From NCBI GenBank assembly GCA_902618175.1, contig CACMZN010000004.1:1-64000 (forward strand): 64,000 nt of DNA, given 5' to 3'. Positions 1 through 64,000 of this stretch are shown here, in pieces (position 1 is the first letter of the stretch; every line of letters begins with the position of its first letter). A program made the position numbers and the translations under genes. The notes under the pieces were generated by a model. The model saw only the letters and a program-made list of their open reading frames with translations, made no database searches and was not told the DNA's origin. The stretch comes from an uncultured Verrucomicrobiota bacterium (GTDB taxonomy: Bacteria > Verrucomicrobiota > Verrucomicrobiia > Opitutales > Seribacteraceae).

Positions 1-915
1 GTGTCGAGTCCTTTGATTTTGAGCAAGCGTATGCGGGCGACGGTTCGGAGGTGGACGGGGAGTCCCATTTCCGTTGGTTTGGGTTCGACCAAGACCTTGG
101 CCAAATTGGCCAATCGCTTGGCTAAGAAAACCGGATCCGGTTGCTTGTTGGTCGAACCTGAAGATGAATCGTCTCTAAAGCGAGTACCGATTGAAGAGGT
201 CTGGGGAATAGGTAGGCGTCTGAGTTTCCGTCTGCATCGCATTGGTTTGAACACTGCATTCGAATTTGCTCAAGCCCCGTCTTCTCTTGTTCGCTCGATC
301 GGAGGAGTAACCTTGGAGCGTACGCAGAAAGAATTGACTGGAATTCCATGTCTTGAGATGGAGGAAGTGCCTCAACCCCGAAAAAATACTTGTTCTTCTC
401 GTTCGTTTGGCAAACCGGTTAACGAACTTGAGGAGTTGGAAGAAGCGGTTGCAAATTATGCGGTCAAGGCAACTCGTAAGGTTCGTTCTGAAAATTCTTT
501 GGCCTCAGGACTACAGGTTTTCCTCATGACCAACCGCTTCCGAGAGGATCAACCTCAGTATTCCAATGCCCGAACTCTTGGATTTGACGAGGCCACCAAT
601 GATCCGATTCGAATCGTCGGCAATGCCAAGCGCTTACTAAGGTCAATTTTTCGGAAGGGTTATGCTTACAAGAAAGCTGGAGTCATCTTGCTTGATTTGG
701 TTTCCGCTCATTCTCGTCAAGGTTTGCTTTTTGAAGAACATGGAGATTCCAAGCGAAGTGAATTCGTTAACGCAGTTGAAGAAGCGGCAAGCCGCTATGG
801 AGGAAGCAGCGTTTTTTGGGGTTCTCAAGGAACCAAGCAGGAATGGGGTATGCGGCGGGAAATGCGCACTCCTTGCTACACCACGAATTGGCAGGATTTG
901 CCTCGTGCAGGATGA
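1..915 (+). CDS. umuC: UmuC-like Y-family DNA polymerase, 3' part
   Basis: This is the C-terminal part of an error-prone translesion polymerase, the catalytic subunit of Pol V, which acts at damaged replication forks. The visible 304 residues begin at a point matching roughly residue 115 of E. coli UmuC. The stretch GLGSTKTLAKLANRLAKK is the family's palm/thumb junction, followed by helix-hairpin-helix residues (VWGIGRR) and the little-finger domain. The N-terminal catalytic aspartates lie upstream of the window, so the GTG at base 1 is probably not the true start. It ends in TGA and converges on the next gene with a 5-base gap. UmuD or a LexA box cannot be seen. Family assignment is confident; the length is unknown. 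Confidence 0.9.
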   Translation: MSSPLILSKRMRATVRRWTGSPISVGLGSTKTLAKLANRLAKKTGSGCLLVEPEDESSLKRVPIEEVWGIGRRLSFRLHRIGLNTAFEFAQAPSSLVRSIGGVTLERTQKELTGIPCLEMEEVPQPRKNTCSSRSFGKPVNELEELEEAVANYAVKATRKVRSENSLASGLQVFLMTNRFREDQPQYSNARTLGFDEATNDPIRIVGNAKRLLRSIFRKGYAYKKAGVILLDLVSAHSRQGLLFEEHGDSKRSEFVNAVEEAASRYGGSSVFWGSQGTKQEWGMRREMRTPCYTTNWQDLPRAG

Positions 916-920
916 GGTCT

Positions 921-2252
921 TCAAAGGGACGAAGACCAATCGAAGAAAGCCAATTCCTCTCCATTGCGGGCAATCAAATAGCCATTGACCAAGGCAGGAC
1001 CGTTCCAACAACGGACCTTGCTAAGCAAAGGACTGGAAGAAATTTCAACAAATTCATTAGGATTGGCCTCCACTACCGAAAGCTTGCCTGTGTTTCCAAG
1101 AATAAGAATTTTGTCTTCAGCAAGTAGAACCCGGCCGTATCCATATTTATTACCACGCCACATTAGGCTTCCATTTACGGCGTCCAAACAAACCAGCGTA
1201 TTTTCGCTCATACCGTAAATAAATCCATTTCTTATCACTGGGTTGGAAAACTTGGCCTTGAGATTTTTTGTTTTCCAAACTGTTTCGAGGAGGTAATGAT
1301 CACCTGATTTTTTTACTGATATTCTTTCCGCTCCTTTCCCGTAGCCGGCAGAAAGGAGAAACGAATCGTCAAATAATTTCAGTGGCTGGGCAATTTGAAC
1401 ATTGTTTAGAAATATCTTCCATGGATGCTCCCAAAGTGTTTTTCCGCTCATAGGATCAAGACCAGCAATCTTTCCTTCGATTCCAACAATAAGGTGTTTT
1501 TTTCCAGAAAATTCCAAGATGCTGGGAGACAGATATGCACTTTTGCCAACTAGATCCGAAGTCCAGATAAGCTCGCCCGAAGTGATCGAACGAGCTTGAG
1601 CGGCGCTTTTTTGCCCGCCTAGGTTGAGAATCACATGGTTTTTCCAGACGAGGGGCGAACACGAGATTCCCCATTCGGGAAAAACATAATTTTCTTCAAT
1701 GACTTTTTCTTTCCAAAGTTCCTTTCCATCTGCAAGATTCACACAATGCAGCATTCCGTTGGTAAAAAGTGCAAATACTTTGCCATTGATCAGAGTAGGG
1801 GTCGATCGTGGACCAACTCCTCCAAAGGAATCATTCCATCTGTTTTTTTCACATACTTTCCAAAGTTCATGCCCATCGTTGGCAGAACGGGCTGTCAGAC
1901 ATTCCAATTCACCTTTCTGTTCAAAAGTTATAATTGCATTAGATCCAACTATTACTGAGGAATGTCCTTCTCCGATTTTCCTCCTCCATACTTGGGTAGG
2001 GAGAATCGTCCAATCTATATTTGCATTTTGTGGATATGCTCTACCGTCTCTTTGCGGCCCACGAAATTGGGGCCAGTCTTCAAGTTTTCTTTGAGGAGAG
2101 AAATCGGATGAAAGTAATCCAGAATGCAATTCGGAAGTTTTCTTCTCTCTTACAATTTCAAGGTGAGGAAGAGTGCCGCCTCGCCAGTCCATTCGAATGC
2201 ATCCACTAAGCAAGAATGATCCGAGTCCAATGGTGTAGAAGGATAAGCGCAT
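921..2252 (-). CDS. PQQ-like beta-propeller lipoprotein
   Basis: This is a 443-residue exported lipoprotein. The N-terminus has a short hydrophobic stretch ending in a lipobox (LLSGC, Cys18), so it should be lipid-anchored. The rest carries repeated blades of the PQQ-like/BamB-like propeller type (GKELWKE, GKTLWEH, GSLMWRG). It begins with a segment reading WPQFRGPQRDG, which is characteristic of PVC outer-membrane-biogenesis-like or PQQ-binding-like secreted proteins. No catalytic dehydrogenase residues are recognisable, so a binding or scaffold role is more likely than a PQQ enzyme. It lies 24 bases downstream of the glutathione peroxidase gene on the same strand and may be co-transcribed with it. 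Specific function unknown. Confidence 0.8.
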   Translation of the reverse strand: MRLSFYTIGLGSFLLSGCIRMDWRGGTLPHLEIVREKKTSELHSGLLSSDFSPQRKLEDWPQFRGPQRDGRAYPQNANIDWTILPTQVWRRKIGEGHSSVIVGSNAIITFEQKGELECLTARSANDGHELWKVCEKNRWNDSFGGVGPRSTPTLINGKVFALFTNGMLHCVNLADGKELWKEKVIEENYVFPEWGISCSPLVWKNHVILNLGGQKSAAQARSITSGELIWTSDLVGKSAYLSPSILEFSGKKHLIVGIEGKIAGLDPMSGKTLWEHPWKIFLNNVQIAQPLKLFDDSFLLSAGYGKGAERISVKKSGDHYLLETVWKTKNLKAKFSNPVIRNGFIYGMSENTLVCLDAVNGSLMWRGNKYGYGRVLLAEDKILILGNTGKLSVVEANPNEFVEISSSPLLSKVRCWNGPALVNGYLIARNGEELAFFDWSSSL

Positions 2253-2276
2253 GCGCTGTAAGTACCCCCTCCCGCA

Positions 2277-2822
2277 TCAATCATTCATTGCGTCTTCAAT
2301 CGCCTTGATTAATTTTCTGGAGCTTGGCGACGTCATGCTGCCGAAGCGATCGATGGGTTTTCCGTCTTTGCCGACAAGAATTTTCCCGAAGTTCCATTTG
2401 ACGTTGCCTTTCAAGGGTCCGTTTTCACCAATAATGGACTCGTAGAGAGGATGTCGATTCGGACCATTGACGTTGACTTTGGAATACATTGGGAAAGTAA
2501 CTCCAAATTTAGACGAGCAAAATTCCTTGATTTCCTCTTCTGTCCCAGGCTCCTGTCCACCAAACTGATTGCAGGGGAAACCACACACCACCAATCCCTT
2601 TTCTTTGTATTTAGCATAAAGTTCCTCCAGTCCCTTGTATTGCCGTGTAAAACCGCAACGTGATGCAACGTTGACCATGAGAATAACTTTCCCTTTGTGC
2701 TGAGCGAGAGTCGTTGTTTCCCCTTCAATGGTTTTAATTTCGAAATCATACACAGGAGGTTGCGAAGATGCAGATGCAAGTGAGCTCATTAATAGTAATG
2801 TAGTGGTGAATAAAAAATTCAT
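2277..2822 (-). CDS. Exported glutathione peroxidase-family thiol peroxidase
   Basis: This 181-residue protein reduces peroxides through an active-site cysteine. The family tetrad is visible: Cys56 in NVASRCGFT, Gln86 in FPCNQFGGQEPG, and Trp143-Asn144 in KWNFGKILV. It uses cysteine rather than selenocysteine, as in the BsaA/BtuE group, which usually works with thioredoxin. Residues 1-20 form a cleavable-looking signal peptide, so it probably acts in the periplasm, which is less usual for this family. Its ATG overlaps the stop of the upstream SOUL gene by 4 bases, so the two are translationally coupled. Confidence 0.93.
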   Translation of the reverse strand: MNFLFTTTLLLMSSLASASSQPPVYDFEIKTIEGETTTLAQHKGKVILMVNVASRCGFTRQYKGLEELYAKYKEKGLVVCGFPCNQFGGQEPGTEEEIKEFCSSKFGVTFPMYSKVNVNGPNRHPLYESIIGENGPLKGNVKWNFGKILVGKDGKPIDRFGSMTSPSSRKLIKAIEDAMND

Positions 2823-3388
2823 GGTTTGTCTAGTTCGGATGGTGAAGAGATGCTTTTCTTGAATTCAATGGGAAGGTGGACCTCTGATCTTTTGAACGGA
2901 CCTGGTACAAACGGACCATTCCAATAGACTCCGTAAGGATTTCCGACTGCCAAATATTCCGTGTTGTTCGCCAACCATTGATCAAGCTTTGATTTATACG
3001 CTGAAAAACGTTCTTGGGAATATCCTCCTCGTATGCCTATGGCAGCGACCAACAAGGGCTCTAATTTTCTCACTTTTACTTCTGAAGTTGAAAAAAATCT
3101 TTTTTTCAAGTCCCCAGCACCCACAAAGAAACGCATTTTGGCAGGTTCCACATCACCCTCAACTGGAGTAGTCATGGAAATGTCATAGGTGGAAATGTAT
3201 CGAAAAAGTTTTCTAAAAAGTCCATTGCCTTCATCAAAATAAGATCCGGGATATTCGGCCTCCAAGGCGATGCGAGAAGGGAGTTCAATGACTCGAATTT
3301 GATCTACGCGAGTTTTTTCGTACATCTTGGTATTTCCATATATGAATAAGGGAAGGAAACCAAACAGCAGAGGGATGAATAACTTCAT
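2819..3388 (-). CDS. SOUL-family heme-binding protein
   Basis: This 189-residue protein matches the SOUL/HBP heme- or tetrapyrrole-binding family. Diagnostic segments are the IRVIELPSRIALEAEYPGSY start of the fold, the ISMTTPVEGD strand (the family's I-x-M-T-x-P-V motif) and a C-terminal NPYGVYWNGPFVPGPFKRSEV motif. A hydrophobic N-terminus (residues 1-18) suggests export. It overlaps the glutathione peroxidase start by 4 bases, which hints at a shared role in handling heme or peroxide in the envelope. That functional link is an inference. The family assignment is firm; the actual ligand is not known. Confidence 0.9.
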   Translation of the reverse strand: MKLFIPLLFGFLPLFIYGNTKMYEKTRVDQIRVIELPSRIALEAEYPGSYFDEGNGLFRKLFRYISTYDISMTTPVEGDVEPAKMRFFVGAGDLKKRFFSTSEVKVRKLEPLLVAAIGIRGGYSQERFSAYKSKLDQWLANNTEYLAVGNPYGVYWNGPFVPGPFKRSEVHLPIEFKKSISSPSELDKP

Positions 3389-3486
3389 GACTTATAAAAG
3401 AGCGAAAAAAAAAGGGTTGAAGATCATTTGAAAATTATCATGAGAAAAAAAGCGTGATGCAAAGCTTCCAAATGAATCGGAGATCG

Positions 3487-4107
3487 TCAATGAATGAATC
3501 TAAAAGTTAGATTTACTCTTGCACCGATGGGTTTGGTTGTACGGGGAATTTCATGCATCCAAAAATGTTGAGTTGGTCCTGACATCAACAAAAGACTTCC
3601 ATGACAAAGGAGAATTTCTTTTTTGAGACCGTTATTCTTATAGTCTTTATGACGAAGCCTGAACTTTCTTTCAGCTCCCAAGCTGATTGAACCAATAACG
3701 GGATTTCTCCCCAATTCCTTCTCATCATCGCTATGCCAAGCAACCCGGTCTTTGCCGCCTCTGTAATAGTTTATCAAAACTGAGTTAAATTGGGTTTCAC
3801 TATTTTCTTCGATGCGACCCTTGATGAAAAGCAATTCCGGAGTCCAAGGCATTGGATTCATTCTAATTCCAGAATACCCATAACTTTTCCCATCGTTACC
3901 ATGCCAAGATTCCAAACGAGGAACAAGATTTTCCTTTCCATACATTTTGATAGTATTTTGTTTCCATGGAATGGTATCAATCAGACGATCCAAAAGGGCA
4001 TCAGATTTTTCTCGGGTAAAAAAATTGGGGAAGTAGCGGATGTTGGCATCCGGCAACTGGTAATCGATTCCCTCATCTGTAGTCTGCTTATCTTTAGTGC
4101 TTTGCAT
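3487..4107 (-). CDS. AlkB-like Fe(II)/2-oxoglutarate dioxygenase
   Basis: This 206-residue protein is an AlkB-type oxygenase, which removes alkyl lesions from nucleic-acid bases by oxidative demethylation. The double-stranded beta-helix iron ligands are visible as His125 and Asp127 in AWHSDDE and His185 in WMHEIPRT. The 2-oxoglutarate-binding arginine and its partner fall in ARVNLTFRF (Arg197, Arg203). Its length and the YYRGGKD segment are closest to the plant- and ALKBH2/3-like bacterial group rather than E. coli AlkB. It has its own transcription unit on the minus strand. The start is the most upstream ATG; no strong ribosome-binding site is visible. Confidence 0.92.
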   Translation of the reverse strand: MQSTKDKQTTDEGIDYQLPDANIRYFPNFFTREKSDALLDRLIDTIPWKQNTIKMYGKENLVPRLESWHGNDGKSYGYSGIRMNPMPWTPELLFIKGRIEENSETQFNSVLINYYRGGKDRVAWHSDDEKELGRNPVIGSISLGAERKFRLRHKDYKNNGLKKEILLCHGSLLLMSGPTQHFWMHEIPRTTKPIGARVNLTFRFIH

Positions 4108-4476
4108 ATACTATGGAATTTAGATGAAAAAAAGTATGATTTTTGATTATGTATGCACCCTATCAAGTTTCATACCTTACTCAATGAACCAAATTCGACT
4201 TAGTTTAAATCTTGATTGATTAAGGTGTTTTTCATGAAATTTGCCAGCCAAGGTTTGGATCAAAGGGAAGCTGTATTTTTTGGCGGAGTTTGAAGAGAGC
4301 TAGCCAGGATAGAAGATAATTCCACCGAATGAGTCGAATGGATATCCTTCATGCATTCGGAATGGTTCGGAATTCCCAATTTTGATGGATGTCTGATGGT
4401 TGAATTTTCTTATAATTGGAAAATTGTTTTCAATACTTTTTTCTAGTATTCTATTCCATATGAGAAATTTAATGTA
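4108..4476. other. Divergent intergenic region
   Basis: These 369 bases separate the divergently transcribed AlkB-like and FAD-oxidoreductase genes and must hold both promoters. The DNA is AT-rich with several T-runs. I see no convincing RNA gene, repeat or small coding region. Confidence 0.5.
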
Positions 4477-5451
4477 ATGAGGTTTTTGATTGTAGGCGCC
4501 GGGATTTCCGGTTGTGTGTGCGCTTATCAGTTGTCACGTTCAAGGCATGAAGTCGTTTTGATCGAAAAAGGTAGAGGCGTAGGTGGACGCATGGCGACGC
4601 GTCGAATGAATGGAGCTCGAATCGACCATGGTGCTCAATTCATGACGATTCGTTCAGCAAGAATGAAATCTTTGCTTTCCCTTTGGGAGGGCGAGTCAGC
4701 AGTAATCCCGTGGTATGATCGAATCGCCGGTCATCCGGAAATTCCCATTGGAATCAGATACCGTGGTACAACAGGTATGACAGATCCAGCAAAATACCTT
4801 GCCAGATTCTTTGACAAGGAGTTGAATTTTTTTGTGGAAAGGATTGAGCGTGTGGAGACGGGATGGAAAATCTGGGAACGCCAAGGTCAGTTTCGGATCT
4901 TGAACGCAGATCATCTGATCCTTGCAATTCCTTCAGTGCAAATTCTCGAATTGTTGCATCGCAGTTCCCTTTATCTGCCCGACGAAGTAATGAACGGGCT
5001 GAAGAAAATCCGTCATACTCGATGTATTGCCTTAATGGGTTTGATGGAAAATTCTTCTCAGTTGCCTAAACCCGGAACATTTACACATCCGGTTGAGGAG
5101 ATCGATTGGATCTCAGATAATCAGGTGAAGGGTATTTCAAGCAAGCCTTGTTTCACCATACATGCATCGGATTACTATTCTCAACAACTATGGGACGCTC
5201 CTGATGAGGAACGAGTCCCTAAACTCCTTGAAGTGGGGCAAGATTGCCTCGGTACGAAAATTACTCAATGGGTTTCGCATCGCTGGGGATTTGCCAAACC
5301 TACCGTCACCTTTGGATCCAGTCACTGGCATTCGGCGGAGTGGGCATTGACTATGGTGGGGGATGGGTTTGGTGGTGAAAGAATCGAAAACGCTGCTCTT
5401 TCCGGTTGGGATGGTGCCGAATCCATTCTGCAGACTATTCAGAATTTGTAA
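4477..5451 (+). CDS. Renalase-like FAD-dependent NAD(P)-binding oxidoreductase
   Basis: This 324-residue flavoprotein has an N-terminal Rossmann motif GAGISG (residues 7-12), followed by LIEKGRGVGGRMATRR and IDHGAQFM. Together these are the FAD-contacting signature of the renalase/amine-oxidase-like family. The C-terminus carries the second FAD contact, VGDGFGGERIENAALSG. Bacterial renalases oxidise inhibitory isomers of beta-NAD(P)H, but the substrate here cannot be read from sequence. No signal peptide is present, so it is cytoplasmic. Its end overlaps the convergent beta-barrel gene by 13 bases. Confidence 0.88.
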   Translation: MRFLIVGAGISGCVCAYQLSRSRHEVVLIEKGRGVGGRMATRRMNGARIDHGAQFMTIRSARMKSLLSLWEGESAVIPWYDRIAGHPEIPIGIRYRGTTGMTDPAKYLARFFDKELNFFVERIERVETGWKIWERQGQFRILNADHLILAIPSVQILELLHRSSLYLPDEVMNGLKKIRHTRCIALMGLMENSSQLPKPGTFTHPVEEIDWISDNQVKGISSKPCFTIHASDYYSQQLWDAPDEERVPKLLEVGQDCLGTKITQWVSHRWGFAKPTVTFGSSHWHSAEWALTMVGDGFGGERIENAALSGWDGAESILQTIQNL

Positions 5452-6308
5452 ACATACCCTATTTGATAAACGGATGCACTAGATGCATCATCTTCGAGAA
5501 TTTTTTCTCCATTCGCAGTCTCAATCTCGACTTTTTTGCCAAATTCCAGTCCAAAAGTTCCAAATATGGCATGAGGTTCTCGAAAATTCCATTGTAGGGA
5601 GGCGGACAGTCGGTATGCACGCAGACGAAAGTTTCTTTCTTCCAACTTCTCTCCATAGATGGCGCGGGTATTCCATCGATTTCCAGAAAATTGCCCTCCC
5701 AAAAAAAGATCAAAGGAGTCGGAAAGTTTTAATTCGTATCGAATGATGGGTCCAGCAAACAATAAATTGGAGTTTTCCGAAGGTTTCCAGTTGAGCCCTA
5801 AAGCAGGGATGAACAAGTCGTCACCAATTCTCGTCGTGTACAACGCTCCCAAAATCCACTCGAAGTTATTGCTCTTTTTCCATTTCCCTCCAACAATCGT
5901 CATATGGTTCAATGCTCTGCTGTTGATGTTTTCGTAATCACCAGCCAAAGTTGGAGTGAACAGGAGAAGCCAATCTAAGCGTTTAGAATGTTTCTTGCTT
6001 AAATAGATTGGCAAATCAAGTGAATGGAGTTCATCCTCCGCAAACAAGGCGAGGTCGGAAAATTCCAAATCAGTTGTTTGATAACGCAAGCCTGCTGCGA
6101 AAGTCCAATCTGTGGTTCTCTTGAAGAAAATGGGAGTTCCAATCTGCCACTGGTCATATCCAACCATCAAGTCACGATCTACGATCTCAGCATTTTGAAT
6201 TCCTTCCATCTGAATTCGAATCGAAGCTGCTTCGGTCGTTTGGAATTGCCCACGAAGAACCGAAGTTAGAATCAGCAGGCATGCACTTGGGAACAGAATT
6301 GATTTCAT
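5439..6308 (-). CDS. Outer-membrane beta-barrel-like protein, DUF6268-like
   Basis: This protein of about 289 residues has a signal peptide starting at MKSILFPSACLLILTSVL. An upstream in-frame ATG at 6344 gives a polar extension in front of the signal and is less likely. The rest alternates short amphipathic strands and turns and ends in the aromatic residue Phe (GYVYKF), as expected for a BAM-inserted outer-membrane barrel. Segments such as GALYTTRIGDDLFIPALGLN resemble DUF6268/MipA-like barrels of PVC bacteria. No specific ligand or transport role can be stated. It is transcribed on its own from a promoter next to the divergent SRPBCC gene. Confidence 0.7.
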   Translation of the reverse strand: MKSILFPSACLLILTSVLRGQFQTTEAASIRIQMEGIQNAEIVDRDLMVGYDQWQIGTPIFFKRTTDWTFAAGLRYQTTDLEFSDLALFAEDELHSLDLPIYLSKKHSKRLDWLLLFTPTLAGDYENINSRALNHMTIVGGKWKKSNNFEWILGALYTTRIGDDLFIPALGLNWKPSENSNLLFAGPIIRYELKLSDSFDLFLGGQFSGNRWNTRAIYGEKLEERNFRLRAYRLSASLQWNFREPHAIFGTFGLEFGKKVEIETANGEKILEDDASSASVYQIGYVYKF

Positions 6309-6355
6309 CTGATTATTTTTAGAATTAAGGTGAGGATGCGTCAAGGTGGGGTTGC

Positions 6356-6841
6356 ATGCGACAGAATGCCTGCTTTACTGAAACCGTGCATAAGTTGTCT
6401 CAAACCCAATTCCTTCCCGTAGAACGGAAAATACTCTGGGATTTCATTTCAGTTCCTCAGAATCTAGATAAAATCACACCTCCCGAAATGTCCTTCGAGA
6501 TGATTGGGGAACATCCGGAAAAAGCATTTCCCGGGTTATTGTTGGAATATAAGATACTAATACCAGTTATTGGCTGGACTCCATGGTTGACCGAAATCAA
6601 ATACCTTGAGGAAGGATTTTCGTTCATGGATGAACAACGGGTTGGCCCCTACAAACTTTGGCTCCACTTTCATAAATTGGAAGAGGTTGAGGATGGAACC
6701 CGTATGACCGACCAAGTTCACTACCAGATTCCTTATGGTCCAATTGGGGAAATTGCCCATTTTCTCTTCGTCAAGAAAATGCTTAAGCGTATCTTTGACT
6801 ATCGCAGAAAAAAACTGGAAGAGCTGTTTCCAAACCTCTGA
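6356..6841 (+). CDS. SRPBCC-family ligand-binding protein
   Basis: This 161-residue single-domain START/Bet v1-like protein resembles the SRPBCC domain found alone or fused to SulA-like epimerases. Visible landmarks are an early FISVPQNLDKITPPEM helix, a central LTEIKYLEEGFSF strand, and TDQVHYQIPYGPIGEIAH followed by the long C-terminal helix FVKKMLKRIFDYRRKKLEEL. Such proteins hold small hydrophobic ligands in a cavity. The stop lies 7 bases before the DUF2071 gene, so the two form an operon. No substrate can be assigned. Confidence 0.85.
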   Translation: MRQNACFTETVHKLSQTQFLPVERKILWDFISVPQNLDKITPPEMSFEMIGEHPEKAFPGLLLEYKILIPVIGWTPWLTEIKYLEEGFSFMDEQRVGPYKLWLHFHKLEEVEDGTRMTDQVHYQIPYGPIGEIAHFLFVKKMLKRIFDYRRKKLEELFPNL

Positions 6842-6848
6842 GTTTTTC

Positions 6849-7595
6849 ATGCAGCCTTCCTTGCTTACTTGCTTCATGACTCAAAAATGGGAGGACTTGC
6901 TCCTTTTGCACTGGCCGGTTCCCATTGATCTGCTTGCTTCCACTATCCCCGATGATCTCGAACTTGATCTCCACGAAGGCAAGGCATGGGCGAGTGTGGT
7001 TGGATTCAAACTTTCTAAACTTCGAATAGCCCCATTCTCACTGATACCCTGGAATGACTTCTGGGAAGTCAACTTAAGAACATATGTCAGGGACCGCAAT
7101 GGTCGAAAAGGAGTTTGGTTTTATTCTCTTGATTCAAGCGACACATTTGCTGTGTTTGGGGCTCGAACGCTTTACGGGCTTTCATATCATAAAGCCGAAA
7201 TCATTCAGCATCACTCGAAGAAAATCCTAGGCTACGATTCCAAGAGGAAGAAGTTTGGAAATGGAGCCTCAGCCTACTTTGAAGTCGAACTAACGGAAGA
7301 TTCCGAAACTGGGGCAGAACAAGATTCTGGTGAAGATGTTTTTTTGCTTGAGCGCTACCGCTTTTGGGCGAAAAGAACACTTAACGCAAGCTCAACATCG
7401 GCTACCGTACATCACAAGCCTTATCGGGCAACACGTCTTTTGAAGGCCAAATACAAAGGTGAGCTTTTCCGTTCGCAGGGATTACCCGAACCACCTGAAA
7501 CGCCGCCTGTCGTCCATTACTGCAGAGGGTTTGACGTCACCGCCTCCGCACCGTCATGGCTATGTGGAATCGCTGGCCAAGCGAACCAAAGATAA
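6849..7595 (+). CDS. DUF2071 / YqjF-family protein
   Basis: This protein of about 248 residues matches DUF2071 (YqjF). Landmarks are the LLLLHWPVPIDLLASTIPDDLELDL opening (the LPxGLxLD-like motif), WASVVGFKLSKLRIAP and WEVNLRTYVRDRNGRKGVWFYSLD. It folds like acetoacetate decarboxylase, but the family function is unknown. I chose the ATG at 6849, 7 bases after the SRPBCC stop; the ATG at 6876 is also possible, and neither has a clear ribosome-binding site. Its 3' end overlaps the convergent anti-sigma-like gene by 79 bases, longer than the other gene overlaps here. Confidence 0.85.
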   Translation: MQPSLLTCFMTQKWEDLLLLHWPVPIDLLASTIPDDLELDLHEGKAWASVVGFKLSKLRIAPFSLIPWNDFWEVNLRTYVRDRNGRKGVWFYSLDSSDTFAVFGARTLYGLSYHKAEIIQHHSKKILGYDSKRKKFGNGASAYFEVELTEDSETGAEQDSGEDVFLLERYRFWAKRTLNASSTSATVHHKPYRATRLLKAKYKGELFRSQGLPEPPETPPVVHYCRGFDVTASAPSWLCGIAGQANQR

Positions 7596-8767
7596 GTGTA
7601 ACCATTTATTCTTTTACATCCGAAAGCTTGCTGTTCACGCAAAATTTCCGGCCGATTGCAATGATGTCCACGCATCATCGAATCTTCAATTAAAGTCCAC
7701 AGATGCTGATCCTGCTCAAAACCTGGAACCAAGTTGTGTTCACCCTTCAACATCATTTGCAGGCTGTCGTGCTGATTCTGATCCATTTTGGCAATGGCGA
7801 CCGCGAGCGTGCATCCGGGAACCGTATCCTTAAGCAATTCCAAGTGAAACTCACCATCCGATGATCGAGGGGAGAGCAGGTTGGCAAGACAATACATATT
7901 GGCGTCATACTCGGCGAATTCCACGCAGCGTTCGGTGACGGGTCCATCGAAAAAGTGTCCGCATCTCACTTTACCATTTGAAGAAAAATAAGCATGCTCG
8001 GCTCCCCACCATTTGGTTTGAAGGAGACCCGCTCCATGCAATCTAAGTTTTTCGTCTTCGACTAACCTTGCAGGATCCAGGTCACGAAAGGAGGCACGCA
8101 TGATTTTCAACTGGTCTCGACATAGAAAGAACAATCTTCGAGCATCACCCATGCTTGGTTGTTTTTCCCGTATGCGGTCTGCAAAAAATGACAAGGAAGG
8201 CATGGTAGCCAAAGCAGTTCTCAAAACCGACCGATTTGCCGGGTCCTGTCCTCTAAGGTCATAATCAAGTGCTTTCTGTATGCCGTCGGTAAAAGAACCT
8301 TGAGAACGAAGTATTCTTTGAAGATTGGAGAAGTCACCAGCTGCCGCTCTGGAATCACCAGCCACAAGAGGAAATAAATTGAGAAGGTTTTCGTAATTTC
8401 CCTCAACCTCGTCTTTCAACTTGGAAAACCTAACATCAGACAAATCAACCGCTCCACCTCCACCTGAGTAACGATTCTGGAAAGCGTGGAAATTATCACG
8501 CAGTCTTTGAATTTCCTCACAGGCAAGAAATGGACCCAAATCAATCGGTTTCTGGCAATGTTCCATAACACGAGTGCGAACTTCTTCCCCCAATTCACGT
8601 GAAGGAGCCGTCAGTGAAAGCTTGGCGCAGTCTTCTTGTGCTTCAGCGAGCCAATGTCTGGCGTCGTCATCTTGTTCGAGCAAAGCTTCAAACAACAAAG
8701 ATTCCTCTTTGGGCAGCACACCAAGAGAATAATCGAGAGCCTGTTGTTTTAGAGAATCCAAAGACAT
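7517..8767 (-). CDS. Soluble anti-sigma-like protein with novel C-terminal domain
   Basis: This 416-residue protein follows the ECF sigma gene after 74 bases. Residues 5-50 (QALDYSLGVLPKEESLLFEA, then DDDARHWLAEAQE) resemble the helical anti-sigma domain of the RskA/ChrR type. Unlike those proteins it has no transmembrane segment, and I see no HxxxCxxC zinc motif. The C-terminal 150 residues are rich in His, Cys and aromatic residues (TKWWGAEHAYF, MRGHHCNRPEI) and match no family I recognise. By position it is the likely regulator of the sigma factor, perhaps sensing a cytoplasmic ligand. The function is inferred from context and the N-terminus only. Confidence 0.65.
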   Translation of the reverse strand: MSLDSLKQQALDYSLGVLPKEESLLFEALLEQDDDARHWLAEAQEDCAKLSLTAPSRELGEEVRTRVMEHCQKPIDLGPFLACEEIQRLRDNFHAFQNRYSGGGGAVDLSDVRFSKLKDEVEGNYENLLNLFPLVAGDSRAAAGDFSNLQRILRSQGSFTDGIQKALDYDLRGQDPANRSVLRTALATMPSLSFFADRIREKQPSMGDARRLFFLCRDQLKIMRASFRDLDPARLVEDEKLRLHGAGLLQTKWWGAEHAYFSSNGKVRCGHFFDGPVTERCVEFAEYDANMYCLANLLSPRSSDGEFHLELLKDTVPGCTLAVAIAKMDQNQHDSLQMMLKGEHNLVPGFEQDQHLWTLIEDSMMRGHHCNRPEILREQQAFGCKRINGYTYLWFAWPAIPHSHDGAEAVTSNPLQ

Positions 8768-8841
8768 TTTATATACTGATAACTATCGAAATTCACAAAT
8801 TACACTTGGGTTGAGTGGCTGTGATCAAAATAAAATTAAAA

Positions 8842-9414
8842 TCAAGTCCGTAAGCTGGTCAGGGAATTTCTGAGTTTTTCAATCCCAAGACGAATTCTTG
8901 ATTTCACCGTTCCCAGGGACAACTCCAATGTATCCGAAATTTCCTGATGATTCATTCCTCTGAAGTAAAATAATTCCAACACCTTTCTTTGGTCGGGGGG
9001 CAAGTAGGAAAAAGCGTTTTTCAAATGACTTCTCTCATCGCTGAGTGTCGCCTCCTCTGCACCGCTGGATTGGCTGGTGTCTTCTTTCACACCAAAGGAA
9101 TCATCAAACTCGTCTCGGTCCAAACGTCTTTTTCTCGATCGGTATCGATCAATGCTACGATTTCGAGTGAGTACCAAAAGCCAACTGCTGAATTTGCCTT
9201 TCCCGGTGGCGAAAGCGTCGGGTTTTCTCCAAAGGTAGGAAAAGACATCCTGAATGACTTCCTCCGCTTCCCATCTGTCACCGAGAATTTCAAGTGATAG
9301 GGAAAACATCGCACCGGCGAATCCATCATACAGTTCACCGAGGGCGGTGGAATCACCGTCCTTAATTCGATACCAAAGATCTGTGTCTATAATAGGCATG
9401 TATGATCCAACCAA
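8842..9414 (-). CDS. ECF RNA polymerase sigma factor (sigma-70 family, SigK/RpoE-like)
   Basis: This 190-residue ECF sigma factor directs RNA polymerase to a dedicated regulon. Region 2 is at about residues 25-95 (AEEVIQDVFSYLWRKPDAF and FSSWLLVLTRNRSIDRYRSR, the -10-binding helix). Region 4 is at about residues 135-185 (LPPDQRKVLELFYFRGMNHQ and GTVKSRIRLGIEKLR, the helix-turn-helix). The acidic linker between them is typical. It leads a two-gene unit with the anti-sigma-like gene. The start could be Met1 or Met6 (9399). Regulon unknown. Confidence 0.93.
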   Translation of the reverse strand: MVGSYMPIIDTDLWYRIKDGDSTALGELYDGFAGAMFSLSLEILGDRWEAEEVIQDVFSYLWRKPDAFATGKGKFSSWLLVLTRNRSIDRYRSRKRRLDRDEFDDSFGVKEDTSQSSGAEEATLSDERSHLKNAFSYLPPDQRKVLELFYFRGMNHQEISDTLELSLGTVKSRIRLGIEKLRNSLTSLRT

Positions 9415-9499
9415 TATAAAAAAGTGTTGTGTATGGTAAAAGCGATTCCCGCAAATGATTTATTTTAAATCCAAAAGTAAAGTTTTCGTTTTCTGTCTA

Positions 9500-9518
9500 T
9501 TCTACGTAAGCCGTAGAA
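9500..9518. repeat. Perfect 7-bp inverted repeat
   Basis: TTCTACG, a 5-base loop, then CGTAGAA forms a perfect short hairpin between the DUF2237 gene and the sigma factor gene. It follows the DUF2237 stop and could help end that transcript or be a protein site upstream of the sigma factor promoter. It lacks a T-run, so it is not a classical terminator. Confidence 0.4.
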
Positions 9519-9536
9519 GCGCCCATGCCATCCAAC

Positions 9537-9917
9537 TTAAAGAGCGTGAGCTTTCAGATTTTCAAGATCAATAACTTGTAGAGCTGATTCCTCACAAGCT
9601 AGCAACTTAACTTTTGGAGGAACTCCGGCTTCAAAAGCCTCCTGCCAGCGACCAGCGCACAAACACCAAAAATCTCCTTCCTTCAAGCCTGGAAAATTAA
9701 ATTCCGGAACCGAAGTGGATAAATCGTTCCCCATGGCCTGGCTGAAGGAGAGAAATTCATTTGTCATCTGAGCGCAAACCACATGTTTGCCCCTATCACT
9801 ATCATCAGTCTCGCAGGAACCATTGCGAAACCACCCGGTACTTAGATCTGCACAACAAGGTTGCAAAGCACTACCCAGAACATTTGTGGGATTTTTGCTG
9901 ATTACAGGCTTAATCAC
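9537..9917 (-). CDS. DUF2237 family protein
   Basis: This 126-residue protein is an unmistakable DUF2237 member. Visible family motifs are TNVLGSALQPCCADLSTGWF, GKHVVCAQMTNEFLSFS, GNDLSTSVPEFNFPGLKEGD and WCLCAGRWQEAFEAG, ending in DLENLKAHAL. Conserved cysteines in the CCADL, VVCAQM and WCLCAGR segments suggest a metal or redox role, but no function is established. It is cytoplasmic and appears monocistronic. Confidence 0.93.
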   Translation of the reverse strand: MIKPVISKNPTNVLGSALQPCCADLSTGWFRNGSCETDDSDRGKHVVCAQMTNEFLSFSQAMGNDLSTSVPEFNFPGLKEGDFWCLCAGRWQEAFEAGVPPKVKLLACEESALQVIDLENLKAHAL

Positions 9918-10009
9918 ATTACCATTTAAACCACGATTTTATTTCGTTCAAGCAACGAAGGTAAATTTCTTGCGTGACCCTTGGGGTAAAAATTGCAGGG
10001 TAGTTGTCG

Positions 10010-11363
10010 ATGAGTGAAATCCTTGGAGAATTATCGGGCTTACTTTGGGAAAACCTACTTTATTTGCTTCTTGGAGGCGGACTTTTCTTTGCAATCTTTT
10101 CCCGGTTTACTTCCTTCCGCTATTTTGGGCATGGTCTTCGTCTGTTGATCGATAAGAGGAATGAATCGGATGCACCTGGTGAAATTTCACATTTTCGAGC
10201 TCTTTGCAGCGCCCTATCTGGAACGGTTGGAATGGGGAACGTCGCAGGAGTTGCGGTTGCTCTGACACAAGGTGGACCCGGAGCTATTTTCTGGATGTGG
10301 ATATGTGCCTTGCTGGGTATGGCCACTAAATTCTACACCTGTTCTCTGGCAGTCATGTATCGGGGGAAAGACGAAAAAGGCGTGGAACAGGGGGGGCCGA
10401 TGTACTTTATAAGCGAGGGATTGGGTAGAAGGTGGAAACCGCTCGCGTTTTTTTTCTCTGCCTGCGGCATGTTTGGATGCTTGCCTTTACTTCAGTCCAA
10501 TCAGTTGACTCAGATTTTTCGTTTCATGTTCTTCGAACCTAATAATTGGTTTGTAGGTTCGGAAACAGTGGTTCAAACCGGTAACTTTTTATTTGGTCTT
10601 GTTGTCGCTTTTTTCGTGGGTCTTGTGGTGGTGGGAGGAATCACTCGAATCGGAGCAGTCGCCGCTCGGCTTGTTCCAGGTATGATCTTGCTTTATGGAG
10701 GTACTTCTCTGGTTATCCTTTTCATATATGCCGATCGCATTGTCCCCGCTCTTGGCTTGATCCTCACCGATGCCTTCAGCGGGCGTGCAGTTGCGGGGGG
10801 GGGCGGTGGGCATGGTCATTGTAACCGGGGTTCGCAGAGCCGCATTCTCCAACGAAGCAGGGATGGGCACCGAGGCCATGGCTCATGGCGCTGCTAAAAC
10901 GAATGAACCGATCCGCGAGGGTCTGGTGGCCATGTGGGGACCAGTCATAGATACTTTGCTCATGTGCACCCTTACCGGCCTTGTTCTTCTGGTCACAGAC
11001 AGTTGGCAGTCGGCTGAAAAAGATGGTGTCCTTCTGACCATCTCTGCTTTCGAATCCGCTTTGCCTGGCATCGGTTCTTATCTTCTGCTGATAGGGGTAC
11101 TTTGCCTTAGCTTTTCATCGATGATTGGATTTTCCTACTATGTCTTGAAATGTGGATGCTTTCTGTTTGGAGGAAAAGCACGTTTGCCTGTCCTGGGTTT
11201 TTATCTTTCGGCCATTGTAATTTCCGCCTTGGTTGAACTGAGCACGGTGATTAATTTTCTGGACATCTCCTTTGGACTCATGGCAATACCGACGATCTTG
11301 GCAAGCATCCTTCTTGCGCCCCGAGTAAACTCGGCAGCACAAACCTACTTTTCCAAATTATAG
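10010..11363 (+). pseudogene. Sodium:alanine symporter family gene interrupted by a frameshift in a G9 tract
   Basis: The two halves together encode one AgcS-type Na+/amino-acid symporter of about 450 residues. The first frame runs from the ATG at 10010 (AGGG ribosome-binding site about 9 bases upstream) and contains ALSGTVGMGNVAGVAVALTQ and MYFISEGLG. It shifts out of frame at a run of nine G at 10795-10803. The second frame resumes with VTGVRRAAFSNEAGMGTEAMAH, a conserved AgcS motif, and continues to TAG at 11361. Eight G would restore the frame as Ala-Gly-Gly-Ala-Val-Gly-Met. This could be a sequencing error, a phase-variable tract or a true null. The conserved downstream half shows no other damage, which favours an error or recent event. 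Confidence 0.88.
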
Positions 11364-11375
11364 ACTTCGAAAGAT

Positions 11376-13748
11376 CTACTCACCGTATGGGATCCAGATG
11401 TTCTTAACTTCGGTTGCTTGTCGAAGAAACTCTTTCCCTTCACCCTGTTTTGCCTCCTTCCAGTTTCGGCAAAGTCCATGATTCACCCAAGTTCGCTTAA
11501 GGTTGGTCGCAGATGCCTTTTCGATGGATGCGGATTGTTTGGAGGAACCAAAATACCAAACCGCATCCAGTTCCATGTGACCAGCTAGAGTTTCAGCTAT
11601 TTCACTGTGTTTTGCCGTAATCAGGTTGAAAACTCCCTTGGGAAGATCAGAAGTTTCGAAAACTTGGTATAAGTCCGTAGCGGAAAGTGGGAAGGGTTCG
11701 GATGGAATGGCAACCAGTGCATTGCCCATGGCTAAAGCGGGAGCGATGAGAGAAACCAAACCGAGAAGTGGATTCTCGTCTGGACAAATTATTCCTATCG
11801 TGCCAACTGGCTCATTCATGGCCAGAGCGACTCCACGAATTGGGGCTCCACGGATCCCCCCATCAAATTTGTCCGCCCACGCTGCATAGGTGAAGATCCT
11901 TCTAATCGAAAGCTCAACTTCTTGGATGGCGGAAAGTGAATTCTCTCCCGTCATGGAGACGATTCGTTTTGCGAATTCCTCCGTGCGAACTGCCAAATTT
12001 TCAGCTAAATAATACAGAATCTGAGCTCGCAAATGAGCGGTAGACTTTCCCCAACTTTTGGCAGTATTGGCGGCCTCAACGGCATTACGGACATCTTTGC
12101 GGTTTCCATGACCAACCAGTCCGATTTTCTTACCTTCCGCCGAAAAGACGGGATAAGAATATCCATTGTCCGGTCGGGTCTGTTTTCCTCCGATGAAGAG
12201 TTTTGAGGTTCGATCAATTTCAGATGTCGCAGGCTTCAAGATTCCGGTTTTGGATTCGAGGACCTGTAAACAGTCTTTGGACAGATGTCGCAGGCGGGTG
12301 TAGGCTTGAAGACCTTCCCAACCACCTTCCCGGCCAAAACCACTTTCTCTTCTTCCACCAAATTCAACGGAGGCGTCGAATTGATTGGTCGAATTAATCC
12401 ATACAACTCCACACACAATCTTTGGAGCAAGGTCGAGGGCAAGATTTATATTCTCCGTCCAAATCGACGCAGCCAACCCATACCGGGTGTTGTTGGCCAA
12501 GGCCACTGCTTCGTCCGGAGTTCGAAAGGTGGAGCCGACCAACACAGGACCAAAGATTTCCTCTTGCATCAATCGGCAGGCAGGGTCGATTTCAGTAAGT
12601 AAAGTAGGGGGATAGAAGCAACCCGAGTCGGGCAATTCACCGGACCCAACATGAACCTCGCCGCCTTCCTCTAACCCAACTTGAACCAACTGTGTTATGG
12701 AATCGAGTTGCTTGGGATCGACAATCGCTCCCAAATCTACGGATTTGTCCAAAGGATCTCCAACCCTGAGTTTATCCATGCGAGCTTTTAATTTCTTATG
12801 AAAAACGTCAGCTACTCCTTCCTGTACGAAAAGACGGGACCCGGCGCAACAGACTTGGCCCTGATTAAACCAAATCGCATCCACCAGTCCTTCGACTGCA
12901 CTGTCTAAGTCAGCGTCATCGAAAACCAAATAGGGAGATTTTCCGCCAAGTTCCAAAGTGAGCTCCTTTTTCTGTCCTGCGATGGCTTTTCGGATTTTTC
13001 TTCCAACGGATGTGGATCCGGTGAAAGCCACTTTGTCGATCCCCTCGTGTTTTACGAGCATTTCACCCACCCGACCATCTCCGGTGATTAAGTTGACAAC
13101 GCCCTTTGGCAGCCCTGCTTCGCTGCAGATTTCTCCAAACAACAAGGCAGTGAGTGAAGTGTATTCAGCTGGTTTCAGCACTAAAGTGTTTCCCATTGCA
13201 AGAGCAGGAGCAATTTTCCAAGCAAGCATCAGAAGGGGGAAATTCCAGGGAATAATCTGTCCAGCAACACCGACCGCCTGATGATCAGGCATTTCCTTTT
13301 CCATCAATTGTGCGGAGCCCGCATGGTAGTAAAAGTGTCGAATCACGAGGGGAAGGTCAATGTCTCGGCTCTCTCGGATGGGCTTGCCGTTGTCCATGGA
13401 TTCGAGTACCGCAAAAAGCTTTGAGTGTTTCTGGATCAAACGAGCCAAGGCGTAAAGGTATTTGGCTCTTTCGGTTCCTCCCAAATTTTCCCATTTGGGT
13501 TGAGCCTTGCGGGCAGCTTGGACTGCAAAGTCAACTTCCACCTCGGTGGCTTGCGGGATTTGAGCAAGGAGTTGTCCGTTTGCCGGATTTCGGCTTTCGA
13601 AGAATTCACATTCTGAAGGCTGGTGAGGTTTGCCGTTCACATACATGCTCATCTTTCCCCCATGCTTGTCAATCCAAGCCAAAGCTTGTTCCGGGCTTTC
13701 GGGTGACTTGCCAAAATCCATCGTCTCCAAAATTTCTTTAATTTTCAT
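11376..13748 (-). CDS. ALDH16-type tandem aldehyde dehydrogenase
   Basis: This 790-residue protein has a complete NAD(P)-aldehyde dehydrogenase domain (residues 1 to about 480) followed by a shorter ALDH-like domain (about 515-790). The first domain has IIPWNFPLLMLAWKIAPALA, the general-base Glu in LTLELGGKSPY and the nucleophile in FNQGQVCCAGSR (near residue 300). The second keeps GTIGIICPDENPLLGLVSLI but lacks the catalytic Cys segment. This architecture is that of ALDH16, known from animals and some bacteria. It lies 5 bases downstream of the deoxyribose-phosphate aldolase gene, so acetaldehyde is the likely physiological substrate. That substrate is an inference from context. Confidence 0.9.
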   Translation of the reverse strand: MKIKEILETMDFGKSPESPEQALAWIDKHGGKMSMYVNGKPHQPSECEFFESRNPANGQLLAQIPQATEVEVDFAVQAARKAQPKWENLGGTERAKYLYALARLIQKHSKLFAVLESMDNGKPIRESRDIDLPLVIRHFYYHAGSAQLMEKEMPDHQAVGVAGQIIPWNFPLLMLAWKIAPALAMGNTLVLKPAEYTSLTALLFGEICSEAGLPKGVVNLITGDGRVGEMLVKHEGIDKVAFTGSTSVGRKIRKAIAGQKKELTLELGGKSPYLVFDDADLDSAVEGLVDAIWFNQGQVCCAGSRLFVQEGVADVFHKKLKARMDKLRVGDPLDKSVDLGAIVDPKQLDSITQLVQVGLEEGGEVHVGSGELPDSGCFYPPTLLTEIDPACRLMQEEIFGPVLVGSTFRTPDEAVALANNTRYGLAASIWTENINLALDLAPKIVCGVVWINSTNQFDASVEFGGRRESGFGREGGWEGLQAYTRLRHLSKDCLQVLESKTGILKPATSEIDRTSKLFIGGKQTRPDNGYSYPVFSAEGKKIGLVGHGNRKDVRNAVEAANTAKSWGKSTAHLRAQILYYLAENLAVRTEEFAKRIVSMTGENSLSAIQEVELSIRRIFTYAAWADKFDGGIRGAPIRGVALAMNEPVGTIGIICPDENPLLGLVSLIAPALAMGNALVAIPSEPFPLSATDLYQVFETSDLPKGVFNLITAKHSEIAETLAGHMELDAVWYFGSSKQSASIEKASATNLKRTWVNHGLCRNWKEAKQGEGKEFLRQATEVKNIWIPYGE

Positions 13749-13753
13749 AGCTT

Positions 13754-14791
13754 TTATGCGATGGCATGTCGATAAGAGGCCGAGTAGTGCCCAGTAACAA
13801 AATGTTCGAGTTGGCGTTCGATGTCTCCGAGCAGACTGGAGGCTCCGAAGCGAAAAAGATCAGGTTGTAGCCAGCGGTTTCCCAACTCCTCTTTGATAAG
13901 GGAAAGATAAGTGAGAGCATCCTTCGCTTTGGATATGCCACCTGCTGGTTTGTAACCGACCTTAAAGCCGGTGCGTTCAAAGTAGTCTCTGATTTGTCTG
14001 ATCATCGCAAGACTTACAGACAGGGTCGCGTTTACGCTTTCCTTACCAGTGGAGGTCTTGATGAAGTCTGCTCCAGCCATCATACAGATAAGGGAGGCGC
14101 GGGCGACGTTGCGCAATGTTCCAAGTTCTCCGGTGGCAAGGATTGCTTTGAGGTGAGCATCTCCACAGGCTTCCCGAAAAGCTTTCATCTCATCATAAAG
14201 AGCATTCCAATTCTGCGAAAGAACATGTCTTCGTGATATCACGACGTCAATTTCATCAGCTCCAGCCTTCACGGATTCTCCTATTTCGGATAGGCGGAGG
14301 GAATACGGAGACAGTCCGGCTGGGAAACCAGTGGACACTGCGGCGACGGGAATTCCTGATCCCTCCAGAGATCGAACCGCTGCCCGAACCATCTCATGGT
14401 ATACGCAAATAGCCGCGGTGGTAATACTTCCGGGCTGGAAGCCCAGTTTTTGAAGAATATCTGCTCTTACGGGTATACGTCCCTTTCGACAGAGTCGACG
14501 TACCCGGTTTTCAGTGTCGTCACCGGAAAGCGTGGTTAGATCAATGCAGGAAACAGACTTGAGCAACCAGGCGGCTTGGTTGGCTTTTTTGATTGATCTT
14601 CTGCCTGGCAGCGTTTTGCACCTCCTTTCAATTGCTGAGGTATTTGCCTGCACTGAAGTGACCCAGTCCAGATCTAGTTTGATTCCTGAATTCCGCAATA
14701 ATTTATCTGTTTGGTCCTTCACTTTGTTGGGTAGACGGCAATGTTGGATTCTTCTATGATTTTTGACTTCTGGCAAGGGTTGAGTTTTCAC
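13754..14791 (-). CDS. deoC: Deoxyribose-phosphate aldolase, eukaryote-like (DERA) type
   Basis: This enzyme cleaves 2-deoxyribose-5-phosphate to acetaldehyde and glyceraldehyde-3-phosphate. It has 345 residues, longer than E. coli DeoC (259) and close to animal DERA. The Schiff-base lysine is Lys245 in DFIKTSTGKESVNAT, and the second catalytic lysine is Lys281 in VGYKPAGGIS. QAAWLLKSVSCIDLTTLSGD, AGADEIDVVISRRHVL and AILATGELGTL also read like the animal-type subgroup. It heads a two-gene unit with the ALDH16 gene, divergent from cdd. The 66-base divergent spacer should carry both promoters. Confidence 0.96.
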   Translation of the reverse strand: MKTQPLPEVKNHRRIQHCRLPNKVKDQTDKLLRNSGIKLDLDWVTSVQANTSAIERRCKTLPGRRSIKKANQAAWLLKSVSCIDLTTLSGDDTENRVRRLCRKGRIPVRADILQKLGFQPGSITTAAICVYHEMVRAAVRSLEGSGIPVAAVSTGFPAGLSPYSLRLSEIGESVKAGADEIDVVISRRHVLSQNWNALYDEMKAFREACGDAHLKAILATGELGTLRNVARASLICMMAGADFIKTSTGKESVNATLSVSLAMIRQIRDYFERTGFKVGYKPAGGISKAKDALTYLSLIKEELGNRWLQPDLFRFGASSLLGDIERQLEHFVTGHYSASYRHAIA

Positions 14792-14857
14792 ATTCTCCTG
14801 CCTTGCTCTTTGTCAAGCATCCTACCAAGATAAATATATTAAGCCGTACCTATTCTA

Positions 14858-15244
14858 ATGACTCTTTTCGAAAAAGCTCTCAGGGTTCGAGAAAATGCCC
14901 ATGCTCCCTATTCGAACTTTAAGGTTGGAGCAGCTTTGCGGACAAAAAATGGAAAGGTTTTCGTTGGATGCAATGTGGAGAATGCTGCTTACCCACAGGG
15001 GACTTGCGCTGAAGCCGGTGCCATTGCCGCAATGGTCGCTGCGGGTGAACATCGGATTGCCGAAATCTGGATAGTTGCCGATTCTTCGGAGACGGTTGCA
15101 CCTTGCGGAGGTTGTCGACAGAAGCTCGCAGAATTCTCTTCTCCTGATATGATCATCGTTCTTGCCGGACTTGAGGGAGAAAGGAAACGACGGACTCTAT
15201 TCGAATTGCTTCCCGATTCCTTTTCCGACGAGCATTTGTCTTGA
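14858..15244 (+). CDS. cdd: Cytidine deaminase
   Basis: This 128-residue homotetrameric-type cytidine deaminase converts (deoxy)cytidine to (deoxy)uridine. Zinc ligands and the proton shuttle are visible: Cys50 and Glu52 in TCAEAGAI, and Cys83 and Cys86 in APCGGCRQ. The substrate-binding HAPYSNFKVGAAL and GCNVENAAYPQGT motifs are intact. It is the first gene of cdd-deoA-upp-mqo; the next ATG comes 3 bases after its stop. Assignment is secure. Confidence 0.97.
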   Translation: MTLFEKALRVRENAHAPYSNFKVGAALRTKNGKVFVGCNVENAAYPQGTCAEAGAIAAMVAAGEHRIAEIWIVADSSETVAPCGGCRQKLAEFSSPDMIIVLAGLEGERKRRTLFELLPDSFSDEHLS

Positions 15245-15247
15245 TAG

Positions 15248-16564
15248 ATGAACATTCGAAATATTCTTGCCAAAGTCAGGAAGGGAGCCGCTCTAAGTGC
15301 AGGAGAGATCAGAACTTTCTCCAACGGCTTGGCGGACGGTTCGGTCAGCGATGTGCAAGCCGCCGCGTTTTCCATGGCGGTTTGCATCCATGGACTGTCC
15401 GAAGAAGAACGCATCGGATTGACCTTGTCGATGCGTGATTCGGGAGAGATTCGTTCCTGGGACTTGCCTGGCCCAGTGATTGACAAGCACTCAACTGGAG
15501 GAATAGGAGACAACACTTCACTGATTCTTGCTCCGGCATTGGCGGCCTGTGGAGGATTTGTCCCCATGGTCTCAGGTCGAGGATTGGGTCACACCGGTGG
15601 AACCTTGGATAAATTGGAATCCATACCCGGATACCAGGCTGAAGTTTCCACTGAACGCTTTGAGCAAGTGGTGGGTGGGGTGGGATGCGCCATCATTGGC
15701 GCAGGGAAGGGGATTGCTCCTGCCGATAAGCGTCTTTACGCTATTCGTGATTTTACGGGAACCGTAGACAGCATCGATCTCATCACCTCTTCAATTTTAT
15801 CCAAGAAACTCGCAGCGGGTTTGCAAGCTTTGGTTCTAGACGTCAAGGTAGGATCGGGAGCTTTTTTAAGCAAATTCGATGAAGCTCAGGCTCTGGCTCA
15901 ATCCCTAGTACGGGTAGCCAACGGAGCGGGATGTCGGACCATGGCTCTGCTTACCGACATGAATGAACCACTTGCAGAATCCGTGGGCAATGCATTGGAA
16001 GTCAAATCCGCCCTGAAGATCTTACGAAACGAACCGGGGGAAGAGAGATTAAGGAAGGTCAGTTTAGCGCTTGGATCGAAACTTATGGCCTCGTCAGGCT
16101 TGGCGGAGAATGAAAGATCAGCGGAGAAGAAGCTTTTGGAATCCTTGGCAACAGGTCGAGCTGCAGAGATTTTCGGGAAAATGGTAACCGAGCTAGGAGG
16201 ACCTGCTGATTTGTTGGAGAAATCCGAAAAATATTTGCCGAAACCAAAGGTCATCTTGGAATATCAGGCAAAATCTTCCGGATTCATTACCGAGTCCGAT
16301 GGGCGAATCTTGGGAGAGGCACTCATTGAACTGGGTGGTGGTCGAAGAAAGTTTGATGAATCCTTGGACCATTCCGTGGGACTGGATCGGATCGTTCGTT
16401 TGGATTCCTCTGTGAAAGCAGGTGATTCTCTGATGCGCATTTGCGCGGCTGATGAAAACACCGCCCGTCGAGTGGCGAGCCTGTTGGACAAAGCCTTTGT
16501 TTTTTCCGATCAACCCATGAAATCTTCGGAACTCATCATGCAAACCATATCATACGACCAATGA
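15248..16564 (+). CDS. deoA: Thymidine/pyrimidine-nucleoside phosphorylase
   Basis: This 438-residue enzyme splits thymidine or deoxyuridine with phosphate, releasing the base and deoxyribose-1-phosphate. The class signature is clear: [38 protein letters not shown] and [10 protein letters not shown]. These include the phosphate-binding KHSTGG and the glycine-rich hinge. Its length matches E. coli DeoA (440). The stop overlaps the upp start by 4 bases (ATGA). Its sugar product needs a phosphopentomutase (DeoB) to feed DERA, and none is in this window. Confidence 0.97.
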
Positions 16565-17193
16565 CCAATCACCTTACGATCATTAAACATCCATTGATTC
16601 AGCATAAGCTGAGTCTAATGCGGAGCAAAGAGACCCCGAGCTCCGTTTTCCGTCATTTGTTGTGGGAAACTTCCATGCTCTTGGCCTATGAGATCACAAG
16701 GGATCTTCCTATCGTCAAGACAAGACTTGAAACCCCTTTATGTCAAATGCAGGCCCCCTTCATTGAGGGGAAAAAATTGGCTCTCATTTCAATTCTTCGC
16801 GCTGGCAATGGTTTGCTCAATGGTCTTCTTGAAGTCATTCCCTCAGCGCGAGTGGGATTCGTAGGTCTGTACCGAGACGAGGAAACCCTCGAACCTGTGG
16901 AGTATTACCTCAAAGTACCACCTCAACTTGATCAACGTCTGGTAATTGCTGTAGATCCTATGCTGGCGACGGGCAATTCTTCCGTAGCGGCGATTGATCG
17001 ATTGAAAGAAGAGGGAGCGAAGGATATGAGAATGCTTTGTCTTCTGGCAGCTCCGGAAGGAGTTGCTCGGATGAGAGAGATTCATCCGGAAGTTCCCATT
17101 TTCACTGCTGCTTTGGACGAGAAACTGAATGACCAGGGGTATATTGTTCCTGGTCTTGGCGACGCTGGCGATCGGATGTTCGGAACTTGCTGA
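16561..17193 (+). CDS. upp: Uracil phosphoribosyltransferase
   Basis: This 210-residue enzyme converts uracil and PRPP to UMP. Family motifs are the N-terminal [40 protein letters not shown], the PRPP loop [19 protein letters not shown], and the uracil-binding C-terminus [18 protein letters not shown]. It is translationally coupled to deoA and completes base salvage. Confidence 0.98.
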
Positions 17194-17198
17194 GTCAG

Positions 17199-18707
17199 AT
17201 GGAAGAAAAGGATGTGCTTTTGATCGGAAGTGGAGTCATGTCAGCCCATCTGGGCGTTCTCCTCAAATGCCTGGATTCGAGCCTGAGCATTGAGTTGTTC
17301 GAAGTTACAGAAGAATTTGCACTGGAAAGTTCAAATGGTTGGAATAATGCTGGAACTGGACATGCAGGAATTTGCGAACTGAGTTACACTCCGAATCGGG
17401 GGGAGGATGGAGAGGTAGTGGTTGAAAAAGCAATAAAGATTTTTGAGGAGTTTGAGCAAAGCAAGCAGTTTTGGGCCTATGCCTTGAAAGCGGGTATGAT
17501 TGATCATCCCGAACAATTTATATCCTCGGTACCTCATGTGAGTTTCGTGTACGGACAGGAACAGGTTGACTTTCTTAAATCCCGTTTCCGCGGCATGTCC
17601 AAACATCCCTTTTTCCATTCAATGCAATATTCCGAGAATCGGGAAAAAATTCGGAAATGGGCTCCTCTTTTGGTGGAAGGTCGACGGGAAGAACCCATTG
17701 CAGCAACCTATTTGGAATCGGGAACCGACGTCAATTTCGGAGTTTTGTCGAGAAAACTGATCGAATGGTTAACCAAACAGGATGAGTGTTGCGCCCATCT
17801 TTCGCATCAAGTTACGGACTTGCGCCAAAGAGGAGATTTTTGGGAGGCGAGCATTCGAGATTTGAAAAAAGGAGTTTTGCTTCGCAAGCGATTCAAGTTT
17901 GTTTTTGTCGGGGCGGGTGGGGGTTCCCTTCCGCTGTTGCAGAAAGCGGGAATTCCGGAGATCCATGGTTACGGAGGTTTTCCGATCGGGGGTCAGTGGT
18001 TGGTTTGTCACAAGCCGGAAATCGTGAGCAAACATCATGCAAAAGTATATGGACTGTCACCGGGAGCCGCTCCTACAATGGCAGTTCCTCACTTGGATAG
18101 TCGAGTGCTCGAAAACAAGCGGGCCTTGCTTTTCGGACCTTATGCCGCATGGACGACCAAGTTTTTGCATGGAGGCGGAAGTTATTGGGATTTGTTCGCC
18201 TCTTTGAGATGGGACAATTGGAAGACCTTGATGAAAGTCGGACTGGCCAATCTCCCCTTGGTCAGCTATCTCATGCAACAGGGCTTGCAGGGAATGGATG
18301 CCCGGATGAGGGAGTTGAGAAATTTTTATCCTGATGCGAAGCTTGAGGATTGGAAGCTGACTAATGCCGGCATTCGTGTCCAGGTGATCAAGAAAGAGGA
18401 CGGGGATGCGGGAATCGTTCATTTTGGTACGGAAGTGGTCACGAGCGAGGATCGCTCGTTGGCATCTCTTCTGGGTGCTTCGCCCGGAGCTTCGGTATGT
18501 GTGAACGTGGTTTTGGAAGTGGTTCAAAAGTGCTTCTTTGATTTGTTGAAAAAACCTCGATCACAGGAATTGATTCGGGAAATGATTCCCACTCTCGGTT
18601 TCAAACTTTCTGGAATGGATGAAGAAAACGAGGGGATTGCAAATTTCCGAGCATGGAGTCAATCCGCAGAGAGTAAACTCGGTCTTATTCATAAGTCCAC
18701 CTCATGA
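17199..18707 (+). CDS. mqo: Malate:quinone oxidoreductase
   Basis: This membrane-associated FAD enzyme of about 502 residues oxidises malate to oxaloacetate and passes electrons to quinone. It has the dinucleotide motif LLIGSGVMSAHLGVLL and the Mqo-diagnostic SSNGWNNAGTGHAGICELSY. FPIGGQWLVC, GAAPTMAVPHLD and the C-terminal LLGASPGASVCVNVVLEVV also match. I chose the ATG at 17199; a TTG at 17187 overlapping upp is possible. Its place at the end of a nucleoside-salvage operon is unexpected, since Mqo is a TCA-cycle enzyme. Confidence 0.95.
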   Translation: MEEKDVLLIGSGVMSAHLGVLLKCLDSSLSIELFEVTEEFALESSNGWNNAGTGHAGICELSYTPNRGEDGEVVVEKAIKIFEEFEQSKQFWAYALKAGMIDHPEQFISSVPHVSFVYGQEQVDFLKSRFRGMSKHPFFHSMQYSENREKIRKWAPLLVEGRREEPIAATYLESGTDVNFGVLSRKLIEWLTKQDECCAHLSHQVTDLRQRGDFWEASIRDLKKGVLLRKRFKFVFVGAGGGSLPLLQKAGIPEIHGYGGFPIGGQWLVCHKPEIVSKHHAKVYGLSPGAAPTMAVPHLDSRVLENKRALLFGPYAAWTTKFLHGGGSYWDLFASLRWDNWKTLMKVGLANLPLVSYLMQQGLQGMDARMRELRNFYPDAKLEDWKLTNAGIRVQVIKKEDGDAGIVHFGTEVVTSEDRSLASLLGASPGASVCVNVVLEVVQKCFFDLLKKPRSQELIREMIPTLGFKLSGMDEENEGIANFRAWSQSAESKLGLIHKSTS

Positions 18708-19198
18708 CCTGAAAGTGATGATTCATGATTGGTATCTTTCAAGGAGTTTCCTGCATCGTTCAAATTCCTTGGCGTAACATGGTTTTTCATCCAGGTTTTT
18801 TGATTCTTGCGGATCCACATTTCATTAGTGAAAATTTGACCTGCGGAAGGAAAATTTGTATATGTCCTTTCTTTGAAACAAGCAGAGCTCTGTAGGATTG
18901 TTTTTACTGCTTCTGAGAAGTCCCTGGCTCCCTATGAGTGCAGGCTAAGAGGGGTAGGCAACCGTATCCCAATATCGGACAAGAGTGGGTGACTTGTCTC
19001 CAGTGATGTATGAAAGTATGCATTTATCGGAAGGTGTACTCAAGAAGTCAAAAAGCAAACCTGTGGAAAAAGAAGGGCTGCGTGATGTTACATTTCAAGA
19101 AAGCTGAAATGAAACATCCATCAGGTGAAGGATTATAATCATTTCGGAAAATTCTTCTTGCTCGACCTAAAGCGATAAGCCATTCATCTACCAACACC
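18708..19198. other. Intergenic region with one long hairpin
   Basis: These 491 bases between mqo and the Gfo/Idh/MocA gene contain no coding region I can support. The only notable structure is the imperfect inverted repeat at 19084-19118. No tRNA or T-run terminator is visible. Confidence 0.5.
19084..19118. repeat. 14-bp imperfect inverted repeat
   Basis: GATGTTACATTTCA and TGAAATGAAACATC pair over 14 positions with a single mismatch around a 7-base loop. It sits about 80 bases upstream of the oxidoreductase ATG. It could be an operator or an mRNA leader structure; no T-run follows. Confidence 0.5.
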
Positions 19199-20302
19199 AT
19201 GAATGATCGAAAATGCCGTTGGGGAATTCTTGGATCTGCCGGGATTGCGCAAAAAAATTGGCAAGCCCTGGCACTCGCCGAGAATGCTGAATTGGTTGCC
19301 GTGGCCAGTCGAGACAAGGCGAGAGCCAATGAATTCATCGAGCGTTGCAGTACTCAGGTTCCTCATTCAAGGTTGCCCGAAGCTGTGGGGGGCTATGAGG
19401 AGTTGCTTGAGAGGAGTGACGTCGATGCGATTTATTTGCCCCTCCCCACAGGTCTTCGAACCCAGTGGGCCTTGAAGGTCGCTCAGGCCGGAAAGCATTT
19501 GTTATGCGAAAAACCCTGCGGAACTTCGCTTGAAGAAGTCGAGCGAATAGTAGATGCGTGTAAGCAAGCAGGCGTCCAGTTCATGGACGGCGTAATGTTT
19601 ATGCACAGCGATCGCCTGGCCAAGGTCCGCGAGGTATTGAACGATGATTCGACTCTTGGCGACTTGAAAAGAATTGCCACTCAATTCAGCTTCAGGGCTC
19701 CGGAGGATTTTATTAAAGAGAATATCCGAATGCATAGTGATTTGGAACCTCACGGCTGCTTGGGAGATCTGGGATGGTATACGATTCGCTTCATTCTTTG
19801 GGCAATGAAATATGCAAAGCCCAAAGTAGTCACCGGTCGGATGCTGAATTCTTCGGCCTGTTCGGACAGTCCTCATCCGGTTCCCACGGAGTTTTCTGGG
19901 GAACTCCTGTTCGATGGAGTATCTGCGAGCTTCTATTGTTCCTTTCTTACCGAACACCAACAATTAGCTCATCTAAGCGGATCTAAAGGAAACCTAAGAA
20001 TCGATGATTTTGTTCTTCCCTACTTTAGCAATCGCTTGGGTTTCGTTTCTTCAAGTGCAAAGTTTGATTGTGAACTTTGTGACTTTCGCATGGAGCGCAG
20101 GGAAGTTCTCCATGAGGTTGATGAATACGCAAACAGTCACTCTTCCGCTCAGGAAACCAAGTTGTTTCGAACCTTTTCCAACTTGGTTTTAGGTGGTGTA
20201 CCTGATGGTCATTGGCCCATGATTACATTACTTACTCAAAGGATTATGATGGCTTGCATGGAATCAGCCCAAAACCAAGGAAGAGAAATCAGCATTGACT
20301 GA
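19199..20302 (+). CDS. Gfo/Idh/MocA-family oxidoreductase
   Basis: This 367-residue cytoplasmic NAD(P)-dependent oxidoreductase has the N-terminal Rossmann start RWGILGSAGIAQKNWQALA and the family EKP motif in LLCEKPCGTSLEEV. The segment FMDGVMFMHSDRLAKVRE follows, then HGCLGDLGWYTIRFILWAM, which is typical of the second domain. It lacks a Tat signal, unlike many PVC paralogs. The closest general type is the glucose-fructose-oxidoreductase or dihydrodiol-dehydrogenase-like group. The substrate, probably a sugar or inositol derivative, cannot be read. Confidence 0.92.
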   Translation: MNDRKCRWGILGSAGIAQKNWQALALAENAELVAVASRDKARANEFIERCSTQVPHSRLPEAVGGYEELLERSDVDAIYLPLPTGLRTQWALKVAQAGKHLLCEKPCGTSLEEVERIVDACKQAGVQFMDGVMFMHSDRLAKVREVLNDDSTLGDLKRIATQFSFRAPEDFIKENIRMHSDLEPHGCLGDLGWYTIRFILWAMKYAKPKVVTGRMLNSSACSDSPHPVPTEFSGELLFDGVSASFYCSFLTEHQQLAHLSGSKGNLRIDDFVLPYFSNRLGFVSSSAKFDCELCDFRMERREVLHEVDEYANSHSSAQETKLFRTFSNLVLGGVPDGHWPMITLLTQRIMMACMESAQNQGREISID

Positions 20303-20332
20303 AATCCTCGCTTTAACCTCCTCTTTATTCAA

Positions 20333-22258
20333 TTAAGCCAGACGAAGAGGACAGGAGATGGCCGCAGCCAGTCCGCGTAGAATTTGCAATTCGATATCAG
20401 TTGACTTCCCATCGTGTTCAATGGTTTGTCTGCAGGCGTTCAAAAGAGAGCGTTTAGCCAAGGGAGTCAAACGCACGAGTTGAGTCAATGCATCATCAAG
20501 TTGGTCCATCTCACATTTTTCCAAGGGAGGCAGATCTACCGGTGCTTTTGCATCAAGGGCCCGGAATCCTTTCGTGTATGAAGGCAAAGGATCCTTGTTT
20601 TCCTGCCCGAAATGAGCCAGCGCCCCCAAGAAGATCGAACATGTGGGAAGTTTTTCCCTTATGGAAGAACGTCCATGCAAAGAGGAATTTGGAGAAAGAG
20701 TGCGATTAATAAAATCTTGGATGATCTTGCTGATTGTCCATTCAAAAAAGTCGATCTGCTTGTCAGCATTGATCAATTGATCAGTAAGGTTTTGAAAATC
20801 CCTGATTTGGGATTCGGAAAGTTGGCTTAGAGAAGCAGTGCTTTCTTCGAAAAGAGCAAGTTTTTGAATGCATTTCAGCTTTTGAACTTCAAGCTTCATT
20901 CCAACGCTTAATTCATGGGTACCGGATTCTGCTTGCTCCTTCAGGATGCAAACTTGAATCTGATGAACCGACTCTCTTGGATCAAGAAGTAAAGAAAAGA
21001 CCAACGAACAAGCTCCGTGGGGTTCTCTGGCTTGTTCAATTAGACTTTGAGGTAACGAGGAAATCAATTCGCGAGCTCGCTTGACTTCCTTCTCACTCGG
21101 TACTTCCAGGGTTTTCTCCAAATTCATTGGCTTTGGTGTTTTTTCTTCTTCCGACTGAGTGGTGCAGTTTTCTTGGGTTGGTTCTCGAGCAAAACCCATC
21201 TGGGCTGATTCTTGCAGGTCAATGCCTTCAGCCTTGGCATCCGCTCTTTCTGTAATGATGTTGGTGTTGGGAAAATCTTTTTTCCAGCCAGGTTCGATCC
21301 TTGCAATCCGTTTGTTCAGAGGTGGATGTGTGGAAAAAAAATGAATTAGCGTAGAGCCAAAAAACATGTGACTGAACTCCTCAACCGAAGTATTTGCAAA
21401 TTTTGATCCTTTCGTAAATCCCCCGATCCTTTTGAGAGCGCCTGCAATTCCCCCGGGGTTGCGGGTGAACTGAACTGCTGCGGCATCAGCGAGAAATTCT
21501 CTTTGCCTGCTTACGGCCGCCCTTATCATGGAACCAAAGAAAGCTCCGATCATACCTACTAGTGTGAGGATAAAACCAAGCAAGATGATGAACCCCCCCC
21601 CTTTGTCTGAATCTTTGCTTCTTCCACGATTAGAACCAAGACCCACACGCAACATGCTTTTTCCAATGTCGGAAAGACATATGATTCCGTGGATGAATCC
21701 GCAAAGACGAATGTTCAAACGCATGTCACCGTTTAGAATATGGCTGAATTCGTGAGCCACCACACCTTGGAGCTGATCACGATTCAATCTTTTGGAACAA
21801 CCTTCAGTGATGCCGATAACTGCATCGTTGGGAGAATATCCAGCTGCAAATGCGTTGATGCCCACTTCGTTGATGAGATATACGGGGGGAACGGGTAAAC
21901 CTGAGGCAATGGCCATTTCAGATACTATGTTAAGTATCCGTTTTTCATTCGGATTTTGAGTTTGGTGGTTGATCTTACGTCCTCCCAAGGACTCTGCAAT
22001 TACTTTACCGCCACCACTTAAGGAGTTGATTTTGAATACAGCTCCAAGTCCTACAACCGAAAAAACCCCAGTCGCAACATATGTCGAAAGTTTCTTAGAC
22101 CAGGCAAGGGATCTGTAGTCTTGGTCTTGATGATGTTCCATAACCACCGACAACAAAGAGTAAATCGTCAGAGTCATGAGAACGATTGCCGTACAGAAGA
22201 GTACGAGCAGGTAAAAGGTGTTGGTTCTAGCGCGGTCTTGATGTTCGAAGAAATCCAT
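20333..22258 (-). CDS. M48-family membrane metalloprotease with extended C-terminus
   Basis: This 641-residue HtpX-like protease has two membrane segments at about 15-40 and 58-78, the zinc motif VAHEFSHILNGD (His169, Glu170, His173), and another hydrophobic stretch near 220-245. E. coli HtpX has 293 residues; here a C-terminal half of about 300 residues has no protease features and ends in a helical segment (LQILRGLAAAISCPL). It lies 29 bases downstream of lemA on the same strand, a known LemA-M48 pairing in membrane quality control. A run of nine G on the coding strand (21593-21601) encodes Gly-Gly-Gly and is in frame here. Confidence 0.92.
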   Translation of the reverse strand: MDFFEHQDRARTNTFYLLVLFCTAIVLMTLTIYSLLSVVMEHHQDQDYRSLAWSKKLSTYVATGVFSVVGLGAVFKINSLSGGGKVIAESLGGRKINHQTQNPNEKRILNIVSEMAIASGLPVPPVYLINEVGINAFAAGYSPNDAVIGITEGCSKRLNRDQLQGVVAHEFSHILNGDMRLNIRLCGFIHGIICLSDIGKSMLRVGLGSNRGRSKDSDKGGGFIILLGFILTLVGMIGAFFGSMIRAAVSRQREFLADAAAVQFTRNPGGIAGALKRIGGFTKGSKFANTSVEEFSHMFFGSTLIHFFSTHPPLNKRIARIEPGWKKDFPNTNIITERADAKAEGIDLQESAQMGFAREPTQENCTTQSEEEKTPKPMNLEKTLEVPSEKEVKRARELISSLPQSLIEQAREPHGACSLVFSLLLDPRESVHQIQVCILKEQAESGTHELSVGMKLEVQKLKCIQKLALFEESTASLSQLSESQIRDFQNLTDQLINADKQIDFFEWTISKIIQDFINRTLSPNSSLHGRSSIREKLPTCSIFLGALAHFGQENKDPLPSYTKGFRALDAKAPVDLPPLEKCEMDQLDDALTQLVRLTPLAKRSLLNACRQTIEHDGKSTDIELQILRGLAAAISCPLRLA

Positions 22259-22287
22259 CAGTCCTCTTTGGATATCTCTGAAAGGAA

Positions 22288-22881
22288 CTAGAACTTTACT
22301 TGGGGGGCATCCTTGATCTTTTCGCTTTCGAATTCAAGTAAAGCGGCGTCTTGTGTGTGTCCGAAGGCAGGGGCAAACAAAACCGGTGGAAAAGTTTGTT
22401 TATAAGTATTGTAAGCTGTGACTCCGTCATTGAAAGCCTGTCTGGAAAAAGCAACCTTGTTTTCTGTCGAGCTTAGTTCTTCTTGCAAGGTTGCCATATT
22501 TTGATTGGCCTTGAGATCCGGGTAATTTTCGGAAAGGGCAAACAGTCGCCCCAGGGCTCCTCCAAGCAAACCTTCTGCACCAGCTAGACCAGCAATGGCA
22601 CCAGCATCGCTTGGATTTTGGGAGGCAGTCTGAAGACTTCCCGCTGCTTGGTTTCTTGCCTGAATGACAGCTTCAAGGGTCTCGCGTTCGTGTTTCATGT
22701 AACCTTTCACGGTTTCGATCAGGTTTGGAATCAAATCATAACGTCTCTGCAATTGAACTTCGATCTGAGAGAAAGCATTTTCATATCGATTCTTAAGCGT
22801 TACGAGTTTGTTGAAGATCCCAACGATTAAGAGAATGGCAATCAAAAGAATGACAGCGATGGAGATGAGTGTGGGAAACAT
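22288..22881 (-). CDS. lemA: LemA family protein
   Basis: This 197-residue protein has one N-terminal membrane segment (residues 3-25) and the LemA core: NRYENAFSQIEVQLQRRYDL, IPNLIETVKGYMKHE and FSRQAFNDGVTAYNTYKQTF. LemA proteins are membrane-anchored helical-bundle proteins of unclear biochemical role. The gene precedes the M48 protease gene in the same operon, which suggests a substrate-adaptor or partner role. That role is inferred from genomic association. Confidence 0.95.
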   Translation of the reverse strand: MFPTLISIAVILLIAILLIVGIFNKLVTLKNRYENAFSQIEVQLQRRYDLIPNLIETVKGYMKHERETLEAVIQARNQAAGSLQTASQNPSDAGAIAGLAGAEGLLGGALGRLFALSENYPDLKANQNMATLQEELSSTENKVAFSRQAFNDGVTAYNTYKQTFPPVLFAPAFGHTQDAALLEFESEKIKDAPQVKF

Positions 22882-23064
22882 ACCTGAAGAAAAAAATGGA
22901 TTTGTGAATAATGTATTTCATTATTTTGTAGGTTTGCACGATACGCTTAGTCAAGGAAACTTTAGCTTCAAACAGCATTTTCCTTTGCGATGAACTGTAA
23001 AAAAAGCCAATGTGCTTTGAATCTTCCCTTGAACAGCTTGAATTTGTTGATCTATGTGTTTGTG

Positions 23065-25254
23065 ATGAAATTCAAAGTTGTTGAGATCTTCTTTCTTTTT
23101 CTCGCTTTTTCCTTTTTTACTCGAGCAGTTTCAAAGCGACCCAACATCGTTTTTTTTCTCACCGATGACCAAACTTCAAGCACACTTGGTTGCTACGGTC
23201 ATCCCCTGGCGAAGACACCCAATATAGACGGTCTGGCAGCTCGGGGAGCACGCTTTGCCAACGCTTTCGTAAGCCAGTCCATTTGCTGGGTCAGTCGGAC
23301 TACCATCCTTACTGGTCTGACGGGGCGGACTTTTGGGGTTTACGGCGTCCATGACTTGGCCAAACCTGAAGCGGTCGAAAAGCTTTACGTCGATTATTTG
23401 AGGGAAGCAGGTTATCGGACTGGTTTTGTGGGAAAATGGCATGCCAAGATGCCCGATGGATGGAAGGCGGAGGATCATTTTGACTTTTTTGAAAGGATTG
23501 GAAGAAATCCATATTACAAAAAACAGAAAGACGGCAGTTTACGCCACGAGACCGACTTGATCGTCGACCGAGGAATCGAATTCCTGAAGAGCCAATCCAG
23601 AGATCAACCCTTTGCCATGAATATGTGGTTCAATGCCTGTCACGCCGAGGACAGTGATCGACGCCCGGGAATCGGTCATTTCCCCTGGCCCTTCGTGGTG
23701 AACGGGATGTATGGGGAATACCGGATGCCTCCTCCGCGTCTCAATGACTCGAAGATTTTTGACGAGCTGCCTCTTTTTTTGAAAAACACGATTAATCGGG
23801 AACGATTCTTTTGGCGCTGGAATTCAAACAGCAAATACCAAATAAACCTGAGAGCCTATCTCCGCATGGTCAGTGGAATCGACAACGCCATTGGACGTTT
23901 CCTGGAAGCTTTGGAAGTACGAGGTTTCGCCGAAAATACCATCATCGTCTATTCCGCTGACAACGGCTTTCATATGGGCAACCGTGGCTTAGCAGGCAAA
24001 TGGTCCCACTATGAGGAGTCCCTTCGTGTTCCCATGGTGATCTGCGATCCCAGAGTTTCTGAAGAGGCAAAGGGGCAAGTTCTAGATGAATCCGTACTCA
24101 ACCTTGATCTTCCCTGCACTTTCCTCAAGTGGGCGAATCTGGAGATTCCCGAGAAGTACCAAGGCCGGAGTCTGGACCGTTTGGTGGCAGGTGAGAGTTC
24201 AGAGGCTTGGCGTGAATACACTTTTCATGAGCACTTTGCAGTGCGGCAACGTATTCCCGCCTTCGAGAGTCTCCGTGGAAAGCGGTTCAAGTACGCCCGC
24301 TATGTAGATCAGGGGAATTACGAATTTCTTCATGATCTTAGGGAGGATCCCGATGAACTGATCAACTTGGCGACGGAACCGAAGTTCCAAAAGACTCTTT
24401 TGAAGATCCGCAAAGCCACCGACCTTCGGGTCAATCAACTTGGTGGACCTCTTGCTCCCCCAAAATCCCCTCTTGAGGTATCGTCTTCACCCTATCCGGC
24501 ATCCGCGGCCGCTGTTGCAAATCGTCCCGGGTCAAATGGATTTTCCAACCTCATTCCTTCCGGTAATCTCATTCGCTCGTGGTCGGGTGATCCCGCAATC
24601 TGGTCGCTAAAGGATGGCGTCTTGATTGCCCGAACAGATGGGACGCAGACCATGAATCAATTTCTCACCTGGAAAGTAACCACCGTCCGCAACTTCGACT
24701 TGCGGTTGAGAATACGGGTATCGAACGGGGCCAACAGCGGAATTCAGTATCGCAGCGTTCACCGACCCGATTTGGGTATCGATGTGGTCTCGGGGTACCA
24801 ATGCGATGTGGTTGCCGAAAAACCCCAGTACAATGGTATGCTGTATGAGGAAAAGGGAAGGGGAATCCTCTGCCGGGCAGGACAGAAAGTCATTGTGGAC
24901 CCCAAAGGAAAACCGTGGTTGATAAAGGAATCCGAGCTCAGGGACTTTCCTTCCGGTAAGTGGCATGAGTACCGGATATTGGTGAAAGGCAACCACCACC
25001 GGCATTGGATCAATGGTCATCCGACCGCCGACCTGATCGACTTTCACGAAAAGGGTAGGGCGTTCGATGGTGTGCTAGCCCTGCAGGCTCACAAGGGTCC
25101 GCCCATGACCCTTGAATTCAAGGACATGCGAATTCGTCACCTACCTGATGATTTGCCCTTGCTGACCTTCGAGGATTATCCTGTTCCTGCAAAAGGTGTA
25201 GTGGAGAGTTCTTCAAAAAAACAAAACAAGAATCAGCAATCACCAAAATATTGA
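23065..25254 (+). CDS. Secreted sulfatase fused to a DUF1080/LamG-like domain
   Basis: This protein of about 729 residues starts with a signal peptide, MKFKVVEIFFLFLAFSFF; I prefer the ATG at 23065 over an upstream ATG at 22990. The sulfatase domain has metal ligands in NIVFFLTDDQTSS and the formylglycine site Cys74 in SICWVSRTTILTG. Val replaces the usual Pro or Ala after C-x, a departure from the C-x-P/A-S-R consensus. TIIVYSADNGFHMGNRG is the second metal site. From about residue 490 a DUF1080 (LamG-like) domain follows (IRSWSGDPAIWSLKDGVLIA, LRIRVSNGANSGIQYRS). It probably desulfates a polysaccharide in the envelope. A sulfatase-maturing enzyme is not in the window. Confidence 0.93.
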   Translation: MKFKVVEIFFLFLAFSFFTRAVSKRPNIVFFLTDDQTSSTLGCYGHPLAKTPNIDGLAARGARFANAFVSQSICWVSRTTILTGLTGRTFGVYGVHDLAKPEAVEKLYVDYLREAGYRTGFVGKWHAKMPDGWKAEDHFDFFERIGRNPYYKKQKDGSLRHETDLIVDRGIEFLKSQSRDQPFAMNMWFNACHAEDSDRRPGIGHFPWPFVVNGMYGEYRMPPPRLNDSKIFDELPLFLKNTINRERFFWRWNSNSKYQINLRAYLRMVSGIDNAIGRFLEALEVRGFAENTIIVYSADNGFHMGNRGLAGKWSHYEESLRVPMVICDPRVSEEAKGQVLDESVLNLDLPCTFLKWANLEIPEKYQGRSLDRLVAGESSEAWREYTFHEHFAVRQRIPAFESLRGKRFKYARYVDQGNYEFLHDLREDPDELINLATEPKFQKTLLKIRKATDLRVNQLGGPLAPPKSPLEVSSSPYPASAAAVANRPGSNGFSNLIPSGNLIRSWSGDPAIWSLKDGVLIARTDGTQTMNQFLTWKVTTVRNFDLRLRIRVSNGANSGIQYRSVHRPDLGIDVVSGYQCDVVAEKPQYNGMLYEEKGRGILCRAGQKVIVDPKGKPWLIKESELRDFPSGKWHEYRILVKGNHHRHWINGHPTADLIDFHEKGRAFDGVLALQAHKGPPMTLEFKDMRIRHLPDDLPLLTFEDYPVPAKGVVESSSKKQNKNQQSPKY

Positions 25255-25341
25255 AATTCCAAGAGAAGGGAATGAATGGCTTAAAATCCGAAGACTCATG
25301 AAAATCTTTTTTATTAAGTGCTCGACTCCTGGAGTCAAGTA

Positions 25342-25704
25342 GTGAGAATTTTAATGATGTTTCCGATATCCTTCGCACTAGAATTATTATGTGCCGTAAT
25401 CTTTGGTTCCATAGTTTTTGTTTGGGGAGTCCGTTACAACAACATCAAAGACGAATTCAAACATTTTAAACTTCCCAACTGGTTGCGTGACTTGGTCGGA
25501 ATACTCAAAATTTCTTTTGCCATCATGCTATTCAGCGAAAGTGCAGTAATTGTCCGAGTGGGAGCGATGGGCATTGGGATTCTCATGGCAGCCGCTCTAG
25601 TCACTCATATTCGTTTGAAAAGCAAACCTTTCCGTATGCTTCCTTCCTTTACTTTGCTATGTCTATGCGTTTTGGTTTTTTATTTGAGTTCCCTTGCTGC
25701 TTGA
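25342..25704 (+). CDS. Small DoxX-like membrane protein
   Basis: This protein of about 120 residues has four hydrophobic segments (near 5-25, 42-57, 63-80 and 98-118), the DoxX_2-like topology. The GTG at 25342 is chosen because GGAG lies 7 bases upstream; an ATG at 25354 is the alternative. It overlaps the next small membrane gene by 11 bases, suggesting a partner. No function is recognised. Confidence 0.65.
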   Translation: MRILMMFPISFALELLCAVIFGSIVFVWGVRYNNIKDEFKHFKLPNWLRDLVGILKISFAIMLFSESAVIVRVGAMGIGILMAAALVTHIRLKSKPFRMLPSFTLLCLCVLVFYLSSLAA

Positions 25705-26086
25705 TCATTTCGGTCGTGGACATTTTGTGCGCCTTTTAAAAAAGACAATCCAGGTACTGCTCTTTTCAATCTTTGGCCTGGGTGGTTTGTACAGGCTTTT
25801 GCAACCTATCGAAAAACTTTCTCAGGAAATGTTTTGGGTTTCTTTCTTCGATCCACTGATTGTCAGGGCCATTGCATGTATTGAGGTCCTCTGTGGGTTG
25901 GGTTTGATTCTTCCATTGCTCTTCGAAAAGATAAGATACGAATACTCTTATTACTCTAGTATTCTTTTGATCGGACTGATGTTTGGTGCTGCGGTGACCC
26001 ATGTTGTAATTGGAGATTATGAGGAAATCTTTGCAAATTTATCGCTCATTGCGATGCTTGCAGTATTAATGCTCAAAAGAGATTGA
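25694..26086 (+). CDS. DoxX-like integral membrane protein
   Basis: This protein of about 130 residues has four predicted membrane helices. The segment FSIFGLGGLYRLLQP, then RAIACIEVLCGLGLILP and GAAVTHVVIGDYEE, fits the DoxX-like family. The start may be the TTG at 25694 or the GTG at 25727; neither has a strong ribosome-binding site. It overlaps the previous small membrane gene, and the pair likely forms an operon. Function unknown. Confidence 0.68.
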   Translation: MLLDHFGRGHFVRLLKKTIQVLLFSIFGLGGLYRLLQPIEKLSQEMFWVSFFDPLIVRAIACIEVLCGLGLILPLLFEKIRYEYSYYSSILLIGLMFGAAVTHVVIGDYEEIFANLSLIAMLAVLMLKRD

Positions 26087-26202
26087 AGAAAAACTTCATA
26101 GTTTGAATGTTCTGGGAACACCATATGTAAGGTAAGATCGTCACTCATTGCCTGACTCGCAATCTCAGCTATGTGAGTTTATTTTTGTAAACTGAAGAAA
26201 CT

Positions 26203-26264
26203 AAGCTGATGAAGCATCGCATGCGTTACGGCTGAGTCATCGGATCGAATCCGATTCTCGACTC
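26203..26264 (+). pseudogene. Decayed tRNA-Thr copy (3' half recognisable)
   Basis: Bases 26234-26264 match the 3' end of tRNA-Thr (29404-29434) at 27 of 31 positions, including 16 identical bases through the T-loop and acceptor strand. Upstream, AGCATCGCATGCGT resembles the D-arm and anticodon stem with the 7-base anticodon loop deleted. The 5' acceptor strand does not pair, so it is not a functional tRNA. It may be a decayed duplicate or an attachment-site scar. Confidence 0.7.
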
Positions 26265-27118
26265 GGTCCTCTTATTGCCAAGACCTTTTTTGGGTTGAAT
26301 GGCTCATCTAATACACCCAATTGTTTACAAGGTGTCTGTTGGCAACGTATTAATAACTTTCTAAACCACTTACACCTGGTTGAACCGAAAAATTGAAGGA
26401 TCAATCCTATGGTTATTGAAAAAAAATGCCTTCGAGTCTACTAGACACTGAGTGACATGGGAAAAAAGGAGCAGTTGAATGCACACTTGAGTAAAGGAAG
26501 TGGTTGGATGTTCCTTGATGGTGGAGCGTAGGTACATTGCCACTAGGCTCATAAATCGAATGTCGATCGATAAATCCGAAGATGTTCACCATGAAAAATC
26601 TAAATATCATGACGAGGAAATCCAGTGAATAAGGCATTTAAAGTTCAAGAAACCTTTCAATTAACAAAGGATACCCATTCATAATTTAGGATAAAAGAAT
26701 CGAAATGTAACTCTTTCAAAATCAATAAATATAAGATAATAAACTTTGCAAAAATATTATATAAATTATTAAAAATATAGATTTTAAATTTAATTGTAAA
26801 ATAAAAATATTTGCTTTTTTAATTTTTTTCTACTCGGTCATTACATCAACTCCATTTGTTGAAAAGTGCATTAACCTCTTCTTCGCATGGTTGCGGAAAT
26901 TTTTTTTGATTCTGAAAATGGGTCCAGGCTCAATAAAATCAAGACTTGTTGGGGTCGTTGCGGTTCAGTTGATGTAGTTGCATTGCATTATAAGAGCGGT
27001 AGCAGACGAATTAATCACTTCAATTTTTTAAATCGAAAACTGTAAAAGATATGAACAACTTATTTCAGATAGCCAAAAATTGAATAAAATTCTCATTCTT
27101 TGAATTTAGATAAGTCTT

Positions 27119-27134
27119 TGGCGCATTTATTGCA
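27119..27134 (+). promoter_or_regulatory. Sigma-54 (RpoN) promoter for fmdA
   Basis: TGGCGC, 5 bases, TTGCA matches the -24/-12 consensus TGGCAC-N5-TTGCA at all but one base, with exact GG-to-GC spacing. It would start transcription near 27145, about 53 bases before the fmdA ATG. Formamidase and amidase genes are often nitrogen-regulated through NtrC and sigma-54. No clear enhancer-binding site was found. Confidence 0.72.
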
Positions 27135-27197
27135 ATTAGTTTGCATCTAATTTCACTAAAATCATTCATTTAAATATCACATATTATTAATTACATT

Positions 27198-28421
27198 ATG
27201 AATACCCTTATAAAAGTCGACCTAAACGCCAAACCAGAAGAACAAGATATCATGCACAATCGTTGGCATCCTGATATTCCGATGGTTGCGATGGTTAACC
27301 CGGGTGATGAGTTTCGAGTTGAATGCGTAGATTGGACTGGAGGTCAGGTTGCAAATACCAACGATGCATCGGATATAAAGTATGTAGACCTTACCAAGGT
27401 ACACTATCTTAGTGGTCCCATTGGAGTCAGAGGTGCGGAACCTGGCGACCTTCTTGCCGTTGATATTCTTGATGTTGGTATGCTGGAAGATTCTCTGTGG
27501 GGTTTTACTGGTATTTTTGCTAAGGAGAATGGAGGAAGTTTCTTAGTTGATCATTTTCCTGACGCCCGAAAAACTTGCTGGGACTATCACGGCATCAAAA
27601 CTACTTCCAGGCACATTCCCGGTGTCGAATTTGCCGGCATTCGCCACCCCGGATTGATCGGAACACTTCCATCCAAGGAATTGCTCGAAGAGTGGAACAA
27701 GCGCGAGAAGGAACTCTACGACACCAACCCGGAACGGGTGCCTGCTCTTGCTACGCTCCCTTATGCAGACACTGCTCACATGGGACGCATGGCACCTGCT
27801 GATGCAGCGGAAGCGGCCAAGGAGGCGGCTCGAACAGTGCCACCTCGCGAACACGGAGGCAATTGCGACATCAAAGATCTGTCTCGAGGATCTAAGGTTT
27901 ACTTTCCAGTATATGTTAAAGATGGCGGTCTGTCGATGGGCGACTGCCACTTCTCCCAAGGCGATGGGGAGATTACCTTTTGTGGTGGGATTGAAACCGC
28001 GGCTTATGTTGATATTAGGGTAAATTTGATCAAGAATGGCGTCGCTCAATATGGTATCAAAAATCCCATATTCGAACCAAGTCCAAGTGATCCAAATTAT
28101 TCAAACTACATAATTTTTGAAGGAATTTCAGTTGATGAATCAGGCAAGCAACACTACATGGACACTACCATCGCATACCGCCAAGCATGCCTGAATTGCA
28201 TCGAGTATTTGAAGAAATTCGGGTATACTGGTGAGCAAATATATTCACTCTTAAGTTCAGCCCCGATCGAAGGACACGTCAGCGGAGTTGTAGACATACC
28301 AAACGCTTGTGCCACTTTGTTTCTTCCCACTGATATTTTTGATTTCAACATCAAGCCGGAACCAGGAGGACCTAAAATTTCCATACCTAGTGGTACGGAT
28401 GTCGCAAAAGCTTTGTCCTAG
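27198..28421 (+). CDS. fmdA: Formamidase / acetamidase (FmdA)
   Basis: This 407-residue cytoplasmic enzyme hydrolyses formamide (and sometimes acetamide) to ammonia and formate. Family landmarks: HNRWHPDIPMVAMVNPGDEF, LSGPIGVRGAEPGDLLAVDI, GIRHPGLIGTLPS, PPREHGGNCDIKDLSRGSKV and LSMGDCHFSQGDGEI. These include the metal- and active-site-associated Glu, His and Cys segment. Length matches characterised FmdA (about 407). The leader is AT-rich with no visible Shine-Dalgarno sequence. It is followed by fmdB and preceded by a sigma-54 promoter, which together point to nitrogen scavenging. Confidence 0.96.
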   Translation: MNTLIKVDLNAKPEEQDIMHNRWHPDIPMVAMVNPGDEFRVECVDWTGGQVANTNDASDIKYVDLTKVHYLSGPIGVRGAEPGDLLAVDILDVGMLEDSLWGFTGIFAKENGGSFLVDHFPDARKTCWDYHGIKTTSRHIPGVEFAGIRHPGLIGTLPSKELLEEWNKREKELYDTNPERVPALATLPYADTAHMGRMAPADAAEAAKEAARTVPPREHGGNCDIKDLSRGSKVYFPVYVKDGGLSMGDCHFSQGDGEITFCGGIETAAYVDIRVNLIKNGVAQYGIKNPIFEPSPSDPNYSNYIIFEGISVDESGKQHYMDTTIAYRQACLNCIEYLKKFGYTGEQIYSLLSSAPIEGHVSGVVDIPNACATLFLPTDIFDFNIKPEPGGPKISIPSGTDVAKALS

Positions 28422-28477
28422 CCTGCTATTGTTCTTTTTCACCTACTTTTAATTTAGTTGTTTGAATTCTTTTCAAA

Positions 28478-28807
28478 GTGCCAACCTACGACTATCATTG
28501 TGAAAAGGATGGACCATTTGAAGTGTTTCGTTCGATTGATGAGCGTGACGCTCCCGCAATATGTCCAATTTGCGGTATGCTTTGTCAAAGGATTTTGAAA
28601 ATGCCTGCTTTGAAGGCGATTGATTCAAACATGAGCAATGCCATCGAACGCAACGAAAGATCACGGTTTGAACCCAAGGTTTATAATCCATCCAAGGGAT
28701 TGACCGACGAACGAATGACCCCTCCCAGTCATAGAACCAGAAAGCCTAAAAAATCTTATGCCGGTCCCAGGTCATGGGTAATGGAATCTGCTAAGTCTTC
28801 TCTCTGA
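28478..28807 (+). CDS. fmdB: FmdB-family zinc-ribbon protein
   Basis: This 109-residue protein starts with the FmdB signature PTYDYHCEKDGPFEVFRS. It has the CPICG knuckle at about residues 30-34 and then a basic, disordered tail. In the first knuckle the second Cys of the common CxxCG form is replaced (CEKDG). FmdB proteins accompany formamidase and are proposed regulators. It starts with GTG 57 bases after fmdA. A strong terminator follows, so fmdA-fmdB is a closed unit. Confidence 0.9.
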   Translation: MPTYDYHCEKDGPFEVFRSIDERDAPAICPICGMLCQRILKMPALKAIDSNMSNAIERNERSRFEPKVYNPSKGLTDERMTPPSHRTRKPKKSYAGPRSWVMESAKSSL

Positions 28808-28897
28808 TGTTGGCTCATGAATGTGTTCTAATTAGTTCACCTTTTAAATCTTTTTGATTGATAATTTTACTTATCGTAAAAGTAGTAGTGTAGAATC

Positions 28898-28931
28898 GGC
28901 TTTAGGGTTCATCACCCTAAAGCCTTTTTTT
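28898..28931 (+). terminator. Rho-independent terminator after fmdB
   Basis: GGCTTTAGGGT, a 5-base loop, then ACCCTAAAGCC form a perfect 11-bp stem followed by seven T. This is the strongest terminator in the window and closes the fmdA-fmdB transcript. Confidence 0.95.
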
Positions 28932-29360
28932 GGCATGTAATAGAAAGTCTTCATAGTCACCTGATCTTTAAATAATTTGAAAAGATTCAATGTATTTTGA
29001 ACAAGTTAGGCAAAGGCAAGCATGGTGCCACCAGTTCCGTTTTAATGAATAAAGAAAAGATTTTGTTCAGTCTTGGATTGCGAAAATGATTTGATCGTAT
29101 TTTATGATCAATCTGATCTAGCAATTTTTATTAGTTTGATTAATAGAATAAATTGGAAGATGTCAAAATACTAAACAAATATCATTTTATCCATCCAAAA
29201 TCCTATCAACAAACGCCTCCTGCCTGAATTCATTCTTATTCCCACCAGAACACTTTTAAATACATCATTATATGCTATTGTGTAGAAGGGGTTTTAGCTC
29301 TCAAATTTGAGATTTGCCAAAATGCTGAACCTTTGAAAAGGTATAGGTCGTATCATTTTT

Positions 29361-29433
<73 letters not shown>

Positions 29434-29717
29434 CTCTTTTTTCTCTAGAGTTTTCCTTTTTTTCGTTACAGGGGAATCTTTGATCGTAGAAGGGAAGCCG
29501 CCAAAATCTTGCTTCATTATAAATTAATTACTAACTACATACCTTTAGGAAAGATTTTTTTGGTTCTTCCTATTCTGTTGTTGTAATCACTTTTTTTCTT
29601 ATATGACAGAGAATGTCCGATTCTTTGTGTTGCTTAGTCCCGAAACCAACAATCAGCCTTTTAAATCTGTTCTAAGTATGCATTTACTTTAATACAGCCG
29701 AATTCTTTTTTTGACAG

Positions 29718-30671
29718 ATGAACTATTGGCTGAAAGGTATTCGAGCTTGGCTTCCAGTTGTATTTTCTCTGAGTTTATTGGTTTTGGGAATTTTGAAGTT
29801 TGATGTGCTTGGAGATCTTTTGAAGAAGAAAGAATACTCTGAGGACGTCACATCTTCATTGAGCGGTGAGACCCATTCTAAGTCTTCCAAAACAAATCCA
29901 TCCGAATCAATGAATTCGAGGAAAGAATACGAATCCGTGGCTAAAAGCAAATTTCAACTAAGAGGTGTGGGAGAAAATCTTCTATATTTCATGCCAAATG
30001 AAAAAAAGCCATACGACGGTTGGTTGAAGGAACAATCCGAGGATGGAATCCTTGAAGTGTGGAAAGTTAAGAATGGGTCAAAACACGGCGAATATTCGAC
30101 CTGGTACGAAAACGGTCAGAAATGCTACGAAGTTTATTATGAATTTGGAAAAAAAGAGGGTAAGTGGAAAAAATGGCATCAGAATGGACAACTGGCTCTA
30201 TTGGGATTTTACCTGTCTGATAGACTTGAAGGTCAACTTTTAACTTGGTACGCAGATGGAAAAATGAATTTGAAGTCAAATTATGAGAAGGGATTATTGC
30301 ATGGCGATTTTTCCCATTGGTACGCTAATAAAAAAATAAAGGAAATTGGAAATTACGAAAGGGGAAAGAGGTCGGGCGACTTTACCGAGTGGGATACAAA
30401 GGGATGCAAGATCTTGCAATGCGAATATTTCGAAGATTTATTAGATGGAAATTATTCGGTTTGGTTTGAGAATGGAAAAATCAAACATCAAAATTCTTAT
30501 TCCAGAGGTTCAAAAGAGGGAGTTTATGAGGGTTGGTATGACAACGGAGAGAAAAGTTATGAGGGGAACTACAGAATGGGAGAAAAAGACGGCGTTTGGA
30601 TTTTTTTTAATGAAGATGGTACAGTTTTGCATCGAAAATCATATCTTCAAGGTCGAGAGGTTGGAAATTAG
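29718..30671 (+). CDS. YwqK/MORN-type repeat protein with N-terminal membrane anchor
   Basis: This 317-residue protein has one N-terminal hydrophobic segment (about residues 10-28), then a Ser-rich linker. From about residue 95 there are at least eight tandem units of the MORN-like YwqK type (GEYSTWYENGQKCYE, GKWKKWHQNGQLALL, GDFSHWYANKKIKEI, GVYEGWYDNGEKSYE). Such domains are annotated as antitoxin-like, but in PVC bacteria most are free-standing surface or envelope repeat proteins. There is no toxin-like gene next to it. It is probably anchored facing the periplasm. Its neighbour is a smaller protein of the same type. Confidence 0.82.
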   Translation: MNYWLKGIRAWLPVVFSLSLLVLGILKFDVLGDLLKKKEYSEDVTSSLSGETHSKSSKTNPSESMNSRKEYESVAKSKFQLRGVGENLLYFMPNEKKPYDGWLKEQSEDGILEVWKVKNGSKHGEYSTWYENGQKCYEVYYEFGKKEGKWKKWHQNGQLALLGFYLSDRLEGQLLTWYADGKMNLKSNYEKGLLHGDFSHWYANKKIKEIGNYERGKRSGDFTEWDTKGCKILQCEYFEDLLDGNYSVWFENGKIKHQNSYSRGSKEGVYEGWYDNGEKSYEGNYRMGEKDGVWIFFNEDGTVLHRKSYLQGREVGN

Positions 30672-30732
30672 GAACTCAGGTGGTTGATTCATGGGCTTGC
30701 CATCATTAATCAATCAGTTATCAGGTTCTGCA

Positions 30733-31230
30733 ATGTATGTGCGATTTTTGCTTACATGCTGCCTTCTCTGCTTATTTGCTTGTTTTGAAGAAGACGAAGA
30801 AAAGGAAAACATGACTAGAAAGCAGTCATCCTTGGAAAGAAACGAAATAATAAAAGAAAATAATCTGGAGATCGAAGCCTTGAAGTGGGAAAATACAAGA
30901 TTGGCTCTCAAACTGAGAACAGTAAAAGGCGAAAACATCGTGAAGCATAATGTGACTGGATTATTTCATTTTGACGTAGAAAGAGCTCCTTTTACCGGTT
31001 TAGCCATAGAAACCTTTGAGGATGGAAATCCAAAAGCAGAGATTTCATTTCTCAAAGGTTACAAGGATGGCATGCAACGTTATTGGTACCCAGGAGGAAG
31101 CCTCAAGGAAGAAAGTCAATGGTTTGACGGCATGCTCAACGGCCTAGTCCGATATTGGGATCAAAATGGAAGACTAATCAAGATTCTTCGATACAAGAAC
31201 GGAAATCTGATTGAGGTTATTCGAGAATAA
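30733..31230 (+). CDS. Small lipoprotein with YwqK/MORN-type repeats
   Basis: This protein of about 165 residues has a lipobox-type signal (LLCLFAC). I therefore start at the ATG at 30733, which has AGG about 8 bases upstream, rather than the upstream ATG at 30691. A charged coiled-coil-like stretch (ERNEIIKENNLEIEALKWEN) follows. Then come two to three YwqK units (GNPKAEISFLKGYKDGMQRY, GSLKEESQWFDGMLNGLVRY). It is a shorter paralog of the preceding gene and is probably co-transcribed with it. Function unknown. Confidence 0.75.
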   Translation: MYVRFLLTCCLLCLFACFEEDEEKENMTRKQSSLERNEIIKENNLEIEALKWENTRLALKLRTVKGENIVKHNVTGLFHFDVERAPFTGLAIETFEDGNPKAEISFLKGYKDGMQRYWYPGGSLKEESQWFDGMLNGLVRYWDQNGRLIKILRYKNGNLIEVIRE

Positions 31231-31245
31231 ATATCCGATATGGAA

Positions 31246-32193
31246 TCAGTTGAAATTTAAACCATAGATTTGCGTAATTTCTCCCAACCAAGTTGGTTTT
31301 TCGCAGAACTTGGGCCCTTGTTGAGTAGATAGAACTTCCTTGAGGAGAATCTGATAAGCTTTCAAAGGATTTCCAAAAGAAAAAGTCAATAACAGGTCAG
31401 TTCTTTGATTGGGTTTAAAGTATTCATCATAGTTTTTGATTTCTATGACTCCTCCTCCTCCCTTTTGGTCAGGACAAAAATAAAATAACCTATCGGGACT
31501 TTCTTGGCCAAGCCTTACCAGAAGATCACTCTCGCCCTTACCATTGCCGAGAATTCCAGAATCATATTTTTTTTCTGAATCTTCAGAAGCATGGCCAATC
31601 ATCAACGCTTTGGAATATGTTTTTTCATCAAGTTTGAAGCGATAAGTCAAACCTCGATCGAGGTGCATGGTTTTTGCATTCGATGAATTCTCATCAAGAT
31701 CCAAATCACTTTTGAATTGAAAACGTCCATCTTCCCAAGTCACTGGGACAAGAACTTCTATGGCAAGGAGCTTTACTGTCTTCCACTGGATTCCAAATTC
31801 GTCGGCCGTTCGTAGTATAGGAAGAAATGAGTCTTCACGAACCTTATCAGGTGAGTATCTAGAGAGGTGTCTCCACTGTTGACGCCAATTGTGTTTGAAT
31901 GCAATTTCCCACTTGGACTGGACTGTAATTGCACTTTCTGGAAAAGGTTGACGGTGAAGCGAGATGAGTTCTTGGCGAAGGGATTGGTTTCTAATTCTGT
32001 ATAGAAACGATTTGAATTCGGCTTCATCCAAAGAAAAAATCGACTGTTCATGAAACATTTTGAAGTCGTTGTAACGCAGAGAATCGAAGACCTTTCTAGC
32101 CAGAGTTTCTTTGGGATGCACTTGAGAAAAAGACTTTGTATGGAAACAAAGAACAATAGCTGAAATGAATAATTCCTTGGCGCAAACTCTCAT
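31246..32193 (-). CDS. Secreted protein of unknown function
   Basis: This 315-residue protein has a likely signal peptide (ELFISAIVLCFHTKSFS). The remainder is a mixed alpha/beta soluble protein rich in Arg and aromatic residues (FKHNWRQQWRHLSRYSPDKV). I do not recognise a family. It diverges from the LysR gene across 136 bases, so that regulator may control it. It converges on the YwqK lipoprotein gene with a 15-base gap. Confidence 0.62.
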   Translation of the reverse strand: MRVCAKELFISAIVLCFHTKSFSQVHPKETLARKVFDSLRYNDFKMFHEQSIFSLDEAEFKSFLYRIRNQSLRQELISLHRQPFPESAITVQSKWEIAFKHNWRQQWRHLSRYSPDKVREDSFLPILRTADEFGIQWKTVKLLAIEVLVPVTWEDGRFQFKSDLDLDENSSNAKTMHLDRGLTYRFKLDEKTYSKALMIGHASEDSEKKYDSGILGNGKGESDLLVRLGQESPDRLFYFCPDQKGGGGVIEIKNYDEYFKPNQRTDLLLTFSFGNPLKAYQILLKEVLSTQQGPKFCEKPTWLGEITQIYGLNFN

Positions 32194-32329
32194 GCCTTAA
32201 CCATGAGATCTTTCTCATCCAACGACAAGCGAGAACCAATTGAAAGAATCGATTTTTGAGCTGAAAAAAAACTTTTGCCAATTTCAAGGATGCATTGACT
32301 TTGGATCGTTAAATGCAAACTCATTGTAG

Positions 32330-33256
32330 ATGAAAAGAATCCGCCCATTCGACACTCGTCAGCTTCAAGCCTTTGACCTGCTCTGCGCCACTGGAAGTTT
32401 CACGGAAACTGCAAAGCGGCTTTTTCTGACTCAATCCGCGGTGAGTCACTCCATGAAGTCTCTGGAGGAAGAGGTTGGATGCCAGCTTTTGCGTCGACAG
32501 GGTAAGAAGGTTTGTCTCACAGAAGCGGGTGATCGCCTTTTGCGGTTCACTCGACCTTTCATGATTGAAATGGATGCGGTAAAAGAGGAGTTGATGGGAT
32601 TCGAAAAATTTGGAGCCGGAAGAATTCGCCTAGGTGCCAGTCAGCAAGCCTGTCGTTTCTTTCTGCCACCTATGATTGCTCAATTTAAAATGGAATTTCC
32701 AAAATGCAGATTTGAGGTGAAGGGAGAGGACACTCCCAGATGTTTGGAAATGCTTGCCTTTGGCGAAATTGATCTGGCGATTACCTTGGAACCGGTAAAA
32801 ATATCAGAAATTGATTTCGTTCCCTGCTTCAGAGACGAGCTTCGCATGGTAACACCTCCTGATCATGTTTGGGCGAAAACAGGAAGAATTGATTGGAATA
32901 ATGTGATTTCCGAAAATTTTATTCTCTACAATAAAGAAAGTTATACTTTTCGTATATTGGATGAGTACTTGAACGAAAAAGGTATAAAGCTTTCTTCCTC
33001 TATGGAAATAAGTAATCCGGAAGCAGCCAAGGAATTGATTAAGGTTGGTATGGGAATTGGAGTTATGGCCAACTGGGCAGTGGAAAAGGAGGTCTTTGAT
33101 GGAACCCTGAAAAGTCTTCCATTGGGAAGAAAAAAGCTTCATCGTACATGGGGGATTTCCGTACGCAAAGGGAGAAAATTAAACAAGGCAGAGAGAATAT
33201 TTATGAAGATAGGGGAAGAGTCCGGTTGTCATTGGATGGTCAATCGGTCACTTTGA
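32330..33256 (+). CDS. LysR-family transcriptional regulator
   Basis: This 308-residue protein has an N-terminal winged helix-turn-helix (FDLLCATGSFTETAKRLFLT, then QSAVSHSMKSLEEEVG) and a periplasmic-binding-like effector domain from about residue 90 (GRIRLGASQQACRFFLPPMI). These are standard LysR features. It is divergent from the unknown secreted protein gene, a usual arrangement for a LysR target. The effector cannot be predicted. Confidence 0.95.
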   Translation: MKRIRPFDTRQLQAFDLLCATGSFTETAKRLFLTQSAVSHSMKSLEEEVGCQLLRRQGKKVCLTEAGDRLLRFTRPFMIEMDAVKEELMGFEKFGAGRIRLGASQQACRFFLPPMIAQFKMEFPKCRFEVKGEDTPRCLEMLAFGEIDLAITLEPVKISEIDFVPCFRDELRMVTPPDHVWAKTGRIDWNNVISENFILYNKESYTFRILDEYLNEKGIKLSSSMEISNPEAAKELIKVGMGIGVMANWAVEKEVFDGTLKSLPLGRKKLHRTWGISVRKGRKLNKAERIFMKIGEESGCHWMVNRSL

Positions 33257-33328
33257 TCGCATTGATTTCAAATCATGCGTGTCTCGTAAGCTTCTTGCAA
33301 AAGTTTAAAAAAAAAGTCAAAGAAAGGG

Positions 33329-33865
33329 ATGACTGCTAGGTTTGCTTTCGTTTCTTTTTTCTACATTTCAAGCCTTTTCCCAGGTCTCGAATCTCAGGAA
33401 AGAAAAATAAATGGAGATGAGCGAAAATTCAAACTTTCTCCAGTCAACGAGGTGAAAACCCTCCTCGCACCTACTCTTGACAGTGGAAGGCTTGGAGTCG
33501 ATCTGCTGATTGATGGAAAACTGCCAAAAGACGGATGGCGCTCGACTTGGACTGCATGGCTGAAGAAAAACCCTACCTTGATTTTTAATCTTGGAAACGA
33601 AAAGAGAATTGGAATTATAAGAATCTACTTTCAACCCTGGGATCGGTCAGATGAGTTGTCGGAAGTTAAAGTCGAAGTGAGCAGGGATGGGGAGACTTTT
33701 CTGGAATTCAACCAGTATCAAGGGTTTGTTTCTGAAAAAGGCAAGGGAGTTTGGGCTGAAATGGATTTACATGCGGTAAAAGCACAGTACTTTCGGTTGA
33801 CTCCAAAATACCGTGGATGGGGCAATTTATGGGGTGAGGTTGAATTTTGGGAGATAACAAACTGA
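33329..33865 (+). CDS. Secreted discoidin (F5/8 type C)-like domain protein
   Basis: This 178-residue protein has a signal peptide (FAFVSFFYISSLFPGLES) and one F5/8 type C/discoidin-like domain at about residues 45-175. Landmarks are LLIDGKLPKDGWRSTWTAW, LIFNLGNEKRIGIIRIYFQP, LSEVKVEVSRDGETF and QYFRLTPKYRGWG. Such beta-sandwich domains usually bind sugars. It stands alone rather than being attached to an enzyme. It lies downstream of the LysR gene, with 72 bases between them. Confidence 0.8.
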   Translation: MTARFAFVSFFYISSLFPGLESQERKINGDERKFKLSPVNEVKTLLAPTLDSGRLGVDLLIDGKLPKDGWRSTWTAWLKKNPTLIFNLGNEKRIGIIRIYFQPWDRSDELSEVKVEVSRDGETFLEFNQYQGFVSEKGKGVWAEMDLHAVKAQYFRLTPKYRGWGNLWGEVEFWEITN

Positions 33866-34072
33866 ATCAAAAAAATTGCTCTTGTTTAATGAATCCCATG
33901 TGAGCAAGTATGGAAAAAACAAAAAGGATTCGACGAATGTTTAAGTTCTAATAACGAACAAATGAGCTGGGTGGCAAAACTATAAATTGCAGAAGCACGG
34001 ATGTTCTCATCTCTCAACACCCGGGCATCACCTACATCTGCAGTCTTCTCTACGATTTAAGAATTTTCCCAT

Positions 34073-34917
34073 TGGGCGTTAAATCACTTCAATCATTCTG
34101 ATGCAAGAGCGGTGCACAACACCGGAGCACTTTCCAAAAACTTGGGTAGCGAAAATTTCGGTCAATATGTTTGTTCATCCCGTTTGATGAGGCAGGTAAA
34201 ACAAGCCAAACTCATGGGACAAAGTATGCAGGGTCCACTTCGCAAGGTGAAATGCAAAAGGCATTCCTGCAGATTGCTATCAAAAAGTACGAAAGAATGT
34301 CGGTCTTGGCAAGTGAGGCGATTAATCCTTTGCTGAACACTCTTGAACGATCCATTCTGCGGAAAGAATTTGATCGTCTGCGGGCCGACATTTACGAAAT
34401 GCGGCAAGATACTTTTAACGGAAATCAGGTTTTTCGAGGAAAGATTCATGAAGTTATTGAATTCTTTGACTCGTCGGGAAATTTTTCCGGACTTACTTGG
34501 GATATGCCCAAGCAATTAGCAGAGACAGAAAATTCTGCTGACCTTGACAACGAGATATATCTCGGAACGATTAGGTCTTACGCAGGACAAGTAGAAGTGA
34601 AAGGGCAAGTTGGTTCTGCAAACAAGAATGCTTGGTTGGGGGCTAATGACGTTGCCAACGAAGGAGATAGGAGATGGGTAACTAGTACGGAATCTGCGGA
34701 CGGATGAACCCCCGTTGCTGATGGGTACCTTAATTGGGCGAGTAACGAGCCTAACGGAGAAACCAAAGAGAATTATCTTCAAATAAGCAGAGATACCAAA
34801 CAGTGGAATGATTTCCCAGCTGTACAATATGCCATTCCTGAAAACCCAATCTCAGGAAATGGTATTGTAAGCACATATCAACCTGCTGCTTGTGTGCTTG
34901 AGACTGATGAGAGCTAA
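34073..34917 (+). pseudogene. Decayed flagellin-N-like / C-type lectin domain gene
   Basis: Three pieces read as one former protein. In the first frame (about 34073-34183), DARAVHNTGALSKNLGS resembles the start of a flagellin N-domain. After a frameshift near 34180, the second frame gives FDEAGKTSQTHG, KYERMSVLASEAINPLLNTL and RADIYEMRQDTFNGNQVF, the classic flagellin helix and D-T-F-N-G turn. A C-type lectin-like domain follows (NAWLGANDVANEGDRRWV). It is cut by an in-frame TGA at 34705-34707 and continues as YLNWASNEPNGETKENYLQI, then QWNDFP, to TAA at 34915. One frameshift plus one stop indicate a dead gene. No flagellar genes are nearby. Confidence 0.72.
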
Positions 34918-35350
34918 TTAGCGAACTGAAGTCCAGGTCAGATTGCTCTCCCCTCACTTCCTGACTTATAAGGTCAGGATCTTACAGACATACATTTTAG
35001 AGGGTTTAAAAGAGGAAACAATGAAATATCCGCCTATCACTCGCAAGACCAAGCGTATGAGGAAAAGGGAAGCAGATGCCAAATTTTAACTCCATTGATT
35101 TCCCTTGTGAAGGGGCTCCTTAAGTAAGACCATTGAGAGCGGTTCAAAGATTGAATTGAAATCGGGTGCATTGTTGATTGTAATGGCCTACCCAATTCGC
35201 CGAGGAAAACTTTTAGAATCTAGGGAATGTCTGTTATCTTATCACTGACTTTTTTTTGATTTCAGAAAAATTCTAATTTGTCCCGTTTAGTTTTGTATGG
35301 TCCAACTTGCATAGTAGTAAGAGTTCCAGTAGTTTTTTCTCATCGTATCC
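34918..35350. other. Intergenic region, no feature recognised
   Basis: These 433 bases separate the lectin pseudogene from the TPR gene. They contain short, broken reading frames only and a T-run near 35251. They may include the decayed tail of the pseudogene. Confidence 0.5.
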
Positions 35351-35875
35351 ATGGATCAGGATCTTCCATTGCATATTCTCAAACCCGAGAAGCACCTCGA
35401 GCGGGCACAAGGATATTTTGCATTGGAGATGTTTGAGGAGTCAATGCGCGAGCTTCGCGCCTTGCCTGATGAACATCCTTGGTCGAAGGATGGAAGAGCA
35501 CTTCTTGTTGCCATTCATAAGGAAAAATCTGATTGGAAATGCATGAGAGAGGTAGCCAGGGGCTTAAGGTTGGAGTTTCCCTACGATTTGAGTTGGTGGA
35601 TTGCAGATGCTTATGCTACTCGAAGAGATGTGTCCGTTGGAGATGCTCGTAAAATTCTTCTTGATGGATTGATCCTTCATTATGAAAGCTCCATTATTCG
35701 ATATAATTTGGCCTGTTATGCCTGTGTACAGAAAAATTTCGATGAATGCATTGATTTTCTCAAAGAAGCGGTTCGCCGAGATGAAAAATACAAGCTTATG
35801 GCACTTGAAGATAAAGATCTTCGGCCAGTCAAAAAAGCTCTCATGAATATGGGTTGGGGTAGAGTGGTTGTTTGA
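35351..35875 (+). CDS. TPR-like protein
   Basis: This 174-residue cytoplasmic protein is built of helix pairs resembling tetratricopeptide repeats. HLERAQGYFALEMFEESMRE is the first unit, and IIRYNLACYACVQKNFDECI with DFLKEAVRRDEKYKLMALED forms a later unit. TPR proteins act as interaction scaffolds. The stop overlaps the TTG start of the pseudopilin gene, so the two are coupled and may work together in export or assembly. That role is inferred. Confidence 0.8.
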   Translation: MDQDLPLHILKPEKHLERAQGYFALEMFEESMRELRALPDEHPWSKDGRALLVAIHKEKSDWKCMREVARGLRLEFPYDLSWWIADAYATRRDVSVGDARKILLDGLILHYESSIIRYNLACYACVQKNFDECIDFLKEAVRRDEKYKLMALEDKDLRPVKKALMNMGWGRVVV

Positions 35876-36441
35876 AAAGGTCACATAGGAGAGCCTTTAC
35901 TCTACTTGAGACTTTGGTAGTCTTAGGGATCATTGGAGTCCTGCTCACCCTTTTTTTCAAAGGTTTCCACTTTGTGGTGGAAAAGAAAAATATTAAGAAA
36001 GCGAAATTGGAAATCGTTGCCATTAAAACAGCACTTGAGAATTACTATCTTCACCATGGAGATTACCCGGTTTCCTGCGAGAATAAGATTTGCACCAATG
36101 AGGAGATACTTTTCCTTTCTCTAGCAGGTTTCAAGCATGACGAAATCTTTTCCGATTCCAAAATCGTGAGACATCCGAACTTAATTCCATCCAATCTGAT
36201 GAATTTTGACTTGGATTCCTTCGACATGAGCAATATACCGGATTCCAATCATCAGGGGGGCAATTCAATTGCTCTTTGGTTTATGGAGACACTTGGAAGA
36301 GATCCAGCCTTTTTGGATCCATGGGGGAAGAAATACGTTTATGAATATCCCAGAGAAGACGGAGAAAGTGGATTTTTGCTTTATTCGATGGGCCCGGACG
36401 GAAGAACCGAGAGGGAATTTTCACAAGATGACCTTAATTGA
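35872..36441 (+). CDS. Type II secretion / type IV pilin-like major pseudopilin (GspG-like)
   Basis: This 189-residue protein has a class III signal. The prepilin peptidase site is Ala8/Phe9 in RRAFTLLETLVVLGIIG, with the conserved Glu5 of the mature protein (Glu13); Ala replaces the usual Gly at -1. A GspG-like C-terminal domain follows with DPWGKKYVYEYP and LLYSMGPDGR, the calcium-loop region. The TTG start overlaps the TPR stop. No other secretion-system genes are adjacent, so it probably works with a system encoded elsewhere. Confidence 0.88.
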   Translation: MKRSHRRAFTLLETLVVLGIIGVLLTLFFKGFHFVVEKKNIKKAKLEIVAIKTALENYYLHHGDYPVSCENKICTNEEILFLSLAGFKHDEIFSDSKIVRHPNLIPSNLMNFDLDSFDMSNIPDSNHQGGNSIALWFMETLGRDPAFLDPWGKKYVYEYPREDGESGFLLYSMGPDGRTEREFSQDDLN

Positions 36442-36455
36442 GAACCCCGAGGGAG

Positions 36456-38750
36456 TTATCTTACAACCGAGGCGCCTTGTTCGATTAATCTCGATCTGAT
36501 TTCAAGTAAAGGGCCATTCTCATGACTCTCCGGCTCCTTTTGCAGCAAAATATCGATATCCTTCAAGGCCTGGTTAAAATTTCCATTTCCATAATGAATC
36601 ATCGTTCTCATGACTCTTGTAAACCTATCTTCTGGGGAAATAGCTAGAATGGCATCAATGTAACGCAACTTCGCCCGTTGATCTTGGTCATGGTCAGCCG
36701 ATTGGATTAAATTACGCAACATTCGCGTTATGATTTCTTTTTGAGGTGTAGGTTTGAAATCCAATTCATTTAATCGTATGCCAGTGATTTGAGCAGCTTC
36801 TCGTTTATCGATTATTTTACCTCCGAAGGCATCTATGAGAATTTCCTTTGGTGACGATTGCTTTTTTTTCATCTGCTTTGGCGATTCTCGATACATAGCT
36901 ATGAAATGTCCCGGCAGTCCAACGCCTGAAACTGGAATTTCCAGACGGTTTGCAAGTTCGATGAATAAAATGGAAAGAGTAATGGGCAGACCCTCACGAT
37001 CGTCCATGACCTCATTCATGTAACTGTTTGAGCGATGATGATAATCAAGAGTGCTTCCATGAAAGCCCATCTCTTCGAATAATTGAAAGACTAGAATACG
37101 TAACCTCTCTTCCTCACTGGAATTAGAAGGAAATTTCTCCCTAATTTTCTTAGCTATTTGATCAGCCCTGCGCAAGTAACTGGACAAATCAAAATTGGCA
37201 TTATCTAGTCGAGCGATCAGCAAAGCAGACTTGAGGAGATCCACGGACTTTTCATTTTCATGGTTTAGAGATTCAACGAGATCACTTATTACAAGTCTTT
37301 CACGGACTTCATTGGAGAGTTCCTTGGCATATTTGGCTTTTTTCTCCAATTCCAACGCATAATCATTGATTGCTTGAGGAGAGGCAGGTCCTAGATCGAG
37401 TAATGATTGCATTTCAGCTTGAGATAGATCTTTGGAATTTCCTTGGTTGCGCATGATCTTGCGAACACGATTAAACACCTTTGAAGTCGCCTCGGATTTC
37501 GGGAATCTTTTCGAAAATCGGAAGTTACGAAAAACAGCCGATGGTTCCCTGAATTTGCACAAACCTATTCTGCCTCTTGTAAAGAAGAGATCTTGCATGT
37601 CGATGATTTCCTCACCATTAGCATAACAGCGAATGCGTCCATCTTCCTCAACGCGAACCTTAAGGAGATTCCATTGATTAGGATTGTAAGCCGAGGAATC
37701 AATGGTTTTCAATATTGTCCAATTGAGAACATTCGGACCTTCAAAACGAGTTAATCTTAAGGAGCCGTTTGTCGGATAAAAACCATAGTGCTTGTCATGC
37801 CCATCCGAATGAAAAGCCAAACCCGCAGCCCCGCTTTCATTGTCAAGTTTGACCTCGACTTCCAGTTCGTAGGGAAGATCCGGTAATTCTCCCAGGTGGA
37901 GACAAAGCATTCTTCCGCCAAATCCTGAACCCAATCCAATTGATTTTATAATGCCAGCCCTCTGAGTCCATGACCCATCCATGACGGGTTTCCATTCGAG
38001 TTCGTCAAGAGCGCCAATGGTCAGCCATTTCTTCATGGGAATCGGATCATTGTTCTCATTCATGAGATTTCGCAATGCATTTGCAGGGACACCAAAACCC
38101 ATGGCTCCTCCTGTTTTGATGCAAAGAATGGCGACGACTTGTCCCTCAAGATTGAGGACAGGACTTCCGCTGCTTCCCGGTTCAATGGGAATGGCAACTT
38201 GTACCATAGGTTTGCCGTCACCAGGTTCGATTTCCCTTAATCCTGCGATTACACCCCTGCTAACGCTGTGTCCATATCCCAAGGGGTTACCTAGGGAAAG
38301 AATTGCTTCACCGGGCACAAGTTTATCGGAATTACCGAGCTCCAAAACCGGTAAATTTTCAACATCTATCTTAACTAAGGCGAGATCGCGACTGCGATCG
38401 ATTCCGATGATACTTTTTGGTCGATAACTTTGATCATTTGAAAATCGTATTGAAAAATCTCGATGTTCGCCAATGACGTGAAAATTAGTGGCAATCACCC
38501 CGTCGGCGGAGACTACGAATCCAGTACCTACACCGCCTTTCCTTCCAGTCCGATCTACGCTTTCAACTACCACCACCGAAGGTTCTGTGAGGGACGCAAG
38601 ATGCTCGAAATCATATGCGTTTCTCTTAGCCCATTCAAGCTTGGACAGCTTGGGTGAGTTTGTCTCAGTTTCAATCGCGAGAACATAAGAACTAGGAGCA
38701 AGCAAAGTGACTGCTATCATCGATCTGCAAAACTTTAGCATCAAATACAT
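36456..38750 (-). CDS. Trypsin-like protease / LamG-like / SirB1 transglutaminase-like fusion
   Basis: This 764-residue secreted protein has three parts. After a signal peptide comes an S1C (DegP/HtrA-like) protease at about 50-215, with the triad His91 (ATNFHVIG), Asp122 (DRSRDLALVK) and Ser195 (PGSSGSPV). No PDZ domain follows; instead a LamG/DUF1080-like beta sandwich lies at about 250-410 (EVKLDNESGAAGLAFHSDGH). The C-terminus (about 495-760) matches the SirB1/YchA transglutaminase-like family (REGLPITLSILFIELANRLE, GLPGHFIAMYRE) with a TPR-like tail. The combination is unusual. It converges on the pseudopilin gene with a 14-base gap. Confidence 0.88.
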   Translation of the reverse strand: MYLMLKFCRSMIAVTLLAPSSYVLAIETETNSPKLSKLEWAKRNAYDFEHLASLTEPSVVVVESVDRTGRKGGVGTGFVVSADGVIATNFHVIGEHRDFSIRFSNDQSYRPKSIIGIDRSRDLALVKIDVENLPVLELGNSDKLVPGEAILSLGNPLGYGHSVSRGVIAGLREIEPGDGKPMVQVAIPIEPGSSGSPVLNLEGQVVAILCIKTGGAMGFGVPANALRNLMNENNDPIPMKKWLTIGALDELEWKPVMDGSWTQRAGIIKSIGLGSGFGGRMLCLHLGELPDLPYELEVEVKLDNESGAAGLAFHSDGHDKHYGFYPTNGSLRLTRFEGPNVLNWTILKTIDSSAYNPNQWNLLKVRVEEDGRIRCYANGEEIIDMQDLFFTRGRIGLCKFREPSAVFRNFRFSKRFPKSEATSKVFNRVRKIMRNQGNSKDLSQAEMQSLLDLGPASPQAINDYALELEKKAKYAKELSNEVRERLVISDLVESLNHENEKSVDLLKSALLIARLDNANFDLSSYLRRADQIAKKIREKFPSNSSEEERLRILVFQLFEEMGFHGSTLDYHHRSNSYMNEVMDDREGLPITLSILFIELANRLEIPVSGVGLPGHFIAMYRESPKQMKKKQSSPKEILIDAFGGKIIDKREAAQITGIRLNELDFKPTPQKEIITRMLRNLIQSADHDQDQRAKLRYIDAILAISPEDRFTRVMRTMIHYGNGNFNQALKDIDILLQKEPESHENGPLLEIRSRLIEQGASVVR

Positions 38751-39507
38751 TCACATCAACCCTTTCATACCTTATACCAAAGTCAAGTTTTGGTGAGATT
38801 CAGTTCTTAATTCTAGAATAATTGGGCGGATTCGAATTAACTTTCTCAGGCGTTTAGTGACCTTTATGGATCCAAAGATTTTGACTTTATCATGTTTGCC
38901 CAGCGTATGAAAGTACACTAATCCAAAAAATGGGATGGTTGAAGTGGAGCGCTCCATTAAAGCAGTGTGGAACAAAATCAGTAGCCAGAATGGTACTGCT
39001 TTCTGACTGATTATTTGAGAAATACTAAGTCAATGGACGAGCATCCGGAGCAAAAATTTCATAGGAATTCCTATTGATCTTGGAAAATCAAAAAGGACTT
39101 CGAATCAGATTTTCCAACTGTTCCAATCAGATACACCCGCTCACGGCATAGGGTTCTATGCGCCAACGATAAGTAACTTGGTGTTTGAAAAGCAGAGATC
39201 AGTCGTTCGAGATTATATGTCGATAAAATTTTTGAAGGTGAAGAATTTCTTGTCCATCAATCGATTTTTTTAAAAAGGGAGCATCGTATCAAGCCATTCA
39301 GCTTCGCACTTGAGAATGGATGGCCCAGCAAAATGAAGTGTGAAGCCATTGGAAAGAATGTCGGTGAATATCAGGCAGGTGAAAAAAAGATAAAATTTAC
39401 AAAATGCATTCAAAACTCGAAAGTACCATCTATTTGTTTGATGGAAGAACTGAAAAAGTCTGAATTCTTCAATCATTTTTGTCGGAATTTTTGAAATAGC
39501 TAGCAAA
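38751..39507. other. Intergenic region, possibly decayed coding DNA
   Basis: These 757 bases contain no intact gene. Short plus-strand pieces (around 39050-39250) look gene-like but are broken by stops and frameshifts, and I could not assign a family. No RNA gene was recognised. Confidence 0.45.
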
Positions 39508-41898
39508 TTACTCCGGCAAGGCGGCTAAATAGCTCTTCAACAAATCCTCGGTATGATTACTGAGTTGATCTATTATCGGTTGCAAAGTAGCAACTTCATT
39601 GTCTTTTACTAAACCCTTCTCGTTTTCAAGCTCATAAAGCTTGGCCAATTCGCGGTGTCTTTCCAAATTGATCGACTCCGCATACCACATGGAGTTAGTG
39701 AATCGGGCCTTCTTGAGTTTGAGTTGACTACTCTTGAGATTTGAAGTTGCTGCCAACAACATTTCTTCATTCTTCGTATATGCCTTTTCCGCATTTTCAA
39801 AAAGCGTGGATATTCGCTCAAGTTTGTTCACCTTGTCCTTACTTACAGCGATTGCATCATCCCAACTTTTCTTCCTATTTTCCTTATTTAAGTCCAAAGC
39901 AACAAGATCAGCTTTTGCTTTTTTAAAGCTCAACTCAGTTGATTTCGCAGCTTTCTCGAGGGAGTTGCAGAGCTTGGTGATTTTTGAAAGATCTGTCTTG
40001 AGCGAAGACAACTCCTTTTTTGTCTTAGACAAATCCAAAGGAGTTGAGTTGGTTTTCTTTTTTAGTTTGGATGATCTTTCGGCAAGCAAGGAGTCATCTG
40101 ATTTATGTAGTCCTGCTTTTGCATAACTTGATGAGGATTCAGATGTGTTCAAGGATTTGAGTGCGAATGAAGAAATTTGTTCTTCGAGATTGAGCTGTTC
40201 CTCCGACAACTTGTTCTTTTTCTTTTTTGCGTTTTTCAATTCCAAATTTTTAGTCTTTAGCAGGGTATAATTCTGATGCATGGATTTGTGAACCTCAGAG
40301 CGTCGTGAAGAAGCTTCCTGATAAGCGGTTTTACTCAACTCCACAGCTTGGCTGGCTTCAGTGGCAGCTTTTTTTGCTAATTCAAGTTTGATCTGTAATT
40401 CATTCATCTTTGTTTTTAGACTGGAAGATTCACTAGTGTGGGACAAATGTATTGATTTTGCTTTCAGTGCTTCCGATTGAGCTTTTTTCAGAAGTTCAAG
40501 AGTATGTTGATGATTTTGTTCGATGGTGGTGGGATTTCCAGAAAGAGTTCCTGTCTTTTCGCCGGTTTTTGAATCCCAAACGGAAATTTCACCAGTCCAG
40601 TCGGCTACGATTATTCTTGAGCCGTCATGAGAAAAGCAGGCTTCAACCACAATGTCTTTAAAATCGGAAAAAACCTCTTTCTCTTTTCCGTCCAAGTCCC
40701 AAAGGATCGCCCGCTCGTCTCGACCAGCGGATACTAGATTGACGTCGAGGTCGAAATCCAGCGATAGGACACCACCGGAATGAGCGTTCCAGGACTTGAC
40801 TTGCTTACCGTTCTGCATTTCCCATGTGCGAATGGTTCCATCTTCAGAAGCAGAGGCCAACATGTTGGAATCAATTCTCCAAGCCAAACTGGTAATTGCT
40901 TCCTTATGTCCTTCGAATGAGTAGAAAGGATTTCCAGTCCTCGTTTCCCAGATGTGCAGACCACCGTTTCGATCACCGGTCGCCAAAAGTATGCCATCGG
41001 GAGAAATTGATACTTGGGTGACCCATTCCGAATGTTTTTCAATTTGGTAAAGAATTTCGCCTGACGATAAGTCAAACATCTTGACGATCTTGGAAGGACC
41101 TCCAATCACAACTAAACTTTGATCAGGAGAGATGTCGGCAGTCAGTATCGAGTCTCTTTCTTCGCCCAAAGACAAAACGCGCCTTCCAGTCTCAACATCC
41201 CATCCAACGACTCGACCGCTTTTTCCACCTCTACCGCCTCCAGCCAAAAGAATTCTTCCATTTCGACTAAAGTTGAGAGATTCAGCGAAACCCTCCGGGA
41301 AAGGGAGGATGCCAAGTATGTCAAGAGTATCGGTATGGTAGAGTAGAATTTGCTTTTGACCGGCGATCGCTACAATCGGAGACCATGGAGAATTTGCCAT
41401 GGAGGCGGGTGCAAAAGATCTTTGGGTTACCACGACAGGTTCCTTCGGAAGATATTTCGGCATGGGCGGGGGACCTTCAGGTTTTCCCAAACTTGTGGAG
41501 TCAATTGAAAAATGGACGGAAGCTCTTTTCTTTTCCATTGGTTTTCCGGATGCAGTAGGCAAAAGTCCCTGGTCAATCCAATTCTTGATCAAATCCAAAC
41601 TGGCTTGCTCAATCCTTTCCCCTCTGGGAGGCATGTGAGGTTCTTCCAACCTAGCTGTCAAAAGATACAACAAGCTGCCTTCAGCGTCTCCCGGCAGAAC
41701 AACTTCCCCGGAACTTCCACCGGCAAGAATACCATTCATTCCCGTAAGGTCTAGTCCACCCTTTGCTTTGTCCGGGTTGTGACAAGAATTACAGGACTGT
41801 TCGAAGACAGGAGCTACATCATCTTGAAAATTTGGTCTTTCTCCTGAAGCGAACAGTTGTGTGAGGGGAAGGATGAAAAGTACAGGGAAAAGAATCAC
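39508..41898 (-). CDS. Planctomycete-type cytochrome c / WD40 / coiled-coil protein
   Basis: This 796-residue exported protein starts with a signal peptide (PVLFILPLTQLFASG). A 'planctomycete cytochrome c' domain follows, with one heme site CNSCH (about residue 36) and MPP ligand-like MPPRGER. Residues about 190-460 form WD40 repeats (GHKEAITSLAWRIDSNMLAS, AHSGGVLSLDFDLDVNLVSA). The last 330 residues are a long Lys/Ser/Leu-rich coiled coil. It is the last gene of the DUF1501 / PPC / DUF1549 cluster on the minus strand. This class is known only by genome association; an electron-transfer or scaffold role in the periplasm is likely. Confidence 0.9.
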   Translation of the reverse strand: MILFPVLFILPLTQLFASGERPNFQDDVAPVFEQSCNSCHNPDKAKGGLDLTGMNGILAGGSSGEVVLPGDAEGSLLYLLTARLEEPHMPPRGERIEQASLDLIKNWIDQGLLPTASGKPMEKKRASVHFSIDSTSLGKPEGPPPMPKYLPKEPVVVTQRSFAPASMANSPWSPIVAIAGQKQILLYHTDTLDILGILPFPEGFAESLNFSRNGRILLAGGGRGGKSGRVVGWDVETGRRVLSLGEERDSILTADISPDQSLVVIGGPSKIVKMFDLSSGEILYQIEKHSEWVTQVSISPDGILLATGDRNGGLHIWETRTGNPFYSFEGHKEAITSLAWRIDSNMLASASEDGTIRTWEMQNGKQVKSWNAHSGGVLSLDFDLDVNLVSAGRDERAILWDLDGKEKEVFSDFKDIVVEACFSHDGSRIIVADWTGEISVWDSKTGEKTGTLSGNPTTIEQNHQHTLELLKKAQSEALKAKSIHLSHTSESSSLKTKMNELQIKLELAKKAATEASQAVELSKTAYQEASSRRSEVHKSMHQNYTLLKTKNLELKNAKKKKNKLSEEQLNLEEQISSFALKSLNTSESSSSYAKAGLHKSDDSLLAERSSKLKKKTNSTPLDLSKTKKELSSLKTDLSKITKLCNSLEKAAKSTELSFKKAKADLVALDLNKENRKKSWDDAIAVSKDKVNKLERISTLFENAEKAYTKNEEMLLAATSNLKSSQLKLKKARFTNSMWYAESINLERHRELAKLYELENEKGLVKDNEVATLQPIIDQLSNHTEDLLKSYLAALPE

Positions 41899-41936
41899 AA
41901 TGCTATTTTACGGTACTTTTGATTGAAACCAAAAAC

Positions 41937-44786
41937 TTAATGGTTGAAGATAAATTCCTTGGAGTTGAGCAATGCCCAGAAGATGTCTTCCAAGCTCTGT
42001 TGCTTTGCATCTTGATCGATGGAGGAGAGAAGAACTTTCTTCTCCTCTTGATTTGGTTTTCTTGAATAGCAACGAGTGTAGAGATCATCTAATATTTGAG
42101 AGTCATCCATTCCATCCTTGATCATTTCTGTTACCAATTTACCTTGTTTGATTCGATTATTGGTGGTGTCGCCATTCATTAGATGCAGAGCTTGGGATAG
42201 ACTTGGTTCCATTTCCACCTCGCAGGAACATACGGTCTCGCGCGTTGCTCTCCCAAAGGTAGTGAGAAAATAATTGCTGATTTTTCCATCTGCAATTTGA
42301 ATGGCCTTTGCCCCAAGAGGAAGACCTTTGAACTTGTTTCTAGTTTGAGTTACCTGAGAGATGACGTCTAGCATGACTTCGGCTCTCAACCTGCGAAGAT
42401 GGGCTCTTGAAAAGTTTCTCAAGTCATCTTCGTTGGAAAGATTGGATTGAGTCGATAGCTGATAGGTTCTGGAATTACAGACATCGCGGACCAGTTTTTT
42501 GAAATCGTATTCATATTGGGTGAAACGTCTCGCCAAATCATCCAAGAGTTCAGGGTTGGAAGGCGGGTTGGATATGCGCACGTCGTCGACCGGTTCAATA
42601 ATTCCCTGTCCAAAGAAATGGGCCCAAACAACATTAGCTAAATTTCGGGCGAAAAATGGATTATCGGGAGAAGCCAGCCAGTTGGCTAAAATCTCCCTGC
42701 GGTCATGCCCCTTGGGAATATTGGGAGCATCACCACCGAGAAATTTAGCCGGCATCGGTTTTTTGTGAACCGGGTGGTCAATTTCACCGCTTTTTTTGCT
42801 ATATATGATCGACTCTCTGGGATCAGCGCCCCGTTTTCGCCCAATTTGGCTGAAAAAAGAGGCAAAAGAATAATAATCATCTTGGGTCCATTGATCGAAT
42901 GGGTGGTTATGACACTGGGCGCATTGAATTCGCATACCCATGAAAACCTGAGCAACGTTTTCAGTAATTTTTAAATTGTCTTTCACAACTTGGTAGTAAT
43001 TGGTAGCTGGGTTCACGAAGGTACCTCCTTTGGAAGTCAGCAATTCTTTAACAATGCGGTCCATTGGAACATTGTTAGCTATCCGATCCTTCAGCCAGTT
43101 GAAGTAGAGTAGAGTCGATTTGTAGCTCATCCCTTGGTTGTCGTCGGTTTGTATTTGCAAAAGTTCGGCGAATTTCATCACCCAAATTTCGGTGAATTCT
43201 TTCCGTTCGAGAAGTTTGTCGATCAGTTTTGATCTTTTGTCGGGAGTTTGGTCTTCAAGGAAGTCATTCAAGTCATCTTGGTTGGGGAGAAGTCCGATAA
43301 TGTCCAGAAACACACGTCGGATGAAAACTTCGTCGCTGCAAAGACCTGAGGGAGTGATGCGAAGCTTGTGTAATTTATCATGAACAAGAGAATCGATGTA
43401 ATTATTGGTGGGAAGTTTGGGACGTTCGTATTCAAGTTGTTCGGGAATCACAACCACTTGAACGCCGACCGTGAAGACGTTGAATCTAGCCATGATGAAA
43501 GCCTCTCCTCTTTTCCCGGCGGTGACCAAGCCATGGTCGTCGACGGACGCGGAAAGATCATTGTTCGACTGAAAAACCGTCAGTTTGGTGACATCCCTAG
43601 TAGTTCCATCAGAATAATGTGCAAGCACTGACATTTGTTGAGTCGCACCTGCACCCTCAAGAAGAGCAGAGGTGGGAAACAACTCGATTTTTTCAGGTTT
43701 GGCAATATTTTCACTATCTTTGAGCGCCCCCTTTCTCAACCAAGATACCAAAGTGGACCAGTGTTTGCTTTCTTTTCCAAATAATTTTCCTCCTGTGTGA
43801 GGAACGGCACCGATCGCCTTTTCCACAAGCATGCTTTCTTCAGGAAGGGCAAGATTGACTCGTCGGGTGCCTTGTTCACGGGTAATTCGATGATGGTCAC
43901 CCTCCGGATCATAACCAAACAAGGAAAGCATAAAACGGTCTTGTCCTCGTGCAGATCCATGACAGGAACCGGTATTGCAACCTGCTTTGAGAAAAACCGG
44001 CATCACGTCCAGTTTGAAACTTATGGGACGCTCTTCCAGTGCGCCCCTCACGGAAAGGGGAATTTCGATTTTTTGATCCTTAAAACGGGCGATCACCTTG
44101 GTTTTGCCATCTTTGACGGGAAAAAGGGTAAAGTCTTGGAGACTCGCGATTTTGGAATCCTCTACCTTTAGAGAAGATTCAGAAGTGACTTCCCTAGTGA
44201 CGTCGTCAGCATATTTAGCTACTAGAATAAGGGATTGAAAATCCTGTTTTGCATCCAGTGCAATTGCTTGCGGATAGGCAACCAAAGACACAACTTCTTT
44301 TTTGTCCGCTTTTTCTCGGAGGGAAAGTTGTTGGGAATTGAATTGCTTGAGTTGCACCCCATCTGGCCAGTTGGCTCCGTTTTCTATCCATCGAGAAAGA
44401 ATTTTCTTCTGTGGATCCGACAAAGATTTTCCTTCAGGTGGCATTGCTTCCATATCTTCACTCGGCAAATGAATTCTTTCCAACAGAATGCTGTCTCGGA
44501 TTTCACCAGAGACAATTGATGGACCTGATTCCCCTCCTCGCAACGAGTGAGAAAGCGTATCCAGTCTCAATCCACCTTTTTGCTCATTAATTCCGTGACA
44601 CGAGATACATGAAGATTCAAGAATGGGTCTTACTTCCCGATTAAAATCCGGAGACTTCGTAACCGGAAGTTGGATGGAATCACCCTTCTTTAAGGGGACG
44701 GTATTCGAGGCGGAAGCCTCAAGTTTGCTCGCATCATCCATTGAAGCCAGATTCAAAAACAGTAGAAAACCTAGATACCTCATCAT
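41937..44786 (-). CDS. PSD1 / DUF1549-DUF1553 cytochrome-like protein
   Basis: This protein of about 949 residues begins at one of two adjacent ATGs (44786/44783) right after the upstream gene's stop; a longer frame into that gene is unlikely. The signal peptide is MMRYLGFLLFLNLAS. Heme-type motifs are CISCH near residue 60, CNTGSCH (C-x4-CH) near residue 270 and CAQCH further on. DUF1549 (FIRRVFLDIIGLLPNQDDLN, FAELLQIQTDDNQG) and DUF1553 (NPFFARNLANVVWAHFFGQG, SRAHLRRLRAEVMLD) follow Ig-like segments. These proteins are PVC-typical, exported and of unproven function. Confidence 0.92.
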   Translation of the reverse strand: MMRYLGFLLFLNLASMDDASKLEASASNTVPLKKGDSIQLPVTKSPDFNREVRPILESSCISCHGINEQKGGLRLDTLSHSLRGGESGPSIVSGEIRDSILLERIHLPSEDMEAMPPEGKSLSDPQKKILSRWIENGANWPDGVQLKQFNSQQLSLREKADKKEVVSLVAYPQAIALDAKQDFQSLILVAKYADDVTREVTSESSLKVEDSKIASLQDFTLFPVKDGKTKVIARFKDQKIEIPLSVRGALEERPISFKLDVMPVFLKAGCNTGSCHGSARGQDRFMLSLFGYDPEGDHHRITREQGTRRVNLALPEESMLVEKAIGAVPHTGGKLFGKESKHWSTLVSWLRKGALKDSENIAKPEKIELFPTSALLEGAGATQQMSVLAHYSDGTTRDVTKLTVFQSNNDLSASVDDHGLVTAGKRGEAFIMARFNVFTVGVQVVVIPEQLEYERPKLPTNNYIDSLVHDKLHKLRITPSGLCSDEVFIRRVFLDIIGLLPNQDDLNDFLEDQTPDKRSKLIDKLLERKEFTEIWVMKFAELLQIQTDDNQGMSYKSTLLYFNWLKDRIANNVPMDRIVKELLTSKGGTFVNPATNYYQVVKDNLKITENVAQVFMGMRIQCAQCHNHPFDQWTQDDYYSFASFFSQIGRKRGADPRESIIYSKKSGEIDHPVHKKPMPAKFLGGDAPNIPKGHDRREILANWLASPDNPFFARNLANVVWAHFFGQGIIEPVDDVRISNPPSNPELLDDLARRFTQYEYDFKKLVRDVCNSRTYQLSTQSNLSNEDDLRNFSRAHLRRLRAEVMLDVISQVTQTRNKFKGLPLGAKAIQIADGKISNYFLTTFGRATRETVCSCEVEMEPSLSQALHLMNGDTTNNRIKQGKLVTEMIKDGMDDSQILDDLYTRCYSRKPNQEEKKVLLSSIDQDAKQQSLEDIFWALLNSKEFIFNH

Positions 44787-44787
44787 C

Positions 44788-47259
44788 TCAGTTGGTAGCG
44801 GTCTTCGCTTCAAGTCGGAGTTTTTCAAGTCTGCTGAGACGGCTATTTTTGGAGAGTTCTCCTTTTTTGGAACCTCTTCCTTCTGGTTTTTGAGGAGTTG
44901 CCTGTAAAGATGGATTATCTAAACGAATTTGTCCACCCTGGCCAACCGTATGAGTAATTAGATTTTCTTGGAGTGGCACTTTCGCAAAGCAAAAGAGATT
45001 TTTAGTCAGACCGGCTTTTGCCTTGGATTCCACTTTGATGGGAAAGGATACTTGTTTGGTATCGGAATCAAATTCAACTGCCTTGCTAGTGGAAAAAGGT
45101 GGCAGTCCCTTAATCTCAAGTTTTCCAACTCCCTCAAAGGGACGCTTAATGGATAGGTCACAAACGACGTCCCCTTCCTTTCCGCGCTCGATGGCAGTCA
45201 TGTTAATCTTTAAGCTAAGATAGGGTTCCTCGACCTTCAGATCGATCAAGTTGGACGCCGCTATCATTTGCCCCCCTCCTTTTGCAGAGGATTCACCTAG
45301 TACCCCAATTTTCCAAGAGCCCAATGCGGCTCCCCCATTTGCGGTCAACGGGTAATATCCATATGATTTAACAGCAGGAATCTTTATGCTGCCGCGGGCA
45401 CCGATTCCAGGAGGTTTGGACAAAATTTTAATTGTGACTTCGGAAGTGAAGTTTGCATCTCGAATTATTTCCACCTTCAAGTTTTGGGATCCACCTTTAA
45501 CCAAAGGCATAGCAGGTTGGTGCAAATTAATTTTGAAAGGAACAGGTTCGACAACAGCCATGGCCAAAGACTTGATCTCGGTTTCGTAGTAGGGTGTGTT
45601 GTTGGGAGGTCCATAGACTAATTCGACGCGGTGTTTGAAAGAGCCTTCAACTTCAAGATTTTTTTCCACGTCTTTGTGCAAAAGGGTCAAATCCACTAAG
45701 GAGGCAGATAGCGGAGCATCCTTGGTGGCTTCGAAAACGAGGGGAATCGAATTAAAATTCCCAGGGACACGCGGAGCAATCATGGAGACGCCTTGAGGTA
45801 GATTTTTGGCCAGAATTTCAAAGCCGCCATTGAAATTCTTTCGGGTCACGTTCAAACCGGTGGCCACGCGGTTACCTTGGGCAATAGGCAACATCTGACG
45901 ACTCTGGGAATCACGGTTTCCAAATCGTGGGATAGAAACATGAAATTCTGATACGAGTCGTTGTGTTTCAATACGATAAACGTGGGAGGGACTGCCCCTT
46001 CCCAAATGATCGGTGATGCGGAGAATATATTCCCCGTCTTTGGGAAAGGTTTGGGTGATCAAACTATCGGGGCTTCCATCAGCGTCGTCATTTCCTCTAA
46101 TGTGCTTGCCGTCGCCATGGTAGAGATTGATGAGCGGATCAAGGGGCGAAGAAATCGTACGAGCATGCGCCTTGATGTAAAACCGATCGTTTTTCTTTGC
46201 GTTAAAGCGGAAATAGTCGATGTCCCCATCTTTTTCGATAACGCCGTTGAATGCAAGGGGCAGGAAGGAATCGGATTGGGTCGCTTCCTTGGGATTCTGA
46301 TTGGGTTCGGCTTCCATGACGGATGCAAAATCGCTGACCCGGATGCGATTCGGACTAGGACTGAGCAGTTCGTTTTCTGAGTGATGGTATGCCAGAACCC
46401 CCTGACTCTCGGGTAAAGTTAAGCTTCTCTTGAACGTGCCTGCCGGGTCGCCTAAAAATGTAAATTCATAAGTTCCCCCTTTTTTCCCGCCGGCGGGAAA
46501 AACCACGAGGGGTCTGGGAAAGGAGCCCAGATGCAAACGGTAGTAGTATTTGTCTCCTCCTCGGTAGGAGGATTCTCGAACTTCTATGCGGTAGAGCCCA
46601 TCTCTTGGAGCGAGGATACTCAGGGTGCTGTCCTGAAGTAGCAACTCAGTGTCGTCGGAACTGGCGACTTCGAATCCGCTTTCGTCCAAGATGGCAAGAT
46701 GAGGATCAAACATAACCCCTGAAAGACGAATCGCTTCGATTTCCGCGCTTATTCTCTGTCCTTTGGTGGCGTTGATTTCGAAATAGTCCACATCCTCATT
46801 TTTGATCACACCGTTTATGGTACAATTTAAGGATGTCCTTTGAGCTTCCTCAAAAGAAGAATTGGGCTCATTTTCGTTCTCATTGGGGAAGGGCCCAACC
46901 CAAAAAGTAAGGAGCTTGCTAAGTCCCTTGGGGGTTCTCAAACGTAGTTCGTGTTGGCCGAAATCGGTATCGGGAGAGATTAAGAAAGTAGCATTCACAA
47001 CTTTGGAATTCTTGGCTTCTATTCCCCTGGCTTCTATTCCCTGGCTGTAGAAAATGATCTCAGTCGCATCTTTCAAGCGATTTCCCTCAATAACAACTCT
47101 CTGCTCGCTACCAATCTGTCCTCCACGGGGTAAAAGGGATTGGACAAGGGGTTCGGTGGCGGATGAGTTGCAAATGGAAAAGCACAACATTCCAATAAGC
47201 CAAACCAAAGAAGGTAATTCGGCAAGGTGTGCCATGGAATTTTGAATCTTTGTTCTCAT
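44788..47259 (-). CDS. Secreted pre-peptidase C-terminal (PPC) domain protein
   Basis: This exported protein of about 823 residues contains two PPC-type beta-sandwich domains. One is EDVDYFEINATKGQRISAEI with GLYRIEVRESSYRGGDKYYY; the other is DIDYFRFNAKKNDRFYIKAH with GEYILRITDHLGRG. An N-terminal Ig/TIG-like stretch and further Ig-like modules surround them. The start is uncertain: MRTKIQNSM at 47259 gives a good signal peptide; a TTG at 47292 or the ATG at 47235 are alternatives. It sits between the DUF1501 and DUF1549 genes, the standard arrangement in PVC genomes. Confidence 0.85.
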   Translation of the reverse strand: MRTKIQNSMAHLAELPSLVWLIGMLCFSICNSSATEPLVQSLLPRGGQIGSEQRVVIEGNRLKDATEIIFYSQGIEARGIEAKNSKVVNATFLISPDTDFGQHELRLRTPKGLSKLLTFWVGPFPNENENEPNSSFEEAQRTSLNCTINGVIKNEDVDYFEINATKGQRISAEIEAIRLSGVMFDPHLAILDESGFEVASSDDTELLLQDSTLSILAPRDGLYRIEVRESSYRGGDKYYYRLHLGSFPRPLVVFPAGGKKGGTYEFTFLGDPAGTFKRSLTLPESQGVLAYHHSENELLSPSPNRIRVSDFASVMEAEPNQNPKEATQSDSFLPLAFNGVIEKDGDIDYFRFNAKKNDRFYIKAHARTISSPLDPLINLYHGDGKHIRGNDDADGSPDSLITQTFPKDGEYILRITDHLGRGSPSHVYRIETQRLVSEFHVSIPRFGNRDSQSRQMLPIAQGNRVATGLNVTRKNFNGGFEILAKNLPQGVSMIAPRVPGNFNSIPLVFEATKDAPLSASLVDLTLLHKDVEKNLEVEGSFKHRVELVYGPPNNTPYYETEIKSLAMAVVEPVPFKINLHQPAMPLVKGGSQNLKVEIIRDANFTSEVTIKILSKPPGIGARGSIKIPAVKSYGYYPLTANGGAALGSWKIGVLGESSAKGGGQMIAASNLIDLKVEEPYLSLKINMTAIERGKEGDVVCDLSIKRPFEGVGKLEIKGLPPFSTSKAVEFDSDTKQVSFPIKVESKAKAGLTKNLFCFAKVPLQENLITHTVGQGGQIRLDNPSLQATPQKPEGRGSKKGELSKNSRLSRLEKLRLEAKTATN

Positions 47260-47296
47260 CTCCCAAAACCTAGTGAAAATGAAGGGAGACAAAGGA

Positions 47297-48616
47297 CTAG
47301 ACGCAGATTTCGTTTATTACTTTGCCTCCGTCGACAATTTCCATGGGTCTGTCACCAGGAGCCATCAACTCCTTGTCGGCTACGATTCCAAGACGATCGT
47401 ATACGGTCGTCGCCAAATCCTCAACGCTTAGAGGATTGTCCTCCGGAGCAGTTGCAAAAGCATCAGACGAACCATAAACTTGTCCGCGGGTGATGCCGCC
47501 TCCGGCAAGAACCACGCTGAACACTTTCGGGTAATGATCACGACCATTGTCCTTGTTGATCTTGGGAGTGCGACCAAACTCGGAAGACAACATTACCAGA
47601 GTGCTGTCAAGGAGACCTCGATCATCCAAGTCTGAAATCAAGGCAGCGAAGGCTTTGTCAAGGTTGGGCCCATGCTTTTCGAAACCGGCTTGTATGTTCT
47701 GATGCATGTCCCATCCGCCGTAGGTCATGGAAACGAAACGTACTCCGGACTCCACGAGACGACGAGATAAAAGCATTCTTTGTCCAGCCTCATTCCTACC
47801 GTAGCGTTCCTTGAGTTTGTCACTTTCCTTGGAAAGATCGAAGGCATTCCGAGCCTCCTCTGAGCTGATCAAGGAATAAGCGTCGTTGTAAAATTTGTCC
47901 ATTGCCCCAAGAGCATCGGACTTTTCAAGCTTTCTAAAGTGTGAATCGACCACATTTAAAAGACTCTTCCTCTTGGAAAATCGATTGTCGCAAATCTGAT
48001 CGGGTAAAGTCAGATCGCGGACTTTGAAATTTTCGTCAGCAGGATCCGAACCTAGTCCGAAAGGACCGAAGGATGAACTCAAATAACCGCTGCCGGCAAA
48101 TTCATTGGGTACTTTCGGAATGCACACGTAAGGTGGAAGATTCCTTCGGGAACCGAATTCATGGGAAACCACGGAGCCCATACTAGGAAAACTGGTTGCC
48201 GGACTCGGACGGTATCCCGTAAACATATTGTGCGTACCCCGTTCGTGGGCTGCCTCGCCATGAGTCATGGAGCGACAGACGGTGATCTTGTCGGCAATTT
48301 TAGCGGATTCTTTGAAATTTTCAGAAAAACGAACTCCGGGAATCTTAGTTGGAATGCTGTTGAAAGGACCCCGGTATTCAAGGGGTGAGTAGGGTTTGGG
48401 ATCCCAAGATTCCTGATGAGCCATGCCACCGGGCAAATAGATGTGTATGACGCTCTTTGCCTTTCCTTCCCTTGATTCGTAGTACTTTTGAGCTCCGTGA
48501 GCCTTGAATCGGAAAAAGTCTGCCAAGGTTAAGCCTAGACCACCGACCAAGCCGACATGCAAGAATTCACGACGAGAAAAATGAGAGGGAAACTCAAAAC
48601 AAGGAGAATTTTTCAT
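47297..48616 (-). CDS. DUF1501 protein with Tat signal
   Basis: This 439-residue sulfatase-like-fold protein is exported by Tat (SRREFL at residues 14-19, then a hydrophobic stretch). DUF1501 landmarks: VIHIYLPGGMAHQESWDPKP, CRSMTHGEAAHERGTHNMFT, RFVSMTYGGWDMHQNIQAGF and VMLSSEFGRTPKINKDNGRD. It is the first gene of the four-gene minus-strand cluster. Its start lies 163 bases from the divergent RHH gene and faces the palindromes there. Biochemical function is not established for the family. Confidence 0.94.
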   Translation of the reverse strand: MKNSPCFEFPSHFSRREFLHVGLVGGLGLTLADFFRFKAHGAQKYYESREGKAKSVIHIYLPGGMAHQESWDPKPYSPLEYRGPFNSIPTKIPGVRFSENFKESAKIADKITVCRSMTHGEAAHERGTHNMFTGYRPSPATSFPSMGSVVSHEFGSRRNLPPYVCIPKVPNEFAGSGYLSSSFGPFGLGSDPADENFKVRDLTLPDQICDNRFSKRKSLLNVVDSHFRKLEKSDALGAMDKFYNDAYSLISSEEARNAFDLSKESDKLKERYGRNEAGQRMLLSRRLVESGVRFVSMTYGGWDMHQNIQAGFEKHGPNLDKAFAALISDLDDRGLLDSTLVMLSSEFGRTPKINKDNGRDHYPKVFSVVLAGGGITRGQVYGSSDAFATAPEDNPLSVEDLATTVYDRLGIVADKELMAPGDRPMEIVDGGKVINEICV

Positions 48617-48691
48617 AACACTAATAATATAAATAACTCAATTCCAATATCCTAACAAGCCGTTTTTATCCCAAATAAAAAGCGATTAAAA

Positions 48692-48751
48692 TTGCAATGC
48701 AATTAAATGTAATTTAATAAAATATTAAAGGTTTATTCACTTGCATTGCAA
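48692..48751. promoter_or_regulatory. Pair of mirrored 11-bp near-palindromes
   Basis: TTGCAATGCAA (48692-48702) and its exact reverse complement TTGCATTGCAA (48741-48751) lie 38 bases apart between the divergent DUF1501 and RHH genes. Both are followed by TTA. This is the size and layout expected for operators of a small ribbon-helix-helix protein. Operator function is an inference. Confidence 0.5.
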
Positions 48752-48779
48752 TTAGATTTGGTTTCCAATTAAAAGTAAG

Positions 48780-49025
48780 ATGGCAAAGGGAAAGACAGTT
48801 ACGATCCGAGTTTCCGAGAAAACATTCGAAGAAGTGAAGGTAGTGTGTACGGAACTGGGTGAGACCTTTAATTTCAATCAGTTCGTCAATCACAGTTTGA
48901 GTGCCGTTTTAGAAGTTATCAGACACAATGGGAAAGAGATTCCCGTTCCAAAATTTGTAATGATGGCTCGCCTTATGAGAGAATACGAAGAAAAGCATTT
49001 CAACGAATCGAAGCAAAAAAGATGA
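48780..49025 (+). CDS. Small ribbon-helix-helix-like protein
   Basis: This 81-residue protein begins with a basic strand (GKTVTIRVSEKTFEEV) and two helices (KVVCTELGETFNFNQFVNHS, LSAVLEVIRHNG), the pattern of Arc/MetJ-type RHH DNA-binding proteins. A charged C-terminal helix follows. Its ATGA overlaps the start of the MscS-like gene, so it leads a three-gene operon. Twin palindromes lie just upstream, suggesting autoregulation. The fold is judged by eye and is not certain. Confidence 0.62.
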   Translation: MAKGKTVTIRVSEKTFEEVKVVCTELGETFNFNQFVNHSLSAVLEVIRHNGKEIPVPKFVMMARLMREYEEKHFNESKQKR

Positions 49026-50572
49026 AGCCCCAACTATCGTCTGATTCTTTCCTACATTCATTGGTGACCTTGAAGCGTCTCATTTTTCCTTCGCTCATTT
49101 TTTTCTTCTTTCTCGCTTTTCTGCTCTCACATGAGGAACTGACTCAAAAATTTTTAGGCAATGTTTCTGAGATCATCATTCTGTGCTTTTATTATGGTTC
49201 TCAAATCGGTTTGTGGTTGTCTGCGGCTTTTCTTGTCCAAAGACTTTTCACAGTTTTTCTTTGGGATGGTCTGATTACGCAAATATCAGGACGTCCGGTA
49301 CCCCGGTTGCCGAAGGATATAACTGGTATGGTAGTCTTTGGAATTGCCGGCATGGGGGTACTTGCGACCGTATTTGATCAATCCGTCACCGGTATTTGGG
49401 CAACATCAGGAATCATGGGAATTGTCGTAGGCATTGCATTGAGAAACGTTATCTTGGATGTCTTCATAGGGTTGTCGATGCATGTGGAACAACCTTTTCG
49501 CATCGGTGACTGGGTGATGATACATCAGAATCGTAGGGAGACTCATATCGTTGGCAAAGTCATTGAAATCAATTGGAGAACAACCAGATTAAAAACCACC
49601 GAAAAAAATATGGTTGTGGTTCCCAACAACAAGATGGGGGAAGCTATTCTAACAAACTACATGGAGCCAAAGCCTCACTTTCGAATGAATTTGAAATTTG
49701 CTCTTGATTATACGGTCCAGCCTGATCGAGCGATACGAGTTCTTTTGTCTGGGGTCACTTCTTTGGTCGACGACAAAAGAATCTTGTCGGATCCGAAGCC
49801 CGAAGTCAGATTGGAACAAGCTCTTCCTCACGGACAAATGTATGACGTTCGTTTTTTTATTCTTCCGGCAAATGTGACTCCAAAGGAATCCAAACACATC
49901 GTCAATAAAGCGGTTATTGAACATCTTGCCTTTGCTGGAATGACGCCTTCCATGGAAAAGGAGCGAATTTTTATGGATCGGACTGAATCTCTTCCGATTT
50001 TGCAAACCAAAGGAGAAGAAAAGTTTCCTGATGTGGTCGGACTTTCTGACCTTGCCTCGGTCCTCACTGAAAAACAAAGAGATAAATTGAAGCGATTTTG
50101 CGTACGTTTTGATTTGGAGGCTGGGGAGACCCTTTATCGCCAAGGAAACCAAGGAAACACAATGTATTGGGTTGCGGAGGGATTACTCAGTTCCTTTTGC
50201 CATCTCTCGGGTTTCGAAGGCCAAGCCAAGGTTGAACATGTGGAAGTGGGCAGTCATTTTGGCGAAGAGTGCGCATTGGGAGAAAATCTCAGAACTTCTA
50301 CGGTTACCGCCATGACCGATACGATAGTATTCTCAATTGATACAAAAAACATCCAAGAAATTGCCGCTCAAAACGGATCTTTTCTATCTATGCTCAACAA
50401 ACAGATGGGACTTAATCTCAATAAGATTGAAGAAAAGAAAAAAGGAATCCGAAGCAAGGGCGTGAAAAGAGCATCAACCAAACGCAAAGTTCGTGTGAGT
50501 GGTGCCATTCAAACTTTCTTTGCGGATCTTTTTCCATCCGGCGAATCATCAGAAACCAATTTATCATCATGA
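49022..50572 (+). CDS. MscS-family channel with C-terminal cyclic-nucleotide-binding domain
   Basis: This 516-residue inner-membrane protein has about three to four N-terminal membrane helices. The MscS pore-beta domain follows (GIMGIVVGIALRNVILDVFI, EQPFRIGDWVMIHQNRRETH, VVVPNNKMGEAILTNYM). A CAP_ED/cNMP-binding fold lies at about residues 345-460 (EAGETLYRQGNQGNTMYWVA, VGSHFGEECALGENLRTSTV). The phosphate cassette here reads FGEECALGENLRTST, close to the consensus FGExALL. It resembles bacterial cyclic-nucleotide-gated MscS (bCNG) channels. It is coupled by 4-base overlaps to both neighbours. Confidence 0.93.
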   Translation: MKPQLSSDSFLHSLVTLKRLIFPSLIFFFFLAFLLSHEELTQKFLGNVSEIIILCFYYGSQIGLWLSAAFLVQRLFTVFLWDGLITQISGRPVPRLPKDITGMVVFGIAGMGVLATVFDQSVTGIWATSGIMGIVVGIALRNVILDVFIGLSMHVEQPFRIGDWVMIHQNRRETHIVGKVIEINWRTTRLKTTEKNMVVVPNNKMGEAILTNYMEPKPHFRMNLKFALDYTVQPDRAIRVLLSGVTSLVDDKRILSDPKPEVRLEQALPHGQMYDVRFFILPANVTPKESKHIVNKAVIEHLAFAGMTPSMEKERIFMDRTESLPILQTKGEEKFPDVVGLSDLASVLTEKQRDKLKRFCVRFDLEAGETLYRQGNQGNTMYWVAEGLLSSFCHLSGFEGQAKVEHVEVGSHFGEECALGENLRTSTVTAMTDTIVFSIDTKNIQEIAAQNGSFLSMLNKQMGLNLNKIEEKKKGIRSKGVKRASTKRKVRVSGAIQTFFADLFPSGESSETNLSS

Positions 50573-52647
50573 AATGTTCCTTGTATTTACTTTTTCTTCT
50601 AGTTTTCTACTTAGCGAAAAGTTCCTCTGCTCAAAGCATGAGGTCCTCTGACTCAATGGACTCAAGAAGATTGGAGCAAATGGCATCGGAGCGAATTCGA
50701 TTGAGCTATGTTGATCCAATCCGCTGCATAAAGTTGCTCGAGCTTTACGGAGTGAAGGTGACGGATGGGAAACAAGCAATAGATCCGGAATCCTTGCCCG
50801 TAGTTGTCCTTCTCCCGGAGACCAGCTTTCATGACACCATTCCAGATCATGAGAAGATTTTCCCTCGTACCGAGACCGATCCGATCAATGAACTTATGCT
50901 CTTCTATGATTCTCTAGTTCCCGAGGAGGCGGGAAGAATTCGTAGAATCATAAGTGAGCAAATTGATCTTCCCGCCCGAAAAATAATGATCGAAGCAATG
51001 GTTCTTGAAATTTCATCCATGGAATTGGAAGAGTTGGGGGTTGAATGGGATTTCAATTCTGGAAAGAAAGGAATTTCAGATGGAAATTTCCTCAATCAAA
51101 AGTTGGACGGATCAAATGATAGTTTGGTTCTGGGAAGGATAGCATACCCTGCTGCAGGAACCTCTCAGCTAGATGCCACCATCACCAACGTATTCAGTGA
51201 ATTCAACATACGTTTGCAGGCATTGGTCGAGGATGGATCAGCTCAAATTCTCTCAAGACCAAGCGTTCTTACCTTAGACAACCGAATGGCTTACATCAAC
51301 GTCTCTGAGAAGATTCCCATTGCCAATACTAAATTTGTGAAGGACTACGTAAGCGCCGTTGACTTTCGCGACGTCATGGCAGGAATCGAATTAGCCGTCC
51401 GTCCACGCATTAGTGGAGATGGTTCTGAAGTATCCCTGCAAATCAACGCTGCCGTTTCCGCTCGCGTTCCTGGAAAAGATCAAAATGTTTTGGGCAAGGA
51501 CGACATCGTCTTGGCAACGGCTCCCACGCTTTCCATACGAGAAGTCAAGACTTATGCAAGAATCGCCAACAACACACCATTCATAGTTGGTGGATTGATT
51601 GCCAGAGATTCCGAACAAACCATCAGTAAGGTCCCTCTTTTGGGAGATTTTCCCTTTCTGGGTTCATTATTCAGATCAAAAAATGAGACTGGTCAAAAAC
51701 GTGAGGTCATAATCGTAATCACTCCCTCCGTTCTTCCGGAAGAAACAGGAGTCCACTCAAGCATGCCTAAAGAGGACGATTTGTTCGATAAATTTGGAAA
51801 TCGTTTGTTTCGTGACGCTTATCGGATAAGAGCCGAAGATACCTTCGACTTGAGATACTTGACGGAAAACAAAGGTTTGAAGAAATTGCAAAAGGTTGCT
51901 GATCGCATTGTGAGCGATCATCCCCAACTCGCGAACGCCTACCCCTATCAGAATTTCTCTGGTGGGTCGATCCCCGGCGAAGATGCATTGGTGAGAAGGC
52001 AGATTTACGAAGTGCTCAAAAGAAATGATGAATTGGATGTGCTTGACCTTGAAAAATTGATTTTCTTTGGCAGCGACCGTTCCTTGGGATCAGGTTTCAA
52101 GGTGAGATTTCTAATGGATCACCTTAGGGAAAACGCTCCTTTTGCACTCACTGAGCAGGGAGATGGTCGGGCCATTGGACTTTGTTTCCGTTCGAAGAGA
52201 AATGACATGGCGGTGGACGACATTTTGGAGGAACCGGTTCCCGAATTGAAGATCGTCTCTTGTCCGGATGAAAAAAGCTGGAGACGCTTTCTCTTCGAAT
52301 CCAATATGCGTGAGGGTGGATCTTCGGTCAAGCAAGTCATTTTCATCCGACACCTGAAGGATCTGGAGCGCTTGAAAAAGGCTGTCCTTATGAAAAAGAT
52401 CATCTCTCTCAATGCATCGGATTACATTCTCAAGTTGAAGAACTTTACTCGAGGTCGACTGTTGAGGATGCCGAATTTCAGGGAAGACGACGTTGAGTTG
52501 ATCGATTCGGACGTGGCCACCTGCTTTTACCATTCCGAGCTTTACTACACATCTCTGCAAGAGGCCTTGCGGATCGACTACGGTGCCTTCAAGAAGGTAC
52601 TTGAGGATTCTCCCTATTCGATTGAATTGATGGGAGGAAACCAATAG
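50569..52647 (+). CDS. Secretin-family protein with novel C-terminal half
   Basis: This 692-residue exported protein has a signal peptide (SLYLLFLLVFYLAKSSSA). The N-terminal region is short (about 115 residues, without clear N0/N1 repeats). The secretin core follows, with RKIMIEAMVLEISSMELEEL, SRPSVLTLDNRMAYINV and the signature KVPLLGDFPFLGSLFRS near residue 353, ending with REVIIVITPSV. The last 290 residues are unlike any domain I recognise. The ATG overlaps the MscS gene by 4 bases. There are no type II, III or IV secretion genes beside it. A multimeric outer-membrane pore is likely. Confidence 0.9.
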   Translation: MKCSLYLLFLLVFYLAKSSSAQSMRSSDSMDSRRLEQMASERIRLSYVDPIRCIKLLELYGVKVTDGKQAIDPESLPVVVLLPETSFHDTIPDHEKIFPRTETDPINELMLFYDSLVPEEAGRIRRIISEQIDLPARKIMIEAMVLEISSMELEELGVEWDFNSGKKGISDGNFLNQKLDGSNDSLVLGRIAYPAAGTSQLDATITNVFSEFNIRLQALVEDGSAQILSRPSVLTLDNRMAYINVSEKIPIANTKFVKDYVSAVDFRDVMAGIELAVRPRISGDGSEVSLQINAAVSARVPGKDQNVLGKDDIVLATAPTLSIREVKTYARIANNTPFIVGGLIARDSEQTISKVPLLGDFPFLGSLFRSKNETGQKREVIIVITPSVLPEETGVHSSMPKEDDLFDKFGNRLFRDAYRIRAEDTFDLRYLTENKGLKKLQKVADRIVSDHPQLANAYPYQNFSGGSIPGEDALVRRQIYEVLKRNDELDVLDLEKLIFFGSDRSLGSGFKVRFLMDHLRENAPFALTEQGDGRAIGLCFRSKRNDMAVDDILEEPVPELKIVSCPDEKSWRRFLFESNMREGGSSVKQVIFIRHLKDLERLKKAVLMKKIISLNASDYILKLKNFTRGRLLRMPNFREDDVELIDSDVATCFYHSELYYTSLQEALRIDYGAFKKVLEDSPYSIELMGGNQ

Positions 52648-52659
52648 ATCGCTACGATA

Positions 52660-54585
52660 TTACCTCATACACTTCTCAATGAAGGCTTGGCAGGAAAAAG
52701 CCACAAACATGGCCATGTCCTGATCACCCGGAAGCACGACTACCGGGGACAGATCAGGTGGACGAATTTCATTGGCTCGAGCAAGACACGCTTGCATCGC
52801 GGGCAGTGCTTTTTTTGCTTCCTTACCCAACAATTCGATGGTTCGCGCCGCATGGGTCACCACGATCAAATTTTCGTGTTCGAGTTCTTCGATGAGTATG
52901 GGTAGGGCCGCCTCGATCTTTCCAATCCGGGCCAAGGCATTGGCACCTTCAATTCGAACTGAGGGAGACGAATCATGTAGTGTTTTAAAGAGGGCTAAGA
53001 TAGCTTTTTTTCCAGTTTTTTTCTTGCTGGCGGCGAGTCCTATTGCTCCCCAGTAGCGAACCGATTCATTGTTGGATTGCAGGAGCCCGAGGAGCTTTGC
53101 TTCATCAGAGATACCCACTGCGTATGCAGCCTGCAAGATTGCCCCGAAATCGATCTTTCCCGATCTTCCGACTTCCCAACCCGAGCTGTTTCCAAATTTC
53201 ATCCATGCCTCGAATTCCGGAAGGAATCCCAAGTCGCGCGAATCAATCAGGTGTCCGTGCAATCGGCGTCGCATTTTTTCAAGGATATGCTCGTGAGCTC
53301 TGGATTGAGCTAGGTTAATCAGATTCTGGGGGTCCATTTGGCAATCATAGAGTTCCTCTCTCGGACGAGTTGGGCTGGCATAATGCCATTGCGCGGGGGT
53401 CATGACTTCGGGATTGGAAAGTCGATAAAATTCGTGCCTGATTTCTCCTTGGTCAGGCCAAGCGGTGGGTTGATTGTAACCGAGATGAGGCATGAAATTC
53501 CGTATGTAGAGGAAACGTTTGTTCCGAACCGAGCGAGCAAGATCGCGTGCTTCATCGACTCGGTCGCGATGACCGAAGACCAGGGTTCTAGGCTCCGAGA
53601 CTTTGTCTCCAAGGAAGGGTTTTCCCTGCATGTATGAAGGAATCGGCGTATCGGTGAGGCGTAGGACGGTCGGAGCAAAGTCTACGAAGGCAACCAGACG
53701 GTCGGTTGTTTTCCCTGATTCTATTGGCGAGAAGCGTTTCCATTTTTCTGGAATTCGAATTAAGAGAGGAACATGCATTCCGCTGTCCAGCAATGCTCTT
53801 TTATGACGGGGCATTCCCGAACCGTGATCGGAATAAAAGAAAACAATCGTTTCTTCAGTCAACCCATCTTCTTCCAGTTGACCCAGAATCCGACCAACCT
53901 CTTTGTCCATCACAGTCACGCAATCATGGAAACGAGCTACCGTTTTACGGACGATCGGAGTGTCGGGATAGTAACGGGGAAGAGTGATGGAGTTCGGATC
54001 ATGGATTTCCCCGTTCGATAGTTCCGACTGAATTTCCTTCTGGAAGCGCTTGTGAGGCCAAACCATGGTTCGACTTTGATGGGAAGTCATTAGATTGAAG
54101 ATTGAAAAGAAGGGTGAATTGAGGTCTTTTCGGTTCCGCCAATGGGCATTGGCGGAATTTTCATTCCAAGATTTTTTTATGATTTCTTCAAAATTACCTG
54201 AATTGTAGTCGGTCTTTGCATTATTGGTTGTGAAATAGCCCTTTTTGCGGAGAAGCGCTGGAAAACCCTTCATGAATCGTGGGAGGGGGAAACCGGAGCG
54301 CATTTGCTGAGTACCCAGTGAGGGAGGGTATGCCCCGTGAATCAGACTGGATCGGGAGGGGGAGCAGACTGGAGCGGAAGCAAAGGCATGGGTGAAGAGT
54401 ATGCTTTGCTTTGATAATTCGTCGAGGTGGGGAGTATGTGAGTCGGAATTTCCATAACAACCCAGAACCGGGCTCATGTCCTCGGCCGTTATCCATAGAA
54501 TGTTAGGCCGTTTTGCTCCATCCAGGCTTGAAAGGGAAAGCAATACAAACAGTGTAAGGGTAGGGATGGACTGAAATGAATACAT
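52660..54585 (-). CDS. Secreted sulfatase with C-terminal HEAT repeats
   Basis: This 641-residue protein has a signal peptide (IPTLTLFVLLSLSSLDGA) and a sulfatase domain. Metal ligands fall in NILWITAEDMSPVLGCYG, and the formylglycine site is Cys74 in VCSPSRSSLIHG, a canonical C-x-P-S-R. VFFYSDHGSGMPRHKRALLD is the second metal site. After about residue 500, HEAT-like helix pairs follow (AKLLGLLQSNNESVRYWGAI, SPSVRIEGANALARIGKIEA). Such sulfatase-HEAT fusions occur in PVC bacteria. It likely acts on sulfated polysaccharides in the envelope. Confidence 0.92.
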   Translation of the reverse strand: MYSFQSIPTLTLFVLLSLSSLDGAKRPNILWITAEDMSPVLGCYGNSDSHTPHLDELSKQSILFTHAFASAPVCSPSRSSLIHGAYPPSLGTQQMRSGFPLPRFMKGFPALLRKKGYFTTNNAKTDYNSGNFEEIIKKSWNENSANAHWRNRKDLNSPFFSIFNLMTSHQSRTMVWPHKRFQKEIQSELSNGEIHDPNSITLPRYYPDTPIVRKTVARFHDCVTVMDKEVGRILGQLEEDGLTEETIVFFYSDHGSGMPRHKRALLDSGMHVPLLIRIPEKWKRFSPIESGKTTDRLVAFVDFAPTVLRLTDTPIPSYMQGKPFLGDKVSEPRTLVFGHRDRVDEARDLARSVRNKRFLYIRNFMPHLGYNQPTAWPDQGEIRHEFYRLSNPEVMTPAQWHYASPTRPREELYDCQMDPQNLINLAQSRAHEHILEKMRRRLHGHLIDSRDLGFLPEFEAWMKFGNSSGWEVGRSGKIDFGAILQAAYAVGISDEAKLLGLLQSNNESVRYWGAIGLAASKKKTGKKAILALFKTLHDSSPSVRIEGANALARIGKIEAALPILIEELEHENLIVVTHAARTIELLGKEAKKALPAMQACLARANEIRPPDLSPVVVLPGDQDMAMFVAFSCQAFIEKCMR

Positions 54586-54667
54586 GATTCGAATAAGTAA
54601 GGATTGAAGAACTCTGGTAGCAATCCTTTTTCAGATTTACTCCGATTATGGTTTCAGCGCCCCTAGG

Positions 54668-56062
54668 CTAGCCGGAATGTAATTCGTTTTTTTCCTTTTC
54701 ACTTTCCCTATCCTTTTCTGCAAAGGAAGGGATTTCCTGATCTTGACTGTCTGCTTTTTCAATTCCGTGAGTGAAGGAGGCGGGCAATTCCTTTTTTGCC
54801 CGGATTCCAAGAGAACGGAGTTTTTCCACCCGACCTATCAAGTTACCAGTTCCCATGGAAAGTTGTCCTATGGCTTTTTCGTGAATATCCGCAGCTTTTT
54901 GCAGTGCCTTCCCAATATCTTCGAGATTTTCAAGTAGTCCGATGAACTTGTCATATAGATTTCCTGCCTGACGAGCAATTTCGTTAGCATGTTTGTTTTG
55001 CTTTTCCAATTTCCACAGATTGGCTACGGTTTTGATCGTAGCCATCAGGGTGGTTGAAGTTACGATGACGATTTTTCGGTCGAAGGCATACTGATAGAGA
55101 TTGGGATCCGCGTTCAAGGCAGCGCCGAATGCCGGTTCCACGGGAATGAAAAGAAGTACAAAGTCAGGAGCTTTGATCCGTTCGATCGCCGAGTAATCCT
55201 TATTCGATAACTCATCCACATGTTTTTTCACAGATAACAAATGTTCTTTGATTGCCTCCTTTCTAGGCGCTTCTTCTTGATGTGAAACCGATCGTTCATA
55301 GGCAGTGAGAGAGACTTTCGAATCGACCACGATTGCTCGACCTTCGGGCAGACGTATGATCGCATCAGGTCTTTGCCTGTCGAAAGTTTCCTGCATGAGA
55401 AATTCCTGACCCTTGACCAATCCGGATGCTTCGAGGGTTCGTTCCAAGATGAATTCTCCCCAGTCTCCCTGTTTTTTTGAATCTCCCTTCAGCGCAGTGG
55501 TCAAGTTACGCGCCTCTTCACTCAGTTGAGATTGCGCCTGGAGGAGACTTCCAAGAAATTCTTTGAGCGACGCATGCTGGGATAGGTCTTTTTCATGCAT
55601 TTCCTCAACTTTCCTACGAAAGGCTCGGATGTCTTTGTCCAGAGGTTCGAGAACGTTTTTTAAATTTTCTTTGTTTGCTTGAGTGAACTTGGAACTTTTC
55701 TGTTCCAAGATTTTATTGGCGAGATTCTCGAATCTATCCTGCATCTGCTTGGCTAAATTTTCCTGCTCTTGGATTTGCAATTCGAGCTTCTTGTTGAGTT
55801 CTTGATTAAGAGTCATGCTTTCGGTTCGATCAATCTCCGCTTGCCTGAGACTTTCGCGCAAATCCTTTTCGAGTTCGGATGCGTCCTTGATTTCTTGCCT
55901 AAGCAAACGATTCTCCGCAGTTATCGAATCCAAAAGGCTTTGCTTTCCCTGTTGTCGGAAAAAAAACCAGATAAGGAAGCCCAATCCGATGCCTAATCCA
56001 GCCAACCCATGAACCAAAATCTCCACTTGTGCATTTGATGGCTTGTGATCCCCTAATGTCAA
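54668..56062 (-). CDS. rmuC: RmuC-family DNA recombination protein
   Basis: This 464-residue protein has an N-terminal membrane segment (VHGLAGLGIGLGFLIWFFF), a long coiled coil (about 38-190) and the RmuC nuclease-like domain. Landmarks are QGDWGEFILERTLEASGLVK, RPDAIIRLPEGRAIVVDSKV, FVLLFIPVEPAFGAALNADP and VTSTTLMATIKTVANLWKLE. RmuC limits DNA inversions between short repeats and is a predicted membrane-anchored PD-(D/E)XK nuclease. It stands alone on the minus strand. Assignment is firm. Confidence 0.95.
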   Translation of the reverse strand: MTLGDHKPSNAQVEILVHGLAGLGIGLGFLIWFFFRQQGKQSLLDSITAENRLLRQEIKDASELEKDLRESLRQAEIDRTESMTLNQELNKKLELQIQEQENLAKQMQDRFENLANKILEQKSSKFTQANKENLKNVLEPLDKDIRAFRRKVEEMHEKDLSQHASLKEFLGSLLQAQSQLSEEARNLTTALKGDSKKQGDWGEFILERTLEASGLVKGQEFLMQETFDRQRPDAIIRLPEGRAIVVDSKVSLTAYERSVSHQEEAPRKEAIKEHLLSVKKHVDELSNKDYSAIERIKAPDFVLLFIPVEPAFGAALNADPNLYQYAFDRKIVIVTSTTLMATIKTVANLWKLEKQNKHANEIARQAGNLYDKFIGLLENLEDIGKALQKAADIHEKAIGQLSMGTGNLIGRVEKLRSLGIRAKKELPASFTHGIEKADSQDQEIPSFAEKDRESEKEKNELHSG

Positions 56063-56077
56063 GCCAGAGGAATTAAA

Positions 56078-56404
56078 TTAAGCGGATACGGACGCCCCCT
56101 CGATAACTTCGAAGCCTTCGAACTCTGGATGCCCCAAGTACAAATGCCCCCGATTTCCAGCCCCGGAATGAGCCTTTCTGAAAGCTTCTGACTTGGTCCA
56201 GGATACAAAATCTGCCTCAGATTTCCATTGAGTGTGAGAGGCATAAAGCACATGGTCATTTCGCTCAGGACCCTTGAGCAAACTGAATTTGAGAAAGCCG
56301 GGAACCTTTTCCAAAAAGCTGGTGCGCGTCTTCCAAATATCTTCAAAGTCAGACTCGTGTCCCTTAACGATGCGAAAACGGTTCATGGCAATGTAGTGGC
56401 TCAT
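56078..56404 (-). CDS. Antibiotic biosynthesis monooxygenase-like (HmoA/ABM) protein
   Basis: This protein of about 108 residues starts at the ATG at 56404, MSHYIAMNRFRIVKGHESDF. A longer reading frame upstream would overlap the DUF2905 gene and is rejected. The ABM/heme-oxygenase-like fold is suggested by FEDIWKTRTSFLEKVPGFLK, VLYASHTQWKSEADFVSWTK and SEAFRKAHSG, closest to the HmoA/IsdG-like group. It could degrade heme or be a small monooxygenase. It lies 15 bases upstream of rmuC in the direction of transcription. Confidence 0.85.
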   Translation of the reverse strand: MSHYIAMNRFRIVKGHESDFEDIWKTRTSFLEKVPGFLKFSLLKGPERNDHVLYASHTQWKSEADFVSWTKSEAFRKAHSGAGNRGHLYLGHPEFEGFEVIEGASVSA

Positions 56405-56486
56405 TCTTATCCATTTAATAACTGAAAGGCTGTTAAGCCAATCTTTTCGGGTTGAAGGGAATCCATCAACCTTTATTAAAAAATAA

Positions 56487-56693
56487 ATGGGCAAGATTTT
56501 GATAATCGTCGGAACTTTTATCGTCCTCACCGGACTGGTTATGCACTTTTTTCCTGGAGGGTGGGGATGGCTTGGAAAGTTACCCGGAGACATTCGGTAT
56601 GAGAAGGGAAGCTTTCGCTTTTTCTTTCCTCTCACTACGATGATTCTGGCAAGTATTTTTTTTAGCCTGGTGTTGCGTATTTTTGGAAAGTGA
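56487..56693 (+). CDS. DUF2905 small membrane protein
   Basis: This 68-residue protein matches DUF2905. It opens with MGKILIIVGTFIVLTGLVMH, has the family's WGWLGKLPGDIRYEKGSFRF core, and ends with a second membrane helix (TTMILASIFFSLVLRIFGK). It is an inner-membrane protein of unknown function. It is divergent from the ABM-like gene. Confidence 0.95.
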   Translation: MGKILIIVGTFIVLTGLVMHFFPGGWGWLGKLPGDIRYEKGSFRFFFPLTTMILASIFFSLVLRIFGK

Positions 56694-56821
56694 AATGGAA
56701 GATTACTGCATGTTGTCCATGCTCCCTTCGCTAGTCTTGCTGTGGCAATTCCACCATCAATGTTTTTAAATTCATGGGTTTCACCCTTGCCAACGCCCTC
56801 ATCACCATAAAATAATGAATC

Positions 56822-57760
56822 ATGATTCAAAAGTTCTCCATCTCCTCGAAACTAAATTCTTCTCTTTCTCGAAGATCTCTTTTTAAAGGAGCCACCGTTG
56901 GTTTTGTCGGTAGTGGCGCAATCGGATATGCAAAAAAAAGCACTGCCGAGGAAAAATCCAGCATAGGGGTAAGGAATGGGAAAATTAATCAGTCAGTGGT
57001 TTCGTGGTGTTTTTCGGATTACTGGAGCGTCGAAGAGACCTGCCGGCAAGCTACTCGACTCGGTTGCAAAAGCATTGAATTAATTAACTCCAAACACTGG
57101 CCGGTTTTGAAGAAGTATGGTCTTACCTGCGCCATTTCAGGTATTCCAGTCGATGGGAAACCTTTCATCAAGGGTTTCAATAATACCGAATACCATCCCT
57201 GGTTGATTGGGGCGACTAAACAAGCAATTGATGAATCCGCAGATTTCGGATGCCCAAATGTAATCGCATTTACCGGATTTTCGGAAAACTTCTCATTGGA
57301 GGAAGGAGCCAAGAATTGCATCGTTGGGTTTAAGAAAGTAGCCAAATATGCTGAAAAGAAAGGTGTCACTGTCTGTTTGGAAATGCTCAACAGTCGAGAT
57401 GGATCGGATCCAAACAAGGGACACCCGGGTTATCAGGGTGATCACACGGATTACTGCATGGATATTCTGAATGCGGTAGGTTCTCCGCGGGTCAAACTTC
57501 TCTTTGATATTTATCATGTTCAGATCATGGATGGGGATGTTATCCGACGAATCGGGGAATGCGGTGAAATGATCGGGCATGTTCACACCGCAGGCAACCC
57601 GGGCCGGGGGGAATTGGATGACAAGCAGGAAATCAATTATCCTCCGATTATGAGAGCTCTGCTCAAGGCGGGCTACAATGGATTTGTGGGTCAGGAGTTC
57701 ATTCCCACCCGTGATCCGGTTCAGGGCCTGACCGAGGCAGTTGAGCTTTGCGACGTCTAG
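56822..57760 (+). CDS. Tat-exported sugar-phosphate isomerase / hydroxypyruvate isomerase-like TIM barrel
   Basis: This 312-residue protein starts with a Tat-like signal (LSRRSLFKGATVGFVGSGAI) and continues with an AP-endonuclease-2/xylose-isomerase-like TIM barrel. Landmarks are SVVSWCFSDYWSVEETCRQA, VTVCLEMLNSRDG, VKLLFDIYHVQIMDGD and GHVHTAGNPGRGELDDKQEI, ending in NGFVGQEFIPT. These resemble hydroxypyruvate isomerase (Hyi), with the metal-ligand Glu, Asp, His and Glu segments. Export of this family is typical of PVC bacteria. The true substrate is unknown. Confidence 0.9.
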   Translation: MIQKFSISSKLNSSLSRRSLFKGATVGFVGSGAIGYAKKSTAEEKSSIGVRNGKINQSVVSWCFSDYWSVEETCRQATRLGCKSIELINSKHWPVLKKYGLTCAISGIPVDGKPFIKGFNNTEYHPWLIGATKQAIDESADFGCPNVIAFTGFSENFSLEEGAKNCIVGFKKVAKYAEKKGVTVCLEMLNSRDGSDPNKGHPGYQGDHTDYCMDILNAVGSPRVKLLFDIYHVQIMDGDVIRRIGECGEMIGHVHTAGNPGRGELDDKQEINYPPIMRALLKAGYNGFVGQEFIPTRDPVQGLTEAVELCDV

Positions 57761-57838
57761 CCTTGGGAATTGCCTCACAATTGAATTGCGTTTTGATTTA
57801 CACTACCCGTCGACTTGAGTGTGACGGAGGGAATCGGC

Positions 57839-58804
57839 ATGGAGTTCATTGATCTTTTTTGTGGGATTGGTGGGTTTCGACAAGCTCTTGAAAAAAAAGG
57901 TCTCCGTTGTGTGTTTTCTTCGGATTGGGACAAAGATGCCCAAGACACCTACGAGTTAAATTACGGTGAACGTCCATGGGGTGACCTTACCAAAATAATT
58001 GCCTCTGAAATACCACGGCATGACGTTTTATGCGGAGGTTTCCCTTGTCAACCTTTCAGCATCTCAGGGAATCGGGGAGGTTTTGAGGATGTGCGTGGTA
58101 CTTTGCTGCATGAGATTTTACGGATAGCCAGACATCACCATCCTCGGGTTCTTTTTCTTGAAAATGTTAAGAATTATTCCGGACACGACGAGGGGAGGAC
58201 ACTCGCCACCACCGTTCGTCTTCTTAAAAAAGCGGGTTACAAGGTGAGACACGCCATCCTCAATGCTTCCCGTTTTGGGGTGGCCCAAAAGCGGGAACGC
58301 ATCTATTTCGTCTGCCTGCGGGCAGATTTGGGAATTTCAACTTTCAAATTCCCAATGCCAACGGATGAGGATGTTGCCCTTGAAGATTTTCTATTGCCTT
58401 CGAACGATCGAAGGCTCGAAGATTTGGTAATCAGTCGGTCGGACTTGCGGCTGAATCGGGAACTTCCTTCGGAAAGGCAAAACCGTCCTTTGCGAGTAGG
58501 GGAAGTCGGAAATGGAGGACAAGGGGAACGGGTCTACAGTTGCAAAGGGCATGCCATAACACTCTCTGCCTTTGGTGGAGGAATCGGCGCCAAGACAGGA
58601 TTGTACTGGATAGATGGGAAAGTAAGAAGACTTCATCCTGAAGAATGTAGTCAAATCATGGGTTTCTCGAAAGAATTTCAGCTTTCTTCCCGACGCAACG
58701 TCTCGTACAAGCAATTTGGAAATTCAGTGGCAATACCAGTGGTAAGCAAGATTTTTGAGTCCATACAGCGTTCGCTTTGCTTGCAATCCTTGGAGGCTGC
58801 CTAG
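57839..58804 (+). CDS. DNA (cytosine-5) methyltransferase
   Basis: This protein of about 321 residues starts at the ATG at 57839, which has a perfect GGAGG 8 bases upstream. All C5-methyltransferase motifs are present: I (DLFCGIGGFRQAL), IV with the nucleophile Cys70 (GGFPCQPFS), VI (FLENVKN), VIII (QKRERIYFV) and X (YKQFGNSVAIPV). It methylates cytosine in DNA; the target sequence is not predictable. No cognate restriction gene is visible; the next genes, 14 bases downstream, are AddB- and AddA-like. It may be an orphan methylase. Confidence 0.97.
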   Translation: MEFIDLFCGIGGFRQALEKKGLRCVFSSDWDKDAQDTYELNYGERPWGDLTKIIASEIPRHDVLCGGFPCQPFSISGNRGGFEDVRGTLLHEILRIARHHHPRVLFLENVKNYSGHDEGRTLATTVRLLKKAGYKVRHAILNASRFGVAQKRERIYFVCLRADLGISTFKFPMPTDEDVALEDFLLPSNDRRLEDLVISRSDLRLNRELPSERQNRPLRVGEVGNGGQGERVYSCKGHAITLSAFGGGIGAKTGLYWIDGKVRRLHPEECSQIMGFSKEFQLSSRRNVSYKQFGNSVAIPVVSKIFESIQRSLCLQSLEAA

Positions 58805-58818
58805 AATTCACGCCCGTA

Positions 58819-61683
58819 ATGGCACCTGAAAAGATCATTCTTGATTGGGAAGGTTCCCCAGTTGAACGTTCGGTCGAATGGTTGCTCGGAGAGTCCAGGG
58901 GAGATTCTTGTCTTGATTTGTCACATCTGTGGGTGGTCACGCAGACAAATGGAGCAGCCAGGCGCTTGAGAGAAGGACTTGCTCAGGTAACGCAAAGCAT
59001 AGGGAGGGCATGCATACTTCCTAAATTAAGTGCTCCGGGAAACTTGATTAAGCCGGAAGGGGATTCCTTTGATGGACTTACCATTGCCTCTCAGGTTCAG
59101 GTCCTGGTCTTTTGGACTCAGATCATGAAGGAAAGTAATCTTTCCGAATATCCCAATCTTTTCCCAAAAGTTCCTCAAGCCCTTGACTTTTCATGGGGAA
59201 TGTCCATGGCTCGGGCTTTGGTCGCCTTGAGGGAAACCCTTGCTGAGGCAGACCATGATTGCCAATCCGTCCAGCGGACCAGAATGACCGAGAAGTGGGG
59301 GGAACAGGATCGTTGGAATGATTTGTCTCAGCTGGAAAAGCGGTATCGTCAAAAACTGCAGAAGGAGAACCTGATTGACCCAATGGATGCGAGTCGGAAA
59401 TGGTCGCTCGCACCCAAGATTCCACGGGATGTCAAGGAGGTGGTTTTACTGGGAGTCTCGGGGTTTCCCGATCTGACGAGAAAAGCTTTGGAAAACCTAA
59501 TGGGTCAGGGTCTGAGATTGAGGATCTTGATTTTTGCCTCTTCCGCTGAGGATCTCTCTTCCTTCGATGAATTCGGACGGCCGGAGCGCTCGGCTTGGGA
59601 AGCAAAGCCGTTAAGCTTGACGGATGATCGGATTCGTCTTGTCTACGGACCAAGAGAGCAGGCTCGGGTGCTTTTGGATTATAAGGATGCGATCCCCAGT
59701 GCAACTGCCGAGAACCTAAGCGTTGGAATTATTGATTCCGAGGTCAAGGAGAGCGTGGAGCAGGAAGTTGAAAGAATTCCCAGCCGTCCGGGTTTTCATG
59801 ATCCGGAGGGTAAACCGGGAAAGGAGTCATCCTTATTCTTCTGGTTGAAGGCCATTAGGGATTTGTTGGTTTCGAAAGGGATGAAGGAAGCAGTTCGACT
59901 ACTTCGTTTCCCTCAAACCATTCGATGCTTGGAAGGGGAGGGGGTAACGGGAGAGGTTTGGAATTGGTTGATGGAATTGGATGAAATCCACAAGCGCCAC
60001 CTGCCCCAAACATGGCAAGACGGATTTGATTTTGCGAGGCGTCGAAATCATACGGTTGTCGGGGCATGGGAGCAAATTGGAGAATGGATGCGTCTTTTGC
60101 GCGAAGGTTCGTTCGAGCATGAAATTCGCAACTTGATTCGATTGGCCTTTGCGGAAATGCCTTTGGATCCGGCCAGCAAGCGGGATCAGGAATATCTTCA
60201 ACTTCTGCCCAAACTTTCGGATTTGCTCGAAGAGATTTCAAAAGTCAGCGAGATGAATTTTGAGGAACGCTTCTTCCTGTTGTTGGAACAATTGGCTTTG
60301 GAAAGTTGGGTGGAGGAGAAGGTTGAGTGCGATTTGGAATTTCATGGTTGGCTAGAGCTTGCGTGGGCGGATGCTCCCAGAATGATCGTCCTTGGATGCA
60401 ACGATGATCACCTTCCCGAATCTCTTCCCTCGGATAGTTTTGTTCCTTCATCCTTACGGCGTGAACTTGGTTTGTGGACGGACGAGGATCGTTTTTCACG
60501 GGATGCTTATTTACTTCATTGGTTGGTCGAATCAAGAAAGCGAAAGGGGCGAATCGATTTTATTCTTGGCAAATTCAGTCGGGACGGATCCCCCCTGCGT
60601 CCCTCCCCACTTTTTTTCCTTTGTGATCCGAATGATCTCAAAACCCTGCCTGATCGGGTAGAAAAGCTGTTTGGCGAAGTGCCTCTAGAAGACAAGAACC
60701 CAGCTTGGACCTACCCATGGAAATTGGAACCGAAAGAAAGGAAACCCGTTCATCGAATTTCGGTTACCGCCTTTCGCTCTTTTTTATCCTGTCCCTTTCG
60801 TTTTTATCTGAAGAGGAAATTTGGCATGCAAGCCTATGATTCGGAAAAAGCCGAAGCCGACGCCATGGATTTCGGGACCTTGGTTCACAGTGCTCTTGAG
60901 GCGCTTTACGGTCTTGAAACGAAGAATGAGTATGAAATTTTCGATGTGCTCAAAAAACGTTTGTCCCAAAATTTTGCATATGCGTACGGAAAGAATCCGA
61001 GCCTTTCCCTTTTGCAGCAGAAAGCGGCGATTGAGAAGCGTATGCGACGAATTGCGAAGTTGCGAGCTAGGGAGATTCTCGAAGGGTGGTGCATTCATAA
61101 GGTCGAAGAAAAGTTTCATTTGGAAGCCCGCCCATCTCTGGATGGGTTTGCATGGCTGATTCCTCTCGGTGAGAAAGAGCCCGTAAGTTCGGAGAAGAGT
61201 GTTCGGATCGTAGGTAAAATCGATCGCATCGATTTCCATCCCGAGAGTGGGATTTACCGACTTTTGGATTACAAGACTTCAGGCAAGGGTCCGGAGGACT
61301 TGCATCTGAGTGGTGGATATGCCCGAATCGAGGAGTTTCCTGCATTCAGTTGTTTCGAAAGGAATGGAAAGGTCAAGAGATGGCTCGATTTGCAACTTCC
61401 TCTTTATCGTGCCTGGGCGGAGAGAACCTTGCTTAAGGAGTCTGGCCACTCTCTCGAGGTGGGGATCTTCAAGGTGCCTGCCCAACCCGAGGAAATTACC
61501 ATTCAACTTTGGGATGGTTTGAATGAAGATCTGATGGAAAGTTCCATGGAATGCGCCCGAGGAATCGTAGATGATTTGCTCGACCCAGACCGACATCGGC
61601 CTATCTCGAAGATCCCTTACGATGATTTCGAAATGCTCTTTTTTCATTCTCCGGAAGAAGCAGTGGCGGACTTTGTAAGATGA
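58819..61683 (+). CDS. AddB-like PD-(D/E)XK nuclease-family protein
   Basis: This protein of about 954 residues starts at the ATG at 58819; upstream frame inside the methylase is ignored. The N-terminal two-thirds is an inactivated helicase-like region (LWVVTQTNGAARRLREGL, MIVLGCNDDHLPESLPSDSF). The nuclease domain has FRSFLSCPFRFYLKRKFGM (about residue 652), the conserved His in DFGTLVHSALEAL, and the catalytic DYK in KIDRIDFHPESGIYRLLDYK. The C-terminal cysteine cluster of the AddB iron-sulfur site is absent. It overlaps the helicase gene by 4 bases. It works with that helicase in double-strand break processing. Confidence 0.88.
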   Translation: MAPEKIILDWEGSPVERSVEWLLGESRGDSCLDLSHLWVVTQTNGAARRLREGLAQVTQSIGRACILPKLSAPGNLIKPEGDSFDGLTIASQVQVLVFWTQIMKESNLSEYPNLFPKVPQALDFSWGMSMARALVALRETLAEADHDCQSVQRTRMTEKWGEQDRWNDLSQLEKRYRQKLQKENLIDPMDASRKWSLAPKIPRDVKEVVLLGVSGFPDLTRKALENLMGQGLRLRILIFASSAEDLSSFDEFGRPERSAWEAKPLSLTDDRIRLVYGPREQARVLLDYKDAIPSATAENLSVGIIDSEVKESVEQEVERIPSRPGFHDPEGKPGKESSLFFWLKAIRDLLVSKGMKEAVRLLRFPQTIRCLEGEGVTGEVWNWLMELDEIHKRHLPQTWQDGFDFARRRNHTVVGAWEQIGEWMRLLREGSFEHEIRNLIRLAFAEMPLDPASKRDQEYLQLLPKLSDLLEEISKVSEMNFEERFFLLLEQLALESWVEEKVECDLEFHGWLELAWADAPRMIVLGCNDDHLPESLPSDSFVPSSLRRELGLWTDEDRFSRDAYLLHWLVESRKRKGRIDFILGKFSRDGSPLRPSPLFFLCDPNDLKTLPDRVEKLFGEVPLEDKNPAWTYPWKLEPKERKPVHRISVTAFRSFLSCPFRFYLKRKFGMQAYDSEKAEADAMDFGTLVHSALEALYGLETKNEYEIFDVLKKRLSQNFAYAYGKNPSLSLLQQKAAIEKRMRRIAKLRAREILEGWCIHKVEEKFHLEARPSLDGFAWLIPLGEKEPVSSEKSVRIVGKIDRIDFHPESGIYRLLDYKTSGKGPEDLHLSGGYARIEEFPAFSCFERNGKVKRWLDLQLPLYRAWAERTLLKESGHSLEVGIFKVPAQPEEITIQLWDGLNEDLMESSMECARGIVDDLLDPDRHRPISKIPYDDFEMLFFHSPEEAVADFVR

Positions 61684-64000
61684 AACCGGGTGAATCTATG
61701 AATTTACGCGAAATGATCAAGGCATCGGCGGGTAGCGGAAAGACCTATCAATTGACCGATCGGTTCATCTATCTGATGTTAATTGGTTCGGATCCTGAGA
61801 GTATCGTGGCGCTTACCTTTTCGCGAAAGGCTGCTGGAGAGTTTTTCGATGCGATCCTCAGGAAACTTGCCGAAGCGGCCAAGGATCCGAAAGCAAGGGA
61901 GGCCATGGAGGTGAAATTCGGATTGAAGATATCCTCGTCGATGGTCCGGGAGAAAATTTCCAGTCTGCTCCAGTCCATGAATCGGTTGACTTTGGGAACG
62001 TTGGACTCGTTCTTTTTCGCCATGCTCTCCTCCGCTCCACTGGAATACGGCCTGGCGGTGGGGTTCGACTTGATGGACGAAGCCTCCATTCGTGAAAGAT
62101 GGTCGGATTGCCTGAAGCGTTGTTTCGAAGAAAGCCTGACTGAGAGCACTCTGCTTATTGACGCTTTTTCTCGAGCCCGCAAGCTTCAGGAGGACAGGGA
62201 GTTTTTCCCATGGATAATGGAACTGGCTCTTTCCTTTCGGGATTTGCTCGATCAATGCCCGAACTCCGATGCATGGGGTGCGGTGGAAGATCTTTGGCCT
62301 GATTCCGCTTCATGGAAGCAAATTCCCGAAGGTTATGATCTCTCCGGGGATTCCGCCCGATGCAGGGAACTTTTGCAAAACCAAGAGATTGAGGTGGTGC
62401 CCGAGTTGTCTGGCGAACGAGTGAGGAAAGCTCTTGAGACTGCAATTCGCGAATTCGAGGACTGGGTCCCCGGGGCAAACGACAGAAGGAGTGGAACTGT
62501 ATTCGCACAGCTTTTGAAGGCTTCCATGGATAGCCATTCCTCTTTGTCCATCTCTTACTACGGAAAGGACTATCGGTTTTCGGGTGAATGGGTATCCGCA
62601 GTTCGGAGGATGTCCGGGCATATCATCGGAGAGGAGCTGCGCATTTGCGGAATTCGGACCAAGGGAATGCATACTCTTTTGTCCAAGGTGGTGGAGAGTT
62701 ACCGAAAACTGGTTCTTGAGAAAGGAGGAATCACATTCTCCGATTTGCCGATGCTTTTGAATCAGGGTGGAAACGAATTGACCAGAATGAACCGCGAATA
62801 TCGTTTGGATCGAAAGTATTTGCATTGGATGTTGGACGAATTTCAGGATACTTCACCGATCCAATGGGGAGTGATCGAACCTTTGCTTGAAGAGGTCCTT
62901 TACGACCCGGAAGAGCAACGGACGTTTTTTTGCGTGGGTGATCAGAAACAATCAATCTATGGATGGCGAGGAGGGGATTCCCGTTTGTTCGGTTACTTGG
63001 AGGAGCGCTTCTCGGATCGACTTAAAATCGACGACCTGAACCTTTCCTGGCGTTCGGGCAAAGATGTTCTGAAGGTGATCAATCAGGTCTTCGGTTCGGG
63101 GTTGCAAGGAGCGGGCTCGGTCGGTCGATGGAGAAGAAACTGGATGCCTCATCGGGTCTCTCCAAAGACCGAAAAACTAAGTGGAAACGTGGTTTGGTGG
63201 ACTGCCAAGAAAGAGGAGGAGCGTTTACGGGCAATTGCTGAATTACTGAGAACCATCGACCCCGTCGGTCGGGGTTGGACATGCGCGGTTCTCACTCAAA
63301 AACGGAAAACCGCACGGGCCATCGTTGATTTTCTAAGAAAAGAATTACCCGGTATGCCGATTGAGGATGAAGTTGGTTCTTTGCCTGCGAATGACAATGG
63401 TTTTTCGCAGCTTCTGCTTTCCCTCCTCAAGGCTTCCGTCCACCCCACCGATGAATGGGCCATCGGACATTTGGAGATGTCTCCCTTGCTTCGGCGCGAA
63501 TCCCGAGACCTTTCGGAAATTCTCCATGAAGTCCGGACATTTACCCATGAGAGGGGTTTAGCGGAATTTGTCCGCAAATGGGGCGGAATAGCTCTGACCT
63601 GGGTGGATGTGGAGGCTCGTCCTTTTGCAAACAAGCGGTTAAGGCAGACTTTTGATCTTGCCCGTTCCTTTGATCGGAGAGGGCAGCGTGAGGTCGACCT
63701 TTTCTTACAGGCTGTCCAGAGTGCAGAATCTTCGCGTGGAGCTATGGAAACCAGTGTACGAGCCATGACGATTCATGGGTCCAAGGGCTTGACTTTTGAC
63801 ATGGTGATCATGCCTGAACTGGGCGGTAATAGCCTTCGCTCCGTGGGTGGGCGAAGATCAGGAAATGGGGTGGAGTTGTACGGGAAATCCTCTTCCTCGG
63901 GAATTGGCTGCGATTGGGTCTTAAGCAAACCCAAGAAGATTATCCAGGAGTCGGACCCCTACCTCTCGGACTTGTTGAATTCGGGTCAGGAGAAGGCGGC
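61680..64000 (+). CDS. AddA/UvrD-like helicase, 5' part
   Basis: This gene runs off the window after 773 codons. Superfamily 1A motifs appear in order: Walker A ASAGSGKT (residues 15-22), Ia ALTFSRKAA, II WMLDEFQDTSPIQW, III FFCVGDQKQSIYGWRGGD, IV LNLSWRS and V AMTIHGSKGLTFDMV. The ATGA overlap with the AddB-like gene couples them. The C-terminal nuclease domain, if present, is outside the window. It unwinds DNA from double-strand breaks as an AddAB-type complex. Confidence 0.93.
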   Translation, partial: MKPGESMNLREMIKASAGSGKTYQLTDRFIYLMLIGSDPESIVALTFSRKAAGEFFDAILRKLAEAAKDPKAREAMEVKFGLKISSSMVREKISSLLQSMNRLTLGTLDSFFFAMLSSAPLEYGLAVGFDLMDEASIRERWSDCLKRCFEESLTESTLLIDAFSRARKLQEDREFFPWIMELALSFRDLLDQCPNSDAWGAVEDLWPDSASWKQIPEGYDLSGDSARCRELLQNQEIEVVPELSGERVRKALETAIREFEDWVPGANDRRSGTVFAQLLKASMDSHSSLSISYYGKDYRFSGEWVSAVRRMSGHIIGEELRICGIRTKGMHTLLSKVVESYRKLVLEKGGITFSDLPMLLNQGGNELTRMNREYRLDRKYLHWMLDEFQDTSPIQWGVIEPLLEEVLYDPEEQRTFFCVGDQKQSIYGWRGGDSRLFGYLEERFSDRLKIDDLNLSWRSGKDVLKVINQVFGSGLQGAGSVGRWRRNWMPHRVSPKTEKLSGNVVWWTAKKEEERLRAIAELLRTIDPVGRGWTCAVLTQKRKTARAIVDFLRKELPGMPIEDEVGSLPANDNGFSQLLLSLLKASVHPTDEWAIGHLEMSPLLRRESRDLSEILHEVRTFTHERGLAEFVRKWGGIALTWVDVEARPFANKRLRQTFDLARSFDRRGQREVDLFLQAVQSAESSRGAMETSVRAMTIHGSKGLTFDMVIMPELGGNSLRSVGGRRSGNGVELYGKSSSSGIGCDWVLSKPKKIIQESDPYLSDLLNSGQEKA

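Follow-up and report, generated by a model that had tools for sequence, protein, structure and literature searches.

In the window analysed here (the whole 64,000-nucleotide stretch of DNA from an uncultured Verrucomicrobiota bacterium), three plus-strand ORFs at 48780-52647 encode an RHH-like protein, an MscS-family channel with a cyclic-nucleotide (cNMP)-binding domain and a secretin (81, 516 and 692 aa). The secretin carries a conserved C-terminal part (CTD) and belongs to a family, undescribed until now, that occurs across Planctomycetes-Verrucomicrobia bacteria. We propose that the operon is one form of secretin-coupled transporter, in which the CTD-secretin would serve as outer-membrane pore for the transporter encoded with it, and we give this reading a probability of about 0.55. 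The components are members of known families; the new element is their coupling.

The ORF calls and the sequence agree with the preliminary description in that the three genes form one operon joined by two ATGA overlaps, at 49022-49025 between the RHH-like and MscS genes and at 50569-50572 between the MscS and secretin genes (Table 1). Among 57 relatives searched, orthologs occur within the genus, in two further genera of its family and in one additional family. The order RHH-MscS-secretin, on one strand, is kept in every ortholog locus with enough contig, including that of the second family (L051), the RHH frame having been read by hand in three of the loci; the conservation of gene order on which the earlier proposal depended thus holds. 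The MscS and secretin genes also occur together genome by genome, and the two apparent exceptions, both at contig ends, are fragments: of the secretin in G023 and of RHH-MscS in G032. The neighbours of the operon are sulfatase/DUF1501-like genes. One of these, the divergent gene at 47297-48616, has a Tat-like start, is DUF1501-like by eye and is the operon's neighbour in most orthologs, and some Verrucomicrobiales loci have similar genes ahead of the operon. Further downstream, an ORF at 57815-58804 resembles a C5 cytosine methyltransferase (PCQPFS motif) and is found near the same place in some relatives.

Table 1. Features of the operon and its upstream region (positions in the window)
Feature	Position	Strand	Basis
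Palindrome TTGCAATGCAA, putative operator 1 of the RHH-like regulator	48692..48702	.	Sites upstream in orthologs
Palindrome TTGCATTGCAA, putative operator 2	48741..48751	.	Sites upstream in orthologs
RHH-like DNA-binding protein, 81 aa, putative autoregulator, lineage-specific part	48780..49025	+	ORF call
MscS-family channel with C-terminal cNMP-binding domain, 516 aa	49022..50572	+	Pfam; start in ATGA overlap
MscS beta domain, PF00924 (MS_channel_2nd), residues 142-213	49445..49660	+	Pfam E 9e-16
cNMP-binding domain, PF00027, residues 365-451	50114..50374	+	Pfam E 7e-14
CTD-secretin, 692 aa: signal-peptide-like start, short N-terminal domains, secretin domain, conserved CTD	50569..52647	+	
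Secretin domain PF00263, residues 218-389	51220..51735	+	Pfam E 1.5e-38
CTD, residues 398-692, common to class-2 and ABC-coupled secretins	51760..52644	+	Alignments A1, A3

The third gene encodes a member of the secretin superfamily (PF00263, 132.5 bits against a gathering score of 27.5). Its N-terminus is short, with about 117 residues, signal peptide included, before the N3-like part, and neither Pfam nor NCBIfam has a model that matches its last ~295 residues, so that both the short N-terminus and the unrecognised C-terminal half noted in the preliminary description stand. The same genome encodes a second secretin with 28% identity over residues 102-681 of the first, and the C-terminal half is therefore common to both. 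Alignments of the CTD contain motifs such as FDSFxNxLFRxAYRIRxEDxFDL and PGExxxVRR. The CTD alone gave a predicted model with pLDDT 78.7 and pTM 0.79, its first 28 residues being of low confidence, and a fold search with this model returned nothing at E <= 0.001; the highest VIA Z was 4.1, for a 103-residue match to diguanylate cyclase domains, which is in the chance range, and no fold is claimed. The model of the full-length secretin (pLDDT 58) was too poor for use.

One genome per species, 84,980 species altogether, was scanned with exact peptide patterns, by which distant members elsewhere may be missed, and 80 loci were kept, all in records titled Verrucomicrobia/Opitutia, Kiritimatiellota, Lentisphaeria, Phycisphaerae or other Planctomycetes. 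The CTD is accordingly seen in Verrucomicrobiota, Kiritimatiellota, Lentisphaerota and Planctomycetota. Its distribution is patchy in evenly drawn genomes (8 of 388 from the phylum of the window and 10 of 392 from that of a planctomycete), and no match to the secretin was found in viral contigs.

The genetic coupling is shown by the neighbours of these genes. In nine of the 80 loci the sequence breaks off no more than 90 bases before the secretin gene, and in this single genome scan all 71 testable loci have an inner-membrane transporter adjacent or fused to the CTD-secretin: an MscS-family gene in 41, an ABC exporter in frame with the secretin in 18 and a separate ABC gene in 12. The MscS gene lies downstream of the secretin in L148 and L149, and in L134 the ABC part of the fusion is split over two frames. 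The evenly drawn samples of two phyla, some genomes of which overlap the first set, gave a partner in 11 of 13 testable matches, and two divergent CTD-secretins (L183, L223) have no adjacent known transporter. As a control, none of 20 secretins without the CTD from relatives had the modelled partners adjacent. Several other genes were observed around these loci: a histidine kinase with an HNOBA domain near the L183 secretin, a Sel1/TPR-repeat gene directly 3' of the secretin in three Verrucomicrobiales loci (L100, L104, L108), an AcrB-like RND pump gene (L108:162-3308) 252 bases upstream of the MscS gene on the same strand, and ORFs of the size of this pump gene in L109 and L112.

The partners appear to have changed while the association persisted. 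In a tree of 64 secretins, a quick tree with some long branches, ABC- and MscS-coupled secretins are intermixed and a single clade of MscS-coupled secretins is rejected (p-AU 8e-07). Since the MscS-coupled secretins are not one clade, the partners were exchanged and the coupling stayed; the MscS tree is compatible with both re-recruitment and transfer. The preliminary description had suggested a trans-envelope conduit from the window alone, and this reading is strengthened now that members of this secretin family prove to be coupled to inner-membrane transporters of two further kinds, although the physical conduit itself is something we infer. With three unrelated inner-membrane transporters coupled by operon or fusion and exchanged over time, the best explanation would be that the secretin is the outer-membrane exit (or entry) for what they move. 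Counting against a conduit are the two CTD-secretins with no transporter beside them, a short N-terminal part that may not extend as far as the inner membrane, and differing ring symmetries: MscS has seven subunits, solved secretins usually 12-15, and ABC exporters are dimers.

We therefore picture a CTD-secretin that would act as a dedicated outer-membrane pore, in the role that TolC and an adaptor have in a tripartite pump, with its periplasmic part, CTD included, touching the transporter and coupling the pore to it. In the operon of the window, the MscS-family channel may open on cyclic-nucleotide binding and/or membrane tension, and small solutes would leave via the channel and then via the secretin, if the flow is outward. 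We would class the unit, tentatively and at rather less than even odds, as a new class of trans-envelope transport unit of the PVC bacteria, a CTD-secretin duct for single exchangeable transporters (a cNMP-gated MscS channel, an ABC exporter in one polypeptide with the secretin, a nucleotide transporter), two forms of which would be controlled by cNMP or move it.

The nucleotide form is the operon of the paralogous secretin, which contains the genes of a TLC nucleotide transporter and the CTD-secretin and, as a rule, a cNMP-binding gene. In the family of the window, a TLC-type ATP/ADP transporter (Pfam on examples) is found upstream of the second secretin in all nine testable loci, with a separate cNMP gene between the two in six. 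HEAT repeats are present in two examples of the transporter. Major et al. 2017 (PMC5381601) described NTT-HEAT proteins with an adjacent or fused cNBD, to which the paralog operon is alike in its TLC/NTT transporter, in the HEAT repeats of the two examples and in the adjacent cNMP gene; it differs in its secretin and phosphodiesterase (PDE) partners, which are not mentioned there.

The 57 relatives contain 14 class I PDE genes, of which 13 directly adjoin the paralog secretin and one lies at a contig end. The product is assigned to class I by PF00233 (194.3 bits, over the cut-off) and by the metal-binding His/Asp motifs. It resembles human PDE4, with the catalytic motifs kept and a lipobox in most copies, and the family had no match in 14 well-known control genomes. 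PDE4-like lipoproteins were observed beside the paralog secretin at L054:2466-3707 and in 12 relatives. Class III cyclases are common (46 of the 57 relatives, and five in the genome of the window).

These genes could mean that the handling of cyclic nucleotides is the common purpose, with the secretin as the route by which nucleotides or cAMP, serving as signal or nutrient, cross the outer membrane. The TLC protein would then carry them across the inner membrane, the PDE4-like lipoprotein would break cAMP outside the cytoplasm, and the MscS-cNMP channel would be the ligand-gated counterpart. The regular presence of the TLC gene, the frequent cNMP gene, the position of nearly every PDE gene, the catalytic motifs and the mostly present lipobox of its product and the abundance of cyclases all agree with this, but the ABC-coupled loci have no cNMP domain, the genome of the window has no PDE match and the role of TLC proteins in moving nucleotides is only putative here. 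We consider this explanation unlikely.

The channel of the window has an MscS beta domain and a cNMP-binding domain in one protein (Pfam), the domain content of the bCNG channels. Both Glu415 and Arg424 of the phosphate-binding cassette are present, and both residues are kept in 49 of 58 homologs; judged from these residues, cNMP binding by the channel is plausible. In the same order, MscS-cNMP proteins of ~30% identity occur without an adjacent CTD-secretin (G043, G046), so the channel is probably an older module. A second, short MscS copy of 305 aa without the cNMP domain was seen in G015 (L208:1957-2874). We know of no secretin partner for bCNG channels. With those of the MscS superfamily (Caldwell 2010 and Malcolm 2012, as cited in PMC4560390) the window protein shares the C-terminal cNMP-binding domain; it differs in its secretin partner, and its own gating by cNMP is putative.

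The MscS beta domain is well conserved, as would be expected if the operon were an osmotic safety valve in which tension opens the channel, osmolytes exit fast via the secretin and cNMP binding only tunes the response. Such a valve leaves unexplained why this secretin family also has ABC and TLC partners, and we regard it as rather improbable. In known MscS channels the beta and cNMP domains are cytoplasmic, and secretins are periplasmic/outer-membrane proteins. The CTD would be periplasmic by analogy, and for this reason it is unlikely that the C-terminus of the secretin docks on the MscS beta domain, a possibility raised in the preliminary description.

Single ORFs with ABC_membrane, ABC_tran and Secretin domains were confirmed by Pfam, and the fusions include two records titled complete genome (L121, L140) and a single-contig genome (L178). 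The fused exporter is of type IV, and the ABC half resembles MsbA/ABCB exporters. Every fusion has a hydrophobic, signal-peptide-like stretch between the ATPase and the secretin, and in most an AxA-like or cysteine motif comes next, as judged by eye and by regular expression. The one-ORF ABC exporter-secretins (L116-L122, L124, L125, L129, L150 and others) are possibly cleaved polyproteins. The resemblance to MsbA, and an internal signal peptide that would let the two halves part, are also what one might expect if there were no conduit and the transporter aided secretin biogenesis or membrane homeostasis, for example by lipid flipping by the ABC half, so that the coupling would reflect assembly or regulation. 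We find this just as improbable as a valve, because three unrelated transporter families occupy the same slot and the other secretins of the relatives have no such neighbour.

Secretins are known as the rings of type II, type III, type IV-pilus, Tad and filamentous-phage machines. With GspD, PilQ and SctC the secretin of the window has in common the PF00263 domain and the N3-like part, and differs from them in its short N-terminus, its unique CTD and the lack of adjacent machine genes. It misses every NCBIfam equivalog cut-off: TIGR02517 (GspD) gave 169.6 bits against 351.35, TIGR02515 (PilQ) 132.1 against 284.35 and TIGR02516 (SctC) 128.3 against 238.45. It is also not encoded with other type II genes, its neighbours being the sulfatase/DUF1501-like genes and the MscS gene. 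Although GspD models are the best match of its secretin domain, it is hardly credible that the protein serves as outer-membrane ring in an ordinary type II, type IV-pilus or type III machine with genes elsewhere, given the missed cut-offs, a type II-like locus in relatives that has its own secretin without the CTD (L067, L068) and the absence of adjacent pilin or secretion ATPase genes. We therefore rejected a type II or pilus secretin, and the combination that would have refuted the preliminary description, type II/IV partners of the secretin elsewhere and an MscS gene on its own, was not observed.

By analogy, the closest likeness to our secretin-coupled transporter is with TolC-type tripartite pumps and type I secretion, where an inner-membrane transporter is paired with an outer-membrane duct. 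The difference is that here a secretin takes the place of TolC and no adaptor gene was recognised beside it; the unit has no TolC-family (OEP) channel, and its outer-membrane candidate is the secretin. We find no support for the secretin as a substitute for an absent TolC: all 11 genomes tested carry TolC-family (OEP) genes, located away from the operon, and thus have no evident need of one. The accessible part of a review on TolC-type pumps and type I secretion (PMC8277102) does not contain the word "secretin", and a literature search, thin on subscription journals, found no paper describing this gene set.

Neither Pfam nor NCBIfam gives a match for the 81-aa protein, and the label RHH-like thus relies on its look and on the upstream palindromes. 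TTGCAwTGCAA-like palindromes lie 5' of the RHH gene in most orthologs, typically near -40 and -75 to -100. Exact sites number three in the whole 2.03 Mb genome, and two of them are at the operon. We infer that the protein autoregulates the operon, presumably as a repressor acting through the two palindromes. No regulon is claimed, because the third site (G000:C13:8196) is between other genes and a reversed-pattern control gave one match. The preliminary description had placed the channel and pore under this regulator; we reject it as a core part: the gene is absent from Verrucomicrobiales and more distant loci and present only in two families of the order, and is a local addition.

The novelty lies in the gene partnership; if the conduit is wrong, only a new secretin variant remains. 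The partnership of a secretin with one channel or pump suggests a new route for small molecules across both membranes. If the proposal is true, these bacteria would have another way across two membranes, via a secretin and one inner-membrane transporter, even as one polypeptide with the ABC exporter, and the family would be a natural test bed for the matching of outer-membrane pores to pumps. The pairing of the family with cNMP domains and a PDE4-like lipoprotein would also make extracytoplasmic cyclic nucleotides in bacteria directly testable.
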